Shown here one piece after another: positions 1 to 64,000 of a stretch of DNA of 64,000 nucleotides. The translations under genes and the position numbers were made by a program. The first letter of the stretch is position 1. Each line of letters starts with the position of its first letter. Source of the stretch: Chloroflexota bacterium (GTDB taxonomy: Bacteria; Chloroflexota; Anaerolineae; Aggregatilineales; Phototrophicaceae); contig JACRPS010000021.1 in assembly GCA_016223085.1 (NCBI GenBank), forward strand, positions 62,001-126,000, in the 5' to 3' direction. The notes under the pieces are model-generated. The model was not told the DNA's origin and searched no databases. It saw nothing but the letters and a program-made list of their open reading frames with translations.

Positions 1-593
1 CGCACTACCTGTTTTTCACGGAGGACGATCTGGCCCGGGTTGGCCCGTATGCCAAGATTAACCCGCCGCTGCGGCAGCAGTCCGATCAGGACGCGCTGTG
101 GGGGGGCCTGCAGGACGGCAGCCTGATCGCCGTCACCACCGACCATTCACCCTTCACCGTCGAAGAAAAAGAGCGTGCCCGCACCGATATTTGGCGCACG
201 CCGCCGGGGTCGCCGGGCGTGGAAGAACTGGTGTTGGGCATGATGGACACGGCGCTGACAGGCCGCCTCACGATTGACCATGCCGCGCGGCTCATCAGCA
301 CCAATGGTGCGAAACGCTTTGGCATCTACCCGCAGAAGGGCGTGATCGCGGTGCAGGCCGATGCTGATCTCGTCATCTACGACCCTAACCAGACCACGAC
401 CATTCACCCCGATATGCTGTTCAGCCAGGCCAAAGCCTGCGACAAACTGTACGAAGGGAAAACCTTCCGGGGCAAAATCTGCCGGACGCTGGTCAACGGC
501 AGGACAGTGTTCGAGGATGGTGTCATCACGGGCGAGCCGGGCTGGGGTAAATTCGTGCGTCCGGTACGGGAAAACGTGTATAAAGGATTTTAG
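1..593 (+). CDS. Dihydroorotase/dihydropyrimidinase-family cyclic amidohydrolase, C-terminal part
   Basis: The gene enters from the left edge. The first complete codon is at base 3, and about 196 residues remain before TAG. The fragment has the INPPLR stretch and the TDHSPF motif, whose Asp is the last metal ligand and catalytic residue of the dihydroorotase/allantoinase/hydantoinase superfamily. It then has the C-terminal beta-sandwich with 'DADLVIYDPN' and 'VNGRTVFEDG', typical of hydantoinase/allantoinase members. The enzyme should hydrolyse a cyclic amide (hydantoin, dihydropyrimidine, allantoin or dihydroorotate) in the cytoplasm. The substrate cannot be fixed because the N-terminal metal site is outside the window. 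The next gene follows after 6 bases, which suggests one operon with the downstream peptidases. Confidence 0.85.
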   Translation, partial: HYLFFTEDDLARVGPYAKINPPLRQQSDQDALWGGLQDGSLIAVTTDHSPFTVEEKERARTDIWRTPPGSPGVEELVLGMMDTALTGRLTIDHAARLISTNGAKRFGIYPQKGVIAVQADADLVIYDPNQTTTIHPDMLFSQAKACDKLYEGKTFRGKICRTLVNGRTVFEDGVITGEPGWGKFVRPVRENVYKGF

Positions 594-599
594 AAACTC

Positions 600-2312
600 A
601 TGGGTTATGACATAGACTTTAGCGAATACTTCCGCTTTGCCGACCTGACACGCCACCTGCATGGGCTGGCAGCGGCCTATCCCGAACTGGCGGCGCTGGA
701 GTCGCTCGGCCAGAGCTGGCGCGGGCGTGACATCTGGTGTGTGACGCTGACCAACAGCGCCACCGGCCCGCACTACGAAAAGCCCGCCTTTTACATTGAT
801 GCCCACATCCACGCGGAAGAAGTCGCCACGTCGCATACGGCGCTGTATACCATCTGGTATCTGCTGACAAATTACGGTAACGAGGTCGAAGTAACGTGGC
901 TGCTGGACAACATGACGTTTTATGTCATCCCGCGCATGAACCCGGACGGCGCGGAGATCAGCCTGACGACCGGGCATCACTGGTGCGGGAACGGGCGCTA
1001 CCTGCCCGGCGAGGAACAGACGCGCGGCCTGTGCCAGCAGGACATCAACGGCGACGGCACCATCGTGCAGATGCGGCTGGAAGACCCGGCGGGCGAGTGG
1101 AAAATCTCACCCGATGACCCGCGCCTGATGATTCTGCGGCAACCGGGTGAGGTCGGCGGCGGGCCATATTACCGCCTGTACCGTGAAGGGCTGATTCGTG
1201 GCGAGTGGGACGGTGTATCAGTCGAGATCGAAAAGCCGCGCGACGGCAATCTGAACCGCAATTTCCCCGCCGGCTGGTATCCCGAAAACCGGCAGTACGG
1301 CGCGGGCGAATACCCGCTGTCTGAACCCGAATCGCGGGCGGTGGCGCGCTTCATTCTTGACCACCCGAACATCGCCGGGATGCAGTGTTACCACACGCAC
1401 GGCGGTCTGCACCTGCGCCCGTCGCTGATCGCGCCGGACAGCACCCTGCCGCGCCCCGATCTGGCGATCTACAAAACCATCGGCGCGATGGGCACGGAAC
1501 TGACCGGCTACCCCGTGATTTCGGTCTACGAGGAATTCACACCTGACCCCACGCAGGCGCGCACGGGTTCGCTGATGCAGTGGTCATACGACGAGATGGG
1601 TATCATCACCTTCTCGACAGAATTATGGAATCCCGAACTGGCTGCCGGGATTGCCGACCCGGCTAAATATCAGGTGCGGGCGCGCTCCACCGACGACGAA
1701 CTGAAACTGCTGCGTTACAACGACGAACACCTGGGCGGCAAAGGTTTTATCAACTGGACACCGTTTGACCACCCTCAGCTTGGCCGGGTAGAAATCGGCG
1801 GCTGGACGCATATGTACACCTTCCGCAATCCGCCGCCAGCCTCGTGGGCAGCGACCGAAACCGCCTGCAATTTTCTGCCCAAGACGATTCACACCAACTG
1901 CCTGTTTACTCTCAAACACGCCGGCTGCACACCGCTGCTGCGTTTCGCGCGGCTGGAGGCGGTGGCGCTGGGCGCTGACCTGTACAAAATCACGGTGGTG
2001 GTTGCCAATCAGGGTTTCCTGCCCACGCATGTGACGCAGCGCGCGCTGGACTTCGGCATGGCGGGCAGCGTCACAGCGGCACTGGAACTCCCGGCGGGTG
2101 CGGAACTTCTTATGGGGCAGGCAACTCAAGACCTGGGCCATCTGGCCGGGCGCGACGAGCGGAACGCGCCCTGGTCGCCCTGGCTGCGCGAGTGGACAGC
2201 AACGGCCAAATCCGTTGAATGGCTGGTGCGCGCCCCCGCCGGAACAGCGCTGACCGTCACGGCGCAGGCGCAGCGCGCCGGTCTTCAGCGCAGACAGGTG
2301 ACACTTGTATGA
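600..2312 (+). CDS. M14-family zinc carboxypeptidase
   Basis: A 570-residue protein of the metallocarboxypeptidase M14 family, which removes C-terminal residues or acts on small peptides. Zinc ligands are visible as H71-x-x-E74 in 'HIHAEEVA', with a third His in 'CYHTHGG' near residue 266. 'MNPDG' (113–117) and 'LNRNFPAGW' carry the Asn-Arg substrate-binding element, and 'FSTELWNPE' supplies the general-base Glu near residue 341. The C-terminal ~150 residues form an extra beta-rich domain seen in larger bacterial M14 proteins. No signal peptide is visible, so it is probably cytoplasmic. The stop codon overlaps the ATG of the next peptidase (ATGA), which indicates translational coupling. The family is secure; the substrate is unknown. 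Confidence 0.88.
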   Translation: MGYDIDFSEYFRFADLTRHLHGLAAAYPELAALESLGQSWRGRDIWCVTLTNSATGPHYEKPAFYIDAHIHAEEVATSHTALYTIWYLLTNYGNEVEVTWLLDNMTFYVIPRMNPDGAEISLTTGHHWCGNGRYLPGEEQTRGLCQQDINGDGTIVQMRLEDPAGEWKISPDDPRLMILRQPGEVGGGPYYRLYREGLIRGEWDGVSVEIEKPRDGNLNRNFPAGWYPENRQYGAGEYPLSEPESRAVARFILDHPNIAGMQCYHTHGGLHLRPSLIAPDSTLPRPDLAIYKTIGAMGTELTGYPVISVYEEFTPDPTQARTGSLMQWSYDEMGIITFSTELWNPELAAGIADPAKYQVRARSTDDELKLLRYNDEHLGGKGFINWTPFDHPQLGRVEIGGWTHMYTFRNPPPASWAATETACNFLPKTIHTNCLFTLKHAGCTPLLRFARLEAVALGADLYKITVVVANQGFLPTHVTQRALDFGMAGSVTAALELPAGAELLMGQATQDLGHLAGRDERNAPWSPWLREWTATAKSVEWLVRAPAGTALTVTAQAQRAGLQRRQVTLV

Positions 2313-3451
2313 CACTGGGCGAAACCTTCTACCGGCGCAAGGTCGGCCAGATTCAGGCGCGGCTGGCGGAGGAACGGCTCGGCGGTATCCTGCTGCTGGA
2401 CGTGCACAACGTCATCTATGCGTCCGGGTTCTTCCATATTCCGTCGGAGCGCCCGTTGGGACTGTTCATCCCCGCCAGCGGCGATCCGGCGCTGTTTGTG
2501 CCACTGCTGGAACAGGAAAACGCCGCCACGACATGGATTGGCGACATCCGCACCTATTTTGAATACCCCGGCGAAGAACACCCGGTCGCCTGGATGGTGC
2601 GCGAATGTGGCGTCAAACGGTTGGGCGTGGACTCACTTTCACAAGCCATGTTCCGGCAGCTTGGCAGCGGCATCGTCGTGACCGATCTGGTCGAGCGGAT
2701 GCGCTGGGTCAAAGAGCCGGAAGAACTGGCACTGATCGAACAGGCCGCGCGTTACGCCGATTATTGTCTGGAACAGGTGCGCGGTCACGCCGCTGACGTG
2801 ATTCGCGGCGGCGGTACGGAACTCGACATCCTGAAACTGTGCCTCGATGCTACGTCCGCGAAGATGCGGCAGGAAGTGGGCGAACTGTTCCAGCTTCGCG
2901 GCGGCGCGGTCGTTGGCACGGTGCACAGCGGGCCGCGCGCGGCGCTGCCACATGGCTCCCCCATCCGCCGCCAGCCGCAGCCGGGTGAACCACTGATCGC
3001 GGGTATCGGCGTGATGGTCGGCGGCTACCACGCCGAAAGCGGCGCGACCTTCATCATTGGCGAGCCGGTCGGCGACCAGATGCGCTGCTTGCAGGCCGCT
3101 GCCGACTGTGACGCTGCTGCCGTTCAAACGCTGCGACCGGGTGCGACCTGCGCCGAGGTTAACGCGGTGGCGCTGCAAGTGCTGTGTGACGCCGGACTGG
3201 GGGACGCTATCCGCCACCGCATTGGGCATGGGATGGGATTGCAGGGGCACGAAGGTCCATGGCTGGCGCCGGGGGATAATACTCCCGTTGTGCCGGGCAT
3301 GGTGTTCTCGAATGAGCCGGGCATCTACCGCCCCGGTCTGGACGGCTACCGGACGATCAACACGATGATTGTCACCGACGGCCCGGCGTGGATACCCAGC
3401 CGGTTTCTGGCGGACAACCCGCCGGAGCAGCGCGTTTTGCCTTATCCATAA
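2309..3451 (+). CDS. M24-family Xaa-Pro aminopeptidase/dipeptidase
   Basis: The ATG at 2309 overlaps the stop of the M14 gene. The 30 codons upstream in the same frame lie inside that gene and do not resemble the family, so this start is preferred and gives 380 residues. The N-terminal creatinase-like domain (about 1–130, 'LLLDVHNVIYASGF') is followed by the pita-bread catalytic domain. 'IGHGMGLQGHEGP' supplies the conserved His residues, and 'FSNEPGIY' and the end of the domain supply metal-binding Glu residues. Members cleave X-Pro bonds with two divalent metals. Some ligand positions look relaxed: 'GVMVGGYHAESGATF' stands where many members have D-x11-D. It could therefore act on another N-blocked substrate. 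It sits in a run of peptidases and amidohydrolases. Confidence 0.85.
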   Translation: MTLGETFYRRKVGQIQARLAEERLGGILLLDVHNVIYASGFFHIPSERPLGLFIPASGDPALFVPLLEQENAATTWIGDIRTYFEYPGEEHPVAWMVRECGVKRLGVDSLSQAMFRQLGSGIVVTDLVERMRWVKEPEELALIEQAARYADYCLEQVRGHAADVIRGGGTELDILKLCLDATSAKMRQEVGELFQLRGGAVVGTVHSGPRAALPHGSPIRRQPQPGEPLIAGIGVMVGGYHAESGATFIIGEPVGDQMRCLQAAADCDAAAVQTLRPGATCAEVNAVALQVLCDAGLGDAIRHRIGHGMGLQGHEGPWLAPGDNTPVVPGMVFSNEPGIYRPGLDGYRTINTMIVTDGPAWIPSRFLADNPPEQRVLPYP

Positions 3452-3458
3452 ATGCCGC

Positions 3459-3484
3459 TAGGGGCACGGCGCGCCGTGCCCCTA
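3459..3484. repeat. Intergenic palindrome, 26 bp perfect
   Basis: A perfect self-complementary 26-bp sequence whose half is TAGGGGCACGGCG. It lies in the gap between the M24 peptidase and the amidohydrolase and belongs to the dispersed family described in the findings. It could form a hairpin in RNA but has no T-run, so it is not an ordinary intrinsic terminator. Confidence 0.85.
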
Positions 3485-3527
3485 CGAAATGGTTTACGAA
3501 TATATTGGAATAGAAAGGGTCATTATC

Positions 3528-4772
3528 ATGCCTGAACCCGCCGCGTGGCGTTACCAGAAAATCCTGCTACCGATGTTTGAAATCCCGTCGCCGCACCGCG
3601 TGTTTGTCAACGCGCGCGTGTTGACCTGCGTCGGCGACGAAGTGATTGACTGCGGCTTTGTCGAAGTGGAAAACGGTAAGATCAAGGCCGTTGGCGCGAT
3701 GAGCGACCTGGGCAGCGCGACGGCGGAAGTCGTGGACTGCGCCGGCAGGACGCTGATGCCCGGCATGATGAATTCCCACGCGCATCTGGCCTGGGACGGC
3801 ATTCACGATCTGGCGCGGCAGTCCATGGACGACGCGCCGGAGATCAGCGCCTACAAATCATCGGCCAATATGCTGAAGAACCTGCGCGCCGGTATCACGC
3901 TGGTGCGCGACCTGGGCATGAATAAAACAAATTTCTTCGCCAAGCAGGCGGTCGAGCAGGGTATCTTCCCCGGCCCCCGGCTGCAAATCTGCGGCGAAGC
4001 CATCATCCAGACCGGGGGCCATACCTACTGGTGCTGCCGCGAAGCCAGCGGCGCGGACGAGATGCGCCGCGCCGTGCGCGAACAGGTGCGCGGCGGCGCT
4101 GACCTCATCAAAATCATGGCCTGCCACGATACGCTCGAATTCACCGACGCGGAACTGGAAGCGGTGATTGATGAAACGCACCGCAACGGCCTGCCGATCA
4201 CCGCCCACGCCAACTATAACGAGTGCATTTACCGCGTCGCGCAGTTCGGCGTGGACTGCGTTGAACACGGCGGCTCGATGGACGATGCCACCATCCAACT
4301 GCTGATTGATAAAAAAATCCCGATTGTGACCACCTTTGCGCCGCTGGTGATGCAGGCTAATGAAACCATCGCCCGCAAGTTCAACATCCCCGAATGGAAG
4401 ATCGAGGAACGTAAGAAAGCGGTGGCGAACCCGGCGCGCTATGCCGGGCTGGTGAAGGCGGCGCAGGCGGGCGTGCCAATTGCCTTTGGCACGGACGCGG
4501 GCAGCCCGGCGGTTGGGCACGAAATCGTCGCGCCGGAACTCAAGTTTATGGTTCAGGTCGGCGTGGTGGCGGACAACTACGCCGCGCTGCGGAGCGCCAC
4601 CAGCGTCGCGGCGCGCATCAGCCGCCTGGAACACAAACTCGGCACGCTGGAAGCCGGCAAGGACGCCGACCTGATCGTGATTGACGGCAACCCGCTGGAC
4701 GATCTGGACGCGCTGGAACGGGTGCAGATGACGCTGATCGCCGGGAAGCAGATGATCGGCGTTGGCGGCTAA
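3528..4772 (+). CDS. Imidazolonepropionase-like metal-dependent amidohydrolase
   Basis: The ATG at 3528 is preceded by AGAAAGGG at good spacing and gives 414 residues. An in-frame ATG at 3489 lacks such a site. The protein is an amidohydrolase-superfamily TIM barrel. It has the metal-binding H84-x-H86 in 'NSHAHL', the bridging Lys in 'LIKIMACHD', His residues in 'ITAHANYN' and 'CVEHGG', and the catalytic Asp in 'FGTDAGSP'. The C-terminal 'LEAGKDADLIVIDGNPLDD' closes the beta-sandwich. Relatives include imidazolonepropionase and Zn-dependent Xaa-Arg/Xaa-Lys/prolidase-type dipeptidases. Given the M14, M24 and M32 neighbours, a dipeptidase role is a reasonable inference but is not proven. The MFS gene starts 4 bases downstream. 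Confidence 0.85.
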   Translation: MPEPAAWRYQKILLPMFEIPSPHRVFVNARVLTCVGDEVIDCGFVEVENGKIKAVGAMSDLGSATAEVVDCAGRTLMPGMMNSHAHLAWDGIHDLARQSMDDAPEISAYKSSANMLKNLRAGITLVRDLGMNKTNFFAKQAVEQGIFPGPRLQICGEAIIQTGGHTYWCCREASGADEMRRAVREQVRGGADLIKIMACHDTLEFTDAELEAVIDETHRNGLPITAHANYNECIYRVAQFGVDCVEHGGSMDDATIQLLIDKKIPIVTTFAPLVMQANETIARKFNIPEWKIEERKKAVANPARYAGLVKAAQAGVPIAFGTDAGSPAVGHEIVAPELKFMVQVGVVADNYAALRSATSVAARISRLEHKLGTLEAGKDADLIVIDGNPLDDLDALERVQMTLIAGKQMIGVGG

Positions 4773-4775
4773 CGC

Positions 4776-6050
4776 ATGGCCGGGCTGAAGGAATGGCTTG
4801 GGCCTGGACGGGGCGACGCGCGTCTGTTTCTGCTGTACAGCGCCCTGTTTCATATTGGCCTGCTCGGTATGGCGGAGGTGCTACTGAATTTCTACTTCGT
4901 CAGCCTCGGTCACAGCCCGGAAACCATCGCCTTTCTGCAATCGTTGCCGCGTCTTGCGGGTTTTCTGACCAGCGTGCCGGTCAGCCTGCTGACCAACCGC
5001 ATTGGCACCCGTCGCGTGATTCTGCACTCGACGTTGGGCAATGCGGCGCTGTTTGCCATGCTGGTGCTGCTGCCGTCGCTGCCGTTGCTGGCGGTTAACC
5101 GCTTTTTGCAGGGCTTTTTGTACGGCGCGCAGCAGATCGCGCTGGCGCCGCTGATGGTGACGTTGGTCAGGAAGGACGAACAGACCGGTTTTTTTGCCCT
5201 GCACAATGTCGTCAGCATGGCGGCCATGTCGTTTGGCAGCCTGATCGGGGGCACGATGCCGACGCTAATGGTATCGCTGTTCGCGGGGATAGCGCCGGCG
5301 GCCAGCGTTGCCAGCGTGCAAACGCCGTTCGCCTATGGCGCGGCGCTGGTGGCCGCCGGACTGGTGGTGCTGGTCAGCGTCGTGCCGTTCCTGTTCGTGC
5401 GCGGCGCGTCAGCGGTCGTGACAACCGTGCAGGGCATCCGGGCGCCCGCGGCCCGAACGCCCTGGCTGTATCTGACGCTGCTGGCGCTGCCGATGCTGTC
5501 GTTCGGCTTCACCGGCGGGCTGACTTTCCCGTTTTACAACCTGTTTTTCCGCAGCCGGTTTACGATTTCCGACCAGTTAATCGGCACGATTCTCAGCATT
5601 GGCTGGCTGGGCATGGCGCTCGTGCCGCTGGCAAATCCGCTGTGGGAAAAACGTTTTGGCCGGGTGAACACGCTGGCGCTGACAATGACCATCGCGGCAG
5701 TGGCGTTTCTGGGGCTGGCATTTGCGCCCACGTTGGCGCTGACCGTGATCGCGTTCACCGTCGCCATTTCGTTCCGCAACGTCATGCAGCCGCTGTTTCA
5801 GCCGATGGTACTCGACCATCTGCCGGTTGAACTGCATAATACGATTGGCGGCATGAGTATGGTCATGTGGAATATCGGCTGGTTCGCGGCGACGGCGATC
5901 AGCGGTCATTTGCAGAATACCTTCGGGTTTGGTTTCATCATGCAGGTGGTGGCCGTCGGGGTCTTGTTCACCGGCGCAACGGTGGTGCTGATTTTCCGCA
6001 AGCGCTCGCGCTACCTCGCAGCATCGGTATTGAAGGAAGATCGTATATGA
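4776..6050 (+). CDS. MFS transporter
   Basis: A 424-residue hydrophobic protein with about 12 predicted membrane segments in two halves. The central cytoplasmic loop (about 205–220, 'FVRGASAVVTTVQG') is rich in charged and polar residues. 'LLTNRIGTRRVIL' (about 70–82) resembles motif A of the major facilitator superfamily between helices 2 and 3, and 'NPLWEKRFGRVN' is its echo in the second half. It probably imports or exports a small solute related to the surrounding peptidases and amidohydrolases; the solute cannot be read from the sequence. Its TGA overlaps the ATG of the next gene (ATGA), so the two are translationally coupled. Confidence 0.85.
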   Translation: MAGLKEWLGPGRGDARLFLLYSALFHIGLLGMAEVLLNFYFVSLGHSPETIAFLQSLPRLAGFLTSVPVSLLTNRIGTRRVILHSTLGNAALFAMLVLLPSLPLLAVNRFLQGFLYGAQQIALAPLMVTLVRKDEQTGFFALHNVVSMAAMSFGSLIGGTMPTLMVSLFAGIAPAASVASVQTPFAYGAALVAAGLVVLVSVVPFLFVRGASAVVTTVQGIRAPAARTPWLYLTLLALPMLSFGFTGGLTFPFYNLFFRSRFTISDQLIGTILSIGWLGMALVPLANPLWEKRFGRVNTLALTMTIAAVAFLGLAFAPTLALTVIAFTVAISFRNVMQPLFQPMVLDHLPVELHNTIGGMSMVMWNIGWFAATAISGHLQNTFGFGFIMQVVAVGVLFTGATVVLIFRKRSRYLAASVLKEDRI

Positions 6051-6967
6051 CAGACAAAATTACCGGCATTTTTAACATTCTGGCGACGCCGTTTGATGCA
6101 CGGGGAGAGGTGGACATCGGCAGCCTGCGGCGGCTGGTGGACTTTCAACTGGATAAGGGCGCGTATGGCCTGACGATTCTCGGTGTATTGGGCGAGGCGG
6201 CCAAGCTCAGCGTGGACGAGCGCCGCCTGGTGATGGATACCGTTGTTGAAACGGTGAACGGGCGCGTGCCGATTGTCGTCGGTACAAGCCACAATGACCT
6301 GAGCACCTGCATCACGCTCAGTCAGGCGGCGTTTGCGGCGGGCGCTGCCGGCGTAATGATCGCCCCGCCGCCAATGAAAAACCCTGCCGACGAGGACATT
6401 ATCGCGCTGTACAGCCGGATTGCCGAAGCGGTAGACGGCGCGATTGTGGTGCAGGATTTCCCGCCCGTCAACGGCGTGATGATGTCGGCGGACATGCTGA
6501 CGCAGTTGGCCGAACGCATCCCCAGCGCGCGTTACCTCAAGCTGGAAGACCCGCCGCTGATGGAAAAAATTGGCGCCATCCGCGCCCGCACCGACCACTT
6601 TGAAATCTTCGGCGGGCTGGGTGGCATGTTCCTGCTGGAAGAACTGGGGCGCGGCGCGTCCGGCACGATGACTGGCTTTGCCTTCACCGAGATTCTGGTG
6701 GCCGTATTCCAGGCATATCAGGCCGGGCGACAGGCCGAGGCCGAGCGCATCTTTGACCACTACCTGCCGCTGATTCGTTACGAAAACCAGCCGGTGATTA
6801 ACCTCACCATCCGCAAGGAACTGCTGTACCGGCGCGGCGCGATTGACTGCGCGACACTTCGCCCGCCGTTTGCACCGATTGACGCAGGGACGCACGGGGA
6901 GATTGACTGGATACTGAAGCGGGTAGGTATCACCGACCCAACGCAAAAACTGACGTTTGCGACATGA
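6047..6967 (+). CDS. DapA/N-acetylneuraminate lyase-family aldolase
   Basis: The start at 6047 (ATG overlapping the MFS stop) gives 306 residues, the usual length for the class I pyruvate-dependent aldolase/dehydratase family. The Schiff-base lysine is visible in 'SARYLKLEDPP', near residue 165. The 'GTTGE' loop of classical DapA is replaced by 'GVLGEAAKLS', and the segment that normally carries the catalytic Tyr ('YNVP'-like) reads 'VVQDFPPVNG'. It is therefore probably not a true dihydrodipicolinate synthase but a divergent aldolase/dehydratase acting on a 2-keto acid. Position inside the catabolic run agrees with a degradative role. Fold confident, reaction not. Confidence 0.8.
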   Translation: MTDKITGIFNILATPFDARGEVDIGSLRRLVDFQLDKGAYGLTILGVLGEAAKLSVDERRLVMDTVVETVNGRVPIVVGTSHNDLSTCITLSQAAFAAGAAGVMIAPPPMKNPADEDIIALYSRIAEAVDGAIVVQDFPPVNGVMMSADMLTQLAERIPSARYLKLEDPPLMEKIGAIRARTDHFEIFGGLGGMFLLEELGRGASGTMTGFAFTEILVAVFQAYQAGRQAEAERIFDHYLPLIRYENQPVINLTIRKELLYRRGAIDCATLRPPFAPIDAGTHGEIDWILKRVGITDPTQKLTFAT

Positions 6968-6970
6968 TGT

Positions 6971-6998
6971 GTAGGGACACGAGATATCGTGTCCCTAC
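6971..6998. repeat. Intergenic palindrome, 28 bp
   Basis: Near-perfect palindrome starting GTAGGGACACGA and ending in the complementary GTGTCCCTAC, with a slightly asymmetric centre. It lies in the 67-bp gap between the aldolase and the SDR and belongs to the same family as the copies at 3459 and 9383. Confidence 0.85.
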
Positions 6999-7034
6999 GG
7001 CCTGGACTTCGTTTATTCACGAGAGGCGGTTTTT

Positions 7035-7817
7035 ATGGACTTAGGCTTAACCGGAAAAGTGGCGCTGGTGGCGGCGGCCAGCCAGGGACTTGGCTACGGC
7101 GTAGCGCGGGAACTGGCGCGGGAAGGCGCCCGCGTTTCGATTTGCAGCAACGACCAGCCAGGGCTGGAAGCGGCAGAACGTAAGCTGGCGGAAGAAACTG
7201 GCGCGGAAGTGCTGGCGACTTTCTGCGACGTGACCAAACCGGGCGATGTTCAGGCATGGGTAAGCCGCACGGTTGAACGCTGGGGCGTGATAGACGCGCT
7301 GTTTATCAATGCAGGTGGGCCGCCGCCAGGGCTGATTAAGGACATCACCGACGAGCAGTGGCAGGCCGCGTTTGAACTGACACTGATGAGCGCCATTCGT
7401 ATGATCCGCGCCGCACTGCCACATATGACCAACGGCGGCGCGATTCTCACCAGCACGTCGTCATCGGTGCGCGAGCCGATTGAAAAGCTGGCGTTGTCCA
7501 CTGTGATGCGTTTAGGCGTGGTCGGGCTGGTAAAAACGCTGGCGGACGAAGTGGCGGCAGATGGTATCCGTGTGAACAACATCATGCCGGGGCGCATCGG
7601 TACCGAACGGATAGATTTTCTTGATCAGGCGGCGGCTAAACGTGAAGGCATCGGCTTTGAGGAAGTGCGCGCCCGCAGCATTGCCCGTATTCCGCTGGGG
7701 CGGTTGGGCAAGGTCGAGGAATATGGCCGGGCGGCGGCGTTCCTGCTGTCCCCGGCGGCATCCTACATCACCGGGGCCAGCCTGCGTGTAGACGGCGGCA
7801 TGTTACGTTCGATCTAA
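7035..7817 (+). CDS. Short-chain dehydrogenase/reductase lacking the classical YxxxK
   Basis: A 260-residue protein behind GAGAGGCGG. The Rossmann fold is clear. The glycine-rich cofactor loop reads 'AAASQGLGYG' (TGxxxGxG with the Thr changed), 'NAGGPPPG' follows, and the end reads 'ITGASLRVDGG'. The catalytic Ser lies in 'STSSSVREP', but where classical SDRs have Tyr-x3-Lys this protein reads 'LALSTVMRLGVVG', so both catalytic residues are changed. As I recall, a subgroup of FabG-like proteins with this pattern exists. Function is uncertain; it may bind NAD(P) without classical reductase chemistry. The M32 gene begins 18 bases downstream. Confidence 0.82.
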   Translation: MDLGLTGKVALVAAASQGLGYGVARELAREGARVSICSNDQPGLEAAERKLAEETGAEVLATFCDVTKPGDVQAWVSRTVERWGVIDALFINAGGPPPGLIKDITDEQWQAAFELTLMSAIRMIRAALPHMTNGGAILTSTSSSVREPIEKLALSTVMRLGVVGLVKTLADEVAADGIRVNNIMPGRIGTERIDFLDQAAAKREGIGFEEVRARSIARIPLGRLGKVEEYGRAAAFLLSPAASYITGASLRVDGGMLRSI

Positions 7818-7834
7818 GAAATGAAGGGTTTTAG

Positions 7835-9370
7835 ATGACCGCCTACGATCAATTTCAATTGCATATTGCCGAACTCAGCGACATTCTGAATGCCATTTCC
7901 ATCCTCAAGTGGGATGCCCGCACGCAGATGCCGCCGGGCGGCGCGCAGACACGCGGCTATCAACTGGCGACTCTATCGCGGCTGGCGCAGGTGCATTTCA
8001 TCAGTGATAAAACGGCGCGCCTGCTGGATGCGGTGGAAGCCGAAATTGCCGGCGAGGACGAAGACTCATACCGCGTGCGCGCCGTGCGCCAGACACGCCA
8101 GTATTACGAGATCATCCGGCGCATCCCGCTTGATCTGGTCAGCGCGAAGGCGGAGCTTGAGCCGGTGTCCGAGGGCGTGTGGGCGGAAGCTAAAGCGAAC
8201 AACGACTTCGCCAGCTTTGCGCCATTCCTGCAACAGCAGCTTGAACTGGCAAAACGGCAGGCCGAAGCGGTCGGGTACACCGAACACCCCTTCGATGCGC
8301 TGGTGTTCGAGTATGAGCCGAGCATGACGGCGGCGAAACTCAACCGCCTGTTCGAGCAGCTCAAGGCCGGGCTGCTGCCACTGCTGAAGCGCATCGTCGC
8401 CAACGACAGGCCGCTGGAGCGCGACCTGTGGGCGCAGGAATACCCAATTGACAAGCAAAAGGCGTTTGCGCTGGACATCGCGCAGCGGTTCGGCTACGAC
8501 CTGAATCGCGGGCGGCTGGACATCGCGCCGCACCCGTTTGAAATCTCCTTCACGCGGCAGGATGTGCGTATCACCACACGCTATAACCGCAACTACCTGC
8601 CAATGGCGCTGTTTGGCACATTGCACGAAACCGGCCACGCGCTCTACGAACAGGGCGTTGACCCGGCGCTGACACGCACCGCGCTCACGATTGACTTCCT
8701 CGGCAAATATCCGGTCGGCGGCACCAGCTACGGCGCGCATGAGTCGCAGTCGCGGCTGTGGGAAAACCAGATCGGTCGCAGCCGGGAATTCTGGAACGTG
8801 CATTTTGGGCGGTTGTGCGATTACTTCCCGGAACAGTTGGCGGACGCCGACGCCGATCTGATGTACCGCGCCGTGAACCGGGTGCGCCCCAGCCTGATTC
8901 GGGTCGAGGCGGATGAAGTCACCTATAACCTGCATATCATGCTGCGTGTGGAAATCGAAATGGGGCTGCTGGATGGCAGCCTAAAGGTGAATGACCTGCC
9001 GGAAATCTGGAACGCCAAGATGCAGGAATATCTCGGTATGACGCCGCCCAATGACAGCAAGGGAGTACTACAGGATGTTCACTGGTCGGGCGGGGGTTTC
9101 GGCTCGTTCCCCGGCTATACCGTCGGCAATGTCATGTCGGCGCAGTTTTTGCAGGCCGCCCGCCGCGATGTCACCGGCCTGGATGACGCCCTGGCACGCG
9201 GCGACTATGCGCCGCTGTTGGGCTGGCTGACAGACAACATCTACCGGCACGGGCGCGCCTACAGCGCCAGCGAACTGCTGCAGCGCGCCACCGGACGCGA
9301 TCTGGAAGTCGGGCCGTACCTGCACTATCTGGAAACCAAGTTCACCGATCTGTACCGGTTGGGCAACTAG
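7835..9370 (+). CDS. M32-family carboxypeptidase (Taq type)
   Basis: 511 residues, the standard length of thermostable carboxypeptidase Taq. The zinc site HETGH is at residues 264–268, followed by 'HESQSRLWE' (the third zinc ligand lies in this helix) and 'IRVEADEVTYNLHIMLR', both family signatures. The enzyme removes C-terminal residues from peptides with broad specificity, excluding Pro. The GAAGGG-like site is just upstream of the ATG. Together with the M14 and M24 genes it completes a set able to degrade oligopeptides from the C-terminus and at X-Pro bonds. It is followed by a palindromic repeat and another SDR. Confidence 0.93.
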   Translation: MTAYDQFQLHIAELSDILNAISILKWDARTQMPPGGAQTRGYQLATLSRLAQVHFISDKTARLLDAVEAEIAGEDEDSYRVRAVRQTRQYYEIIRRIPLDLVSAKAELEPVSEGVWAEAKANNDFASFAPFLQQQLELAKRQAEAVGYTEHPFDALVFEYEPSMTAAKLNRLFEQLKAGLLPLLKRIVANDRPLERDLWAQEYPIDKQKAFALDIAQRFGYDLNRGRLDIAPHPFEISFTRQDVRITTRYNRNYLPMALFGTLHETGHALYEQGVDPALTRTALTIDFLGKYPVGGTSYGAHESQSRLWENQIGRSREFWNVHFGRLCDYFPEQLADADADLMYRAVNRVRPSLIRVEADEVTYNLHIMLRVEIEMGLLDGSLKVNDLPEIWNAKMQEYLGMTPPNDSKGVLQDVHWSGGGFGSFPGYTVGNVMSAQFLQAARRDVTGLDDALARGDYAPLLGWLTDNIYRHGRAYSASELLQRATGRDLEVGPYLHYLETKFTDLYRLGN

Positions 9371-9382
9371 CCAGAGTCTCCC

Positions 9383-9410
9383 GTAGGGACACGGCATGCC
9401 GTGTCCCTAC
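9383..9410. repeat. Intergenic palindrome, 28 bp perfect
   Basis: Perfect palindrome with half GTAGGGACACGGCA. It is the best match to the consensus of the dispersed family in this window, and lies between the M32 stop and the next SDR. Confidence 0.9.
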
Positions 9411-9428
9411 ACTAAGTTCTAAGCGGAT

Positions 9429-10196
9429 ATGCTGATTGAATTCCAAAATAAAACGGTGATCGTCACCGGTGCGGCACATGGGTTTGGCCGCGCCATCAGC
9501 CTGGCGTTCGCACAGCGTGGGGCGGAGGTGTGGGCATGTGACGTGCTGCCGGACGAACTGGACGAAACGCGGCGGCTGTGTCTCGAAGCGGGTGGCGAGT
9601 GCCACGTTCGTACCGTAGATGTCTCCGACCGGGATCAGGTGCTGGCTTTTACCGATGAGACCGTCCAGCAGTACGGCCAGGTGCATATCCTCATCAATAA
9701 CGCGGGTGGCGTGCTGGGTCAGGTTGGCAGGCCATTGGAACAGGTGTCGCCAGAGGACTGGCAGGCCATTTTTGCGGTCAACGTCACCGGCGCGTTTTAC
9801 TGCTGTCAGGCTGTCGCGCCGGGCATGAAAGCCGCGCGTTACGGGCGCATCATCAACATCTCCAGCGGCGCGGGGCTGGTTATCAGCCTGACAGGCATTC
9901 AGGCCTATGCCGCTGCTAAAGCCGCGCAGATCAACCTGACCCGCCAGCTTGCCCACGAACTCGGCACGTGGAATATCACCGTCAACAATATCGCGCCCGG
10001 CTTCGTGCGTTCCAATCCGAACACGGAACGCCAGTGGCAGTCCTTCGGTGAAGACGGCCAGCGCAAGCTGGTCGAGAACATCGCGCTCAAGCGCCTCGGC
10101 GCACCGGAGGATATTGCCCACGCCGTGCTGTTCTTCGCGTCCGATTATGCCGGGTGGATTACCGGGCAGGTGCTGTCGGTGGACGGTGGCAGGTGA
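9429..10196 (+). CDS. SDR-family NAD(P)-dependent oxidoreductase
   Basis: A classical 255-residue short-chain dehydrogenase. It has the cofactor loop 'TGAAHGFGR' (about residues 13–21), the 'NNAGG' motif, Ser in 'INISSGAGLV', the catalytic 'YAAAK' and the C-terminal 'ITGQVLSVDGG'. Unlike the SDR at 7035, the Ser-Tyr-Lys triad is intact. It should oxidise or reduce an alcohol/ketone, possibly a hydroxy-acyl intermediate; the substrate is not recognisable. It is the last gene of the continuous + strand catabolic run, followed by a gap with its own promoter. Confidence 0.88.
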   Translation: MLIEFQNKTVIVTGAAHGFGRAISLAFAQRGAEVWACDVLPDELDETRRLCLEAGGECHVRTVDVSDRDQVLAFTDETVQQYGQVHILINNAGGVLGQVGRPLEQVSPEDWQAIFAVNVTGAFYCCQAVAPGMKAARYGRIINISSGAGLVISLTGIQAYAAAKAAQINLTRQLAHELGTWNITVNNIAPGFVRSNPNTERQWQSFGEDGQRKLVENIALKRLGAPEDIAHAVLFFASDYAGWITGQVLSVDGGR

Positions 10197-10269
10197 CAGC
10201 GAACGTGCGCGCCTGCCGAACTTGAACAAAGGAACCTGTCCGTTTTTTTGGCAACATAACCATAGGCGA

Positions 10270-10320
10270 TTGACATTTGCGGCGGTAATGTTAAGATCAT
10301 TACATCTAGAGATGTATAAT
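10270..10320 (+). promoter_or_regulatory. Promoter and possible operator upstream of livG-like gene
   Basis: TTGACA (10270–10275) and TAAGAT (10292–10297), 16 bases apart, form a good sigma-70-type promoter. Just downstream is an inverted repeat TACATC-TAGA-GATGTA (10301–10316) that overlaps a TATAAT hexamer (10315–10320). The arrangement suggests an operator around the start site. The gap is also markedly AT-richer than the genes around it. Confidence 0.55.
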
Positions 10321-10357
10321 TGTGTTATTATAACTATTACTGACCGGATGACTGCGT

Positions 10358-11146
10358 ATGGCAAGCGACGCGAAGGGACAACCGATCTTACAGGTATCCC
10401 GACTGAATAAATCCTTTCGCGGCCTGCACGCGCTGCGCGATATTGATTCAACCCTGTTTCCCGGCGAAATTCTGGGTGTCATCGGCCCCAACGGCGCCGG
10501 CAAAACCACCCTGTTTAACTGCCTGACGGGCTACACCTCTGCCACCAGCGGCCAGATTCGCTATCGCGGCCAGGACATCACTCAGCTTCGCACCCCGGCG
10601 ATTGTTCAACGGGGTATTGCCCGCACCTTCCAGAATATCCGGTTGTTTGGCGCGCTCACGGTGCTGGATAACGTGCGCGTGGCGCAGCAGTTGCGAACGC
10701 CGTTTAACCTGGTCGAGGTGTGGGCCTCCGCGCCGTCGTTCCGGCGCAAGGAAGACGACCTCACCCGGCAGGCGCTGGCGCATCTGGAACTGTTCGGATT
10801 GCGGCAGGATGCCGACCAACTGGCGATGAACCTGCCCTACGGGGCGCAGCGCCGGCTGGAAATCGCCCGCGCCCTGGCGACCAATCCGCAAATCCTGCTG
10901 CTGGACGAACCCGCCGCCGGCATGAATGCTACCGAAACTGACGCCGTTCATGGCATGATCCTGGAAGTCCGCGACCGCTTCAACGTCAGCATCATCCTGG
11001 TGGAACACGATATGCGGCTGGTGATGAACGTGTGCGAACGGATTGTGGTGCTCAACTATGGCGAGGTGATTGCCGAGGGCGAACCGGCAGCCATCCGGCA
11101 GAATCCCAACGTGATTGAATCCTATCTGGGCAAAGTGCAGTCATGA
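10358..11146 (+). CDS. livG: Branched-chain amino-acid-type ABC transporter ATPase (LivG-like)
   Basis: A 262-residue ABC ATPase of the LivG/HAAT family that powers uptake of branched-chain amino acids or related amides. Walker A 'GPNGAGKTT' is near residues 43–51. The signature is 'LPYGAQRRLEIARAL' (LSYGQ-like), Walker B is 'ILLLDEPAAGMN', and the switch His lies in 'ILVEHDMRLVM'. The family-specific segments 'GIARTFQNIRLF' and 'LTVLDNVRVA' support LivG over other ABC ATPases. The stop overlaps the ATG of the next gene. No LivH/LivM permease or binding protein is present in the window, and the following livF is broken, so the operon looks incomplete here. Confidence 0.88.
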   Translation: MASDAKGQPILQVSRLNKSFRGLHALRDIDSTLFPGEILGVIGPNGAGKTTLFNCLTGYTSATSGQIRYRGQDITQLRTPAIVQRGIARTFQNIRLFGALTVLDNVRVAQQLRTPFNLVEVWASAPSFRRKEDDLTRQALAHLELFGLRQDADQLAMNLPYGAQRRLEIARALATNPQILLLDEPAAGMNATETDAVHGMILEVRDRFNVSIILVEHDMRLVMNVCERIVVLNYGEVIAEGEPAAIRQNPNVIESYLGKVQS

Positions 11147-11613
11147 TGTTGCAGGTCAATAACATCAGCGTTTATTACGGCAAAATCCACGCCCTGAAAG
11201 GCGTTTCCCTCACCGTCCATGACGGCGAACTGGTCGCGCTGATCGGCTCAAATGGCGCGGGCAAGTCCACCACGCTGCGCACGATTTCCGGTCTGCTGCG
11301 CCCGAAACAGGGAGACATCAGCTATCACGGCCAGCGGATTGATACTCTGCCGCCGATGCCCCGCACGCCTACTACCGCCCGGCTGGAACAGATGGCGGTG
11401 CAGATCGCGCGGGAACTGGGCTTCGAGACCCGCGGCGCCAAAACCGGCGGCGCGGCGGATGGCTCATTTGCTGCCGACGAAGGTGTGCCGGTGCTGGACG
11501 GTCTGGGGCCGGTGGGCGGCCTCGATCACAGCCCGGACGAGTACATTCTCAAAAGCAGTATCGTGCTCCGCACGGCCCTGCTCGCGCGCCTGATGATGGC
11601 GCTGTCTGGGTGA
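11143..11613 (+). pseudogene. Chimera: LivF ATPase N-terminus joined to M20 peptidase C-terminus
   Basis: One open frame of 156 codons. The first ~68 residues are a LivF ATPase: 'YYGKIHALKGVSL', Walker A 'GSNGAGKSTTLRTISGL' and 'DISYHGQRIDTLPP'. From about residue 72 it becomes the end of an M20 zinc peptidase of the carboxypeptidase G2 type: 'RTPTTARL', 'GAKTGGAADGSFAA', 'LDGLGPVGG' and 'HSPDEYI'. The ABC signature and Walker B are missing, and so are the M20 catalytic Asp and most zinc ligands. Neither activity can remain. The junction lies near 11346–11363, where both families naturally have a Pro-Pro-Met-like stretch. This looks like an in-frame deletion that fused two genes, or an assembly join. 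Confidence 0.8.
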
Positions 11614-11746
11614 GAGCTGCCGCGTTTATAACTTCGATTCAGGATATACCTCGTTTGTGGTTTCAGCCACGCCGGTTGAGGTGCCCTCGGTTTGTGTGCC
11701 AAAATCCCCGGAAAGTAAGATATGGTTTCTGGCACAGGAATTGAGA

Positions 11747-12469
11747 ATGATGACACGTTTGCGCCGGTGGCGTTGGGTGATACTGGTGGCGCTCCTTCTG
11801 GCGGGAGGCGCTGCCGCCGTGCTGTTGGTGAGCAGCAGCCGCAGCAACAGTCTGCCGCCGATTCACCGCTGGTTTACCGACCCCGACACCCGGCGGGAAC
11901 TGGCAACCGTAATGAACCGCCAGCCGTGCCCCGGCGCGCCCTTCAGCCTGCCGTCCGATGGCTTAATCGGTCTGCTGTGGAACGACCCCGCCGCGCCGTA
12001 CACCGTGTTTGCCACGCATACCGGGCTGGACATCTTCGGCGATGGGGCCCCAGGCGAAGTGCCGGTTTATGCTGCTTACGGGGGGTATCTGTCACGCCTG
12101 CCGGACTGGAAAGCGTCGGTTATCATCCGGCACGACGACCCGCTTCAGCCGGGGCGTACCATCTGGACGTATTACACCCATATGGCTTCCCGCGATGGCT
12201 CCGAGTCTTTTGTGGCGCCGGCCTTCCCGCCCGGCACGGATGACGTGTGGGTTGAACGCGGGGCGCTGCTGGGCTACCAGGGTGAATATGCCGGCGCGGG
12301 GCGCGCGCCGATTGGCCTGCACGTCCACTTCAGCATTGTCTTAAGCGACGCGGCTGGCGTGTTCACCAATGAAGCGCAGCTATCCAACACGCTCGACCCA
12401 TCTCCCTACTTCGGGATGCCGCTGAACGTGGCCGACCTGCCGGCGCGCCCCATCCACTGTCGGCGGTGA
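11747..12469 (+). CDS. M23-family (LytM-like) peptidase, membrane anchored
   Basis: The start chosen is ATG 11747, preceded by GGAATTGAG; 240 residues. The N-terminus is basic, followed by one membrane segment ('WVILVALLLAGGAAAVLLV', about 9–27), so the protein is exported and probably anchored. The LytM core shows 'HTGLDIFG' (H-x3-D zinc ligands), 'VYAAYGGYLS', 'YYTHM' and the H-x-H of 'GLHVHFSI'. These are the zinc and catalytic residues of lysostaphin-type endopeptidases, which cut peptide bridges. Proteins of this type either remodel the cell envelope or act as inactive scaffolds; here all expected ligands appear present. It is convergent with the SDR that ends 6 bases downstream. Confidence 0.8.
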   Translation: MMTRLRRWRWVILVALLLAGGAAAVLLVSSSRSNSLPPIHRWFTDPDTRRELATVMNRQPCPGAPFSLPSDGLIGLLWNDPAAPYTVFATHTGLDIFGDGAPGEVPVYAAYGGYLSRLPDWKASVIIRHDDPLQPGRTIWTYYTHMASRDGSESFVAPAFPPGTDDVWVERGALLGYQGEYAGAGRAPIGLHVHFSIVLSDAAGVFTNEAQLSNTLDPSPYFGMPLNVADLPARPIHCRR

Positions 12470-12474
12470 GGTCG

Positions 12475-13242
12475 TCATTTCGGTTGCATTCTTACCGCGC
12501 CATCCAGGCGTATTACCTCGCCGTTCAGATACGGGTTTTCGATGATCGCCTGCGCCAGTTGGGCGTATTCGTCCGGCTGGCCGAACCGCGCCGGAAACGG
12601 AATCTGCGCCGCCAGCGAGGTTTTTAGCTCGTCCGGCATCAGGCCAACCATCGGCGTATCGAAGATGCCCGGCGCAATCGTCATCACCCGGATGCCCAGC
12701 CGCGACAGATCCCGCGCAATCGGCAGCGTCATGCCAACCACACCGCCCTTTGAAGCGGAGTAGGCGGCCTGACCAATCTGCCCGTCAAACGCCGCCACCG
12801 ACGCCGTGTTCACGATCACGCCGCGCTCGCCGTATTCGTTTGGCTCGTTGGCGGACATCCGCGCCGCCGCCAGCCGGATGACGTTAAACGTGCCGATCAG
12901 GTTGATACGGATGATCGTTTCAAACAGGTCAAGCGGGTGCGGCCCTTCCTTGCTGACCGTGCGCCCCGCCCAGGCCACGCCAGCGCAGTTCAGCGCGACG
13001 TGCAGCCCGCCGAACGCCTCAACCGCCGTGTTGATCGCCGCCTGTACGTCTGCCTCGCTGGTCACGTCCGCCGCCGCAAACCGCGCCGCCTCGCCCAGTT
13101 CGGCGGCCACTGCCGCGCCGCGGTCGGCATCCCGGTCTACGATCACCACCCGCGCCCCCTGCCGGACCAACCGCCGCGCGCAGGCCAGCCCCAGCCCGGA
13201 CGCGCCGCCCGTCACCAGTGCCACACATGTCTGGATGTCCAC
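12475..13242 (-). CDS. SDR oxidoreductase, 3-hydroxyacyl-CoA dehydrogenase type II-like
   Basis: 255 residues on the minus strand. It has the cofactor loop 'TGGASGLG' (about 11–18), Asp in '[10 protein letters not shown]' (NAD preference), '[11 protein letters not shown]', the catalytic 'YSASKGG' and '[10 protein letters not shown]'. The stretch '[20 protein letters not shown]' resembles type II 3-hydroxyacyl-CoA dehydrogenases (HSD17B10-like), which oxidise short-chain or branched 3-hydroxyacyl-CoA. It would fit beta-oxidation or isoleucine breakdown. No other beta-oxidation genes are adjacent, except the acyl-CoA ligase far downstream. It shares its upstream region with the divergent histidine-kinase gene. 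Confidence 0.87.
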
Positions 13243-13356
13243 TGCTGGCTCTCTTTCGTGAAAAACGGTTCTCGTCGGAACTAATTGTAACAGGGGCAGC
13301 GCCGTTACGCCTGTAAAGCAGACTCTACCATACGGTTAATACGGGTACTTAAAAAG

Positions 13357-13387
13357 TTGTCAAATGCGCCGGGGTTTGCGGTATGAT
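13357..13387 (+). promoter_or_regulatory. Possible promoter of the six-PAS kinase gene
   Basis: TTGTCA (13357–13362) and TATGAT (13382–13387), separated by 19 bases, 37 bases upstream of the kinase start. The long spacer makes this only a weak call. The rest of the 180-bp gap shows nothing else. Confidence 0.35.
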
Positions 13388-13423
13388 AAACCCAATCGAG
13401 CCAGCCGGGGTGAATAGCAGTCT

Positions 13424-16400
13424 ATGGTCAATGCTCCATCAGAAATACCGAACACCAGCAGCGACCGGCAGATCGTCAATAGTCTGCCGGGGCTGGTGTG
13501 GGTTAGTAATGGTACCACTCCGACCCGCACGATTGCCAACCACGCCGGGCGTGACTTTATCGGCCAGACATCTGCCGATGTAGTGGACTGGTTCACACAC
13601 ATCCACCCGGCAGACGTCTCCGCCTACCGCCAGTTATGGGATACGATGACCGGGACGCGGCAGCCGTTCAGTGCGGAGTACCGGCTGCGCCACTGCGACG
13701 GCAGCTACCGCTGGCTGCTGGAGAAGGCCACGCCGTTACGGACGGACGGCGGCATAACCTCCGGCTATATCGGCACCTGTCAGGACATTACGGTGCAGAA
13801 GCAGGTCGAAGCCGAGCGCGAGGAGATCATCAGCCGCCTGCAGCGGGCGTTTGAGATGGGTCAGGTCGGCGTCTGGGAAGTTGATCTGCTGACCGGGCGC
13901 GTGACCACCTCCACCAACTGCGATCACCTGTTTGGGGTGGAAAGCGGCACGGAAAAAACGGTCGAACTGTATCTCAGCCGCATTCACCCGGATGATCGTG
14001 ACCAGGTGGGCGCGGCCATCGAGCAGACCGTGGGTTATGGTCAGGAACACTACGTGGAATACCGTGTGATTCGCCCTGATGGCAGTGTGCGCTGGATCGG
14101 CGCGCGGGGCTGCGCTGTGTACGAGGGCGCGGACAATCCTCGGCGGATGGCCGGAGTCCTGCAGGACATCACCGAGCGCAAACAGGCGGAAGAGGCACTG
14201 CGCGAGAGCGAAGAACGGTTTCGTATCGCGTTTGAAACCGCCAACGACGCGATGGTGCTGTCCGACGCCAGCGGGATCGTGCTGGCTGCCAACGAGGCCT
14301 ACTGCCAGCTTTACGGCTACTCACCACAAGAAGTGATCGGCCAGCGTTTTGAGATCATCTTCCCGGAACACTTGCGCCAGCAGGCGCGGGAGCAGTACCG
14401 GCAGGTTTTTGAACGCCAGATACAGCAACCGGCTTATGAAACCAGCGTGCGGCGTAAGGATGGCACCGAGCGCACGGTGGAGGCGCGTATCGGCTTTGTG
14501 ACGTGGCAGGGTAAACCGAAAGCGATGCTGTCGGTCATCCGCGACGTGACGGAGCGCAAACAGGCGGAAGCAGCTCTACGCCGCAGCGAGCAGCTCGCGC
14601 GCGACCGGCTGGCGGAGATCGAGGCGATCTACGACACCGCGCCGGTCGGCCTGTGTGTTCTGGACACCGACCTGCGTTACACCCGCATTAACCGCCGGCT
14701 GGCGGAGATGAACGGTCTGCCGGTTGAAGCGCATCTGGGGCATAACGTTGATAAGATGGTGCCGTATCTGGCGCCGACGGTTATACCCATGTTCCGTCGG
14801 GTGCTGGAAACAGGTGAGGCCATCCTGAATTTTGAACTGCACGGTGAAACCAACGCCCAACCCGGCGTTCGACGCACCTGGATTGTCAGTTGGGTGCCGT
14901 TCCGAAATCACGACGGACAGATGGTGGGCATTAACATTGTCGCTGACGAGGTGACAGAGCAGCGCCGACTGGAGCAGGCGCTGGAAGACAGCCGCCGTTT
15001 AAGTGATGCCATGATTAGTACCATTCCCGATCTGTTTTACGTGTACGATCTGGTAGCCGACGAAAACATTTACGTGAATCCGCAGGTCGGGCGGCTGCTG
15101 GGGTACACGTCCGACGAGATCACGGAGCAGGGTACGGCCCTGCTTGGTCGTCTGATTCACCCAGACGATATTCCTGTCGTGGTGGCGGCACGCGATCGCC
15201 TGAAAACTGCCAGCGACGACGCAATCACCGAACTGGAATACCGGATGCAGCGTAAGGATGGCGAATGGCGCTGGTTTTATAGCCGGGACATGGTGTTTGA
15301 ACGGCTGCCGGACGGCGCTGTTGCCAAAACCATTGGTATCGCCCAGGATATCACCGAGCGCAAGCGGGTCGAAGCCGAACGCGAGCACCTGCTGAAGCAG
15401 CTTCGTGATGAGCGTGCCCGCCTGGAAACCATCCTCAAGCAGATTCCGGTTGGCGTGATCGTGGCGGAGGCGCCCTCTGGCAGGTTGATTCTGGGTAACG
15501 ACGCAGTGGAACGCATCTGGCGTCACCGTTTCCTCCCCGCCGACCAGACGGAGCAGTACAGGCAGTACGTGGGCTTCCATAAGGATGGCCGCCCCTATCG
15601 TCCAGAGGAATGGCCGCTGGCGCGCACGATTGCTACCGGCGTCACCGTGCAGGATGAGGAAATTGATTTTCTGCGTGGAGACGGCACGATGGGCACGATG
15701 CTTGCCAGTTCCGCGCCGATTCTGGACGATACCGGCGCAGTCGCTGCCGGTGTGGTCGCTTTTCTGGACATCACTGAACGCCAGCTTCTCATCACCGCCG
15801 AGCGCGACCAGCGGCTGCTGACGCAGGCGATGCTGGACGTGACGATGGCGATCAACAATACACTGGAACTGGAAGACGTGCTGGAACGCACCCTCAGCAG
15901 CGTCGGGTTGATCGTGCCACACGATGCCAGCCTGATTCTGCTGGTGGAACAGGACGTAGCCCGCGTGGCCTGGTTTAAGGGGATAGACGATGTTGGGGAA
16001 GATATCCGCGAGTCACTGCGCCGGCTGGAGATGAAAGTGAGCGACACAACAGCCCTACGCGAGATGGCGGGAACCCGCCGCTCCCTGATCGTACCCAATA
16101 TCTACGAGTATCCCGGCTGGGTGTATGGCGCGAAAGAACCGGAACAGCCGATTCTGTTCAGCTTTCTGGGCGTGCCGCTGTTCCTGCACGGCGAATTGAT
16201 CGGCTTTCTCGACCTCTACAGCCGCACACCCGGTTTCTTCACACCGTCCCACGCCGGGCGACTGGCGATGTTTGCCGAGATCGTGACCACCGTCATCCAC
16301 AACGCCCATCTGTACCGGCAGGCGCAGACCGCCGCCGTGCTGGAAGAGCGCCAGCGCATCGCCCGCGACCTGCACGACGCCATCAGCCAGACGCTGTTTT

Positions 16401-16936
16401 CCGCCCGCATGATCGCTGAATCGCTGCCCCGGCTGCTGGAAGTCAGCCCGAAGCGGCTGCCAACGCTGCTGGAACAACTGGCGGCGCTCAACCGCAGCGC
16501 CCAGTCGGAAATGCGCGTGCTGCTGATCGAACTGCGCCCGGAACAACTGCTGCGCACCGAACTGCGTGACCAGTATACGCAGTTGGTAGACGTGCTGCGC
16601 GGGCGCGGCAACGTTCAGGTGGAGCTGACGCTGAACGACGGCCAGCCAGTGCCGCCGCCAGTGCAGGCCGCGCTGTATCGTATCACGCAGGAGGCGTTTA
16701 ACAACATCATCAAACACGCCAAAGCCTCCCGCGTCTGGCTGGAGGTGTTGAGTCTGCCGGATGCGGTAAAGCTCCATATCCGCGATAACGGGCGTGGCTT
16801 CGACCCGATCCGCACTACGTCCGGTCTGGGGCTGACCTCCATGCGGGAACGCGCGGCGCAGATCGGCGCGGAGTTCCACTTCGCCAGCGTGCCGGGGCAG
16901 GGCACGGAAGTGACGGTGACGTGGCAGCGGGACTAA
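13424..16936 (+). CDS. Multi-PAS/GAF sensor histidine kinase, NarL-type (HisKA_3)
   Basis: A 1170-residue soluble sensor kinase. About six PAS/PAC units can be counted from the repeated PAC ends: 'GTCQDITVQKQ', 'GVLQDITERKQ', 'SVIRDVTERKQ', 'NIVADEVTEQRR', 'GIAQDITERKR' and 'VVAFLDITERQ'. A GAF domain follows (about 790–960). Then comes a HisKA_3 dimerisation domain with 'RIARDLHDAISQTLFS', whose phospho-accepting His is residue 984, and an HATPase_c domain with 'ALYRITQEAFNNIIKHAKA' (N box) and 'IRDNGRGFD' (G1). No membrane segment is visible, so it senses cytoplasmic or diffusible signals such as redox, oxygen or ligands. HisKA_3 kinases pair with NarL/FixJ regulators; no partner is adjacent. 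Confidence 0.92.
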   Translation: MVNAPSEIPNTSSDRQIVNSLPGLVWVSNGTTPTRTIANHAGRDFIGQTSADVVDWFTHIHPADVSAYRQLWDTMTGTRQPFSAEYRLRHCDGSYRWLLEKATPLRTDGGITSGYIGTCQDITVQKQVEAEREEIISRLQRAFEMGQVGVWEVDLLTGRVTTSTNCDHLFGVESGTEKTVELYLSRIHPDDRDQVGAAIEQTVGYGQEHYVEYRVIRPDGSVRWIGARGCAVYEGADNPRRMAGVLQDITERKQAEEALRESEERFRIAFETANDAMVLSDASGIVLAANEAYCQLYGYSPQEVIGQRFEIIFPEHLRQQAREQYRQVFERQIQQPAYETSVRRKDGTERTVEARIGFVTWQGKPKAMLSVIRDVTERKQAEAALRRSEQLARDRLAEIEAIYDTAPVGLCVLDTDLRYTRINRRLAEMNGLPVEAHLGHNVDKMVPYLAPTVIPMFRRVLETGEAILNFELHGETNAQPGVRRTWIVSWVPFRNHDGQMVGINIVADEVTEQRRLEQALEDSRRLSDAMISTIPDLFYVYDLVADENIYVNPQVGRLLGYTSDEITEQGTALLGRLIHPDDIPVVVAARDRLKTASDDAITELEYRMQRKDGEWRWFYSRDMVFERLPDGAVAKTIGIAQDITERKRVEAEREHLLKQLRDERARLETILKQIPVGVIVAEAPSGRLILGNDAVERIWRHRFLPADQTEQYRQYVGFHKDGRPYRPEEWPLARTIATGVTVQDEEIDFLRGDGTMGTMLASSAPILDDTGAVAAGVVAFLDITERQLLITAERDQRLLTQAMLDVTMAINNTLELEDVLERTLSSVGLIVPHDASLILLVEQDVARVAWFKGIDDVGEDIRESLRRLEMKVSDTTALREMAGTRRSLIVPNIYEYPGWVYGAKEPEQPILFSFLGVPLFLHGELIGFLDLYSRTPGFFTPSHAGRLAMFAEIVTTVIHNAHLYRQAQTAAVLEERQRIARDLHDAISQTLFSARMIAESLPRLLEVSPKRLPTLLEQLAALNRSAQSEMRVLLIELRPEQLLRTELRDQYTQLVDVLRGRGNVQVELTLNDGQPVPPPVQAALYRITQEAFNNIIKHAKASRVWLEVLSLPDAVKLHIRDNGRGFDPIRTTSGLGLTSMRERAAQIGAEFHFASVPGQGTEVTVTWQRD

Positions 16937-16969
16937 GCCACCGGACGCTGAAAGTCGTCCGGCTGGACG

Positions 16970-16992
16970 AAAAAAGCCACCTGAAGGTGGCT
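16970..16992 (-). terminator. Intrinsic terminator for the minus-strand M24 gene
   Basis: Read on the minus strand, an AGCCACCT / AGGTGGCT stem with a 2-base loop is followed by six T. It lies about 78 bases beyond the M24 stop. A hairpin with the same arms recurs at 27229 in the other orientation. Confidence 0.7.
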
Positions 16993-17069
16993 GGCAGAAC
17001 GGTTAATCCGTGTTTCAGCCATGCGCCCCTGCGGGATGGGTTTATAGATGCGAAACCGGCACAAACGGT

Positions 17070-18209
17070 TTACCACCCCTTGTCGTGCCGGGTGAGCACT
17101 TCCACGCCGTCCGAGGTGATGAGCAGCCCGTCTTCCAGCCGCACGCCGGTTTCACCCGGAAAATAGATACCCGGTTCGAGCATAATCACCATCCCGGCCT
17201 GTAACACGTCGTCGCTGTAGGGCACGATGCGCGGCGCTTCATGGCCGGACACACCCACGCCGTGCCCGGTGTGGTGGGTATGCGCTGGATACCCCGCCTG
17301 TTCGATAAACTCGCGGATGCGGCGGTCCAGGTCCCGCGCCACTATGCCGGGTCGCACCAGCGAGATGCCGTATTCCAGTGCTTCCCGCACCACGCGGTGC
17401 AGCGCCTGCTGGCGCAGCGTCGGTTCGCCGGCGTAGTAGGTGGCGCAGCCATCGCTCCAGTAGCCACCGGGGAAGGCGCTGATGTCCACGATCAGGCTGT
17501 CGCCGGGGTGTAGTTCGTAATCCAGCGGCCAGCCGCCGACATTGTTCGGGCTGCGATAGCCCACCACGCAGTCGTTGCCCAGTGGCACCCGATACCCTGC
17601 CGCCTGATTGATGGCGCTTTCAGCGGCAACCCATACGTCAATCTCCCGCACGCCGGGGCGTGTGGCCTGCCGCGCCGCCGCCTGACCGATGTCACACAGC
17701 GCGAAGTTGCGCCGCAGCAATGCCAGTTCGTCGTCAGTTTTGATCGCCCGCAGCGGCGCCAGCCAGCCGTCTATCGGCACGATCTCCACCTGATCGGACA
17801 GCGCCTCCCGCAGGGCATCGTGCAGGAAGGCGGTCAGCCACTGGCGCTCCATGCCGACCTTACCGGCAGAAGCGCCGGACAGTTTCACTACCGAGCGCAG
17901 TACGTCGGCCAGGTTTTCGGCGGACGTAATCGGGCGTTCGGTGGTATAGCTGCGATAGCTGAGAAGCGCGCAGTCCGGCGGAGCAAACGCGGCAGCGTCA
18001 GCCGCGTGGACATCCTGTACGATCAGGGTGAACTGTCCGCCGTCATACCACACCAGCGGCGGCCCGCCGGAAAACAGATTGGTGCCGGTCTGCACCGGCG
18101 CCACGAAGCCGGTCAGCCAGGTGACGCTGTGCGCGTGCGCGAACAGGGCGCGGTCAAGGCCGCGCGCTTTCAACAAATCGGCGGTTTGCTGGCGCTGCGT
18201 CTGGTGCAT
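17070..18209 (-). CDS. M24-family Xaa-Pro peptidase
   Basis: 379 residues with the creatinase-like N-terminal domain ('LDRALFAHAHSVTWLTGF') and a pita-bread catalytic domain. Metal ligands are recognisable: Asp in 'LIVDISAFPGGYWSDGCATYYAG' (the first D and the second, 11 apart), His in 'THHTGHGVGVSGHEAP', Glu in 'VIMLEPGIYFPGETGV' and Glu in 'RLEDGLLIT'. All five canonical ligands are therefore present, unlike the relaxed set in the M24 protein at 2309. It should be an active Xaa-Pro aminopeptidase/dipeptidase. A convergent + strand kinase ends 133 bases away, with a terminator between them. Confidence 0.9.
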   Translation of the reverse strand: MHQTQRQQTADLLKARGLDRALFAHAHSVTWLTGFVAPVQTGTNLFSGGPPLVWYDGGQFTLIVQDVHAADAAAFAPPDCALLSYRSYTTERPITSAENLADVLRSVVKLSGASAGKVGMERQWLTAFLHDALREALSDQVEIVPIDGWLAPLRAIKTDDELALLRRNFALCDIGQAAARQATRPGVREIDVWVAAESAINQAAGYRVPLGNDCVVGYRSPNNVGGWPLDYELHPGDSLIVDISAFPGGYWSDGCATYYAGEPTLRQQALHRVVREALEYGISLVRPGIVARDLDRRIREFIEQAGYPAHTHHTGHGVGVSGHEAPRIVPYSDDVLQAGMVIMLEPGIYFPGETGVRLEDGLLITSDGVEVLTRHDKGW

Positions 18210-18322
18210 TTCCGGTTTCCTTTGCCTAAAAATGCTTATTTCCGTAAACTGTCTTTGGCTGCGGGACGAACCGAACTAATCTCCACACCAAAAACTGACA
18301 ACGGATAACTGAAAACTGACCG

Positions 18323-19372
18323 CTACTCCAGCGCCGGCGGCATCGGATCGCTGTAAAACTGCTTCGCCCAGTAGCGGTAACGCCCCACCGGCCCGTCGCC
18401 TTCCGCCAGAATTGGCGGCGAAAAATACACCTTGTGCTGCCAGATTTCAAAATCCTGTTGCACGTCGTGTGCCAGTCCGTTGAGTACCGCGCCCGGCAGG
18501 ATGCGATTCAGCAGCGGCGCGGTCAGCCCCGCCGGCAGCAGCCCCAGCAGGGGATGCACCTCGCGCGGGCGGCGCACAATGCGCGTGCTGACGGCAATCC
18601 GCAGCGTGATGCGCTCCACGTCTATTGGCGTGGGTAGCACAAACAGCCGCGCCTGAATATTGAAGCGGGGAATCTCCACCTCGACCAGCGAATACCCCAG
18701 GCCGTAGACGTGGATCGTAAACTGCGACCGGGTGCCGCGCACCAGACCGGCAAACGGCGCCGGTCGGAACATGGCGTAGCGCACTGTCAGGCACGGCCCG
18801 GCGCAGGTCAGGTCGCTTAACATCTGCACGTCGTCGTAGTGATGCACGATGCTTAGGTGGCCGATGTCCACGCTGTTTTCGGTCGTTTCCTGCGGGTGGC
18901 TGTTTAATTCCCACGCGCGCCAGACCAGCGGCGAATACCCGCCGGCGTCCAGCGGTGGCACGTCCCAGTCCGGCACGCGGCCTTCAGCATGGTACCACAC
19001 CAGAATCAGGCCGTTCTGCTCGCGCACTGGCCAGGCGCGTACGACCGCTTTGGGCGGCGGCTTCGTGCCATAGCCGGTGGAGACACATACGCCGTTGACA
19101 TCAAAACAGAAGTAATGGAACGGGCAGCGAATCGTCTCACCCTCGACGGTGCTGGCGTAACCCAGGTGCGCGCCCAGATGCGGGCAGTACGGGTCAATCA
19201 CGCTGACGACACCGGAGCGCGTGCGGAACAGCACCACATCCTGCCCCATAAATGCCCGTGTCAGGACGCTGCCGGGTGGCAGTTCCGCCGTGAACGCCAG
19301 CGCGTACCAGCCGTTCGGATAGGCGGGGAGGCCCTTACTGGACAGGGGGTGCAGCCGCGTTCGGGTTTCCAT
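18323..19372 (-). CDS. Rieske non-heme iron oxygenase, alpha subunit-like
   Basis: The start at 19372 is preferred: GAGGTG lies 9 bases upstream of this ATG. GTG and ATG codons further up in frame (to 19402) are possible. The 349-residue protein has a Rieske [2Fe-2S] site, C63-x-H65 in 'YCPHLGAHLG' and C83-x2-H86 in 'RCPFHYFCFD'. The mononuclear iron site follows as N-x2-D-x2-H-x4-H in 'ENSVDIGHLSIVH'. The C-terminal part resembles steroid or sterol oxygenases (KshA / DAF-36 type) more than aromatic dioxygenases. It should hydroxylate or desaturate a hydrophobic substrate using electrons from a separate reductase, which is not nearby. The divergent patatin gene shares its upstream region. Confidence 0.87.
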   Translation of the reverse strand: METRTRLHPLSSKGLPAYPNGWYALAFTAELPPGSVLTRAFMGQDVVLFRTRSGVVSVIDPYCPHLGAHLGYASTVEGETIRCPFHYFCFDVNGVCVSTGYGTKPPPKAVVRAWPVREQNGLILVWYHAEGRVPDWDVPPLDAGGYSPLVWRAWELNSHPQETTENSVDIGHLSIVHHYDDVQMLSDLTCAGPCLTVRYAMFRPAPFAGLVRGTRSQFTIHVYGLGYSLVEVEIPRFNIQARLFVLPTPIDVERITLRIAVSTRIVRRPREVHPLLGLLPAGLTAPLLNRILPGAVLNGLAHDVQQDFEIWQHKVYFSPPILAEGDGPVGRYRYWAKQFYSDPMPPALE

Positions 19373-19462
19373 TACCATCATCACCTCAGCAACACAAACC
19401 ACCGTCAGAAACTATAATATAGCGTAATTTGCGCCTGACACGACCATCAAAAGGATTTTATC

Positions 19463-20566
19463 GTGCTTAACCTGAACCCGGAACGGAAAAAGCTGATTCT
19501 TTCGATAGACGGCGGTGGGATGCGCGGCACCATTACCATCGCCATGCTGGCCGAACTGGAAGCCATGACCGGCAAAACCTGCCCGGAACTATTTGACATG
19601 GTGGCAGGAACCAGCACCGGCGCGATCATCGCCGCCGGGTTCGGTCTGGGATTGTCGGCGCAGGAGCTGCTGGAAACGGTCTACAAGCGGCGGCTGCCCC
19701 AGGGCTTCCGGTCGCAGCCGCAGGGTATCTGGCTGTGGCTGCGCTATATCGCCGGCGGCCTGCGCTCGTTGTACGATCTGCGACCGTTTTTAGAGTTGCT
19801 TGGCCCGCTGGCGACCGGCAAAAAGATCAGGGATTTGCAGAAACCGATTGTGTTTATGACCACCCGCGACCTGCGGACCAACAACACCTACTACGTCGTC
19901 AGCAAAGGCCCTGGCGCTACGCGCTTCGCCGAGTGGCCAGTCAGCGGTGCGGTGGCCGCCAGCGGCGCCGCGCCTATCTACTTCCCGCCGGTGCTGGGCA
20001 ACCTGATTGACGGCGGCGTAGGGGTGTCCGGCAATCCGGTGCTGGCTGCAACAGTCGAAGCGATGGAGTACATCGGCGCCACGGACGGCTTCACCGACGG
20101 CAACGTGATTCACTATTCGCTCGGCACGGGCTACCGCGCCAATACCCTCGGCAGCGGCGAAGGTAGCCGCCTGTGGCTGTACAACTGGGTGGTGTATATC
20201 ATCTCCGGCTTTCTGGATGACACGGCCTTGCAGCAGGTGTTTAATGCCCGCACCATCTATCGGGGTCGGGTGGATGTGCGCCGTTACAATCCGTTTTTGC
20301 AGGCCGATAGCGTGCGCGACCGGCTGGGCATTGACCTGACCGGCAAACCCGACCCTAAGGGGCTGGAACTCGACGCCTACGCGCCGGAAGAGGTGGACCT
20401 GATGGAGGCGATTGGCCGCGCCTATGCCCGCCGCGTGAACTGGACAGAGGTAGGCTATATGCCCTGGCTGGAAACACCGGACGAATTACACGGCCAGGGC
20501 CGTGACGGCGGCCACCCGCTGCCGGGCATCCTGCCCGTGAACTGGAGAGACAGCCCGTACCGCTGA
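19463..20566 (+). CDS. Patatin-like phospholipase
   Basis: The GTG start at 19463 follows AAAAGGA at good spacing. A TATAAT (19413–19418) lies about 45 bases upstream, with no convincing −35. 367 residues. The oxyanion loop 'DGGGMRG' (about 16–22), nucleophile motif 'GTSTG' (Ser51) and the catalytic Asp in 'LIDGGVG' (near residue 182) give the Ser-Asp dyad of patatins. Members hydrolyse acyl chains of phospholipids or other lipids. There is no signal peptide, so the site is probably cytoplasmic or at the inner membrane face. Patatins also occur as effectors in defence systems (for example in CBASS), but no cyclase or other partner is adjacent, so a housekeeping lipase is more likely. Confidence 0.9.
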   Translation: MLNLNPERKKLILSIDGGGMRGTITIAMLAELEAMTGKTCPELFDMVAGTSTGAIIAAGFGLGLSAQELLETVYKRRLPQGFRSQPQGIWLWLRYIAGGLRSLYDLRPFLELLGPLATGKKIRDLQKPIVFMTTRDLRTNNTYYVVSKGPGATRFAEWPVSGAVAASGAAPIYFPPVLGNLIDGGVGVSGNPVLAATVEAMEYIGATDGFTDGNVIHYSLGTGYRANTLGSGEGSRLWLYNWVVYIISGFLDDTALQQVFNARTIYRGRVDVRRYNPFLQADSVRDRLGIDLTGKPDPKGLELDAYAPEEVDLMEAIGRAYARRVNWTEVGYMPWLETPDELHGQGRDGGHPLPGILPVNWRDSPYR

Positions 20567-20603
20567 TTTGGTATGTCGTTCCTGCTGCCTCATGATAAAC
20601 CGG

Positions 20604-20630
20604 AAGGGACGCGGCGCGGTCGTGTCCCTT
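20604..20630. repeat. Degenerate copy of the intergenic palindrome
   Basis: AAGGGACGCGG on the left and GTCGTGTCCCTT on the right form a decayed version of the 28-bp palindrome family, in the gap between the convergent patatin and DUF4397 genes. Confidence 0.55.
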
Positions 20631-20657
20631 GTGAACACCCAACCAGAAACCCCATCA

Positions 20658-22493
20658 TCAGCCGCCGGGGGCGACGTAACGCGGTAGCGCCAGCGGGCTG
20701 ACCGGCACGCCCAGCCGCGTGATCGCCAGAATATTGGCCGTACCGGAAATCCAGCCTTCCCCGCGCGCGCCGGTGTTCGCGTCAACATACCGCACGCGGA
20801 TCCACTCGCCGTTCAGATCGCGTCCCAGCACTTCCACCTCGGTCGTCTGCGGCAGTTGCGCGATCACACTCGCCTGCGCCGACGGGTTGTTGCGGACACG
20901 CGCCGTCTCCGCGATGACCCGCCCCAGGTACAGCCGGCTCAGGGGAACGCCGCTGCCGTAATCGCTCAGTTCGGCCACCGAAACCGGCGGATTGCCAATG
21001 GGGGACCCCATCACTACGAAGGTATACACCATGCCGTTCACCAGTTGCACGTTGCGCAGCGTACTCAGGTTGGTGTTCAGCCCGGCGGGAATGAAGTTGA
21101 GGGTTGGATACAGGCCGGCAGGCACTTCTGCCTCGCTGGCATCGGCGCCAAAAATGGCGTCATCCACCAACTGCTGCGGCGGTCTGGGCGTGGCTGTTGG
21201 TACATTTGGACGGAGTGTGGGTACCGGCGTGAGCGGCGCCGGCGTGGGCACCACCGGCGCGATCAGCCGCAGCGGCGGGATGTCATTGACCGCGTTAATC
21301 AGCCGGACACGGGCGTAACCGGGCTGGGTCTGGGCGATATTATCCGGCAGCAGCACCATAAACAAACTGCCGCCGGGGGTGTTCACAATCGTCTGGCGGG
21401 CGGTCTCGGTAGAGCCTTCCAGTTCCAGCGCGGCGCTGGTATCGCCGCCGGCAGCGTTCAGCAGCAGCAGCGTCCAGTTGGTCTGGCGGCGATTGTCTTC
21501 CGTGATGGTGAATTCCGCCTGACCCAGCGGCGTGGACTGCGGCCCGGCGCCTACCCGGCGCAGCGTAATCACGTGGCTGTAGGATTTCAGCCCCAGGTAT
21601 TCGGTCACGCGGCTGTAATTCATACGCTCCGCAACCAGCCGGCCATCAATATACAGATCGAGAACGGCGGTGTTCGGCGCGGCGTGAACCAGCCGCAGGC
21701 GCAGCCCATCCGGCGGCGGGTCAACCGGCGCGCTGATGATGAAGGCGCGCGGCTGTGGAACTGCCGCCTGTACGGCTGGCTGGCCGGTCGTCTGCGAAAT
21801 GACCGGCTGCATATCGGGAACGACGACAATCGTGTACAGCGTACTGGCGTAAACACTGAAATCGCCCAGTCGCGCCAGCACGGTCAAATCCGGGCTGACA
21901 GCGTCAACCAGCGCCAATGAGTACAGGTGAGCCGCGATGTCTACCGTGCCATAAGGCTGCTCCAGTGCCACCTGATGCAGCAGCGACTCCCGTGACGGAT
22001 AGGCGATACTGATAACCGGCGGTGAACCCACTGCCAGATGCACCGCGGTCAGCCGCGCCTTACCCAGTTCAAGCGGGCTGCGGTCGTCATCCATGACGTA
22101 AAAGGCTCCGGTTTGCTCGTACTGAGGCGTAAATCCCTCGGTCGCAAACTGTTTCTGGTAAGCAATGGCCGTTTCGCTCTGGTTGGGCGCCAGGTCAACC
22201 AGCACATCGGCCACCGGCGCGGATAACGGGTCAGAATCCGGCGGGCGCACTGACAGACTATGCCGGCCAGCCGGGACCGCAAAGTACGGTGTGGCGGCTT
22301 CCGGCTCCAGGGCAAACGCCACCCGCGCGCCGTCGAGATACACATCTACCGGCCCCAGCCCGACCAGGGCATTAACGACGCGCAGATGGGCCAGGTTGAT
22401 CGGCGGCGTAGGCTGAGCCAACGCGGGCAGCACCAGCGCCAACAGCAGCAGGAACACCATAGTTCGAATGATCGGTTTGATCGGCAACATCAA
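20658..22493 (-). CDS. Secreted DUF4397 protein with C-terminal SH3-like domain
   Basis: 611 residues with an N-terminal signal peptide ('VFLLLLALVLPALAQP', cleavage after ALA near residue 26). Repeated DUF4397-type beta domains follow, recognisable by phrases such as 'LRVVNALVGLGPVDVYLDG' and 'LRLVHAAPNTAVLDLYIDG'. After a Pro-Thr linker (about 415–445) comes another such module. The C-terminal ~70 residues form a bacterial SH3-like domain ('ARVRNNPSAQASVIAQLPQTTEVEVLGR', 'GEWIRVRYV', 'GEGWISG'), which often binds cell-wall peptides. It should be a surface adhesion or envelope protein; no enzyme motif is seen. It is the last gene of a three-gene minus-strand operon, 11 bases after the lipoprotein gene. 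Confidence 0.8.
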   Translation of the reverse strand: MMLPIKPIIRTMVFLLLLALVLPALAQPTPPINLAHLRVVNALVGLGPVDVYLDGARVAFALEPEAATPYFAVPAGRHSLSVRPPDSDPLSAPVADVLVDLAPNQSETAIAYQKQFATEGFTPQYEQTGAFYVMDDDRSPLELGKARLTAVHLAVGSPPVISIAYPSRESLLHQVALEQPYGTVDIAAHLYSLALVDAVSPDLTVLARLGDFSVYASTLYTIVVVPDMQPVISQTTGQPAVQAAVPQPRAFIISAPVDPPPDGLRLRLVHAAPNTAVLDLYIDGRLVAERMNYSRVTEYLGLKSYSHVITLRRVGAGPQSTPLGQAEFTITEDNRRQTNWTLLLLNAAGGDTSAALELEGSTETARQTIVNTPGGSLFMVLLPDNIAQTQPGYARVRLINAVNDIPPLRLIAPVVPTPAPLTPVPTLRPNVPTATPRPPQQLVDDAIFGADASEAEVPAGLYPTLNFIPAGLNTNLSTLRNVQLVNGMVYTFVVMGSPIGNPPVSVAELSDYGSGVPLSRLYLGRVIAETARVRNNPSAQASVIAQLPQTTEVEVLGRDLNGEWIRVRYVDANTGARGEGWISGTANILAITRLGVPVSPLALPRYVAPGG

Positions 22494-22504
22494 AGGCGCT
22501 CCTG

Positions 22505-24658
22505 TTACGGCTGCAACGTGGCTGTCGGCGTCATATCCGGCGGGGCGATCTTCATCACCGCAAACGCTTCAATGCCGTTGCCGGGGCACGACCCGGCTAC
22601 GCAGACGCGAATGGTATGCAGGCCGGTTGAGATATTGGCGGGCAGATTGACAACGGTCATGATCGCGCCGTCAGCAGTGGTGATGCCGGAATGGATAGCG
22701 CTTTCCAGATTATTATCCAGATAGACGCCATACGGTCGCGCTGCCGGGAAACCCTGACCAAAGAGCAGGATGCTTCCGCGTGTCGTGTTTGGCGGTGCCG
22801 GGTCTACCGCCAATGACGGCGGCGGGAAACTGGGCGTATTGGTCGGGCGCGGCGTGTTAGTTGGCAGCGGCGTCCGCGTTGGCGTGGGTGAACTTACCCG
22901 TGTGGGCGTGGCGGTGATGACCGGGGCAATGGCCGTTAAGGTCGCTGCGACGGCTTCCGATATGGCTGCCGGGTCGCTGCTGCTGGTTGCCCGCACCCGC
23001 GTCTGCTGAACCAGTTCCAGCCGCGCTGAACCAGCTTCAGCCCCGGGCAGAACGATAAAATCGTACAGGGAGCCGGCGGTTAGCTGGACATTGTTCATCT
23101 CTGCGATAACATTGCGCGTGCCGCTGAGGACAACGCGCACGTCCACCACAGTGGGAGAGCGCGGGACATAGGCTCCAACCGTGTTAAATTCGGCCTCGGC
23201 CACTTTAACAAAAGGCTCTCTTGGCACAGGAGTTGGGGTTGGCATACCGGCTGCTAGCACAAAGGGCGGCTGCGGCCTTATCGCACTCATTTCCAGGCTG
23301 AGTGGAATCACCCCCGGCAGCGCGTGAATCAGCCGTATCTGGCTGTTGATCGTCGAGGGCGGAGCGTCTTGGGAATACACCTTAACATCGAACTGGATAC
23401 CGGCTTCCGTCGGGTTATCGTAGAGTACAAGGATTTTGTCAGCCTGCTGTTCAGGTGTATCCCAGGGAGGCAGGTCGGCGAAGTAGGAATCCGTTTCCTC
23501 CTGATTGAGAACAACCAGCCGGTTGCCCAACGTGGACAGGGGGAACGGGTCGGAAATGCCAATGGGCAGCGAATAAAACTGCACTTTGTCATTCAGTTTT
23601 ACGGCCATCGGCCCAATGCTCTCGGCGATATTGACCAGCCGGGCATGAACTTCGGTTGGCAGCGTGCGTGTTTCGCCGCTGAACAGCATCATGTCGGTGA
23701 GCGCGTCTGCCGACGGCACCAGCACCAGCAGGTAGCTCACCCGGTTACCAAAACTGACTGGCGGCAGACTGCCGAGTAGCACGGACGAATCTGTCACATC
23801 GTACAGATCAAGGATATAGTTTGCGCCCATTGGCACGTCAAATGAACCGGCCACGTGGTTAAATTGCAGATTGTATGCCAGTGCCCGCCCGGTATCTGGC
23901 ATCAGGATGTTCACCGGCAGCAGTTCCGGGTTGACATGCACCAGCGTCAGCCGGGCTATGCCATCCGGCAGCGGAGCGGCGCTTTCGGGCACGGTGATCA
24001 GCCGCAGCCCTTCGCTGGTTTCACCCAGCACCAGCGTCGTGTTTTCCCCTGGCGCGACCGGCACAACCTCACTGAAGTCCGGCGGACCGGGGTTTTCAGT
24101 TGTCACCGGCTGGTCCGGGTTGGCCGCCCGCAGCACCACCTGAACGCTGCCCGGCGCAACCTGCAGGAAGCCGGTCTGCTGGCCGCTGGCAAGGGCACGC
24201 TGCACGGGTTCGCCGTTGAGGTACACATCAAACGTTGCAGGTGTGTTATCCGGCGTCCCCACCCAGGCATGAACAACCCGCACCCAGCCGGGTAAGTCGG
24301 CAGCCACGCTATCCGGTGTTGTGGTCAGATAAGGGGCGTAAGTTGGCGTGGGGGTGATCGTCGGCGTAAAGGTGGGTGTCGGCGTGGTGGCCTGCGTCGG
24401 ACGCGCCGCCAGGGTTGGATTGGGCGTTGGCGTGGGACTGGGCGTCAGCGTGACTCCTCCCAGCGCCAGCGCCGTTTCGGTCGCGCCGATGTGGACTTGC
24501 GCCGTGCCGGTGAGCGCCTGGGCAACGGCGTCATTCAGCGCGGCGGTGTCATCAACGGCGGTAATGACAACCGTAATCAGTGGAACAGTTGGCATGGCGG
24601 TCGAGTCGCACGCTGCCGCCAGTAACGATAGAATGAGCACAACCAGCAGTAAACGCAT
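22505..24658 (-). CDS. DUF4397 repeat lipoprotein
   Basis: 717 residues. The N-terminus 'MRLLLVVLILSLLAAAC' is a lipoprotein signal with Cys17 as the likely lipidated residue. A Pro-Thr-rich linker (about 74–108) leads into several DUF4397-like domains ('VRVVHAWVGTPDNTPATFDVYLNG', 'LTLVHVNPELLPVNILM', 'ARLVNIAESIGPMAVKLND', 'IRLIHALPGVIPLSLEM'). A second Pro-Thr linker (about 600–625) follows, then an Ig-like C-terminal domain ('GSILLFGQGFPAARPYGVYLDN'). The architecture suggests an elongated surface protein with flexible stalks. Function unknown beyond this. It sits between the LysM protein and its DUF4397-SH3 relative, with 11-bp gaps, so the three are probably made together. Confidence 0.8.
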   Translation of the reverse strand: MRLLLVVLILSLLAAACDSTAMPTVPLITVVITAVDDTAALNDAVAQALTGTAQVHIGATETALALGGVTLTPSPTPTPNPTLAARPTQATTPTPTFTPTITPTPTYAPYLTTTPDSVAADLPGWVRVVHAWVGTPDNTPATFDVYLNGEPVQRALASGQQTGFLQVAPGSVQVVLRAANPDQPVTTENPGPPDFSEVVPVAPGENTTLVLGETSEGLRLITVPESAAPLPDGIARLTLVHVNPELLPVNILMPDTGRALAYNLQFNHVAGSFDVPMGANYILDLYDVTDSSVLLGSLPPVSFGNRVSYLLVLVPSADALTDMMLFSGETRTLPTEVHARLVNIAESIGPMAVKLNDKVQFYSLPIGISDPFPLSTLGNRLVVLNQEETDSYFADLPPWDTPEQQADKILVLYDNPTEAGIQFDVKVYSQDAPPSTINSQIRLIHALPGVIPLSLEMSAIRPQPPFVLAAGMPTPTPVPREPFVKVAEAEFNTVGAYVPRSPTVVDVRVVLSGTRNVIAEMNNVQLTAGSLYDFIVLPGAEAGSARLELVQQTRVRATSSSDPAAISEAVAATLTAIAPVITATPTRVSSPTPTRTPLPTNTPRPTNTPSFPPPSLAVDPAPPNTTRGSILLFGQGFPAARPYGVYLDNNLESAIHSGITTADGAIMTVVNLPANISTGLHTIRVCVAGSCPGNGIEAFAVMKIAPPDMTPTATLQP

Positions 24659-24669
24659 GGCAATTCCGT

Positions 24670-25203
24670 TCAGGATGCTGTGAGTACGATGGGAATAAAC
24701 ACAATATCGCCGGGAATGAGACCGCGTGAGGCCAGCACGGGGTTATCCTGTTTCAGCAGATCCAGCGGCACATCGTAGAATTTGGACAGGGCATCAAGGG
24801 TATCGCCAACAAGCGCCGTGTGAAGCTGAAACCGGCGCGGCGGATTCAAGAACTGCACCCCTTCCGGGATGATGACGGCCTCGCCATTGCCAAACTCAAC
24901 ATCCGGCAGCAGCCCGTTTGCCATCCGCACGACGTCCAGCGTTGTATTGTAGCGCGCGGCAACATCTGCCAACGCTTCGTCCGGCGCTACCCGTACCAGC
25001 CGATAGTGGGACAGACTGCTTTCGGCGGTACGGGTAGCGTCATACAGCGCGTAGGCGACTGCCGTCTGCACTTCCATCGTCACCCGCAGCCGGTAGGCCT
25101 CCTGCTGGCGTTTTTTGTCTTCCGATAACATCAGCAGTGCCAGCCCGGCAAAAACAGCCACGACGAGCAGCAGCAGCACAAGCTGGCGCAACCAACGGAT
25201 CAT
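24670..25203 (-). CDS. Membrane-anchored double LysM protein
   Basis: 177 residues. It has one N-terminal membrane segment ('QLVLLLLVVAVFAGLALLML', about 7–26) followed by a basic stretch and a short coiled region. Two LysM modules follow: about 67–115 ('YRLVRVAPDEALADVAARYN…VVIIPEG'-like) and about 127–174 ('HTALVGDTLDALSKFYDVPLD…GDIVFIPI'-like). LysM domains bind N-acetylglucosamine-containing glycans such as peptidoglycan. It is the first gene of the surface operon and could fix the two DUF4397 proteins to the envelope; that is inference from context. Confidence 0.82.
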   Translation of the reverse strand: MIRWLRQLVLLLLVVAVFAGLALLMLSEDKKRQQEAYRLRVTMEVQTAVAYALYDATRTAESSLSHYRLVRVAPDEALADVAARYNTTLDVVRMANGLLPDVEFGNGEAVIIPEGVQFLNPPRRFQLHTALVGDTLDALSKFYDVPLDLLKQDNPVLASRGLIPGDIVFIPIVLTAS

Positions 25204-25275
25204 ATATCCTCAGGCGTGGTAACCGGTGGAAAGAATCTCAACAACTGAACAACGCACAAAGCGGCATCCTGATTT

Positions 25276-25304
25276 AAAATAGCACATGTGAGATAGGTGG
25301 GCAA
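25276..25304 (-). promoter_or_regulatory. Promoter of the LysM/DUF4397 operon
   Basis: On the minus strand, TTGCCC (25304–25299) and TATTTT (25281–25276) are exactly 17 bases apart, about 73 bases upstream of the LysM start. The spacer contains the palindrome CACATGTG. The rest of this 153-bp divergent gap shows a GGGGAGGGGA ribosome-binding site for the GHMP gene. Confidence 0.5.
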
Positions 25305-25356
25305 GAACAGCGTCTGACAGGTTAGAATTATCTCATCTAATGACGGGGAGGGGAGC

Positions 25357-26382
25357 TTGCTGCTCATCGCGCGGTCGCCGGTTCGGATTAGCCTCGGTGG
25401 AGGCGGCACCGATTTGCCGGCTTATTACAACCAGTTTGGCGGGGCGGTCATCAGCACCGCCATCAACCGTTACATTTATACGTTCATCTCGCGCGGGGTG
25501 GGAAATGCGCTCCAGGTGATCTCCTCAGATTTCCGCGTGTTTTACCGCCACGAAGCCGGCAACGAGTTTGCTACCGACGGCGAACTGGGGCTGGCGAAGG
25601 CTGTCATCCGTGAGTTTGGCGGCACGGACGGCGTGGACATCTTTCTGGCGTCACAGATTCCGCCTGGAACCGGGCTGGGTGGGTCGGGCGCGGTGGCGGT
25701 CTCCATGATTACTGCGCTGGCGGCTTGGCACGGGCGCAGCCTGAGCAAGCAGGAAATCGCTGAGATGGCCTGCGACATCAGTATCAACAAGCTGGGGCTG
25801 CCCAGCGGCAAACAGGACGAATACGGCTCCGCGATGGGCGGCCTGAACCAGATCATCTTTCAACAGGATGGCACGCGGGTGAAGCCGGTTATTCTGCCAC
25901 CGGCGACCCTGGATACGCTGCAAAAGCGCCTGATGCTGTTTTTCACCGGCAAGTCGCGCAATTCCGAGAAAATCCTCAAAAGCCAGTCTAACGCCAGCCG
26001 CAACCAGGACCCGGCGACGCTGGAACGGATGCACCGCATCAAGGCGCTGGGGCAGGACATTTACGAAGCCATCCAGCGGGGCGACCTCGACGGCTTCGCC
26101 GACCTGCTGCACCAGTCCTGGCAGCAAAAACGCGGCGTCGCCACCGACGTTACCAACAGCCAGATTGACATGGCCTACGATCTGGCTCGGCAGAACGGCG
26201 CGCTGGGTGGCAAGATCACCGGTGCGGGCGGTGGTGGCTTTCTGCTGCTGTACTGCCACGAGGACAAACAGGAGGCAGTAACCCGCGCGCTGCTGCCGCT
26301 GAACCTGTACCGCATGGATTTTTGCTTCGACTTCAACGGAGCGCAGGTGCTACTGGACCAGCGGGTGGCGGTAGGCGGCTGA
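25357..26382 (+). CDS. GHMP-family sugar kinase (heptose-7-phosphate kinase-like)
   Basis: The start is TTG at 25357, immediately after a purine-rich GGGGAGGGGA site; the nearby ATG at 25340 is out of frame. 341 residues. The protein begins 'ARSPVRISLGGGGTDLPAYY', the galactose-binding-like start of HddA/FkbP-type kinases. It contains 'IPPGTGLGGSGAVAVSMI' (GHMP ATP-binding loop PxxxGLGxSxA) and 'KITGAGGGGFLLLY' at the C-terminal motif 3. HddA relatives phosphorylate D-glycero-D-manno-heptose 7-phosphate at C1, for nucleotide-activated heptose in surface glycans. No other heptose gene is present, so another sugar is possible. The stop overlaps the next ATG by one base. Confidence 0.85.
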   Translation: MLLIARSPVRISLGGGGTDLPAYYNQFGGAVISTAINRYIYTFISRGVGNALQVISSDFRVFYRHEAGNEFATDGELGLAKAVIREFGGTDGVDIFLASQIPPGTGLGGSGAVAVSMITALAAWHGRSLSKQEIAEMACDISINKLGLPSGKQDEYGSAMGGLNQIIFQQDGTRVKPVILPPATLDTLQKRLMLFFTGKSRNSEKILKSQSNASRNQDPATLERMHRIKALGQDIYEAIQRGDLDGFADLLHQSWQQKRGVATDVTNSQIDMAYDLARQNGALGGKITGAGGGGFLLLYCHEDKQEAVTRALLPLNLYRMDFCFDFNGAQVLLDQRVAVGG

Positions 26383-27089
26383 TGCCAGAAATCACGCTTG
26401 GCGGCCAGCAGGTTAGCTATACCGTGCGCGAAAGTCCGCGCGCACGCACGTTGCGCCTGAAGATCAGCCCGCGCGCCGGTCTCGAAGTGATCCTGCCAGC
26501 GGGCGCGACCGGGCGCGACGTGGAGGCGATTCTCCTCAGCCGCGCCGCCTGGATTCTCAAACACCTGCCGGCTGAAGCACCGCCGGAACGCCGCCTGGTT
26601 TCCGGCGAGAAGCTACCATACCTGGGGCGCGACCGCGTGTTGGACATTGGCGTTAAACCACGCGGCAAAACGATAGGCGTGATGCTGGACGGCGATTCGC
26701 TGCGCGTGCGGCTGCCAGCCGGAACGCCGGCCACGCCAGAGACGATCAGGGCAGCGCTGGAAGGCTGGTATCGCGCCCAGGCCAAAGCCTACCTCCTGCC
26801 CCGTACCGCCGAACTGGCGCGGCAGCACGGTTTCCGCTACGGCAAAATCACCATCAAGGGGCAGAGCACCCGCTGGGGAAGCTGTTCCAGCCAGCGTAAC
26901 CTGAACTTCAACTGGCGGCTGATGTTTGCGCCTCCGGCGGCGATGGATTACGTCATCATTCACGAGCTGTGCCACCTGCAGGAATTGAACCATTCGCGCC
27001 GTTTCTGGTCGCTGGTGGCACGCCTCTGCCCGGATTACAAACACTGGGTGAAATGGTTCAAAGCCAACGGCGACCGGCTGCGGCTGTAA
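26382..27089 (+). CDS. YgjP/SprT-like M48-type metallopeptidase (DUF45)
   Basis: The ATG at 26382 overlaps the last base of the GHMP stop (TGATG), which fixes the start and gives 235 residues. The zinc site is 'HELCH' in 'VIIHELCHLQELNHSRRFW', with the third His in 'NHSRRFW'. 'KGQSTRWGSCSSQRNLNFNWRL' is the signature that precedes it in the YgjP family (DUF45). Family members are small soluble zinc peptidases of uncertain role, sometimes linked to restriction or stress loci. The coupling to a sugar kinase is not informative. An intrinsic terminator lies 140 bases downstream. Confidence 0.87.
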   Translation: MPEITLGGQQVSYTVRESPRARTLRLKISPRAGLEVILPAGATGRDVEAILLSRAAWILKHLPAEAPPERRLVSGEKLPYLGRDRVLDIGVKPRGKTIGVMLDGDSLRVRLPAGTPATPETIRAALEGWYRAQAKAYLLPRTAELARQHGFRYGKITIKGQSTRWGSCSSQRNLNFNWRLMFAPPAAMDYVIIHELCHLQELNHSRRFWSLVARLCPDYKHWVKWFKANGDRLRL

Positions 27090-27444
27090 ACCGCCCGCCT
27101 GCTGATGCCTTACCGGCAGCGGTCCGCACTCAGGAGCCATTTGTCTACCTGCGGCTCAAGCCCTCTGGCTGACGCTTCATGCCAGGCCCGCTTCCAACAG
27201 ACTGGAGAACACAGCAATTCGTCTTATCAGCCACCTTCCAGGTGGCTTTTGCCATTCAGCCGACGGCTTTCAGCGTCCTGCGCCAGCCAACGCCAAATCC
27301 ACACGAGACATAGCGCGTCTATGCCCCGGTGATTTTTGTCCTCTACCAACAACAGCCCTTACCGTTTCATAACGTTTACGCTTCCCGTCCCTGGATCATG
27401 TTATGCTGTAACCAATCGCCGCATTCCGGAGTGTTACCGGCATC
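27090..27444. other. Intergenic region before the 27.4-kb kinase
   Basis: 355 bases without a supported gene. The only clear element is the terminator at 27229–27252. A TATGCT hexamer at about 27401 could be a −10 for the kinase, but I see no matching −35. Short open frames here have no recognisable protein. Confidence 0.6.
27229..27252 (+). terminator. Intrinsic terminator
   Basis: AGCCACCT-TCC-AGGTGGCT hairpin followed by TTTT, downstream of the YgjP gene on the + strand. The arms are identical to those at 16975, so this may be a repeated terminator element. Confidence 0.7.
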
Positions 27445-29544
27445 ATGCTCACACCCAGTCAGCTTGAATTGATCGAACGGTGCAGCAGGGACGCAGCCAG
27501 CGCGGGCGTCCTGGTGGAGTTTATCGAGGGGCTGCTGGCCGGCCAGCAGCAGGCCGAAGCCGCCCGGCACGACAGCGAAACCCGCTTTCGGCAGTTCGTG
27601 GAACTCTCATCGGACGGGATTTCGCTGGTGGATGAACAGGGCCGAATCATCCTGTGGAACTCCGCGTTGGAACGGATTACGGGTATCGCCGCCGCCGATG
27701 CACTGGGACGGTTCATCTGGGACGTGCAGTATGAACTGGTGCCAGATGAGGTTCGGACTCCGGCTTTCCGTATGCAGGCGCAATTGATGACACAACAAAT
27801 CCTGGAGCAGACGAACCTGTCCAATCTGCATGTTGGGCACGATATTCGGCTGCAAAATGTCGCCGATGGCAGCGTCCGCGCCGTTCACACCACCAAGTTC
27901 ACCATCCCCTCGGCGCGGGGCGTTATCATCGGCAGTATCACCCGCGACATCAGTGAGCGCCAGCAGCTTGAACAGGCGCTGCGCGATACCGCCGAACGGC
28001 TGGCACTAACCATTAACGGCGCTGAACTGGGCACCTGGGACTGGGACATCCAGACCGGCGCGGCCATCTGCAATGACCGCTGGGCAGAAATGCTCAGCTA
28101 CGATCCTGCAAATTTTGCTGCCGATTATGAAGCCTGGAAACGGATGATTCACCCGGACGACTGGCCGGGTGTCCACAACCGGCTGAACGCTCATCTGTCG
28201 GGTCAGACGCCGTACTATCAGGCGGAATACCGCCTGCGCACCGCCGACGGCGGTTGGAAGTGGATACTGGATACCGGCAAAGTGGTCGAGCGTGATGCCG
28301 ACGGCAGGCCGCTGCGCGCCCTCGGCGTTCACCTGGACATCACCGACCGGAAGAACCTGGAAGCCGCCCTGCGCGAAAGCGAAGCCCGCTACCGCATTAT
28401 TTCCGAATTGAGCAGCGATTTTGCCTACATGTTTGAAGTCGAGCCGGGCGGACTGTTTAAAAACCTGTGGGTGACGGACGCCTTTGAGCGGATCACCGGG
28501 TTTACGCAGGCCGAAAGCCTGGGGCGCGGCGGCTGGCAGCGTTTGATTCACCCGGACGATTTGCCCGCCGTTGAGCAGGCCGTGTTCCCGCTGCTGGAAC
28601 GCCCCATGCAGCAGGAACTGGAATGCCGGTTTGTGGTGAAAAGCGGCGCGGTGCGGCATATCTGGACGCTGCTCCGTTCCATCGCCGACTCGCCGCAGGA
28701 ATACCCAACCCGGATTTACGGCATCTGCAAGGATATCACCGAGCGCAAACAGGTCGAAGCGATGGCCGGCGAGCAGACACGGCTGGAAGTCGCCCTGCAC
28801 CGCGAACAGGAACTGAACCAGCTTCAGAAGCTGATGATGCTGCGGATTGCCCACGAATTCCGCACGCCGCTGACGGTGATTCAGACCTCGTCCGAAATTC
28901 TCTCGCGTTATATGGACCGTTTGACCGTGGAGAAACGCGCCGATCACTTCCGGCAAATTCGCCGCCAGATCGTCCAGCTTACCAATATGCTGAACGACGC
29001 AGCCTACGTGATGAAGGCCGACGATCTCTCCTCCTACCAGCCTGCCCCGTGTGACTGCCGTCACCTGATCGAAGTGGCGGCGGAGAATTTTGCCTCCTGC
29101 TGGCTGGAACACACCCTGGAGGTTGTGGTCGGGGACAACCTGGACAATGTAAGTGCCGATGGCAACCTGATTTTGCAGATCATCAACAACCTGCTTTCGA
29201 ACGCGGCGAAATATTCCGACCGGGGTTCGACCGTCCACCTATACGTCGAAGCCGAACCGCAAACGCTGGTCATCCGGGTCCGTGACGAGGGCACAGGAAT
29301 CGTACCGGAAGACCAGCAGCGCATTTACGACCTGTTTTACCGGGGCAGCAACGCCGGCAATGTCAGCGGGCTAGGGCTGGGGCTGCATCTGGTGCGGCGG
29401 GCAGTCGAGACGCACCGGGGACACATTACCTTTGAAACCGTGCCGAACGCTGGCACGACCTTTACGGTTCGGCTGCCGCTGACGCTTCTGCCAGCCGCCG
29501 CAGCCACGGAACGATCTGCCGCGCCGCCTGTCCCCGGTGGCTGA
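27445..29544 (+). CDS. PAS-domain sensor histidine kinase (HisKA class)
   Basis: 699 residues, soluble. Three PAS/PAC units: about 50–175 ('LSSDGISLVDEQGRIILWNSALERITG' … 'SITRDISERQQ'), about 178–305 (ending 'GVHLDITDRKN') and about 310–437 (ending 'GICKDITERKQ'). A classical HisKA domain follows with 'RIAHEFRTPLT', whose phospho-His is residue 470. The HATPase_c domain has 'QIINNLLSNAAKYSD' (N box), 'VRDEGTGI' (G1) and 'GLGLGLHLVRR' (G2). It differs from the two NarL-type kinases in the window. No response regulator is adjacent. The 3' end overlaps the convergent RdgB gene by 83 bases. Confidence 0.92.
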   Translation: MLTPSQLELIERCSRDAASAGVLVEFIEGLLAGQQQAEAARHDSETRFRQFVELSSDGISLVDEQGRIILWNSALERITGIAAADALGRFIWDVQYELVPDEVRTPAFRMQAQLMTQQILEQTNLSNLHVGHDIRLQNVADGSVRAVHTTKFTIPSARGVIIGSITRDISERQQLEQALRDTAERLALTINGAELGTWDWDIQTGAAICNDRWAEMLSYDPANFAADYEAWKRMIHPDDWPGVHNRLNAHLSGQTPYYQAEYRLRTADGGWKWILDTGKVVERDADGRPLRALGVHLDITDRKNLEAALRESEARYRIISELSSDFAYMFEVEPGGLFKNLWVTDAFERITGFTQAESLGRGGWQRLIHPDDLPAVEQAVFPLLERPMQQELECRFVVKSGAVRHIWTLLRSIADSPQEYPTRIYGICKDITERKQVEAMAGEQTRLEVALHREQELNQLQKLMMLRIAHEFRTPLTVIQTSSEILSRYMDRLTVEKRADHFRQIRRQIVQLTNMLNDAAYVMKADDLSSYQPAPCDCRHLIEVAAENFASCWLEHTLEVVVGDNLDNVSADGNLILQIINNLLSNAAKYSDRGSTVHLYVEAEPQTLVIRVRDEGTGIVPEDQQRIYDLFYRGSNAGNVSGLGLGLHLVRRAVETHRGHITFETVPNAGTTFTVRLPLTLLPAAAATERSAAPPVPGG

Positions 29545-30085
29545 TGCGATTTTTGTCCTCTGGCGGCAGTTGGCTCCAGGGGCGATCATATCCCTGGGGG
29601 ATAAACAGCGCGTCATAACCGAAGCCGTATTCCCCTTCGGCCTCAGCACGGGCGATATGCCCCTCGCACGTGCCCTGCACCGTTACCAGTTCACCGGTGG
29701 CCGGGTTCGCCAGGATGATGACACACACAAACCGTGCCGTGCGTCGTTCGTCGGGCACGTCCGCCAGCGCGTCGAGCAGCCGGGCGCGGCGCTGCGCCAT
29801 TGTCAGCCCCGGCCCACCGTAATAAGCGGCATCCACTCCCGGCGCGCCACCCAGCGCGTCAACCATCAGGCCGGTATCGTCGGCCAGCGTCAGCAAACCG
29901 CTGGCCTGCGAATAGGCCAGCGCCTTGATGCGGGCGTTGGCTTCGACCGTGCCGCCGGTTTCTGCTACGGACATTTCCGCCAGTCCCACGTCGCGCAGGA
30001 CCAATAGGCGCACCGGCACATCCGCCAGCAGCACGCGGTATTCGTTGAGCTTGCCGGCATTGCCGGTGCCGATTAGCAAGTCCAT
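29462..30085 (-). CDS. rdgB: XTP/dITP diphosphatase (RdgB/HAM1)
   Basis: The start is ATG 30085, with AGAGAGG upstream; the 12 upstream in-frame codons do not match the family. 207 residues, typical length. It begins 'IGTGNAGKLNEYRVLL' (TxNxxKxxE-type start) and has 'LTLADDTGLMVDALGGAPGVDAAYYGG', carrying the catalytic/metal Asp-Asp. It also has 'EGEYGFGYDALFIPQG' and 'SHRGQAARQIVPWL', which is SHRxxA. The enzyme hydrolyses ITP, XTP and dITP to monophosphates and so keeps deaminated purines out of DNA and RNA. It is transcribed with the upstream MerR–B12 gene on the minus strand (39-base gap). Its end overlaps the opposing kinase gene. Confidence 0.94.
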   Translation of the reverse strand: MDLLIGTGNAGKLNEYRVLLADVPVRLLVLRDVGLAEMSVAETGGTVEANARIKALAYSQASGLLTLADDTGLMVDALGGAPGVDAAYYGGPGLTMAQRRARLLDALADVPDERRTARFVCVIILANPATGELVTVQGTCEGHIARAEAEGEYGFGYDALFIPQGYDRPWSQLPPEDKNRISHRGQAARQIVPWLRRLAEASAAAEP

Positions 30086-30124
30086 GATTGCCTCTCTCTG
30101 CGGCTGCCTGTTTTCCCTCATCCC

Positions 30125-31123
30125 CTACAGGCTGGGATGCACGGCAGCGCGTAATAGCTGGTCGAGGGTTTGCGCGCCCTGCCGGAGCGATTCACCCAGA
30201 AAAACGCCGGGGACACGCTCGCGCCATTCCGGGCGCTCGTTAAATATCTGCCCGCCAAAGCCGACAATCAGCTTGTTGCCCTGCACGGTTTCCGGTAGAT
30301 ACTGCGGCCAGTCCTGCAGCGCGGCGACTGGTTTTTCGGTCATGGCGACCAGCACCACCGCCGGTGCCTTGATCTGCCGCACCAGCGTGCCCAGGTCCGC
30401 CAGCGGCACGGACTGCCCCAGGTATGCCACCGGCCAGCGCAGCCGGCGCAGCAGCACCCCCAGCATCATCAGGCTGCCTTCGTGCCACTCCTCCGGCGCG
30501 CAGGCGAGGATGGTCGGCGCGACCCCGGCGAATGGAATCGGCCCGGTGGACATCCACATCAGCAGGTGCTGGCGCAGAAAGTTGGACGACAGGTGTTCGG
30601 TCGCCACGCTGATTTTACCATCGTGCCACGCCTGACCGATGTCGTGCAGCGTAGGGCCGATCACTTCCAGCACCAGGTCTTCCATCGAGTACAGACTCAA
30701 GAGCTGGCCGAGCAGCCGGTCAGCCTGCGGCGTGTCGTGAACGAGCAGCACTTCGGTCAGCCGTTCGCGGAACACGCTGAATGAGGGATCCGCCGGCGGC
30801 GCCAGCGGCGCAGGCGCAATGGCGGTAAACGGCGCGTCCGGGAAGCGGCCTTCGCGCTCCAGATGCTGCAGGGCACGGATGGCCTGCCCGGTCTGCATCC
30901 CTTCGTCCACCCGAGCCTTCACCCAGCGCAGCCGCATCACTTCTTTTTCGGAACACAGCCGGTGGCCGCCCGGCGTGCGGGTGGACTGGGGAAAACCGTA
31001 GCGGCGCTCCCACACCCGTAGCGTGGCAACCGGGATGCCGGTCATGCGCGACACCAGGCCGATGTTGTATAGCGGTTCTTCACTGGGTTTGGCGTCCGAA
31101 TTAAACAGGTTCATGGTTGCCAT
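30125..31123 (-). CDS. CarH/LitR-type MerR regulator with B12-binding photosensory domain
   Basis: 332 residues. The N-terminal MerR winged helix is at about 17–88 ('YNIGLVSRMTGIPVATLRVWERRYGFP', 'RTPGGHRLCSEKEV'). A four-helix B12-cap domain (about 115–195) carries the W-x9-EH signature: W166, then nine residues, then E176-H177 in 'WHDGKISVATEH'. The Rossmann-like B12 domain (about 200–328) has 'EEWHEGSL', whose His214 fits the lower axial ligand. In CarH proteins adenosylcobalamin bound in this way makes a dark repressor tetramer that light breaks apart, freeing carotenogenesis genes. The residues support a light-sensing repressor here. Three 11-bp repeats in its leader suggest self-regulation. 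Confidence 0.9.
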   Translation of the reverse strand: MATMNLFNSDAKPSEEPLYNIGLVSRMTGIPVATLRVWERRYGFPQSTRTPGGHRLCSEKEVMRLRWVKARVDEGMQTGQAIRALQHLEREGRFPDAPFTAIAPAPLAPPADPSFSVFRERLTEVLLVHDTPQADRLLGQLLSLYSMEDLVLEVIGPTLHDIGQAWHDGKISVATEHLSSNFLRQHLLMWMSTGPIPFAGVAPTILACAPEEWHEGSLMMLGVLLRRLRWPVAYLGQSVPLADLGTLVRQIKAPAVVLVAMTEKPVAALQDWPQYLPETVQGNKLIVGFGGQIFNERPEWRERVPGVFLGESLRQGAQTLDQLLRAAVHPSL

Positions 31124-31164
31124 CGCTTACGACCCGCCCGTTTCCGAGCTAACCCGGTGGGGTC

Positions 31165-31192
31165 GTTCAAAAGCTGTTCAATAGGTGTTCAA
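31165..31192 (-). promoter_or_regulatory. Three 11-bp-spaced direct repeats, probable CarH-type operator
   Basis: GTTCAA occurs at 31165, 31176 and 31187, exactly 11 bases apart (on the minus strand, three TTGAAC). Two copies extend to TGTTCAA. The pattern TnTTCA resembles the TnTACA core that I recall for the three 11-bp direct repeats bound by CarH tetramers. The block sits 42 bases upstream of the MerR–B12 start and just downstream of its predicted −10, so binding would block initiation or early elongation. Confidence 0.65.
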
Positions 31193-31198
31193 GCCACC

Positions 31199-31227
31199 AT
31201 CATAGCCGATTCTTTTGCCTTATACAA
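31199..31227 (-). promoter_or_regulatory. Promoter of the MerR–B12 gene
   Basis: On the minus strand, TTGTAT (31227–31222) and TATGAT (31204–31199) are exactly 17 bases apart. The expected start site is near 31192, at the edge of the direct-repeat block. Confidence 0.6.
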
Positions 31228-31385
31228 GCATCCGGTGCTTCGATACAGTGTCATCATAGCCGGACAACTGCACAAAACCTATAACCAATCTCGTCAATAA
31301 TTCTAAGAAATCGGTGAATCCACTGCGCGGCAGCATTAAGCTGTGTTACACTGGCAGCAGCGATGAAACGAACGGGTTAAAGCCT

Positions 31386-32036
31386 GTGTATGAACTGCCC
31401 CTGTTCCCCCTCCACACCGTCCTGTTTCCCGGTATGCCGCTGCGCCTGCACATTTTTGAGGAACGTTACAAGCAGATGATCGCTGACTGCCGCCGTTCGG
31501 GCGAAGGCTTTGGCGTGGCCCTGATTCGCAGTGGGGACGAGGTGGGCGGCGGGGCAGAGCCATTTGAGATCGGCTGTACGGCGGCGATTACCCAGATTGA
31601 ACTGCTGGCGGATGGTCGAATGAACATCGCCGTTGTCGGCCAGGAGCGCTTTTTGATCCATTCGACGCACCAGCACCGCCCCTACCTGATCGGTCTGGTG
31701 GAGACGTATCCGCTGGTGAATCCCGCGCCGGAACGGCTGGATGAACCGGGGCAGGCACTGCGCGTCTGGGTACAGCGGTATCTAGATGTGCTGTCAAAAG
31801 CGGCGGAAATCCCGCTGGATATGCAGCAGCTTCCTACCGACCCGCTCAGGCTGGCTTATCTGGCGTCGTTTGTGCTGCAAATCCCCATGCCACAGAAGCA
31901 GGAACTGCTGGCGATTGAACGCGCGGACGACCTGCTGCGCCAGTTGCGGGCGCTGTACCGCCGCGAGGTAACGCTGCTTCAGGTGATGACCACGAAGGAC
32001 GAAGCGCCGATCACGGGGCCGTTTTCAGCCAATTAA
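31386..32036 (+). CDS. Lon N-terminal (substrate-binding) domain protein
   Basis: A GTG start at 31386 is chosen because the family begins just before 'ELPLFPLHTVLFPG'. A TACACT −10-like hexamer lies at 31347–31352, which would leave an earlier in-frame GTG at 31314 untranscribed. 216 residues. The PUA-like Lon N-terminal fold is recognisable ('LRLHIFEERYKQMIADC', 'FEIGCTAAITQIELLADGRMNIAVVGQERF'), followed by a helical part (about 130–200) ending in a short tail. There is no ATPase or protease domain. Such stand-alone proteins may bind substrates or be adaptor-like; the role is unknown. It is transcribed away from the CarH-type gene. Confidence 0.82.
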   Translation: MYELPLFPLHTVLFPGMPLRLHIFEERYKQMIADCRRSGEGFGVALIRSGDEVGGGAEPFEIGCTAAITQIELLADGRMNIAVVGQERFLIHSTHQHRPYLIGLVETYPLVNPAPERLDEPGQALRVWVQRYLDVLSKAAEIPLDMQQLPTDPLRLAYLASFVLQIPMPQKQELLAIERADDLLRQLRALYRREVTLLQVMTTKDEAPITGPFSAN

Positions 32037-32071
32037 CGGGTAGGGACACGGAAGGCCACTGCGCTACGAGA

Positions 32072-33280
32072 TCACTTCAGCAGCAGTCCGGTGGTAATTA
32101 GCGTGCGCGCTTCCAGCAGCAGCGCCGGGTGCGCCTTCAACAACTGTGTGATGAGTTCGGCGTGACTCATTGTGTCCAGCGGCAGGCGGGCGCCGAGCGC
32201 GACCAGTTTATTAAAATCGGCTTCGCTCATGCGCGTCAGGATTTTACGCACCGCGTACAGCGCGGCATGCTGCCGGCCAAACCGTTCCTGCCACCGGCTC
32301 TCGTAAGGCCGCAGCGCCCGCGCCGAGACATCCCCCCGTTCGAGCGCCGCCACCGCGACCTGCACCGCCATCTCTGCGCCTAGCATTCCCAGGCTGATAC
32401 CGCCCGCCGTCAGCGGGTCGGCCTGGTGCGCCGCATCCCCGACAATCATCAGGCCATCCGTGACCATGTTTTTGAGCGCGCCAGTCACCGGAATACCGCC
32501 CGCGACCATGCTTAATCTGCCCGCGCCAGGAAACCGGCGCTCGACAAACTGTTCCAGCCACGTCCGGGCACTGGTGGAACGCGCCTGATTGGCCGCGATC
32601 ACAATACCGACATTGGCCGTATCCTCGCCTTTGGGGAACACCCAGACGTAGCCGCCGGGAGCGATGGAGTCCACGCCGATATGATATTCGCAGTGGGCGG
32701 GGTTGAGGCGCCCGGCTAAACCGGTGAGCATCAACTGGAAGCCGACATAATAATCGGCCAGCGGCGGAATCGTTTTTAAGCCGGCCCAGCGCGCCACCTG
32801 CGATTCCACGCCGTCGGCGGCGATCACCAGCCGGGCGCGCACGTCGTATACCTGTCCCATGTATTTCAGGCGCGCGCCGGTCACCGCGCCGCTGCCGTTG
32901 CCACCTTCCCGCAGCAGGCTCACGGCGGTTGTGCCCACACGCACGTCGGCGCCGGCCTGCGCCGCCTGCTGTGCGAGCGCGGCGTCAAATACTTTACGAT
33001 CAACGATGATCGTGGGTGAACTGGGCGGCACGACCACACAATCACCCACCGCGTTGTAGATGGCGTAGCTCTCGACAGGATGAACCACCCAGCGCGCGTC
33101 CAGCGGCATAAACCGTTCGGTGGTTTCGATGTCGGTGGCCTCGCCGCAGCGCACTGGCACGCCGATTTCCTGTCGCTTTTCGACCAGCAGCACCGATAAT
33201 CCGGTGGCTGCCGCCCGCATCGCCGCCGCCGACCCCGCCGGGCCAGCGCCGACCACAATCAGGTCATAAGCCGTTTTCAT
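32072..33280 (-). CDS. Geranylgeranyl-reductase-family FAD-dependent oxidoreductase
   Basis: The ATG at 33280 begins 'MKTAYDLIVVGAGPAGSAAA' (FAD dinucleotide loop), giving 402 residues. The upstream codons belong to the ferredoxin frame overlap. Other FAD motifs are 'LVIAADGVESQVARWAG' and 'GDAAHQADPLTAGGISLGM', matching the geranylgeranyl/digeranylgeranyl reductase and menaquinone reductase (MenJ-like) family. It should saturate isoprenoid double bonds of a lipid or quinone tail. The ferredoxin gene just upstream overlaps it by 17 bases and probably supplies electrons. The exact isoprenoid cannot be told from the sequence. Confidence 0.87.
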   Translation of the reverse strand: MKTAYDLIVVGAGPAGSAAAMRAAATGLSVLLVEKRQEIGVPVRCGEATDIETTERFMPLDARWVVHPVESYAIYNAVGDCVVVPPSSPTIIVDRKVFDAALAQQAAQAGADVRVGTTAVSLLREGGNGSGAVTGARLKYMGQVYDVRARLVIAADGVESQVARWAGLKTIPPLADYYVGFQLMLTGLAGRLNPAHCEYHIGVDSIAPGGYVWVFPKGEDTANVGIVIAANQARSTSARTWLEQFVERRFPGAGRLSMVAGGIPVTGALKNMVTDGLMIVGDAAHQADPLTAGGISLGMLGAEMAVQVAVAALERGDVSARALRPYESRWQERFGRQHAALYAVRKILTRMSEADFNKLVALGARLPLDTMSHAELITQLLKAHPALLLEARTLITTGLLLK

Positions 33281-33506
33281 GGTGCGGTGTTTCCTGGGGA
33301 ACCAGCGCCAGCGCGTGCACCGGGCACATCGCCGGGCAGCGGTCACAGCGGGTGCAGGTTTGGTGATTGACGGTCAGGTGAAGGTCATGCAGGAACAGCG
33401 CGTCCGGCGGGCACACTGCCACGCACGCCCCGCAGGACAAACAGCGGTCGTGGTTGATGACGAGGCGCGTCGTGGGCTGGCTCTCCCGCCTCAGCCGCTT
33501 GAACAT
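33264..33506 (-). CDS. 2[4Fe-4S] ferredoxin
   Basis: 80 residues with two Cys motifs, 'CLSCGACVAVCP' and 'CTRCDRCPAMCP', each C-x2-C-x2-C-x3-C-P, which bind two [4Fe-4S] clusters. The N-terminus has a short basic leader and the C-terminus a His-rich tail. The reading frame overlaps the start of the downstream reductase by 17 bases, so the two are almost certainly co-translated partners, with this protein as low-potential electron donor. Confidence 0.92.
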   Translation of the reverse strand: MFKRLRRESQPTTRLVINHDRCLSCGACVAVCPPDALFLHDLHLTVNHQTCTRCDRCPAMCPVHALALVPQETPHHENGL

Positions 33507-33530
33507 GATTCGCTCCCCTGAAAAAACTGA

Positions 33531-33676
33531 ACACAGAGACTCAAAGGTACAAAGATAAAACCTGCATATTTATGTCCATCGAGTCCTGAAACGGCAATGG
33601 TCTTTCGTAGGGACATGGCGATGGCATGTCCCTACAGTTACCCTCTGAGTCTCTGAGTCTCCGTGCCTCTGTGTTA
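33531..33676. repeat. Inverted-repeat-bounded intergenic element with internal palindrome
   Basis: AACACAGAG near 33531 is matched by CTCTGTGTT ending at about 33676; the neighbouring bases are also partly complementary. Inside is a palindrome family copy at 33607–33635 (GTAGGGACATGGC…) and a short tandem CTCTGAGT/CTCTGAGT. It fills the gap between the acyl-CoA ligase and the ferredoxin. There is no transposase; it could be a small non-autonomous element or simply repeat debris. Confidence 0.4.
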
Positions 33677-33681
33677 GGCTT

Positions 33682-35439
33682 TTATCCCTTCTTGAACTGC
33701 GTATGCTCCCACTGGCTGAAGCGGTCCTGCAGCCGCAGCCGCTGGTATTTGCCGGTGGTGGTCACCGGGATGTCCGTGCCAAAGATGACCACTTTGGGCG
33801 CTTTCTCGAACGTCAGCCGTTCCCGACAGTAAGCGATAATCTGCTCTGCGTCCAAGCGCGCGCCGGCTTCCGGAACGACGTAAGCGCCGACTTCCTCGCC
33901 GTAATAATCGTTTTTAAAGGCAATCGCCAGCCCGACCTTCACGCCGGGGATTTCCAGCAGCACTTCTTCAATGTCAAATGGGCTGAATTTGACTCCGCCC
34001 CGGTTGATGAGTTCCTTAATCCGCCCGGTGATAAAGAAGTACATCCGCCCGCGTTCGTCCGTTTCATAAAAGCCTTCATCGCCGCTGCGGAACCAGCCGA
34101 ACTTAAACGTCTCGGCATTGGCGTCCGGGCGTTGGTAATAATATTTCATGACGTTATGCCCGCGAATGCAGATTTCGCCGCGTTCGCCGGGACCAAGCAT
34201 CTGCTCACTGCCATCGGCGCTGAAGATCGCCATTTCGTTGGGTTCAATCGGGCAGCCGATGCTTGGATAACCGAAATCGAGTAGCCAGTGCTGGTGTTCC
34301 TCCCAGGGCAGGTCAATCGGCAGGAAGCAGCTATAACACGTCGTTTCGCTCAGACCATAACCGTGTAGCACCGGCACGCCGAAGCGGTCTTCAAATGCCT
34401 TCACCAGCGCCATTGCCAGCGTGCCCGCGCCGCAGACAAGGTGCCGGAAGAAGCGTAAATCCTGCTGGTGGATGCCCTCACCCCAGATCGGCGCGCCCTG
34501 CGCCTGCATCTGGTCGGCATATTCCAGGCAGAATTGCAGCAGCGTCGGCACGACGCTCACGATCTGCACGCGCTCCTTGACGATGCGTTCCCAGAAGTGG
34601 CTGGACGAAAACTGGCGGTTCAACACCGTTGAACCGCCGACCAGCAGGGGCGTGACCAGCGTCACGACGATGCCGTTGACGTGGTGGATCGGCAGCACGC
34701 ACATCATCCGCTGGTTGCCGGTGATGCCCTGCCACTGGGCGATCCCCTGCGCGTCCACCAGCAGGTTGTACTGCGTCAGCACCACGCCTTTGGGCGCGCC
34801 AGTCGTGCCGCTGGTGTAAACCAGCAGGGCTTCGTCCTCCAGCGTCGGTTCCGGTTCGTCGCTGAAAAAGGTGTTGGGCAGGTTTTTCACCGCCCCGTGG
34901 AAGTGGATAAACTCGCCCCCCGGCTGGCCGCCCACCTGCACGATCTGCCAGACATTGGCCGCACCCAGACCGTCGTCCGTGCCGTGAATGATGTGTCTGG
35001 CGCGTTCCAGGTATTCCTCGCGCACCAGACACACCACTGCCTCGCTGTTGCGCAGGATGAAGGCAATGCGCCGGTCATCTTCGGCTACGTTCTGCGGCGC
35101 GACCGCCGCGCCCAGCAGCCAGCAGGCGAAGTAGATGATGACCAGATCACTGTGGTTGTAACCGATGGTTGCCACCCGGTCGCCGCGCTTCACGCCCAAA
35201 TCGTGGTGCAGGAAGTGCGCCGTCTGGTGGACGCGGGCGTTAAATTCCGCGTAGCTCAATTCCTCGCGCCGGCCCTCGGCGTCGTAGTGGATGAGAAAGG
35301 TTTTCTCCGGCGACGCTTTGGCGTGGATGGACAGCACGTGCCGGAAGTTGCGGAACGGCACCTTGTAGCGGTCGCCGGGGACGCCGTTGACGACGTGCGC
35401 CGCGTGGATGTTTTCGAGCGTGCGTTCGTCCAGGGACAT
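33682..35439 (-). CDS. AMP-forming acyl-CoA synthetase (ligase)
   Basis: 585 residues of the ANL superfamily. The P-loop-like A3 motif is 'LLVYTSGTTGAPKGVVLT' (near 205–222). 'HGYGLSETTCYSC' is the A5 motif, 'RSGDEGFYETDERGRMYFFITGRIKELINRGGVKFSP' gives A7/A8, and a catalytic Lys lies in 'FEKAPKVVIFGTDIPVTTTGKYQR'. The enzyme activates a carboxylic acid to acyl-AMP and then acyl-CoA. The N-terminal 'YAEFNARVHQTAHFLH' is typical of long- or medium-chain fatty-acid or aryl-acid ligases; the chain length cannot be judged. It is divergent from the secreted Cys-repeat protein, whose gap carries a TATAAT at 35493. Confidence 0.9.
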   Translation of the reverse strand: MSLDERTLENIHAAHVVNGVPGDRYKVPFRNFRHVLSIHAKASPEKTFLIHYDAEGRREELSYAEFNARVHQTAHFLHHDLGVKRGDRVATIGYNHSDLVIIYFACWLLGAAVAPQNVAEDDRRIAFILRNSEAVVCLVREEYLERARHIIHGTDDGLGAANVWQIVQVGGQPGGEFIHFHGAVKNLPNTFFSDEPEPTLEDEALLVYTSGTTGAPKGVVLTQYNLLVDAQGIAQWQGITGNQRMMCVLPIHHVNGIVVTLVTPLLVGGSTVLNRQFSSSHFWERIVKERVQIVSVVPTLLQFCLEYADQMQAQGAPIWGEGIHQQDLRFFRHLVCGAGTLAMALVKAFEDRFGVPVLHGYGLSETTCYSCFLPIDLPWEEHQHWLLDFGYPSIGCPIEPNEMAIFSADGSEQMLGPGERGEICIRGHNVMKYYYQRPDANAETFKFGWFRSGDEGFYETDERGRMYFFITGRIKELINRGGVKFSPFDIEEVLLEIPGVKVGLAIAFKNDYYGEEVGAYVVPEAGARLDAEQIIAYCRERLTFEKAPKVVIFGTDIPVTTTGKYQRLRLQDRFSQWEHTQFKKG

Positions 35440-35535
35440 GACGCAAACAATCCTTTCCGGTGGAGTGACGGGCGAACGAACGTGTCTTCACCTATAATAG
35501 CCACAGTACAGTTTACGGGCAATTATTGGGAGTGA

Positions 35536-36981
35536 ATGGACGCTATGCGATTCGCACAACGGCTGTTGCCCTTTTTAGGCGCGTTATTACTATCCCTGAC
35601 CGTCCTTCCGGGTGCCGCCCGGCAACAGGGTGCTTCCTGCCCGGCGCTGGTGCAGCGGGCGCTGGAATCGGTCAAGCAGGCCTGCGGCGATCTGGGGCGT
35701 AACAGCGCGTGTTACGGCAATACACTGGTGGAAGCCTCGTTTACCAGCGCCGACGTGACCTTTAACCAGCCTGCCGATCAAACCAGCGTCGAGTCGCTGC
35801 GCACGCTGCGCACCTTCCCACTGGACGAAACGCTTGGCCTGTGGGGTGTCGCTGTGATGAACATTCAGGCCAACGTGCCGGATACGTTGCCCGGCCAGGG
35901 CGTGAAGTTTGTGCTGTACGGCGACGTTGCCATCCAGAACCGCGTCGAAGACACCGGGCCGGTCTGCGCCGCCACCACCAACGCGCCCGCCAACATTCGC
36001 AGCGGCCCGGCTGTTAACACCAACGTTCTGACCAGCGTCCCCGCTGGCGGCGCGCTCACTGTGACCGGACGCAGCGACGATGGATTGTGGCTGGCAGTTA
36101 CAGTCAACAACCTGTCTGGCTGGATTTCCACCGATCTGGCGACCACCGCCTGCGACCCGGCCAGCCTGCCGGTGCGGACGGCAGCCGATACTGCGCGGGT
36201 CTACGGCCCGATGCAGGCGTTTTACTTTACCACTGGCGCGGGCAGCGTGCGCTGCAACCAGCTTCCGCCATCATCGCTGGTGATTCAGAGTCCGAAAGGC
36301 ATTAATGTGCGTCTAAACGCCAACGGCCTGGACATCAGCCTCGGTTCAACGGTGGCGCTGCGGGCGACACCGGGGCAGTCCATGCAGGTTGCCACGCTGT
36401 CCGGTAAAGCGGTGACGCGCGAGGGTGAGCAGCTCCAGGTTATCCCCGCCGGGTTTGCAGCGGAAATTGATCTGGGGGGCGACGACGGCCTGACGCCGGT
36501 CGGTGAGGTGAGCGAACCGGAACCGCTGGAGGAGGCGGAATGGCAGGCCGTGCTGGACAGCGCCGAGGACATTTTTGATGAACCGATTGAATTTGTTGAT
36601 GCCGAGGGGTACGCGAGTTGGGAAGATTTCTGCGCGGACCCGGCCAATGCGGATGCCTGCGAACTGCCGGAAGATATATGCGCTGACGGCTGGTGCGAAC
36701 CGGTCTGTGGCGACCTGATCTGCGACGTGGATGAAGACGCTGACATCTGCCCGGAGGACTGTGCCAGCTTCGAGTCCGTCTGCGGCGATTTCACCTGCGA
36801 TCTGGACGAGGATAGCTTCTCCTGCCCGACCGACTGCGAGACGGACTTCAGCAACGAAAGTGGCGCGGTGTGCGGCAATTTCATCTGCGAAGCCGGTGAG
36901 GACGCCAGCACCTGCCCGATAGACTGCGGCAGCGACAGCAGCGGAAACGATGCCGGTGACAGCGGAGATGACAATCCGTAA
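35536..36981 (+). CDS. Secreted SH3-like protein with C-terminal Cys repeats
   Basis: 481 residues. Signal peptide at 1–30 ('LLPFLGALLLSLTVLPGAARQ'). The N-terminal region (about 34–145) has 'CPALVQRALESVKQACGDLGRNSACYGN', a motif of unassigned surface proteins. An SH3-like domain follows (about 153–210, 'ANIRSGPAVNTNVLTSVPAGGALTVTGR', 'LSGWISTDL'), then a beta-rich part (about 235–310) and an acidic stretch. The C-terminus holds three repeats of the form C-G-[DN]-x2-C-x3-[ED]-D-x3-C-P-x-D-C, plus a partial one. The acidic residues between Cys pairs suggest calcium binding, but this is inference. It is probably on the surface or released. Function unknown. Confidence 0.78.
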   Translation: MDAMRFAQRLLPFLGALLLSLTVLPGAARQQGASCPALVQRALESVKQACGDLGRNSACYGNTLVEASFTSADVTFNQPADQTSVESLRTLRTFPLDETLGLWGVAVMNIQANVPDTLPGQGVKFVLYGDVAIQNRVEDTGPVCAATTNAPANIRSGPAVNTNVLTSVPAGGALTVTGRSDDGLWLAVTVNNLSGWISTDLATTACDPASLPVRTAADTARVYGPMQAFYFTTGAGSVRCNQLPPSSLVIQSPKGINVRLNANGLDISLGSTVALRATPGQSMQVATLSGKAVTREGEQLQVIPAGFAAEIDLGGDDGLTPVGEVSEPEPLEEAEWQAVLDSAEDIFDEPIEFVDAEGYASWEDFCADPANADACELPEDICADGWCEPVCGDLICDVDEDADICPEDCASFESVCGDFTCDLDEDSFSCPTDCETDFSNESGAVCGNFICEAGEDASTCPIDCGSDSSGNDAGDSGDDNP

Positions 36982-37053
36982 CGGCGGGCCTGCGACCGCT
37001 TTCGCTTCAGGACGGACGGCTGCCTGGTGTAGCACCTGATACCCCTCTCAACC

Positions 37054-37088
37054 GTAGGGACGGCACTGGTCCCCCACCACGTCCCTGC
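37054..37088. repeat. Degenerate intergenic palindrome copy
   Basis: Begins GTAGGGACGGCA and ends ACGTCCCTGC with an expanded centre, a decayed member of the 28-bp family, in the gap before the ArsR operon. Confidence 0.5.
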
Positions 37089-37117
37089 CAAATTTACATG
37101 GATTTTCTGTATATGCC

Positions 37118-37147
37118 TTGACAGTTATATAACCAGTATGGTATATT
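37118..37147 (+). promoter_or_regulatory. Promoter with internal palindrome, arsR-type operon
   Basis: TTGACA (37118–37123) and TATATT (37142–37147), 18 bases apart. The spacer contains the perfect palindrome GTTATATAAC (37124–37133), a likely binding site for the ArsR-type repressor itself. The expected transcription start falls at or within a base or two of the ATG at 37154, so the message may be leaderless. Confidence 0.65.
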
Positions 37148-37153
37148 ATAGCT

Positions 37154-37486
37154 ATGGTTACAGCTTTTGAGGCGTTGGCTGACCCAACGCGCCGGCGAAT
37201 TCTTGACTTGCTCCGCGAACGCCCCCGTCTGGTGGGCGAGCTGGTTGATCTGCTTCAGATCAGCCAGCCGCTGGTGTCGAAGCACCTGCGGGTGCTGCGC
37301 GAGGTGGGGCTGGTGCGCGTGCGTCAGGACGCGCAGCGGCGCTGGTACGAACTGCGCCCCGAGCCGCTGGCGGAGATCAACACCTGGCTGGAACCATACC
37401 GCCAGTTGTGGGAAGCGCGCTATGACCGGCTGGAAGACGTTCTACAGGAATTGCAGGAGGAGGAGAGGAAACATGGCAAAACTTAA
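37154..37486 (+). CDS. ArsR-family winged-helix regulator
   Basis: 110 residues. The winged helix is clear: 'FEALADPTRRRILDLLRERPRLVGELVDLLQISQPLVSKHLRVLREVGLVRVRQDAQRRWYEL'. No metal-binding Cys cluster is visible, so it belongs to the group that is often paired with SRPBCC/AHSA1 proteins rather than a metal sensor. The C-terminus is acidic and charged. The next gene starts inside its last codons, and the polypurine stretch at the end is the ribosome-binding site for that gene. Autoregulation through the palindrome in its promoter is likely. Confidence 0.9.
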   Translation: MVTAFEALADPTRRRILDLLRERPRLVGELVDLLQISQPLVSKHLRVLREVGLVRVRQDAQRRWYELRPEPLAEINTWLEPYRQLWEARYDRLEDVLQELQEEERKHGKT

Positions 37487-37949
37487 TCTGGTCGCCGAGC
37501 CGGGCAGCTACGAGATTCGCATGACGCGGGAGTTCGACGCGCCGCGCGAACAGGTGTTTAAGGCGATGACCGATCCGGCACTGGTGCCGCGCTGGTGGGG
37601 GCCAAGCAGCGTTTCGACCGTCGTTGACCGGATGGAAGTAAAACCGGGCGGAATGTGGCGCTATGTCCAGCGTGAGCAGGATGGCACCGAATACGGCTTT
37701 CACGGCGTCTACCACGCGGTTGAGGCGCTGGAACGGCTGGTGTTCACCTTTGAATTTGAAGGGATGCCCGGTCACGTGTTGCTGGAAACCGTCACCTTTG
37801 AGGAGCATAGCGGCAAAACCCGTGTGATTGACTCATCGGTCTTTCAGTCGGTTGCCGACCGGGACGGTATGCTCCGGGCTGGCATGGAAAGCGGGGCGTC
37901 CGAAAGCTGGGAGCGCCTGGAAGCACTGTTGCCGGAAATACAGCTTTGA
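37473..37949 (+). CDS. SRPBCC/AHSA1-family protein
   Basis: The ATG at 37473, preceded by GGAGGAGGAGAGG, gives 158 residues and overlaps the ArsR stop by 14 bases. The protein begins 'YEIRMTREFDAPREQVFKAMTDPALVPRWWGP', the hallmark of the AHSA1 (activator of Hsp90 ATPase homologue)-like START domain, with 'GGMWRYVQREQDGTEYGFHGVYHAVEALERLVFTFEFE' after it. These proteins have a hydrophobic pocket for small ligands. ArsR–SRPBCC pairs are common operons in many bacteria; the ligand is unknown. A hydrolase gene follows 16 bases later. Confidence 0.88.
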   Translation: MAKLNLVAEPGSYEIRMTREFDAPREQVFKAMTDPALVPRWWGPSSVSTVVDRMEVKPGGMWRYVQREQDGTEYGFHGVYHAVEALERLVFTFEFEGMPGHVLLETVTFEEHSGKTRVIDSSVFQSVADRDGMLRAGMESGASESWERLEALLPEIQL

Positions 37950-37964
37950 GTGAAAGGGAATCAC

Positions 37965-38687
37965 GTGGACACCCTACAAAAAACCGTCACCTCCAAAGAT
38001 GGCACACGCATCGCCTACGATCAACGGGGCCAAGGACCGGTTGTCATTCTGGTAGCCGGGGCGCTCGGGGTTCGATCACCACACCCGGTGTCAAGGCAGC
38101 TAGCGGAACTGCTGTCACAACACTTCACTGTGATAGATTATGACCGCCGGGGGCGCGGCGACAGCAGCGATACACCCCCTTATGCTCTTGAGCGCGAGGT
38201 CGAAGACATTGAAGCCCTGATGGACGCTACCGGAGGGACAGCGTTCGTCTATGGGCTTTCGTCCGGCGCAGTGCTGGCACTGGAGGCAGCCAGCCGCCTA
38301 CCACGAAAGGTGAAGAAGCTGGCGTTGTACGAGCCACCCTTTATCATCAACGACAGCCGCCCTCCAGTACCAGACGATTATGTGAAGCAGCTTCAGGCAG
38401 CCATTGCGGCGGGACGCCCCGGTGACGCGGTGGAGATTTTTATGACGAAGGCGATTCTCATCCCCCCCGAATTTGTGGCGCAGATGAGAACCGCGCCGAT
38501 GAACCAGGTGTTCGGGCCCAGCAGGCCCCTGGGCCCGGCCCAGGCGCAGAGGATGCCCCAGGCGCGCGTTGCGGATTCCATGTACGGCCCGGTCTGGCGC
38601 ACCTTGAGGATGCGCAGGTCGGGCAGGGTTTCGATGCGGATGCAGGGGTGCACGGGACGTGTGCCCCTGGTGTCGCCCTATACATAA
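37965..38687 (+). pseudogene. Alpha/beta hydrolase, C-terminal third replaced
   Basis: GTG at 37965 (AAAGGGA upstream) begins 'DTLQKTVTSKDGTRIAY', matching the start of the intact copy at 38700. The fold is recognisable to about residue 180: 'DYDRRGRGDSSDTPPYALEREVEDIEALMDATGG' and nucleophile 'YGLSSGAVLALEAA' (GxSxG). After 'RTAPMNQVF' (near base 38500) similarity to the intact copy stops. The frame continues through unrelated Arg-, Met- and Pro-rich codons to a stop at 38687. The lost part should carry the catalytic Asp/His. The replaced stretch, read on the other strand, is a GyrI-like fragment. The gene is therefore probably non-functional, or an assembly artefact. Confidence 0.75.
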
Positions 38688-38690
38688 GGA
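38497..38690 (-). pseudogene. Fragment of a GyrI-like (AraC effector-type) domain
   Basis: On the minus strand the frame reads 'IETLPDLRILKVRQTGPY' and then 'WGILCAWAGPRGLLGPNTWFIG'. This is the pattern of GyrI-like small-molecule-binding domains found at the end of some AraC regulators ('…RHTGPY…AWAGPRGLLGP…FIG'). After 'FIG' (near 38497) the match ends. Only about 60 residues remain and no HTH is nearby. The base composition (GGGCCC-rich, strongly C/G third positions) differs from the hydrolase genes around it, which hints at foreign origin. Confidence 0.6.
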
Positions 38691-38699
38691 AAAATACAC

Positions 38700-39494
38700 A
38701 TGAGAACCATCACATCCAAAGATGGCACAACCATCGCGTTCGACCAGTCCGGTACGGGACCGGCGGTCATCCTGGTTGATGGGGCGCTGCAATATCGCGC
38801 CTTTGACCAGGGCATGGCAGAACTGGCCAACCGGCTGGCGCCGCACTTCACCGTGCTTCACTACGACCGGCGGGGACGCGGCGACAGCACCGATACGCCG
38901 CCGTATGCAGTGGAGCGTGAAATTGAAGACATCGAAGCCCTCATCAACGCGGCGGGGGGAAGCGCCTGCGTGTACGGCATCTCCTCCGGCGCGGTGCTGG
39001 CGCTGGAAGCAGCCATCGCGCTGCCCGGCAAGGTCAGAAAACTTGCCATGTACGAAGCGCCATTTAATGATGATAAGGCCGCCCGACAGTCGTGGCAGGC
39101 TTACACCAGACAGCTTGGGGAACTGCTGGCGGCAGGACGCAAGGGCGACGCGGTGGGGCTGTTTATGATGCTGGTAGGGGCGACCGCCGAGCAGGTAAAC
39201 GAGGTGCGCCAGTATCCGATGTGGCCGCTGTGGGAAGCGGTCGCGCCCACGCTGGCCTATGACCACATCGCGCTGCTGGGCGAAGATGCTGCCGTGCCCA
39301 CGGAGCGCGCCGCCCGTGTCAGCGTGCCAACGCTGGTCATGGACGGAGAAGCCAGCTTTCCGTTTATGCACGAAACCGCGTTGGCGCTGGCGAAGGCGAT
39401 TCCCAATGCGCAGCATCGTACGCTGGAAGGACAGACGCACGAGGTCGAGGCGGCGGCGCTGGCGCCGGTGCTGGTGGAGTTTTTCAGCGACTAG
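38700..39494 (+). CDS. Alpha/beta hydrolase
   Basis: 264 residues; intact paralogue of the broken copy just upstream. It begins 'TITSKDGTTIAFDQSGTGPAVILV', has 'HYDRRGRGDSTDTPPYAVEREIEDIEALI' and nucleophile 'YGISSGAVLALEAA' (GxSxG, Ser near residue 98). The catalytic Asp is likely in 'VPTLVMDGEAS' and His in 'EGQTHEVEAAAL'. The fold matches small esterases or hydrolases; the substrate is unknown. The tandem arrangement behind ArsR–SRPBCC suggests one inducible operon. An intrinsic terminator follows 26 bases after the stop. Confidence 0.87.
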   Translation: MRTITSKDGTTIAFDQSGTGPAVILVDGALQYRAFDQGMAELANRLAPHFTVLHYDRRGRGDSTDTPPYAVEREIEDIEALINAAGGSACVYGISSGAVLALEAAIALPGKVRKLAMYEAPFNDDKAARQSWQAYTRQLGELLAAGRKGDAVGLFMMLVGATAEQVNEVRQYPMWPLWEAVAPTLAYDHIALLGEDAAVPTERAARVSVPTLVMDGEASFPFMHETALALAKAIPNAQHRTLEGQTHEVEAAALAPVLVEFFSD

Positions 39495-39519
39495 CCGCCT
39501 TTGGAATTAGACTCACACA

Positions 39520-39554
39520 AGCCCCGCATCTTCTTATGACGGGGCTTTTATTTT
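39520..39554 (+). terminator. Intrinsic terminator of the ArsR–hydrolase operon
   Basis: AGCCCCG (39520–39526) pairs with CGGGGCT (39540–39546), followed by TTTATTTT. Well placed just after the hydrolase stop. Confidence 0.85.
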
Positions 39555-39700
39555 GGCACGTCGAAGCCAGAAGTTCCCTGCCTGTTATCGTCAAATATAT
39601 ATGGTTGTGGTATGTTCGCCGACATGGGTTTGGGGTTAAAATTGACCTGTAATCACAGGCAGCGCCTGTACGCAAAAAGTTTTGAAAGGACATCATACCC

Positions 39701-42442
39701 ATGCAAGAGCGAACCGCGCCGGTCGTCCTCCCAGACGCAGGGCGCGCCCCCTATAAACATCAGACACTTGACGCCATTTTACGCCCGCAGAACGTCGCCG
39801 TGATCGGCGCGACCGAAAATCCCGGTTCGGTCGGTCGCACGATCATGTGGAATCTCATCACCAACCCATTTGGTGGGACGGTGTATCCGGTGAACCCCAA
39901 GCGCCCCAGCGTGCTGGGCGTGAAAGCCTATCCCGATATTCGCTCCGTCCCCGATCAGGTGGATTTGGCGGTGATCGTGACCCCGGCCAAAACCGTGCCC
40001 GGTCTGATTAAAGAGTGCGTGGAACTCGGTATTCGCGGCGCGATCATCATTTCCGCCGGCTTTAAGGAAACCGGCCCGGAAGGCGTGGCGCTGGAACGGG
40101 AGATCATGAGTTACGCCGAAGGCAAGATGCGGATTGTCGGCCCGAACTGTCTGGGCGTGATGATGCCGCATTACGGCCTGAACGCCACCTTCGCGGCGGC
40201 GATGGCGCTGCCCGGCAACGTCGGCTTCATCAGTCAGTCGGGCGCGCTGTGTACGTCGGTGCTGGACTGGAGCTTCACGGAAAACGTCGGCTTCAGCGCC
40301 TTCATCTCCATCGGCTCCATGCTGGACGTGAACTGGGGCGACCTGATTTATTACCTGGGCGACGACCCGCAGACGCAGAGCATCGTCATCTACATGGAGT
40401 CTATCGGTGATGCCCGGTCGTTCCTGTCCGCCGCGCGCGAAGTGGCGCTGACCAAACCGATCATCGTCATTAAAGCCGGGCGCACCGCCGCCGCCGCGCA
40501 GGCCGCCGCGTCGCATACCGGCGCGCTGACCGGCAGCGACGACGTGCTGGAAGCCGCCTTCCGCCGCGTCGGTGTGCTGCGGGTGAACAGCATTGCCGAT
40601 GTGTTTTCGACGGTGGAAGTGATCGCCAAGCAGCCACGTCCGTCCGGCAAGCGCCTGACCATCCTGACCAACGCAGGTGGCCCCGGCGTGCTGGCGACCG
40701 ACGCGCTCATCATGGAAGGCGGTGAACTGGCGGAAATCTCACCGGAGACGATGAACGAGCTGAACGCCTTCCTGCCCGGCCCGTGGAGTCACGGCAACCC
40801 GATTGACATCCTGGGCGATGCCAGCCCGGAACGGTATGCCAAGGCATTGGAGATCGCCGCCAAAGACTCCAACAGCGATGGTCTGCTCGTCATCCTCACG
40901 CCCCAGGCCATGACCGACCCTACCCAGACCGCCGAACACCTGAAGCCCTATTCGCAGATTCAGGGCAAGCCGGTGCTGGCAAGCTGGATGGGCGGCGAGG
41001 ATGTGGCCGAAGGGGTCAACATTCTCAATAAGGCGGACATCCCTACCTTTGCCTATCCTGATGGCGCGACGCGGGTGTTTAACTACATGTGGCGGCTGAC
41101 CTACAACCTGCGCGGCCTGTACGAAACGCCGATTCTGCCGCCGCGTTCGGCGCAGCAGACCAGCGACCGGCTGACGGTTGAGTCCATTATCGCCAGAGCG
41201 CGGGCGGAAAACCGCACCATCCTGACAGAAGCCGAGTCGAAGCAAATTCTGGCGGCCTACGACATCCCGACCATCCCAATGCACATCGCGGCAACCGAAG
41301 ATGAGGCGGTCGCAGCGGCGGAAAAACTGGGCTACCCGGTCGTGGTCAAACTCCATTCGGAAACCATCACTCACAAAACCGACGTGGGCGGTGTCAAGCT
41401 GAATCTGCAAAACGCCGATGCCGTGCGCGCCGCCTTCCGCAGCATCCGCGACGCGGTGACGGCTAAAGCCAGCGCCGCCGATTTCCTGGGGGTGTCGGTA
41501 CAGCCGATGATTAAGCTGGACGGCTATGAACTGATTATTGGCTCCAGCCCGGACCCGCAGTTTGGGCCGGTGCTGCTGTTTGGCATGGGTGGCACGCTGG
41601 TGGAAGTGTTTAAGGATCGGGCGCTGGCGCTGCCGCCGCTGACGACCACCCTCGCCCGCCGCATGATGGAACAGACCACCATCTACACGGCGCTGAAAGG
41701 GGTGCGCGGCAAGCCGCCGGTGGACCTGGCCGGCCTGGAACAGTTGATGGTGCGGTTCAGCCAACTGGTGGCGGAGCAGCGATACATCAAGGAAGTTGAC
41801 ATCAACCCCCTGCTGGCGTCCCCGGAACGCCTGCTGGCGCTGGACGCCCGCGTGGTGCTGTACGACCAGGACGTGCCAGACAGCAAGCTGCCGAAGCTGG
41901 CAATCCGCCCCTATCCAACGCAGTACGTCCAACCCTGGGTGATGAAAGATGGCGACGAAGTGCTGATCCGCCCGATTCGCCCGGAAGACGAACCGCTGAT
42001 GGTGAAGTTCCACGAAACGTTGTCGGAGCGCACCGTCTACCTGCGCTACTTCTACCCGATGAAGTTGAGCCAGCGTATCGAGCATGAGCGCCTCATCCGC
42101 ATCTGCTTCATTGATTATGACCGCGAAATGGCGCTGGTAGTGGAGAACACCAATCCCCATACGGGCGAACAGCAGATTATCGCGGCGGGACGCCTGATTA
42201 AGATTTACGGGACGAAGGATGCCGAGTTTGCCATCCTTGTATCGGATGCTTACCAGCGGCAGGGACTGGGCACGGAACTGCTGCGGCGGCTGGTGGAGGT
42301 AGGCCGGCAGGAAGGAATCCAGACCATCTTCGGCACGATCATCGGCGATAACGTGGAGATGCGCCGCGTCGCCGAACGGATGGGCTTCCGTGTCGAAGGG
42401 CTGCCCAAGGACGGCACGATGCGGGTGGCGCTGGACCTGTAA
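39701..42442 (+). CDS. ADP-forming acyl-CoA synthetase fused to GNAT acetyltransferase (Pat-like)
   Basis: 913 residues; AAAGGA lies upstream of the ATG. The CoA-binding domain comes first (about 26–150, '[22 protein letters not shown]'). Then come succinyl-CoA-ligase-like domains (about 150–460), with the phospho-His region '[20 protein letters not shown]', and an ATP-grasp domain (about 495–720, '[25 protein letters not shown]'). A GNAT domain (about 755–913) has '[30 protein letters not shown]' and the acetyl-CoA loop '[20 protein letters not shown]'. Members are either ADP-forming acetyl/acyl-CoA ligases or Pat-type lysine acetyltransferases in which the ligase half is regulatory. The His is kept here, so ligase activity is possible. 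It could link acetyl-CoA level to protein acetylation. Confidence 0.9.
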
Positions 42443-42474
42443 TCGTAGGGTTGTTTCACATCAGGGTGATTCCT

Positions 42475-42502
42475 GTAGGGGCGTACGGCGGTGCGCCCCT
42501 AC
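42475..42502. repeat. Intergenic palindrome copy, 28 bp
   Basis: Half GTAGGGGCGTACGG with a partly matching right half GGTGCGCCCCTAC. A member of the dispersed family, in the 229-bp gap before the Ser/Thr kinase; the remainder of that gap shows no other feature. Confidence 0.7.
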
Positions 42503-42671
42503 CTGTTTCGATCATCCCATTTTGATAGCCCCGCATCACCAGCCGGCCCTGTGCCATTTCCTGCCGCGCCTGCTTGTCATTCCCACCCATCACGCATACA
42601 ATCGTGTTGCTTTTGTAAGTTTTCGGGGCCAGTTGTAAGGCGCTGTCACGCTTTACGGGGAATGAATTGTC

Positions 42672-45600
42672 ATGCTGCCCGCCACACCGATCATCGGTAG
42701 ACGGTATATTTTGCGCGAGTCGCTGGGCACGGGCGGCATGGGCGCCGTGTTCCGCGCCACTGACCGGCTGACCGGCGATACTGTCGCGCTCAAACGAGTA
42801 TCCCCCCTCAGCGACCAGTTCCGCACCAGCAGCGGTTCCGGGCTGGATTCACGTATGGCGCTGGCGCAGGAGTTTAAAATCCTGGCGTCGCTGCGGCATC
42901 CACACATTATCAGCGTTCTGGATTACGGCTTCGACGAACAGGGTCTGCCCTACTACACCATGGAACTGCTGGAAGGCGCCCGCACCATCCTGGAAGCGGG
43001 CCACGACCAGCCGCTGCCGGAACAGGTGCGCCTGCTGGTGCAAATGCTCCAGGCGTTGGCTTACCTGCACCGGCGCGGCATCACCCACCGCGACCTCAAA
43101 CCGAGCAACGTGCTGGTCGTGGGGGGGCAGGTCAAGGTGCTGGATTTTGGCCTGTCGCTGGCCGGCGACCAGCGCGCCGAAGGGGGTTCAACCGCCGTCG
43201 GGACGCTGGCCTACATGGCGCCAGAAGTGCTGATTGGCGGGGTCGCCAACGAACGCACTGACCTGTACGCTGTTGGCATTATCGCCTATGAACTGCTCAC
43301 CGGGCGGCATCCCTTTGCCGTGCGGGATGTGACGCGGCTCATTAACGATATCCTGTACAACTCACCTGATACGGCAGGATTAAACCTTGAACCCCGGCTG
43401 ACGCAGGTGCTGGCGCGGCTGCTCACCAAATCGCCAGATGCCCGCTATTCCAGCGCCGTCCAGGTGATGCGCGAACTCAGCGAGGCCGCCAGTATAACCC
43501 TGGCGCTGGAAACCGCTGCCACGCGGGAGAGTTTTTTGCAGGCGGCGCAACTGATAGGCCGGGACGCGGAACTGAAACGGCTATCCGGCGCGCTGGAGGC
43601 GGCGATCAACGGGCGCGGCAGCGCCTGGCTGGTGGCCGGGGAAAGTGGCGTGGGCAAATCGCGGCTGGTGGACGAACTGCGTGCGCTGGCGCTGGTACAG
43701 GGTGCGCTGGTGCTGCGTGGGCAGGCAACGGCGGAAAAAGCCAGCCCTTACCAACTGCTACGCCCGGCGCTGCGCTGGCTGTGCCTGGTGACGGAACTGG
43801 ATGAGTCGCAGTTGTCCACGCTGCAACTGCTGGTGCCGGACCTGGATACGCTGCTGGAGCGACCGCTGCCGAAGGAAGAACTGGACTGGAAGGCGGCGCA
43901 GGCGCGCATTATCGGCGTAATCGAAGACATCTTCCGCCGCCAGCGGCAGCCGGTGGTAGTCATTCTGGAAGATTTACACTGGGCGGGTGAAAGTCTGGAG
44001 GTGCTGGCACGGCTGGCGCAGATTGTCGGCGAACTGCCCGTGCTGCTGATCGGCTGTTATCGTGATGACGAACGCCCGGAACTGCCGTCCCGCCTGCCGG
44101 GCATGCACGTGCTTAAGCTGGAACGCCTGTCAGACGAGGGCATCAGCGAACTCAGCGCCGCCATGCTGGGCGAAGCCGGTCGGCGCGAGCAGGTGCTTGA
44201 TCTGTTGAAGCGCGAAACCGAGGGCAACGTCTTTTTTCTGGTGGAAGTGGTGCGCGTGCTGGCGGAAGAAGCCGGGCAGCTTGACCGTATCGGCATGGCG
44301 ACGCTGCCAATGCACGTCTTTGAAGGCGGCGTGCGCCAGATTATCCAGCGCCGCCTCACCCGTGTGCCGCCCGCGGCGCGTCCACTGCTGCGCATCGCGG
44401 CCATCCTGGGGCGTGAACTGGATTTGAGTGTCCTGAAATATGTGGATGTCGGCGTGGACCTCGACCACTGGCTGTCGGCCTGCGCCGATGCCGCCGTGCT
44501 GGAAGTGAACGACGGCAAATGGCGTTTCGCCCACCATAAGCTGCGGGATGGCGTGCTGGCCGAGTTATCCGAGGATGCCCGCCGCACGCTGCATGGACTG
44601 ATCGCGGAAACGATGGAGCGGGTTTACGCCAATGTGCCGGAACAGATACCCATCATCGCGTACCATTTTGGCAAGGCCGGCAACCGCGCCAGGGAACAGC
44701 ACTATGCCGTGCTGGCCGGGGCGCAGTCGCTGACCGGCGGTGCGTATCGGGAAGCGGTGAACTGGCTGGAACGTGCACTCGCGCTGGTCACTCAGTCCTT
44801 GCACGACGCCGATCCCGACCGGGTGACGACCATTCAGCGGCAGCAGGTGGTATTAAGACGCCAGTTGGCCGGGGCAAGGCTGGGACTGGGGCAGTACGCC
44901 GCCGCCCGGCAGCTTTACGACGAGAATCTGGTCGCCTGCCGCCATCTGCATGACCGGCAGGGCGAGGCTGATACCTTGCATAGTCTGGGGGACACGGCAC
45001 AGGCGCTGGGGGAAACCGCAGTCGCCAAAACCCTGTACCGCCTCAGTCTGGCGCTGTTCCGCGAACTGAACGATGCGGTCGGCGTAGCGCGCGCGCTGAA
45101 CAGTCTGGGCAACGTGGCCTATGATGAAGGCGAACTGGCGGAAGCCAAGCGGCTGTATCAGGAAAGCCTGGCGCTGGCGCGCGGTGCGGGCAGCGGCTGG
45201 GGCATGGCCGGCTCCATCGCCAGTGGCAAAACCTCAACGCAGGAAGCGCGTGTGTTGGTCAGCCAGTCTTTCCACGACCAGTTGAAGGCTTACCGTGAGT
45301 CACGCAGCCGTGCCGATTTGCAGACCGGTTTCGACCGGTTGCTGCCGACGGAGACAGGTCGCTATGCCGACGTGGAAGCCCTCTACCGCGAGGCGCTGGC
45401 GGAGTTCCGCGCGGCGGACGACTATTGGGCGACCGCAACCGCGCTGATGTATCTGGGGTGGCTGGCGATCCGCGCCGGGCAGTTGGCAGAGGCAGTGGCG
45501 CATCTGCGCGAAGCGCTGCAACTGGCGCTCGATCTGCCGGACGCCGCACTGGGGCTGGCGGCGCTGGCGGCCATCGGCCAGTTGCTGCTGCGGCGCGGCC

Positions 45601-45824
45601 AGCCGGATACCGGCATTGAACTGCTGGCGCTGGCGCTGCACCACCCCCAGAGCGCCGAAAAAACGCAGGATGAAGCCGAGCGCCTGCTGCTGGAAGCGCA
45701 AACCACGCTGCCGCCGGAGCGGGTAAAAGCCGGCTGGGAGCGCGGCAAAACACGTCCCTTCGAGGCAACGGCCCGCGATCTGCTGGCGGGCGGCACCCTG
45801 CTGACTGGCAGCGCGACCGCATAA
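42672..45824 (+). CDS. Ser/Thr protein kinase – AAA ATPase – TPR regulator
   Basis: 1050 residues. An N-terminal Hanks-type kinase (about 9–275) has the glycine loop 'LGTGGMGAVFRA', catalytic-site Lys41 in 'VALKRV', 'HRDLKPSNVLV' (Asp141), 'DFG' (158–160) and 'APE' in the activation segment; all key residues are present. An AAA/STAND-type ATPase follows (about 290–640) with P-loop 'GESGVGKSR' and 'VVVILEDLHWAG' (Walker B). A helical region leads to TPR-like repeats (about 680–1000). The stretch about 845–900 ('GMAGSIASGKTSTQEARVLVSQSF…') departs from the TPR pattern and could be a scar or an insertion. It is probably a signalling scaffold that phosphorylates targets on ligand or partner binding. 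It is convergent with the AAA–HTH gene downstream. Confidence 0.9.
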   Translation: MLPATPIIGRRYILRESLGTGGMGAVFRATDRLTGDTVALKRVSPLSDQFRTSSGSGLDSRMALAQEFKILASLRHPHIISVLDYGFDEQGLPYYTMELLEGARTILEAGHDQPLPEQVRLLVQMLQALAYLHRRGITHRDLKPSNVLVVGGQVKVLDFGLSLAGDQRAEGGSTAVGTLAYMAPEVLIGGVANERTDLYAVGIIAYELLTGRHPFAVRDVTRLINDILYNSPDTAGLNLEPRLTQVLARLLTKSPDARYSSAVQVMRELSEAASITLALETAATRESFLQAAQLIGRDAELKRLSGALEAAINGRGSAWLVAGESGVGKSRLVDELRALALVQGALVLRGQATAEKASPYQLLRPALRWLCLVTELDESQLSTLQLLVPDLDTLLERPLPKEELDWKAAQARIIGVIEDIFRRQRQPVVVILEDLHWAGESLEVLARLAQIVGELPVLLIGCYRDDERPELPSRLPGMHVLKLERLSDEGISELSAAMLGEAGRREQVLDLLKRETEGNVFFLVEVVRVLAEEAGQLDRIGMATLPMHVFEGGVRQIIQRRLTRVPPAARPLLRIAAILGRELDLSVLKYVDVGVDLDHWLSACADAAVLEVNDGKWRFAHHKLRDGVLAELSEDARRTLHGLIAETMERVYANVPEQIPIIAYHFGKAGNRAREQHYAVLAGAQSLTGGAYREAVNWLERALALVTQSLHDADPDRVTTIQRQQVVLRRQLAGARLGLGQYAAARQLYDENLVACRHLHDRQGEADTLHSLGDTAQALGETAVAKTLYRLSLALFRELNDAVGVARALNSLGNVAYDEGELAEAKRLYQESLALARGAGSGWGMAGSIASGKTSTQEARVLVSQSFHDQLKAYRESRSRADLQTGFDRLLPTETGRYADVEALYREALAEFRAADDYWATATALMYLGWLAIRAGQLAEAVAHLREALQLALDLPDAALGLAALAAIGQLLLRRGQPDTGIELLALALHHPQSAEKTQDEAERLLLEAQTTLPPERVKAGWERGKTRPFEATARDLLAGGTLLTGSATA

Positions 45825-45831
45825 CTGGTCT

Positions 45832-45851
45832 GTAGGGCCGTACGCCCCTAC
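45832..45851. repeat. Shortened intergenic palindrome copy
   Basis: GTAGGGCCGTACGCCCCTAC, a 20-bp shortened version of the family. It lies between the convergent kinase and AAA genes. Confidence 0.65.
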
Positions 45852-45862
45852 CTGAACGACTG

Positions 45863-47956
45863 CTACCGTTCCATGCTGCCGACTTCCATCTGCCATAGGG
45901 TATCCGTTATCCAGGTAATGGCGTGTTTGAGATGCCGCCGGTAAGTGCTGAACGGCAGGTCTACCAGTTCGGCGGCCTGTTCCTGGGTTGGCGCGGGCTG
46001 GAAGTAGGTGTGATACAGCGCCTTGTAGGCTTTGCCCATCCGGTGCGATTCGCGCAGCCGGTCGGCGGTGCTGCGAATCAGGCTTTGCAGGGCGGTGACA
46101 CGCTCCGACTCTCTGGCCTGGCTGCCGGCGCGCTCGATCACCAGCCGGGATTGCAGCAGTGGGTTTGCCCGCAGGTTGTCCGCCTGCGTGAAATCGCGGA
46201 GCGCGTCGCGCACGGCGCTGCCAAAATCGGCTTCGCTCAGAACCACCAGTGACCTGACAGCGGTGGTGGGCGCAGCGTCCGGCTCGTGGCCGACTTCACG
46301 TTCGGCCAGCCGTTCCAGCCAGGCGACCGGCGGCACGGCGCGCCAGTCGTGCCCGAACATCCCGTAACGCCGGTCGCCAACGGTAAAATCGGCGCTGGCG
46401 ATGCGCTGCTGGTCGGTATACGCCATTACCTCCTGCCAGAAAGCCGGGTCGGCGCAGGGCAGAAAGGTATACGCCAGCCCCGGCGTGAACAGGTAATGCC
46501 GCGCCGCGTTGACCGCAATCAGGCTTTGCACCGGCGAGACATGCTGGTACTCGTCGGCAGACATCCAGAAGCGGAACAGCGTGGCAACTTCGCCGCTGCG
46601 CAGCGGCGCGTGATTTTTCAGATATTTCCAGCAGGCGGCGACTGCCGGATCAAATGCCGCGCCTTCTTCGCCCACCTCGTGCAGCGGCAGCAGCAGCATA
46701 AAGCCGCATGGCTGGCGCTGATGGTCGCGGCAGACCAGCACCTGCTGTGGCAGGCGCGACAGCCAGTACTTGGCGATCAGCGACGATTCTTCGCCCTCGT
46801 GCTTTGTGACCATCGCCCGAATCGGGCCGTAATCTTCCGGGCGCATCGCTTCGACCGTGAGACTGCCGCCGGCCTGCCAGTCAAAAAACGGGCGCATTAC
46901 CGGGTTATACCGGTGCAGGTAGATCAGATCAAACAGGAATCGCTGCTGCTCCTGTCCCGCGACCTGGCTCAGACGGTTCACATAATAAGTGCGGGCGCGG
47001 CGGTGCAGTTCGGTGTGCCATTCCGGGTTGCGCCAGCGCAGGTCAGTGACCAGTGCCTCCCGCGCCAGATCGTGCGGGAACAGCCCTTCGCGCCGCCCTT
47101 CGATAAACGACAGGCTGCGCAGCCATTCAAACAGATCATGCACGTCGGGCGTGTCCAGCGCGGATGCCAGCAGCGACTCGGTTGTCAGCCGCACCAGCGA
47201 ACACACTTCCAGCGCCGCGCGATGCGCCGGGCCGGGCACATGCTGCACAAAATGCTCCAGCAGGGTTTTAACCACATCAGGCGTGGCTTCCGGCTGGAAG
47301 TCAAAATCGCCGCGCTGGGCGAAGGCATCTGCCACCAGCGACAGCGCCAGTGGATGACCGTGTGTGAAGGCCAGTACCGCTTCCTGCCGGTTGACCGGCA
47401 CGCCCCGCCGCTGCAGGTACTCACGGCTTTCGTCAGGGTTGAGGTTGTGCAGCGGAATCACGCGGAGCAGCGATTGCAGGCCGGGATCAGCGCGCCAGGG
47501 CGCCGACAGTGGATTGCGTCCGGCCAGCACGCACAACACATTGGCGGGGAGTTGCGGCACAAACACCTCGCGCAGCCATTCGTCCAGTGGCTGCGCCAGT
47601 TCGTAAGTATCCAGCAGCAAGGCGAAGGGAGTCGCATATGCAGTCATCGCCGCAACTGCCGAGTCGTCTGCGTTCAGGTTGAGGACCCGGCGCAGCGCCT
47701 CGGAAAATGCATCAGGTGAGGGTTCCACGTTCCGCAGATCGAGGTACAGCGACGGGATGGCGCGCCGTGCGCATTGCTGCGCAAACGTGCGTAGCAGCGT
47801 GGACTTGCCCACGCCGCCCGGTCCGTAGATGTACACGATGTTAAACGGCAGCGTTTCTGCCCCCAGCGCCGACTGCAGCAACATCTGTTCGGCGGTACGC
47901 CCAACAAACTGCGACAAGCGGATTGCTTCAATCCTCCCGGCCAGCGAAGCGCCCAT
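45863..47956 (-). CDS. AAA/STAND ATPase with C-terminal helix-turn-helix
   Basis: 697 residues. The P-loop 'YIYGPGGVGKSTLLRTF' is near residues 43–59, and a Walker B-like 'PFALLLDTYELAQPL' follows. 'FVGRTAEQMLLQSAL' at the start is typical of STAND ATPases. The middle part (about 330–560) contains no motif I can name with confidence; an acetyltransferase-like fold (GNAT) is possible around 'VCRDHQRQPCGFMLLLPLHEVG'. The last ~60 residues ('LYHTYFQPAPTQEQAAELVDLPFSTYRRHLKHAITWIT') form a helix-turn-helix, so it may bind DNA. It could be a transcriptional regulator that responds to a ligand through ATP-driven switching. It is transcribed away from phosphofructokinase only by position; no shared operon is seen. 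Confidence 0.8.
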   Translation of the reverse strand: MGASLAGRIEAIRLSQFVGRTAEQMLLQSALGAETLPFNIVYIYGPGGVGKSTLLRTFAQQCARRAIPSLYLDLRNVEPSPDAFSEALRRVLNLNADDSAVAAMTAYATPFALLLDTYELAQPLDEWLREVFVPQLPANVLCVLAGRNPLSAPWRADPGLQSLLRVIPLHNLNPDESREYLQRRGVPVNRQEAVLAFTHGHPLALSLVADAFAQRGDFDFQPEATPDVVKTLLEHFVQHVPGPAHRAALEVCSLVRLTTESLLASALDTPDVHDLFEWLRSLSFIEGRREGLFPHDLAREALVTDLRWRNPEWHTELHRRARTYYVNRLSQVAGQEQQRFLFDLIYLHRYNPVMRPFFDWQAGGSLTVEAMRPEDYGPIRAMVTKHEGEESSLIAKYWLSRLPQQVLVCRDHQRQPCGFMLLLPLHEVGEEGAAFDPAVAACWKYLKNHAPLRSGEVATLFRFWMSADEYQHVSPVQSLIAVNAARHYLFTPGLAYTFLPCADPAFWQEVMAYTDQQRIASADFTVGDRRYGMFGHDWRAVPPVAWLERLAEREVGHEPDAAPTTAVRSLVVLSEADFGSAVRDALRDFTQADNLRANPLLQSRLVIERAGSQARESERVTALQSLIRSTADRLRESHRMGKAYKALYHTYFQPAPTQEQAAELVDLPFSTYRRHLKHAITWITDTLWQMEVGSMER

Positions 47957-48038
47957 ACGTCACTCTCACAACTTACAACCTAACGATTATTTCCTTTATT
48001 GTAGGCAAAAACCGATTTGATGCTGCAACCACCACTAC

Positions 48039-48074
48039 AAAAAGAGAGGCGCTCCAGACAACCGGAGCGCCTCT
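48039..48074 (-). terminator. Strong intrinsic terminator of the phosphofructokinase gene
   Basis: On the minus strand, an 11-bp perfect stem (AGAGGCGCTCC / GGAGCGCCTCT, 48045–48074) with an 8-base loop is followed by CTTTTT. It is 30 bases beyond the stop codon. Confidence 0.9.
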
Positions 48075-48103
48075 ACCAGTCATTGAGTTGAATTGGTGTG
48101 GAT

Positions 48104-49252
48104 TTACGTCAGGAACATCGGCATCCCGAAGACGTGGCGGATACGCGGACGGTACTGGTCGGTGTCGTACAGTTCCGGCACGTTCACACGCTTCTTGCCC
48201 TGCGACAGCGTGGAAATCGGCACATCGCTGTAGACGCCGCGCTGCAGGCACACCAGCCGCCCGGACTCGCCGCGTTCGATCAGCCCCATCGCCATCTGCG
48301 CGTAGTTAAAGGCTACCATCAGGTCAAGCGAATCGGGCGCGCCGGAGCGCATCAGATAAGCGACCTGCTGGTAAATGATATTCTGTCCGGTGAGGCGCTG
48401 GATTGCGTCGCCGACTTCCTTACCGATACCACCCAGCTTGCGGTGGCCGTAGGCGTCGGCCTCACCGCTTTCCAGCACCTGGCCGTCAATCGGATGCGCG
48501 CCCTCTGAGATCGTGACCATGGCATAGTTGCTGGGGTTATCCCGCTTGTCCCGCATCACCAGATCGGCCAGCTTGTTGATGTCAAACGGCACTTCGGAAA
48601 TCAGCGCCCGGTCAGCGCCGCCCAGGTAAGCCGCAATCAGCGACGTTTCCCCGGAGTTGCGGCCAAACAGTTCGACGACGGCGATACGCTCGTGCGACCC
48701 CGCCGAAGTACGCAGGTTGTGGATAAACTCCACGCTGCGGGTGACAGCCGTCGAGAAGCCGATGCAGTAGTCCGTGCCGTACACGTCGTTGTCCATCGTC
48801 TTCGGAATACCGATGACGCGCACGCCTTCGTGATGCATCCGCTCGCCGTAGCTCAGGGTATCATCACCGCCAATGGGGATCAGCGCGTCAATCCCCAGGT
48901 GTTCGATCACCCGCAGCACGTGCGGCGTGCAGTCTACCACGTCAGGATAGCTTTCACCCTCTTTTTTGAGGAAGTCCGGCAGATTCTTCGCCTTGACGTT
49001 GGACGGATTGGTCCGGGACGTGTGCAGGAATGTGCCGCCGGAGCGATCAATCCGGCGCACCACCTGCCGGTCCAGCGGCAGGATGTGGCGCGAATTATCT
49101 TCCGCATCCGGGTTATATTCCAGCAGGCCCGCCCAGCCCCGGCGGATACCGAGGACTTCGTAGCCGTTGTCCATCGCCCGGTTGACGATTTGTTTGATGC
49201 AGGGGTTCAGACCAGGAACGTCGCCACCCCCGGTTAAAACACCGATACGCAT
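48104..49252 (-). CDS. 6-phosphofructokinase, PPi-dependent signature
   Basis: 382 residues of the PfkA family. It begins '[14 protein letters not shown]' and has '[19 protein letters not shown]' and '[19 protein letters not shown]'. Two positions separate donors. The loop that is GGDG in ATP enzymes is 'GGDDTL' (Asp131), and the residue before 'TxDND' is Lys151 instead of Gly. Both are the PPi-dependent pattern, so it probably phosphorylates fructose 6-phosphate reversibly with pyrophosphate. It is divergent from class I fructose-bisphosphate aldolase; together they form the central step of glycolysis or gluconeogenesis. A terminator closes its transcript. ATP use cannot be fully excluded without assay. 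Confidence 0.9.
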
Positions 49253-49358
49253 AGCGGTTTCACCTTTGTCAAAAACGTGTCGTGTTGGAAAGGGTTCTCC
49301 CCCGTCCGTAATGTTACCACAGCGGCGCGGGTTCGCCCAATACTGACGAAACCGGGAT

Positions 49359-49385
49359 GTAAGGGCACAGCATGCCGTGCCTTAC
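49359..49385. repeat. Intergenic palindrome copy
   Basis: Half GTAAGGGCACAGCA, mirrored by TGCCGTGCCTTAC. It lies in the divergent gap between phosphofructokinase and aldolase. Confidence 0.7.
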
Positions 49386-49443
49386 ACGGCCCAAACGATA
49401 CCCTGACGAATGTCACACATTGTAGCAACCTCGCCTGCCGTGA

Positions 49444-49452
49444 TGGTATACT
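49444..49452 (+). promoter_or_regulatory. Extended −10 promoter of the aldolase gene
   Basis: TGGTATACT is an extended −10 (TG-n-TATACT), about 74 bases before the aldolase ATG. No good −35 is present, as expected for this promoter class. Confidence 0.5.
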
Positions 49453-49525
49453 AGGCAACAAATCGTCCGTGAGTGCATCCCGCAGGCCGAACCTGCGATT
49501 ACCCCATGCAGAAAGGGAAATGACA

Positions 49526-50626
49526 ATGGCTATTGCTTTCGCTCCCGGCGCAACTCTCGACATCAACAAAATTGCCGAGCTGCTTGGCAGCGACGCCGAG
49601 ACCCTGCTCCACCACACCAGCACCACCATCCCGAAGGATAACCTGCACCTGCCCGGCCCGGACTTCTTGAATCGCGTCTGGGTGCAGTCTGACCGCAATC
49701 CGCAGGTGCTGCGCAGCCTGGGCCAGATGTTGAATACCGGACGGCTGGCCGGGACCGGTTATCTTTCCATTCTGCCTGTAGACCAGGGCATTGAACACTC
49801 GGCGGGCGCGTCGTTCGCCAAGAATCCGGCGTACTTCGACCCGGAGAATATCGTCAAACTGGCGATTGAAGGCGGCTGCAACGCGGTCGCTTCGACCTTC
49901 GGCGTGCTGGGCATCGTGGCGCGCAAGTACGCCCACAAAATCCCGTTTATCGTCAAGATCAACCACAACGAACTGCTGACCTACCCCAACAAGTTCGACC
50001 AGATCATGTTTGGCACGATCAAGGAAGCCTGGAACATGGGCGCGGCGGCAGTCGGCGCGACCGTGTATTTCGGCTCACCGGAAAGCGGGCGGCAGCTTGT
50101 CGAGGTCGCAGAGGCGTTTGCCTACGCGCACGAACTGGGCATGGCGACGGTGCTGTGGTGCTACCTGCGCAATCCCGGCTTCAAGGTCAACGGCACGAAC
50201 TACGAAACCAGCGCCGACCTGAGCAGCCAGGCCAACCACCTGGGCGTGACGATACAGGCCGACATCGTGAAGCAGAAACTGCCGGAAAGCAACGGCGGCT
50301 TCAAGGCGCTGAACACCGGCGGCTCGTCCTACGGTAAGCTGGATGAACGCATTTACACCAAGCTGACCAGCGACAACCCGATTGACCTGACCCGCTACCA
50401 GGTGGCGAACGGCTACATGGGGCGTGTCGGCCTGATTAACTCCGGCGGTGCCAGCGGCGCGAACGACTTCGCCGAAGCGGTCAAGACGGCAGTTATCAAC
50501 AAACGCGCCGGCGGCATGGGCCTCATCAGCGGGCGCAAGGCGTTCCAGCGCCCGATGGAAGAAGGCGTGAAACTGCTGAACGCCATTCAGGATGTGTATC
50601 TGTGCGAGGATGTGACGGTCGCGTAA
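49526..50626 (+). CDS. Class I fructose-bisphosphate aldolase (DhnA/FbaB type)
   Basis: The ATG at 49526 is preferred over the one at 49520, because GAAAGGGA lies 7 bases upstream of it. 366 residues. The protein matches the long DhnA-type class I aldolases: '[26 protein letters not shown]', '[17 protein letters not shown]', '[16 protein letters not shown]', '[15 protein letters not shown]' and '[21 protein letters not shown]'. A Schiff-base Lys is expected within the barrel. It cleaves fructose 1,6-bisphosphate to two triose phosphates, or makes it in gluconeogenesis. Convergence on the same metabolite as the divergent phosphofructokinase gives functional context. A strong terminator follows. 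Confidence 0.9.
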
Positions 50627-50684
50627 GCGCCGTGACACTGCGAGCTACAGCCGCTAGCTGAAGCAGACTGAAAGCCAGTTAAGT

Positions 50685-50716
50685 TGCCCCTGACATATAC
50701 CGTCAGGGGCATTTTA
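50685..50716 (+). terminator. Intrinsic terminator of the aldolase gene
   Basis: TGCCCCTGAC (50685–50694) pairs with GTCAGGGGCA (50702–50711), loop ATATACC, followed by TTTTATT. Confidence 0.9.
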
Positions 50717-50815
50717 TTCCACTGTCAGCGATCCGTTGCGTTTGCTCATCAAGCTGTTTTGTCCGTCTTATAACCCCTCGCCAGTAAAGCCTTGCCAGGT
50801 TAGAACGTCTGTGCT

Positions 50816-50839
50816 TAAATCTGAATTGGATCAGATTTA
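50816..50839. promoter_or_regulatory. 24-bp inverted repeat upstream of AraC gene
   Basis: TAAATCTGA and TCAGATTTA, separated by six bases, form a perfect 9-bp inverted repeat 50 bases upstream of the AraC-type regulator start. An AT-rich operator, possibly for autoregulation. The rest of the 262-bp gap holds the aldolase terminator and nothing else I can name. Confidence 0.5.
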
Positions 50840-50888
50840 GAACCATCTCGTATGGTAGGAAGCCGGTGGGAGAAGTTGGGATACGATC

Positions 50889-51566
50889 ATGAACGCGATG
50901 TTTGAGGGCAGGCCGTCGGATTCACCCTATATTGAGATGATCTGGCGTGGGTATGCCGGGCGGAATTACGCGCCGGTATGCCCGGCAGATGTGCGCTGGA
51001 ACCTGCTGTTCATCAGACAGGGGAACCGGGTGCGTGTGTCGGCTGAAGGGGCGACGACGCAGTATGTGCCAAAGTTTCAAGCCGAGGAGCATGAATTTCT
51101 GGTCATTAAATTCAAATTGGGCGCGTTTATGCCCCATCTACCAGCGGACAGGCTGTTAAATGGGGACGCGATTCTGCCACTCGCGGCAGGGCGTTCTTTC
51201 TGGCTGCAAGGGGCGGCCTGGCAGTTTCCCCGTTTTGACAACGCCGAAACCTTCGTGGCACGGCTGGCTCGTGAAGGTGTGATCGCCTGGGAACCGGTTG
51301 TTAACGCGACTCTGCATGGCCAGTCACCGGCAGTATCATCGCGCACCGTTCGGCGGCGTTTCCGACTCGCAACCGGACTGACTCCTACGACCATTGTCCA
51401 GATTGAACGCGCCCAACAGGCGGCGGCGCTGCTGGAACAGGGAGTACCGATTCTGGATGTGGTCTACCAGGCCGGCTATGCCGACCAACCGCATCTCACC
51501 CGGTCACTGCGGCGTTTTATCGGCCAGACGCCGGCACAAATCCTGCAATCAGGCCAGACCGGATAA
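50889..51566 (+). CDS. AraC-family transcriptional regulator
   Basis: 225 residues. The N-terminal ~120 residues form a small-molecule cupin-like domain ('VRWNLLFIRQGNRVRVSAEGATTQYVPKF', 'FLVIKFKLGAFMPHL') of the DUF6597 type seen in some AraC regulators. The C-terminal HTH (about 145–220) includes 'SSRTVRRRFRLATGLTPTTIVQIERAQQAAALLEQGVPILDVVYQAGYADQPHLTRSLRRFIGQTPAQI', the two-helix AraC DNA-binding unit. It is followed 82 bases later by a DHFR-like enzyme that it probably controls. Confidence 0.87.
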   Translation: MNAMFEGRPSDSPYIEMIWRGYAGRNYAPVCPADVRWNLLFIRQGNRVRVSAEGATTQYVPKFQAEEHEFLVIKFKLGAFMPHLPADRLLNGDAILPLAAGRSFWLQGAAWQFPRFDNAETFVARLAREGVIAWEPVVNATLHGQSPAVSSRTVRRRFRLATGLTPTTIVQIERAQQAAALLEQGVPILDVVYQAGYADQPHLTRSLRRFIGQTPAQILQSGQTG

Positions 51567-51621
51567 CTGTCCATTTTGTTCAAGACAACGCTCCTGCTGT
51601 GTTTTATGCTCAATGTACCGA

Positions 51622-51636
51622 TTGTGATCAACACAA
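51622..51636. promoter_or_regulatory. Inverted repeat before the DHFR-like gene
   Basis: TTGTG-ATCAA-CACAA just upstream of AAGGAG, the ribosome-binding site of the next gene. It could be an operator for the AraC regulator. An imperfect match of CGCTCC with GGAGCG around it might also let the leader fold. Confidence 0.35.
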
Positions 51637-51648
51637 GGAGCGTAGAAC

Positions 51649-52230
51649 ATGCGTAAAATCATCGCCATGATTCATCTGTCGCTGGATGGTTTCGCGGCAG
51701 GTCCCAACGACGAACTGGACTGGATTGCCTACGATGAGGAACTGGAGCAGTATGCTCATTCGGTGCAGGATCTGACGGACGCCGTCATCTGGGGACGCCG
51801 GACATATGAAGGCATGGCGGGCTACTGGCTGACCGTGCCGGGCAATCCGGCCAGTACCCCGTCTGAGCTGGAACATGCCCACTGGCTGGACAGGGCGACC
51901 AAGATTGTGGTTTCCCGCACGCTGGATCGCATCGAATGGAACAATGCTCAAAACACGGTGCTGATTAAGGACAACATCGCTGCAACCATCAATCAGATCA
52001 AGCGGCAGCCTGGCAAGGACATCTGGTTTCTTGGCAGCCCCATGCTGGCCCAAACATTCATGCAGCTTGACCTGATTGACGAGTACCGCCTCAACCTGAA
52101 TCCAAGTGTGCTGGGTTGTGGCAAGCCGCTGTTTGCCAACATCACGCGCAACTTTCAGCTCAAGCTGCTGGAGTCCAGAACGTTTAAGAGCGGCGTGGTC
52201 GGTTTGCGGTATGAACCGGTGAGAGCGTGA
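51649..52230 (+). CDS. Dihydrofolate-reductase-family protein (RibD C-terminal-like)
   Basis: 193 residues behind AAGGAG. It begins 'RKIIAMIHLSLDGFAAGPNDELDWI', contains 'DAVIWGRRTYEGMAGYW', 'IWFLGSPMLAQTFMQLDLIDEYRLNLNPSVLGCGKPLF' and ends 'FKSGVVGLRYEPV'. This is the pattern of the YyaP/YwjB group in the dihydrofolate reductase/RibD-C superfamily, which bind NADPH. The physiological reaction of this group is not settled; it is unlikely to be the essential folate enzyme. Paired with the AraC regulator upstream. Confidence 0.87.
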   Translation: MRKIIAMIHLSLDGFAAGPNDELDWIAYDEELEQYAHSVQDLTDAVIWGRRTYEGMAGYWLTVPGNPASTPSELEHAHWLDRATKIVVSRTLDRIEWNNAQNTVLIKDNIAATINQIKRQPGKDIWFLGSPMLAQTFMQLDLIDEYRLNLNPSVLGCGKPLFANITRNFQLKLLESRTFKSGVVGLRYEPVRA

Positions 52231-52359
52231 ACGCCCTCTCTACCAGCTACCGGGTTACAGACTTGGTGGCTGGTAGATTTTGTGTCCCAGATTGCAACAC
52301 AGCCAGTAGCAAACCATCCATCTCTGAAACAAGTGAAAACTGTTTCTGACCACCGAGAA

Positions 52360-53349
52360 CTACTCCAGCGCCAGCGACCAGAGGTAATCCACCAGCGCCC
52401 AGGTTTCCTCCGGCGTGAACAGCAGCCCCCAGTTTGGCATATCCGTACCCATGCCGCCGCGCCGGATTTTGGCGTACAGCACGTCAGCACGCATGGTGAA
52501 CATATGCTGCGTATCACTGAAGGCGACCGGCGGCTGGGCGGTTTGCCCGGCCATGAAGCCATCACCGCCGCCCGTCGCGCCGTGACAGGCGAGGCAGTTT
52601 TTGGCATACGTCAGGGCCGCCTGCGCCAACGTTTCTGGCGATGCGCTGGATGTCCACAAGTAGGCGACCGCGTCGCGCAGATCAGTGTCAGATGCCGTTG
52701 GATTGCGGGTCGCCAGCAGCGCCACGCCCTGCGCCGGGCTGTGCGACCGCCGCCAGTTCACATCCTGTAGTTCAGGCGGGATGGTCAACGTTTTGACCAG
52801 CGACGCGCCCCGCTGTGCTGAAACAGTCATTTCTTGGGCGTGGCCGTGTGTTGCAGCGGCGGGTGCGTGAACGGCGTCAATGTCCACGCCTTCGGCCACC
52901 AGCGCCGCAATCACCGGATCGGTTTCGGTGACGGGTGTAGGGTTGGCCGGGTCAATCACCTCGATCACGCCGCGCATCCGCCAGTGATTGGGGCTGCACC
53001 AGGTATTGCAGTAGTAGGTGTAGCGCCCCGGACGGTCGAACGAAAGTGAGACTTCCTTGATTTTGCCCGGTATCACCGGCCCCAGGTCTACACCCAGACC
53101 GGGACCGATGGCGATGCCGTGCGGCAGATCAGTTGAGCTAAACCGCAGCGTCAGCTTTTGCCCGACCTGCACCTGGATGCTGCCCGGCTGGAAACCGCCG
53201 TTTTCGGCAATCGTGGCGTGAACATCCAGCGGGCCAATGCCATGCAGCGCCGGACGGACAGCCAACTGGTAGCCCAGCAGTAGCGCCGGGATCAGCGCCG
53301 CATAGATGAGCAGCACGACGCGAAACGGACGGTTGGCGGACAGACTCAT
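52360..53349 (-). CDS. Membrane-anchored CuA-type cupredoxin fused to cytochrome c
   Basis: The ATG at 53349 overlaps the stop of the upstream gene (TGATG) and begins 'SLSANRPFRVVLLIYAALIPALLLGYQL'; 329 residues. One membrane segment (10–29) is followed by a cupredoxin domain (40–135). It has His77 ('LPHGIA') and the CuA motif C114-x3-C118-x3-H122-x2-M125 in 'CNTWCSPNHWRM'. A His/Pro-rich linker (about 137–180) leads to a class I cytochrome c with heme-binding C252-x2-C255-H256 and a probable axial Met at 300 or 304. It should transfer electrons outside the membrane, similar to subunit II of heme-copper oxidases or a nitrous-oxide-reductase-type donor. No oxidase subunit I is nearby. It is the last gene of the copper-linked operon. 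Confidence 0.88.
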   Translation of the reverse strand: MSLSANRPFRVVLLIYAALIPALLLGYQLAVRPALHGIGPLDVHATIAENGGFQPGSIQVQVGQKLTLRFSSTDLPHGIAIGPGLGVDLGPVIPGKIKEVSLSFDRPGRYTYYCNTWCSPNHWRMRGVIEVIDPANPTPVTETDPVIAALVAEGVDIDAVHAPAAATHGHAQEMTVSAQRGASLVKTLTIPPELQDVNWRRSHSPAQGVALLATRNPTASDTDLRDAVAYLWTSSASPETLAQAALTYAKNCLACHGATGGGDGFMAGQTAQPPVAFSDTQHMFTMRADVLYAKIRRGGMGTDMPNWGLLFTPEETWALVDYLWSLALE

Positions 53350-53852
53350 CACGATACCCAGTTCGACCGAATAATCACTTCCTGTTGCGGTTTGACGGGG
53401 TCGTTGGTCAGCACGTGGACGCGGAACTCGTGCTGGCCTTCCATCCCTTCGTGCATGGTAAACCGAACGCTGACCGACGTTTCCTGTCCGGGCTGTAATG
53501 TCGTCGAACCGACGACCGCGCGGGGCGGTCAGCACCCTTCCACGAGTTCAACTCGTGGTTCACCCAGGAGGGTCAGCGGTTGATCGCCGATGTTTTTCAC
53601 GCGGAAAACAGTTTCGACCGGCGTGTTCATCCGCACGTCCCCATAGTCAAAAAATGCCTGATCAATGGCGGCGCTGGGCTGGCCGGACACTTCCGCCGTG
53701 TAGGGCGGCTGCTGGCTGCCCTGAATCAACCACAGCGCCAGTGCGATGATCGCCGCGCCGATACCAACCAGCACGGCGGGCAGCATCCAGGTCGGGCGCT
53801 TGGGTATGGGCGGCTGGACATTTTTAGAACGTCTGCGTTTGATGGTACTCAT
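53349..53852 (-). CDS. Candidate selenoprotein: membrane-anchored DUF1573-like protein with in-frame UGA
   Basis: ATG 53852 (AGGGA upstream); 168 codons if the internal UGA (codon 108, 53531–53529) is read as selenocysteine. A basic N-terminus and one membrane helix (about 23–44) precede an Ig-like domain: 'AAIDQAFFDYGDVRMNTPVETVFRVKNIGDQPLTLLGEPRVELVEGC'. After the UGA the same frame continues 'PPRAVVGSTTLQPGQETSV' and 'VRFTMHEGMEGQHEF', exactly what completes such a domain, and ends at TGA 53351–53349. That stop overlaps the ATG of the CuA gene. The site reads Gly-Cys-UGA-Pro-Pro. As I recall, relatives carry Cys-Cys-Pro-Pro here. Immediately downstream is a hairpin fitting a bacterial SECIS. 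A redox or copper role is likely. If not Sec, the gene is disrupted at this codon. Confidence 0.78.
53500..53516 (-). promoter_or_regulatory. SECIS-like hairpin downstream of the UGA
   Basis: On the minus strand, GTCGTCG-GTT-CGACGAC is a perfect 7-bp stem with the loop beginning 20 bases after the UGA, and GGT at the top. Bacterial SECIS elements lie inside the coding region with the loop about 16–37 bases 3' of the UGA and a G in the first loop positions. Confidence 0.65.
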
Positions 53853-53881
53853 GGGTGTTCCCTCATTTTTACGATTGTTTC

Positions 53882-53908
53882 GTAGGGGCGCACGGCGGTG
53901 CACCCCTG
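53882..53908. repeat. Intergenic palindrome copy (diverged)
   Basis: Half GTAGGGGCGCACGG with right half CGGTGCACCCCTG, in the gap between the selenoprotein and the PCYCGC lipoprotein. Confidence 0.6.
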
Positions 53909-53927
53909 CCATTTCCGTTTTTATCTT

Positions 53928-53955
53928 GTAGGGACACAATATATTGTGTCCCTAC
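53928..53955. repeat. Intergenic palindrome, 28 bp perfect
   Basis: Perfect palindrome with half GTAGGGACACAATA. It lies 20 bases after the preceding copy; the two sit together inside the operon gap. Confidence 0.85.
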
Positions 53956-53969
53956 AGGCGATCTCGCCT

Positions 53970-54425
53970 CTATCCCTGTGGCATAACCGTGTCCGTAGAC
54001 GGCCCGAACGAGCTGTAAGTCGAATCAACGTAAGCGCGGATTTCCGTAGGCGAGCGCCCATCGCGCATCAGCCGCATCACATCCTGCGTGATGTCTACGC
54101 AGATGCCACAGCCGTCGGCGTGGTTGTCGTAAATCACGTTGCCGGCCTTATCAATTTCTTTCACGTAGCAGTTGAGATTACTTTTATGGCCCATGTTGCC
54201 GCAGCCGCAGTAACATGGCACGGTTTCCAGGGCGTGCGGGTTGGCAACGGCGAACTGATAGGCTTCGCGCACGCGCGGGGGCGCATCGCTTAAAAAGTCC
54301 GGCAGGCCGGAGGCGGGCGCGAGTGAATAGGGCGCAGCCGCTTCAGAAGCGGTGGATTGTCCGGCGCAGCCTGCCAGCGCCGCAATCAGCAGCAGGGCAG
54401 CCAGACGCACGATTTGATTCAACAC
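53970..54425 (-). CDS. PCYCGC-motif lipoprotein
   Basis: A GTG at 54425 is chosen because GGGAG lies 8 bases upstream; in-frame ATG 54431 and TTG 54440 are alternatives. 151 residues. A lipoprotein signal ends in 'IAALAGC' with Cys20 lipidated. The mature part contains 'VPCYCGCGNMGHKSNLNCYVKE', the defining motif of the PCYCGC family, and 'GCGICVDITQDVMRLMRDG'. The Cys-rich pocket could bind copper or another metal or carry disulfides; no function is proven. Its leader holds two CsoR-like operators. It is followed by the candidate selenoprotein and the CuA–cytochrome c protein, so a role in extracytoplasmic copper handling is a reasonable inference. Confidence 0.87.
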   Translation of the reverse strand: MLNQIVRLAALLLIAALAGCAGQSTASEAAAPYSLAPASGLPDFLSDAPPRVREAYQFAVANPHALETVPCYCGCGNMGHKSNLNCYVKEIDKAGNVIYDNHADGCGICVDITQDVMRLMRDGRSPTEIRAYVDSTYSSFGPSTDTVMPQG

Positions 54426-54456
54426 AGACATTTCTCCCAATAATGCATCAACAAAT

Positions 54457-54493
54457 ATACCCCTATGGGTATAACCTATACTCTACGGGGTAT
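54457..54493 (-). promoter_or_regulatory. Tandem CsoR-like operators
   Basis: ATACCCCTATGGGTAT (54457–54472) and ATACTCTACGGGGTAT (54478–54493) are two palindromic sites whose centres are 21 bp apart, two helical turns. They match the TACCC–GGGTA pattern of copper-sensing CsoR operators; the second resembles the Bacillus subtilis copZA site as I recall it. A minus-strand TATATT (54459–54454) overlaps the proximal site and may be the −10. No csoR gene is in the window. Confidence 0.68.
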
Positions 54494-54747
54494 GGAAGAT
54501 GCCAGGTAGAAACACCTGTCCGGCTTTTGGATGACAAACGTCATTTTGCTGAAAAAAGGGCATAGGGGCACTGGCGGCGCTGTGTCCCCATAGAAGATTG
54601 AACCAGAGTTCGTGGTAAGTCATTCAGTGAAGCAGCGCCGTTGAGCAGTCGGCGTTCACCCGTCAGCCAAAAACATAAAAACCAAAAGCTGAACGCTGGG
54701 GGCTGACCGCTAAAGCAGGGTTTGCGCCTGACTGGCGGTCATCGGTT
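54494..54747. other. Intergenic region between copper operon and ferritin
   Basis: About 250 bases with no gene. It contains a degenerate palindrome copy (54562–54592, ATAGGGGCACTGG…). The block near 54655–54715 is rich in short direct repeats of CTGAACGCT/GCTGACCGCT type. Nothing coding is recognisable. Confidence 0.55.
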
Positions 54748-55260
54748 TTACTCCGCTTCTGCTTCGGCTTCCGGCTGGCGTCCGGCCAGTTCGCGGTCAA
54801 GCATAAACAACCCCTGGCTGGAGTCGCCAATCCGCTTCAGGTCCTGAATCACAGCATCCACACTGGCTTCTTCTTCCACCTGTTCATCCACAAACCATTG
54901 GAGGAAGCTGTTGGTGGCGTGGTCGGACTCCTGAATGGCGAGGTTCACCAGATTGTTGATGCTGGCCGTCACTTTCTGTTCGTGTTTGAGCGCATCCTGG
55001 AACGCTTCCAGCGGTGATGACCACTCGGTTTTCGGGGCACTCAACGCCTTCAGCGTCACGCGCCCGCGCCGGCTGTTGATGTAGTGATAAAACTTCATCG
55101 CGTGGCCGTTTTCTTCTTCCGCCTGGACGTGCATCCAGTTGGCAAAACCCAGCAGGTTTTCTGCCTCAAAATAGGCAGCCATCGCCAGATACTGGAACGA
55201 CGCGCCAAACTCCATGTTGATCTGGTCGTTGAGGGCCGTTTTCATCCTGTCACTGAGCAT
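54748..55260 (-). CDS. ftnA: Ferritin
   Basis: 170 residues, the normal size for bacterial non-heme ferritin. Ferroxidase-centre residues are visible: Glu in 'INMEFGASFQYLAMAAYFE' and the E-x-x-H pair in 'VQAEEENGHAMKFYHYI', plus Glu in 'LKHEQKVTASINNLVNLAIQESDHATNSFLQWFVDEQVEEEA'. It stores iron as ferric mineral in a 24-mer and limits oxidative damage. The C-terminus is an acidic Glu-Ala tail. AGAAACGGGA lies just upstream. It is not in an operon with its neighbours. Confidence 0.93.
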   Translation of the reverse strand: MLSDRMKTALNDQINMEFGASFQYLAMAAYFEAENLLGFANWMHVQAEEENGHAMKFYHYINSRRGRVTLKALSAPKTEWSSPLEAFQDALKHEQKVTASINNLVNLAIQESDHATNSFLQWFVDEQVEEEASVDAVIQDLKRIGDSSQGLFMLDRELAGRQPEAEAEAE

Positions 55261-55367
55261 GTCCCGTTTCTCCTTCGGCTGTAAGCCAGCACCGATCCTG
55301 ATTCACCCTTGAGGCCATGATTGTAACGCGCTTGCCCGACCAACGCACGGCTGCGCCAGGTTGTGCC

Positions 55368-55396
55368 TTGACGCACCGGGGGCAATCCGATACAAT
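55368..55396 (+). promoter_or_regulatory. tRNA promoter
   Basis: TTGACG (55368–55373) and TACAAT (55391–55396) with exactly 17 bases between them, 14 bases before the tRNA 5' end. Confidence 0.75.
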
Positions 55397-55409
55397 GCAG
55401 CCATCAACC

Positions 55410-55482
<73 letters not shown>

Positions 55483-55509
55483 CTCTTTGGAATGAAGACT
55501 GCAATAAAT

Positions 55510-55540
55510 AAAACACCTTCGGCGAGAGGTGTTTTGTTTT
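55510..55540 (+). terminator. Intrinsic terminator of the tRNA transcript
   Basis: AAACACCT (55511–55518) pairs with AGGTGTTT (55527–55534), loop TCGGCGAG, followed by TGTTTT. Confidence 0.85.
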
Positions 55541-55663
55541 CTTTGGAATCAGCCTGCATCACTGTCTATGACAATTGAGCACCGGTTAATTTTCCCTGTC
55601 CATTTTCCACAGCGATTCCAGTTCTCGCGGTTAAATGAAAGCCGATACCTCTGATTTTTCGCA

Positions 55664-55686
55664 GGGGTGAACCGCCGGTTCGCCCC
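55664..55686. repeat. Second-type palindrome
   Basis: GGGGTGAACC-GCC-GGTTCGCCCC, nearly perfect. It shares the GGGG…CCCC ends with the main family but has a different core. Confidence 0.6.
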
Positions 55687-55733
55687 TCCTGTGATCGGTT
55701 TAATACCTATCCGTAAACCTCTCTTATCTGTCG

Positions 55734-55761
55734 GTAGGGGCACGGCGTGCCGTGCCCCTAC
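55734..55761. repeat. Intergenic palindrome, 28 bp perfect
   Basis: Perfect palindrome-family member with half GTAGGGGCACGGCG; the central bases differ from the copy at 9383 by two positions per half. Confidence 0.9.
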
Positions 55762-55972
55762 TTAGCCATCCATAAACATTCCTCCGAGGCAGCATGGTGC
55801 CGACAGTCACCACGATTGTGTGTTGTTGAGACCGGAACAGACCTTCGATATTCGGTAAAGGAACGGTTTTAGCCTGTCCCTTGCAAAATCGATTCTGTAT
55901 GCAAACCAAACAATTGGGGATATACTGAAAGGGTTGAACGGAAACCGTAATTGAGCCGGGTGTGGTGTAAGC

Positions 55973-58276
55973 ATGCTCAACAGCTTTCGGCTGCGCCTTG
56001 TGTTGGTGGTTCTGCTCCTGTTTGTGCCGGTTGTGGTACTGGTACTGTGGATTGCCGAATCACACCGCAGCCAATTACTGGAGGATGCTCAGGGGGATGC
56101 TCTGGCTCTGGCTCTGGCGGTTTCCGCAGAGTATCGCCAATATATTGATCGTGCCCACCAACTCCTGACCTTGCTGTCACACCTTCCGATTATCCGCAGC
56201 AAAAACATGGATGCCTGCAATACGTTATTGGCTGGTCTGTTAGAGGAGTACAGCGTCTACAATGGCATCTTTGTCGTGGATGCTGATACCGGAATAGGGC
56301 TATGCAGCGCACGGCCTTATGTCCAGCCGGTGGATAACGGCCAGTTTGCCTGGTACCAGGAAGTGCTGGCCAAGCGCGATTTTGTTATCAGTGAGTACCG
56401 GATTGGCCCACAGACCGGCGATCCTATTCTGACGATGGGTTTACCGGTCTACGATGATGCCGGTCAGCTTACGGCAGTTGTCGCCACCAGTCTGTCGTTG
56501 CGCTGGCTTAATGAATTTGTTCAGGACAATGTCTTACCTCCCAATTCCAGCTTAACCATCACCGATGCTCAAGGTACGGTACTGGTCCGTTATCCGGAAC
56601 GAACCGAACTGGTGGGCCAACCCTTCCCCGTTGTGGCGGTTCGGAACGCGATGCTGGCAAATCCTCAAGGCATGGTTCGCGCGCCAGGTATTGATGCGGC
56701 TCCGCGCATTTTCGCCTACACCCGTATTGATTCCGGTTCTGGTAGTATTTACGCCATCGCCGGCATCCCCGAAGCCGTCATCTTCGCGGATGCTGAACGG
56801 GTGCGGGTTCAAAGTCTGATCGTATTGGCTGTGATGATCGTGATCGGGGTAGCCGGAGCGTGGCTGAGTGGCACGGTTCTCGTCCGTCCGATACACGATC
56901 TCAACCGTGCCATTCGCGGCATTACCTCCGGTCAACCGGATTTCCGCGCGGCGCTGAAAGCCGATACGGTTGAATTACAGGGGCTGCTGGCAGCCTTTAA
57001 CGAGATGGCAGCCACGATCGAACAACGTATGAATAACCAGATTCGGCGGCTTTCGGCAGCGAATGCCGAGCGCGATGAACTATTTCAGGCGGAGCGCCAG
57101 ACACGGCAGGAGGTGGAAAAGCTTGCCGAAAACCTGGCACAGTTGCAGGCTGTGACGGAAATGCTGGGACAGGCCGTCAGTGTCAATGAAGTCACCAGGA
57201 TTACGATTGAGCAGGCGATTAACGTGCTGGGCGCAAAAACCGGCAGTTTCCACCTGTATGATGAAGCGGAGCAGATGTTTGAACTGCGCTACACGACCTC
57301 GAGCCAGCCGAAGGAAGCGCTTGCCAAGTGGCAGCGTTATCCTGCCGACCCGGCTTTTCCCATTACCAGTGTCGTCCGACAGAAACGGGCGTTGTGGTGT
57401 GCTTCAGCCCAGGACCTGGAGCAGCAGTATCCGGCAATGGCAGAGTTTTCTGACAGGAATCCCGGAGCATCTGCCATACTGCCCGTCGTGGTTGGGGAGC
57501 GAGCGCTTGGCGCGGTCGGTTTGACGTTTGCCGAGCCGCGGACGTTCAGTGACGATGAGAAAGCATTAGCGTTATCCATCGTGCATCAATGCGCGCAGGC
57601 GCTGGACCGCGTCCGTCTGGCAGAACAGGCGGAAGCAGCGGCGGCGGTGCGGGAACGCCAACGCCTGGCGCGTGATCTTCATGATGCCGTCAGCCAGACC
57701 CTGTATTCAGCGACGATCATTGCGGAAAGCATCCCCCGGCTGTGGCAAAGCAATCCGCAGCGGGCGCTGGCTTTGCTGGAGCAGGTCCACACCCTGAACC
57801 GGGCCGCCGGGGCAGAGATGCGTGTGTTGTTGTGGGAACTCCGGCCTGAAGCGCTGGAGAAAGCGACGCTGCAGGAACTTTTAACGCAGCTTGCGCTAAC
57901 GGCAATGGGACGAAAAGAAGTTCAGGTGTCGCTTGACCTGCAACTGGATCCCCAGGAACGGCTGCCCGCGCCGGTACACGTTACCTTTTATCGAATCGCT
58001 CAGGAAGCGTTGAACAATGTCATTAAACATGCTCAGGCCCAACAGGTCATCGTTTCTGTGAAAGCATCAACTGAAGATATCGTGCTGTGCATCGAGGATG
58101 ATGGCAAGGGGTTTGACGCCGAGGCCGAAGCAGCGGGTATGGGGTTGGGCAACATGCGGGAACGAGCTGACAGTATTGGCGCGAGCCTGGCCGTGACCAG
58201 CACAGTCGGTAAAGGAACGCGTGTGGTCGTGCGCTGGCTTCGACAATCAGACCCCGATGCCGCCGGAACCGCCTGA
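55973..58276 (+). CDS. dCache–HAMP–GAF sensor histidine kinase, NarL-type
   Basis: 767 residues. A membrane segment (about 7–24) is followed by a large extracellular dCache sensor (about 30–275, 'YNGIFVVDADTGIGLCSARPYVQP', 'FAYTRIDSGSGSIYAIAGIP') and a second membrane segment (about 280–302). A HAMP domain (about 303–355), coiled region and GAF domain (about 390–540, 'INVLGAKTGSFHLYDE') follow. The HisKA_3 domain has 'RLARDLHDAVSQTLYSATII', with phospho-His570. The HATPase_c has 'TFYRIAQEALNNVIKHAQA' and 'IEDDGKGFDAEAEAAGMGLGNMRERA'. It should sense an external small molecule and signal to a NarL/FixJ regulator. The catalytic half is closely similar to that of the 13.4-kb kinase. No partner regulator is adjacent. 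Confidence 0.92.
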   Translation: MLNSFRLRLVLVVLLLFVPVVVLVLWIAESHRSQLLEDAQGDALALALAVSAEYRQYIDRAHQLLTLLSHLPIIRSKNMDACNTLLAGLLEEYSVYNGIFVVDADTGIGLCSARPYVQPVDNGQFAWYQEVLAKRDFVISEYRIGPQTGDPILTMGLPVYDDAGQLTAVVATSLSLRWLNEFVQDNVLPPNSSLTITDAQGTVLVRYPERTELVGQPFPVVAVRNAMLANPQGMVRAPGIDAAPRIFAYTRIDSGSGSIYAIAGIPEAVIFADAERVRVQSLIVLAVMIVIGVAGAWLSGTVLVRPIHDLNRAIRGITSGQPDFRAALKADTVELQGLLAAFNEMAATIEQRMNNQIRRLSAANAERDELFQAERQTRQEVEKLAENLAQLQAVTEMLGQAVSVNEVTRITIEQAINVLGAKTGSFHLYDEAEQMFELRYTTSSQPKEALAKWQRYPADPAFPITSVVRQKRALWCASAQDLEQQYPAMAEFSDRNPGASAILPVVVGERALGAVGLTFAEPRTFSDDEKALALSIVHQCAQALDRVRLAEQAEAAAAVRERQRLARDLHDAVSQTLYSATIIAESIPRLWQSNPQRALALLEQVHTLNRAAGAEMRVLLWELRPEALEKATLQELLTQLALTAMGRKEVQVSLDLQLDPQERLPAPVHVTFYRIAQEALNNVIKHAQAQQVIVSVKASTEDIVLCIEDDGKGFDAEAEAAGMGLGNMRERADSIGASLAVTSTVGKGTRVVVRWLRQSDPDAAGTA

Positions 58277-58375
58277 CCGGCCAGCCGCCGTTCCACAACC
58301 GCGTCAGCAGACCGCCGATCAGTTTCCGCCAGTGCGTGGAAGATTACAAAAACAGTTGGGACTGAGCGACCAGAA

Positions 58376-59230
58376 TCACGCCTTTCGCGCCACGATGCCC
58401 GCCCACTGCGAATCGGGCTGGTAGGGCGTGCCGGTCAGATCGCCATAGACCGCTTCAACAGTGAAGCCCTGCGCCCGCAGCGCCGCACCGATGGTTTCCG
58501 GCGTATAATAGTGCCTCCAGACACGGTATTCGGTAACTGCGCCGTTGTTCTCGATGACGAGATACTGCTCCAGACCCGTGTCATGTTCAGCATAGTTGTA
58601 ATAGCGGGACAGCACCAGATGCGGCCCCGGCTTCCAGAAGCCCGCACCGGTGATGACCGACCAGCCGGAAGGCGGCTGCCGGCGGTCGTCGTGGCACGGC
58701 GTTGTTATGTCAAACACAAACCAGCCACCGGGACGTAGCGCCCGGCGCACACCTTGCAGCACCGTGTCGCGGTGCTGGTCGCTCAGTACACAGATGTCGC
58801 CGTAAATCAGCGTCACGGCGTCGAAACTGTTCGCCATGTCGAGCGTCAGATAGTCGGCGTGGATGTACATGCTGCGCGGGTCGTGGTCGCGGGCGTACCG
58901 GATGGAGTTTTCGGAAAAGTCCACACCGGTTACCTGCAATCCCCGTTCGGCAAATCGCCGCGTGTACAGGCCCGGCCCGCAGCCCAGGTCCAGCAGCGCC
59001 GCCCCCGGCTGTAAATCCAGCCGTTGCATTAACCAGACGACAGTGCGATCAATCGTTTCCGGCTTGCGGCTGGCGGCCTCGGTATCAGGGTCAAGATGCG
59101 CTATTAACAGCTGCTGCGCGATGTACGGGTCGTCCCAGAAGCGGGCGCTGGCGGGTTCAAACAGCGGCGGCGGCTGCGCCAGGCGTGCCAGCGTTTCCAG
59201 TTGCAGGTCGTCGTTTTCGATGAGATTCAA
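58376..59230 (-). CDS. Class I SAM-dependent methyltransferase
   Basis: 284 residues. The SAM-binding motif I is 'ALLDLGCGPGLYTRRFAERG' (near 78–97), motif II 'VTGVDFSENSIRYARDHD', with 'ADYLTLDMANSFDAVTLIYGDICVLSD' and 'ALRPGGWFVFDITT' completing the Rossmann fold. The substrate cannot be read. It is the last gene of the minus-strand operon that starts with the glycosyltransferase; it begins 30 bases after the acyltransferase stop. Confidence 0.87.
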   Translation of the reverse strand: MNLIENDDLQLETLARLAQPPPLFEPASARFWDDPYIAQQLLIAHLDPDTEAASRKPETIDRTVVWLMQRLDLQPGAALLDLGCGPGLYTRRFAERGLQVTGVDFSENSIRYARDHDPRSMYIHADYLTLDMANSFDAVTLIYGDICVLSDQHRDTVLQGVRRALRPGGWFVFDITTPCHDDRRQPPSGWSVITGAGFWKPGPHLVLSRYYNYAEHDTGLEQYLVIENNGAVTEYRVWRHYYTPETIGAALRAQGFTVEAVYGDLTGTPYQPDSQWAGIVARKA

Positions 59231-59260
59231 TGCTTCCCCCTTTACAGGCCGCTGGCGGCG

Positions 59261-59851
59261 CTATCCCAGCGTGATATCACTCATGCGCTCCTCGTGCCGT
59301 CCAGTGATACCGGTATAAAAAGCGCGAATCGTTTGCATGTCGGCGTCGAGGTCGCCAGTCGGGTCAATCACCGGCCCCAGGCCGGCGGTTTTGCGCGAAT
59401 AATCAATAAAGCCCAGCACCAGCGGCACGTTCGCGCCCTGCGCAATGTGGTAAAAGCCGGTTTTCCAGCGGTCGGCCCGGCTGCGTGTGCCCTCCGGCGC
59501 GATTACCAGCACGGCGCGGTTGCGTCCGTTGAACCACTCTACCGCCTGCTCAACGGCGTTGCGGCTGGCCGCGCGATCAATCGGAATGCCGCCCAACGCC
59601 TTCAGCAAACCGCCAAACGGCGGCTTAAACAGCGTATGTTTGCCCAGCCAGTGCAGCCGAACACGCAGCGCAAACGCCATCAGGATGAGAATCAGGCCAT
59701 CCCAGTTGGACGTATGCGGCGCGCCAATAATCACAAATTTAGGCAGATTCGGAACCTGCCTGGCGGCGCGCCAGCCGAACAGCCGCAGCAGCAGGCGGGC
59801 GATAGTGGCAAGGACGATGCCGTACTCCGGCGGGCGTGACAAACTGCTCAT
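59261..59851 (-). CDS. 1-acyl-glycerol-3-phosphate acyltransferase-like (PlsC family)
   Basis: 196 residues. The acyltransferase motif H-x4-D is 'APHTSNWDG' (near 44–52), with 'GGIPIDRA' and the 'PEGTRS' motif III following. The hydrophobic N-terminal part suggests membrane association. It should add an acyl chain to a lysophospholipid or related alcohol. The short length is at the low end of the family but all motifs are present. Its ATG overlaps the TIR gene stop (ATGA), so the two are translationally coupled. Confidence 0.87.
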   Translation of the reverse strand: MSSLSRPPEYGIVLATIARLLLRLFGWRAARQVPNLPKFVIIGAPHTSNWDGLILILMAFALRVRLHWLGKHTLFKPPFGGLLKALGGIPIDRAASRNAVEQAVEWFNGRNRAVLVIAPEGTRSRADRWKTGFYHIAQGANVPLVLGFIDYSRKTAGLGPVIDPTGDLDADMQTIRAFYTGITGRHEERMSDITLG

Positions 59852-61254
59852 AACAATCCCTGCGCTTTCAGCGCATCCAGCGACTGCGCCAGCGCGCTTT
59901 CTATCTCTTTAATCCGGTCGTAGAAGATCGGCGTTGGCCGGGCGGTTTCCAGCGCCAGCCGCGAACCCGCTTTTGCCAGCAGAATGGTCGGGCGGCCTTT
60001 GCCCCAGGCGTAGCCCAGTTGCAGGTAAACGCCGGGGTCGGGATCGGTCAGGTCGGCGACAAACACGGCGGCGGTTTCAATGCGGCGTTTGATCTGGTCG
60101 AGCAGGTCTTCGGTCGGGTTCGATTGTTCCACCCGTTCGCACAGCAGCCCCAACGCATGAATCGGCGTCTGAATACCGTAATAAAACAGGTCGTCGGTGT
60201 CGGCGCGGACGGGCATCGCCACAAACGCGTGGCGTTTGGCGGGCACAACCGGCGTATTATCCGGCGGCTCAACAGTATCCGCCGGTTCCGGCACGTGCAG
60301 CAGATACCCCCACCCGGCGGCCAGCGGCGCGGCTTCGTCGCTGTCGCGCAGGTCGGCGTCCATCACGGCGCGCAGGCGGGCGACGCGGCTGTCGCTGATT
60401 TCGAGGATGGTGATGCGTTCCAGCGCCGGCGGCAGCGCCCCGGCCCGCAGCGCGTCCAGGTAGCCGGCGACCTGCGACCGCAGCGCCTCGCGTTCGTCCA
60501 GCCCGAAGCCCGGCCCGTGAATCGTCATGGCAAGATGGCGCGTCTGTGGCGCTTCGTAGGCCAGCACTTCCAGCACCTGATAGGCGAAGTCGTGGATTTG
60601 CTGGTAGCCGAACTGGCGCGGCGCGGCAGTGCCGACGTATAACGCTTTCGGCGCGGTGATCGCGCCCTCGGTTTCGATCAGGCAGTGTTCGCCGGGCAGC
60701 ACGTGAAGCTGTTCCACGTCAATATGGGGCAGCAGTTCCAGCAACCGCGTCACCAGCGCGTCCGAGCCGTAAAAGTTCCGCGCGTGTTTGAGCGCGATCA
60801 CGTCCGCCGCAAAATCCACGATGTTGCCGTTGGTGATGGTGAACGTCACGGAACGGCCAGCGGCGGATGGTGTGGGCAGCGCGGCGCGAAGCGCATTGAG
60901 AAACGCAGCAGAGAGCTTCGCCCGCAGGCCGGCGCGCATGTCCTCGTACTGAATATCCGCCAGGCGCGGCCAGACTTTTCCATCCAGCAGCACCGGAAAA
61001 ATCCGTTTGCCCTGATCTTCCGCCAGCAGAATTTCCCGTTTAATCCACCTGGACTCGCGGGCGTGACCGGACATAATGACCAGCAGAGCGCCACAGCTCA
61101 GAATGCCCTGTTCGATGGATTCCCACCAGTCTTCACTCGGTTCAATCCCCTTTTCATCCATCCACACGGCAAAGCCTTCGTTTTCCAGCAGGGCGCGCAG
61201 GTAGCGGGCGAAGTCAATATCCTGTTTGCTGTAGCTGATAAAAATATGCGACAT
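59848..61254 (-). CDS. TIR-domain protein with macro-like and deoxyribosyltransferase-like regions
   Basis: 468 residues. The TIR domain (about 1–130) begins 'HIFISYSKQDIDFARYLRALLENEGFAVWMD'. The Glu in 'DWWESIEQ' (E45) aligns with the NADase catalytic Glu of active TIRs. The middle (about 135–330) is weakly macro-domain-like ('TFTITNGNIVDFAADVIAL', 'MTIHGPGFGLDEREAL'). The C-terminal part (about 345–468) resembles nucleoside 2-deoxyribosyltransferase-like/TIR-like domains ('HAFVAMP', 'VADLTDPDPGVYLQLGYAWG'), but the usual catalytic Glu of 'YELG' is Gln. Such a protein could make or cleave NAD-derived signals. TIR proteins often act in anti-phage defence; no other defence gene is adjacent. 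The acyltransferase gene is coupled downstream. Confidence 0.82.
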   Translation of the reverse strand: MSHIFISYSKQDIDFARYLRALLENEGFAVWMDEKGIEPSEDWWESIEQGILSCGALLVIMSGHARESRWIKREILLAEDQGKRIFPVLLDGKVWPRLADIQYEDMRAGLRAKLSAAFLNALRAALPTPSAAGRSVTFTITNGNIVDFAADVIALKHARNFYGSDALVTRLLELLPHIDVEQLHVLPGEHCLIETEGAITAPKALYVGTAAPRQFGYQQIHDFAYQVLEVLAYEAPQTRHLAMTIHGPGFGLDEREALRSQVAGYLDALRAGALPPALERITILEISDSRVARLRAVMDADLRDSDEAAPLAAGWGYLLHVPEPADTVEPPDNTPVVPAKRHAFVAMPVRADTDDLFYYGIQTPIHALGLLCERVEQSNPTEDLLDQIKRRIETAAVFVADLTDPDPGVYLQLGYAWGKGRPTILLAKAGSRLALETARPTPIFYDRIKEIESALAQSLDALKAQGLL

Positions 61255-61316
61255 AGACCGTCCACCGGAATCTGCAATTACTTTTCACGAACAGGCGGAA
61301 TTGACTGCGAAGATAC

Positions 61317-61639
61317 CTACATCAGCCGAGCCGCCGACAGCGCCAGCAGCACGGCAACCAGATAGATTGTACACGGAATGAGCCAGAGCAAAGGCTTAAG
61401 GACATCCAGCCACGCGGGCGAACGCGGTTTGCCCACCAGCGGCGCGTCAGATACAACAGGCCAGTATACAGGCCGCTGCCCAGTATTGAAACGAGATACG
61501 TCAGGCTTTCCGGCGTCGGTTCGGACAGCGCCGCCAAGACCAGAATGGCGATTGCCCAGACGACGCCGACGGTCACCAGCCAGCGCGCCGATCGGTGCCC
61601 GGTTTCAGGAGCCGACGGTAATGCGGCTGAGTGTGACAT
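61317..61639 (-). pseudogene. Small membrane protein with probable frameshift
   Basis: ATG 61639 (GAGGGGG upstream). The first frame gives 'ARWLVTVGVVWAIAILVLAAL' and 'TYLVSILGSGLYTGLLYL', two membrane segments. It then turns to unlikely sequence rich in Trp, Cys and Ser to a stop at 61322. The next frame over instead reads 'SPAWLDVLKPLLWLIPCTIYLV' and 'LALSAARLM' to a stop at 61317, a good third membrane segment. A single-base change between about 61400 and 61440 would join them. It could be a sequencing error or a real pseudogene. No family recognised. Starts inside the 3' end of the glycosyltransferase gene. Confidence 0.45.
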
Positions 61640-63551
61640 AATCCCCCTCATTCGTGGTCAACCGCTGCCCGGTCGAAAAATCGTACAAGCCCGCCAGCAG
61701 GCGGTACTCGCCGGACGGAATATCGGGCGGGATGGTGATGGTATAGGCCGGGCTGACCAGCGTTTCGTGCGGATCGTCCCAGGTGAAGGTCGGGCGACCG
61801 GGCAGCGCGGGCGTGCCGTCGGCCTGTGCCAGCGCGTCGTGGTTATCCGGCGAGGACAGGTGCAGGTACAGGTGATAGTCCGCCGCCGGGCGCTGCTCCG
61901 CCTGCCAGTACAGCCGGACAGTAAGGCTTTCCCCCGGTTTCGCCCGCGTCCTGTCCAAGTCATAACCGACCAGGATGATGCCGCCGCTGAAGGCTGCCTC
62001 GATTTCGTGCTGCATCCGCTCAACGCGGTAGATGTAAAACGGGTCGCCGCGCCAGGGTTGGGCTGAATCCGGCGGGGGGAAGGCTTTCAGCAGCAGCATC
62101 TCGTCGCGGATAGGCAGCGGCGGGTCGTCGCCGGGGTAGTTGCCGGCGAGGTGGACGTAAGCGATGCCATTCCCGCGCCAGTCGTCCGGCGGCTGGTCAA
62201 GGTAACGAATCGTTTCCACCAGCGGGCGGTGCGGGCCGGTGTAGCCGCCCCATATCGGGTTAAACAGCCGCCAGTACCATTTCTGACCTTCCAGCCCGGT
62301 GATCGCCAGGGTGCCCGGTTCCAGCGAGGCCACTGACCACTGCACCATTTCCCGCTCGGTGTAGGGGTAGGTCAAAGCCACAATCTGCTGGGAGCGTGTA
62401 ACCAGCGGCGGCAGCGCCCAAGCGCCCAGCAGCAGCGCCAGCGGCACGGCAGCGCGAACGGTCAGCCGGCGGCTGAGGGCACAGCCGGCGCTCAGCAACG
62501 ACACGGCAATCAGCAGCGCCAGGACGCTGGATGCAGGCGAGATATAACGGTCTTTGAGCGGGTCCCACACCAGAAACGACGACACCAGCCACACGTGAAC
62601 CAGGCTGAAGGCGAGCAGCAGCAGCCAGGCGGCACGGCGGTCTGCCGATGCCTGCCGCAAAAACAGCGCCGTGCCGATCAACAGCACCAGCGCCAGCAGC
62701 CCTAACCCATACAGGCCGACCTGCGCCGCTGCCACGTTGTACAGGTACAGCACCCGCGCCGGGTTCACCAGATTTTGCAGGCCGGAATTCATGAACTGCG
62801 ACGGTTCGGCGTTGCCCCGGTCAACCAGCGTGCTCGCGCCGTACACGGCCAGCAGCAGGTAGGCCGCCAGCGCAATCAGCCCGACCTGCGCCAGCGTCAC
62901 CCACAGCCAGCGGCGGTGATGCGACCACGCCAGCCACAACGTCGCGCCGACTCCCAACCCCAGCACGGTGAAGATGCTGTATTTGGCCGCCACCGCGCCC
63001 AGGCCAAACACCGTAGCGGCGACCGCCCACGACCATCGCCGGGTGTCCAGCGTTTGTAACATCGCCCAGACCGACGCGGTCACAAACACCGTTTGCCAGG
63101 GTTCGGTCAGTGCCAGCCGCATCTGCGCCTGGACGACCGGCAGCACGGCCCAGACCAGCGCGGCGACAGCGCCCACCAGCGGCGAATGCAGTTTGTCCCC
63201 GATGCGATAGAGGAGATACACCGTGACCAGATTGGCAGCCGCACTCAGCAGCCGCACGACGCGGACGATCAGTTCGGCGTGGGTGACGGCGGACGTGCCA
63301 GTGATCGCTTCGGTCACGCGCTGCGTGGCGGCGAACAGCCCCAGAATCACCGGCGGGTAGCCGCGCACGGACATCACGGGGATTTCGCCCAAGCCCCGGT
63401 CGCGGAAGGTCTGCGCCAGCAGAATCCCTTCGTCGGTGTCCAGCACCGGCAACCGGTCATCATAGCCGATCAGCAGAAACAGCGCTGCCACCAGCAGCAG
63501 GGCAGTCAAAAAATACGGTGGGTATTTTGTCGAGGAGGGGTTTGGATTCAT
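61605..63551 (-). CDS. GT39-family membrane glycosyltransferase (ArnT/PMT-like)
   Basis: The start at 63551 gives 648 residues; the upstream codons of the same frame do not match a membrane protein. About 10–12 membrane segments occupy residues 10–420. The first periplasmic loop carries 'PVLDTDEGILLAQTFRDRGLGEIP', with the Asp-Glu expected for GT-C glycosyltransferases. The C-terminal ~220 residues form a soluble periplasmic beta-rich domain ('ILVGYDLDRTRAKPGESLTVRLYWQAEQRPAADYHLYLHL'), often seen in actinobacterial and chloroflexal members. It should transfer a sugar from a polyprenyl carrier to a protein or lipid outside the membrane. It leads the minus-strand operon with the TIR, acyltransferase and methyltransferase genes. 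Confidence 0.85.
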   Translation of the reverse strand: MNPNPSSTKYPPYFLTALLLVAALFLLIGYDDRLPVLDTDEGILLAQTFRDRGLGEIPVMSVRGYPPVILGLFAATQRVTEAITGTSAVTHAELIVRVVRLLSAAANLVTVYLLYRIGDKLHSPLVGAVAALVWAVLPVVQAQMRLALTEPWQTVFVTASVWAMLQTLDTRRWSWAVAATVFGLGAVAAKYSIFTVLGLGVGATLWLAWSHHRRWLWVTLAQVGLIALAAYLLLAVYGASTLVDRGNAEPSQFMNSGLQNLVNPARVLYLYNVAAAQVGLYGLGLLALVLLIGTALFLRQASADRRAAWLLLLAFSLVHVWLVSSFLVWDPLKDRYISPASSVLALLIAVSLLSAGCALSRRLTVRAAVPLALLLGAWALPPLVTRSQQIVALTYPYTEREMVQWSVASLEPGTLAITGLEGQKWYWRLFNPIWGGYTGPHRPLVETIRYLDQPPDDWRGNGIAYVHLAGNYPGDDPPLPIRDEMLLLKAFPPPDSAQPWRGDPFYIYRVERMQHEIEAAFSGGIILVGYDLDRTRAKPGESLTVRLYWQAEQRPAADYHLYLHLSSPDNHDALAQADGTPALPGRPTFTWDDPHETLVSPAYTITIPPDIPSGEYRLLAGLYDFSTGQRLTTNEGDYVTLSRITVGS

Positions 63552-63699
63552 GAATGTCGCTGCGCGCCGGCACACCTGATGCAGGCGAAACCCTTGACCA
63601 ATCGATTCAACAGATTGTACCCGCAAGGCGGATAACTGCCATTGCTTTCATCAATTTACTTTATAATGGATTATCGAAGTTCTGATGGGAGGCGGCGGC

Positions 63700-64000
63700 A
63701 TGGTGGACGTTAGCCCTCAGTCCGATGATCGAAGTTTCGAACCGTTGAGCAAGCGCGAGTTGGATGTCCTGGCGCTGGTCGCTGCGGGGTTGTCGAACAG
63801 TGAAATTGCCGAACGCCTCGTCGTCGCTTACACCACCGTCAAATGGTACATCCGGCAAATCTTCAACAAACTCGGCGTGGACAACCGCGCGCAGGCCACC
63901 GAACGCGCCCGCGCGCTGGGGCTGGTGAGCGCGGCGGAAGCGGCGCAGCCCATCAAACACAACCTGCCCGCGCCGGTGTCACCGTTCATCGGGCGGACGC
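63700..64000 (+). CDS. LuxR-type HTH–AAA regulator, N-terminal part
   Basis: ATG at 63700 with GGGAGG 6 bases upstream; the in-frame ATG 15 bases earlier has no such site. The gene runs off the right edge after 100 codons. The protein begins with a LuxR-type HTH ('PLSKRELDVLALVAAGLSNSEIAERLVVAYTTVKWYIRQIFNKLGVDNRAQATERARALG'). It then reads 'LPAPVSPFIGRT', the usual entry into an AAA/STAND ATPase domain. It is therefore the start of a large LuxR–AAA regulator with the HTH at its N-terminus. A perfect TATAAT (63662–63667) is the likely −10. It could be a partner of the NarL-type kinases only if it had a receiver domain, which is not seen. Confidence 0.85.
   Translation, partial: MVDVSPQSDDRSFEPLSKRELDVLALVAAGLSNSEIAERLVVAYTTVKWYIRQIFNKLGVDNRAQATERARALGLVSAAEAAQPIKHNLPAPVSPFIGRT

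Follow-up and report, generated by a model that had tools for sequence, protein, structure and literature searches.

A predicted Cys–Sec variant of the DUF1573 selenoproteins among copper-related genes of Chloroflexota

DUF1573 selenoproteins and the Cys–Sec variant

A selenoprotein family named OS_HP2 was placed under pfam07610 in the 2008 GOS paper, with the motif UxC (PMC2398784). A 2022 review gives a DUF1573 selenoprotein with the motif UGC (PMC9312934), and the 119-entry catalogue of a 2026 review lists DUF1573 with UGC only (PMC13188914), each as far as the accessible parts of these sources go. In its accessible part, the 2026 review gives separate subfamily rank to proteins that share a domain but differ in Sec position or motif, and its catalogue names several CU-motif selenoproteins, i.e., SaoL, SaoC, HgcA, MbdU, CopZ form 2 and KCU-star, which have a vicinal Cys–Sec pair and several of which are metal-related by name. 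However, these are set apart from the protein described below by their catalogue listing, which puts them under domains other than DUF1573 (PMC13188914).

The window, i.e., the whole 64,000-nucleotide stretch of DNA analysed here, carries on its minus strand, at 53349..53852, a putative selenoprotein gene for a membrane-anchored DUF1573 (ASH/PapD-like) protein of 167 amino acids with a predicted Sec108. GAGGG stands before the ATG of this gene, which runs from 53852 to 53349 with 167 codons plus a stop, and codon 108 (TGA at 53531-53529, minus strand; context Gly-Cys-Sec-Pro-Pro, GCUPP) is its sole in-frame UGA. An earlier reading made from the letters alone (the sequence-only reading) had described a DUF1573-like protein interrupted by UGA at codon 108, with the same frame continuing for 59 codons to a stop that overlaps the next ATG. 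These observations held. The 59 codons run up to the terminal TGA, whose A is also the first base of the following gene's ATG (TGATG), and the match to PF07610 (DUF1573) spans the UGA from residue 63 to residue 155, at 35.1 bits against a gathering cut-off of 26.1.

Cys107 is the only cysteine in the window protein. Its AlphaFold model (pLDDT 94) begins with a basic stretch and a helix at residues 23-44, followed by a beta sandwich, the predicted domain covering residues ~56-167; the basic N-terminus suggests that this sandwich lies outside the membrane, i.e., is extracytoplasmic. A structure search with the model identified the domain as an ASH/PapD-type Ig fold, the top matches listed being 2qsv, VesC, ciliary central-pair proteins and CEP192, at Z 10-13. 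The first of these, PDB 2qsv, a Porphyromonas gingivalis protein of unknown function, aligns over 105 residues (Z 13.3, rmsd 2.6), but with an identity of just 16%. A sequence search of the PDB with the window protein gave chiefly weak ASH/HYDIN-type matches.

The protein shares the DUF1573 domain and a Sec residue with OS_HP2 (NF041425), whose model it matches weakly but genuinely (32.7 bits, E 7e-8). However, this score misses the OS_HP2 cut-off of 100 bits; two copies reached 31.9 and 37.4 bits in a search of the phylum, and the OS_HP2 model gave no match over that cut-off in 301 genomes of the phylum. The motif differs as well, being UGC/UxC in OS_HP2, as taken from the published motif in the accessible parts of the sources rather than from an OS_HP2 sequence, and CU here, with no Cys two residues on. 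In the profile alignment, Cys107 falls in the column of the first Cys in the classical CGC, and Sec108 in that of the Gly, so that Sec would stand one residue on from that of the OS_HP2 motif. Membership in OS_HP2 was rejected, as neither the score nor the UGC motif agrees. The sequence-only reading had proposed a new selenoprotein, and the subfamily and the Sec position are indeed new, but DUF1573 selenoproteins as such were already catalogued as OS_HP2. Within the open full-text literature on selenoproteins and DUF1573, as covered by titles and the beginnings of abstracts, with subscription papers and preprints outside its scope, none of the records listed describes a Cys–Sec subfamily. Judged by its predicted sequence, the Cys–Sec DUF1573 protein is a new variant of subfamily rank, with a Sec position absent from the accessible part of the 2026 catalogue.

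Selenocysteine at codon 108

The spread of the UGA was followed across the class in 396 genomes, among them the window's own; 105 of the 396 match the protein at E 0.001. A total of 89 neighbourhoods were fetched for matches down to ~1e-13, while the weaker matches (E above ~1e-13), in nearly all of which no stop was reported, were not read base by base. The class count excludes matches with E >1e-20, i.e., classical DUF1573 domains and fragments, among them the second half at L137. The 89 neighbourhoods and the window hold 92 family genes (L095 and L137, at opposite ends of one contig, are possibly one gene counted twice), in which codon 108 is TGA in 84, TGC or TGT in 8, and never anything else. 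In a second, named collection, a pattern scan listed 80 loci of 175 relatives, with U in 70 and C in 10; 27 of the 70 U loci repeat class genes, and the listed loci add at least 43 U and at least 10 C genes to the first 92. Genomes of the phylum that lie beyond the class supply five further U genes (L222, L226-L228 and L230). The column at residue 108, which the sequence-only reading had proposed to inspect, thus holds TGA or TGY only, in the 92 genes and the 80 listed loci alike. That the TGA could be a misread TGC or TGT was also considered; since the TGA recurs in more than 120 other genes, sequencing error is excluded.

By their record titles, 67 of the 80 listed loci name Chloroflexota or its groups. 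The other 13, all U, are NC10/Methylomirabilota (L149, L150, L176, L196), Rokubacteria (L164, L169, L185, L211), Acidimicrobiia (L166, L188), an actinomycete (L209), 'Deltaproteobacteria' (L193) and 'Pseudomonadota' (L197), where single titles may be wrong because most records are metagenome bins. Among the matches listed in this collection, the nearest relative of the window protein is L189, 88% identical over 112 columns. U and Cys forms of the DUF1573 protein share one contig in two cases, as direct neighbours in L079 and at a distance of 3.7 kb in L124, and by accession one assembly holds both L167 (C) and L201 (U), as another does L143 (C) and L147 (U). A tree of 143 rows (90 of the 92 class genes and 53 new ones) over 115 columns, which is poorly resolved, requires 11 U/C changes, at least 7 of them on starred branches; the direction of change is not given by the tree. 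L222 is a divergent U form with SCUPQ that keeps the hairpin discussed below (GTTGTG GGGTC CACAAC), its loop GU displaced one base later, and is perhaps another branch of the family.

The bacterial SECIS is a hairpin just downstream of the UGA with G-U in its apical loop. Such a hairpin lies at 53500..53516 on the minus strand, with a 6-bp stem (53516-53511 with 53505-53500) and the loop GGUUC (53510-53506). Its first base in GTCGTC-GGTTC-GACGAC is the 13th past the UGA, i.e., the spacer is 12 nt, exactly where the sequence-only reading had placed the start of a 7-bp hairpin. However, the seventh, inner G-C pair of that description is not conserved: it is possible in only 51 of the 84 U homologues (48 G-C, 3 A-U), and the conserved element is therefore 6 bp with a 5-nt loop. 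Among the class U genes, 80 of 84 form all six pairs and the remaining four form five, with loop GU at positions 2-3 in 83 of 84; the 8 class Cys genes form 1-3 of the six. All 70 U loci listed in the second collection (80 loci listed of 175) pair 6 of 6; loop GU is present in 66 and replaced by GG in four, one of which is shared with the class set. Seven of the 10 Cys genes of this collection form 2 to 4 pairs, L170 and L172 form all six pairs but have lost GU (loop AGCUC), and L167 retains GU and forms five of the six pairs, the count taking the better of two registers, which can flatter Cys genes only. The stems of these last three are probably relics of a recent change from Sec to Cys. The innermost pair, an invariant C-G in the class, is G-C or A-U in the five U genes outside it, with the stem retained. 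Both features looked for in a bacterial selenoprotein were found, i.e., a UGA with Cys or Sec at the same codon in homologues and a SECIS hairpin with loop G-U.

Since the stem lies within coding sequence, a synonymous-codon null was also drawn. The observed mean of 5.95 of 6 pairs, with 95% of genes fully paired, compares with a mean of 4.79, a top of 5.01 and 17% fully paired in 1000 draws; equal codon weights gave 4.71, 5.05 and 14%, respectively. Covariation was measured on an alignment of 81 of the 84 U genes, from which L118 and L123 (3-nt insertion) and L137 (contig end) were left out. Paired cells amounted to 99.2% versus 89.5% in shuffles, cells changed on both sides to 69 versus 21.8, and the covariation score to 0.425 versus 0.228, none of the 500 shuffles reaching the observed value in any of the three. 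The other two of the five measures, i.e., pairs changed on both sides (3) and pair types (7), equalled the shuffles (500 of 500 as high). When the registers were slid along the alignment, at most 70% of cells paired. An example of compensatory change among relatives is ACCAUC/GAUGGU in place of GUCGUC/GACGAC. A single-sequence fold of the hairpin region in the window was not significant (z -0.82), and its predicted minimum pairs the first GUC elsewhere. Support for the predicted hairpin comes from comparison between genes, at a level that far exceeds chance.

The earlier proposal to look for the Sec genes in the same genome was borne out by the window's genome (6.03 Mb in 37 contigs, 97.85% completeness), which encodes selA (555 bits), selB (373 bits) and selD (368 bits), all above their respective cut-offs, together with a tRNA-Sec of 73 bits, over the family cut-off and with the ARAGORN anticodon tca. 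Rfam at gathering thresholds found nothing in the window but one tRNA. The selD of this genome (L048, G000:C35:83024-83959) itself contains one in-frame TGA and is thus probably a selenoprotein as well. A second GCU copy of the DUF1573 gene, 57% identical and with UGA at the same codon, lies at G000:C29. Across the class, a tRNA-Sec (best E 1e-10 or better, presence read by hand) was found in 56 of 64 genomes with the UGA gene versus 238 of 332 others (Fisher p 0.004), a test of little power, as tRNA-Sec is present in most genomes. The 8 UGA genomes without a strong tRNA-Sec are all fragmented drafts (69-93% completeness, 320-1450 contigs). Among the five genomes with Cys forms only, G326 (one contig) and G288 lack a strong tRNA-Sec and three have one.

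Two other readings of the UGA were weighed. In one, the UGA is a true stop, the product is a truncated protein of 107 amino acids, and the neighbouring CuA–cytochrome c gene starts early, at GTG 53535, as a result of gene decay or fission. The neighbouring frame is indeed open from this GTG. However, TGA occupies codon 108 in 84 of the 92 class genes and in 70 of the 80 listed loci, with conservation at the protein level beyond it, Cys is the alternative at that codon, and the hairpin covaries. A CuA-motif gene lies nearby at 44 loci, but only in the window and L052 does it stand directly downstream, with a start within 100 bases. This reading is very improbable, and the conserved TGA, the Cys alternative and the covarying hairpin refute it on comparative grounds. 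In the other, a recoded genetic code or ordinary suppression puts Trp or some other standard residue at the UGA, a reading with which the frame open on either side would agree. However, homologues without the TGA have Cys and never Trp, the gene ends on a TGA of its own, and the genome holds the complete Sec machinery. In addition, 17 other neighbour families, examined as a control that ignores TGA within 8 residues of the match end, contain an internal TGA only 4 times, in 3 places that by eye lie close to a match end; the neighbourhood genes are thus not simply rich in read-through stops. Reading as Trp was rejected, and this explanation as a whole is still less probable than a true stop.

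Taken from sequence comparison, insertion of Sec by the UGA at codon 108 is nearly certain, and the Sec at this position suggested by the sequence-only reading is backed by the conserved UGA, the Sec/Cys column, the covarying hairpin and the machinery. The UGA would be decoded by the standard bacterial route, i.e., by SelB with Sec-tRNA(Sec) at the SECIS hairpin 12 nt downstream, and the product would be a membrane-anchored DUF1573 protein whose extracytoplasmic Ig-like domain displays the adjacent Cys107–Sec108 pair.

Copper-related neighbours

The gene that follows on the minus strand, at 52360..53349, encodes a CuA-type COX2 domain (CNTWCSPNHWRM) fused to cytochrome c (PF00116 25.6 bits, PF13442 50.2 bits), with the CuA motif C-x3-C-x3-H-x2-M and a start that overlaps the selenoprotein stop. 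Upstream, at 53970..54440 on the same strand, lies a gene for a PCYCGC protein in its Cys form (PF13798 117.7 bits; NF041379 OS_HP4 72.1 bits, cut-off 90). Neighbours were compared in 90 neighbourhoods, the window included, many of which end at contig borders, with cluster names beyond Pfam assigned by eye. A CuA-motif protein occurs within 6.5 kb in 44 of the 90, for the most part on the same strand and 1-3.5 kb upstream, a PCYCGC neighbour in 47 (window included), either of the two in 58, and any copper cluster (CuA, CopA, HMA, multicopper oxidase or cupredoxin) in 65, all as raw counts from the family's own neighbourhoods. The motif is present in 71 of the 73 members of the CuA cluster, 42 of which have a CxxCH haem site in addition.

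The PCYCGC protein (CYCXC/OS_HP4, PF13798) has a different domain from the DUF1573 selenoprotein. Among the PCYCGC neighbours of U genes, 5 of 77 distinct genes have a UGA at HAxxUxxC, and 11 further rows fall outside the motif pattern, with Cys there by eye. The UGA forms fit the motif UxxC given for OS_HP4 in the accessible part of the 2026 review (PMC13188914). A plausible hairpin accompanies them, and the claim of Sec in these PCYCGC proteins rests mainly on the known family because their loops show G-U only in part. Such forms lie near a DUF1573 selenoprotein at L060, L082, L077, L157 and L059/L160, which would give two selenoproteins per neighbourhood.

Between the PCYCGC and selenoprotein genes of the window, at 53929-53954, lies a perfect 26-bp palindrome, TAGGGACACAATATATTGTGTCCCTA. 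A second copy at 6972-6997 of the window has 3 mismatches, and its 11-bp arms remain complementary. The palindrome is perhaps a small mobile or regulatory repeat.

Possible function and significance

In a conservation alignment of 68 of the 92 sequences, U and C forms alike, 12 columns are invariant, including Gly106, Cys107, Sec/Cys108, Pro109, Met133, Met137, Gly139 and His141. The second collection was located through the Met/His motif and hence gives no confirmation of its conservation; the divergent L222 is without this motif. Cys107–Sec108 together with Met133, Met137 and His141 may bind Cu(I) and hand it over or, alternatively, the selenol–thiol pair may maintain the thiol pair of a copper site in the reduced state; the beneficiary would be the CuA/cytochrome c protein encoded next door. 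The invariant residues and the gene context together put the odds of a copper or CuA-related role of the DUF1573 selenoprotein at about even. To the best explanation as a whole, i.e., Sec insertion in a protein whose Cys–Sec pair may serve a copper or CuA partner, we assign a probability of roughly 0.8.

A different function has to be set beside this one, in which Sec is inserted but the protein acts as a thiol–disulfide (selenylsulfide) oxidoreductase, or reacts with peroxide or metalloids, and the copper neighbours are merely co-regulated. A vicinal Cys–Sec pair can form a selenylsulfide, and the pair in this protein would be capable of it. TlpA-like, DsbD-like and rhodanese proteins occur nearby, at 5 of 90 loci each, named by eye except for rhodanese, and most uncharacterised selenoproteins are probably redox proteins according to the accessible part of the 2026 review (PMC13188914). 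However, simple thiol exchange has no need of the invariant Met133, Met137 and His141, the fold matches listed are ASH/PapD-like rather than thioredoxin, and the window protein has no further Cys, so that the oxidoreductase function, while possible, seems somewhat doubtful.

The copper reading can be put in a more specific form, which we offer tentatively: an undescribed subfamily in which Cys–Sec, two Met and a His make up an extracytoplasmic Cu(I) site that would load or protect CuA carriers, with Sec serving as a copper ligand in a chaperone, sometimes alongside a PCYCGC selenoprotein. A copper function is at present a promising lead rather than a finding.

The subfamily is common in Anaerolineae and, by record titles, would have spread to Methylomirabilota/Rokubacteria and Actinomycetota. 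With well over 100 such genes in public genomes, gene callers that halt at UGA would truncate them, and the hairpin supplies a clear SECIS for Chloroflexota. What Sec gains over Cys can be asked with the many Sec/Cys pairs that occur naturally, in some cases in a single genome, in a subfamily that connects selenium with a probable extracytoplasmic copper context.
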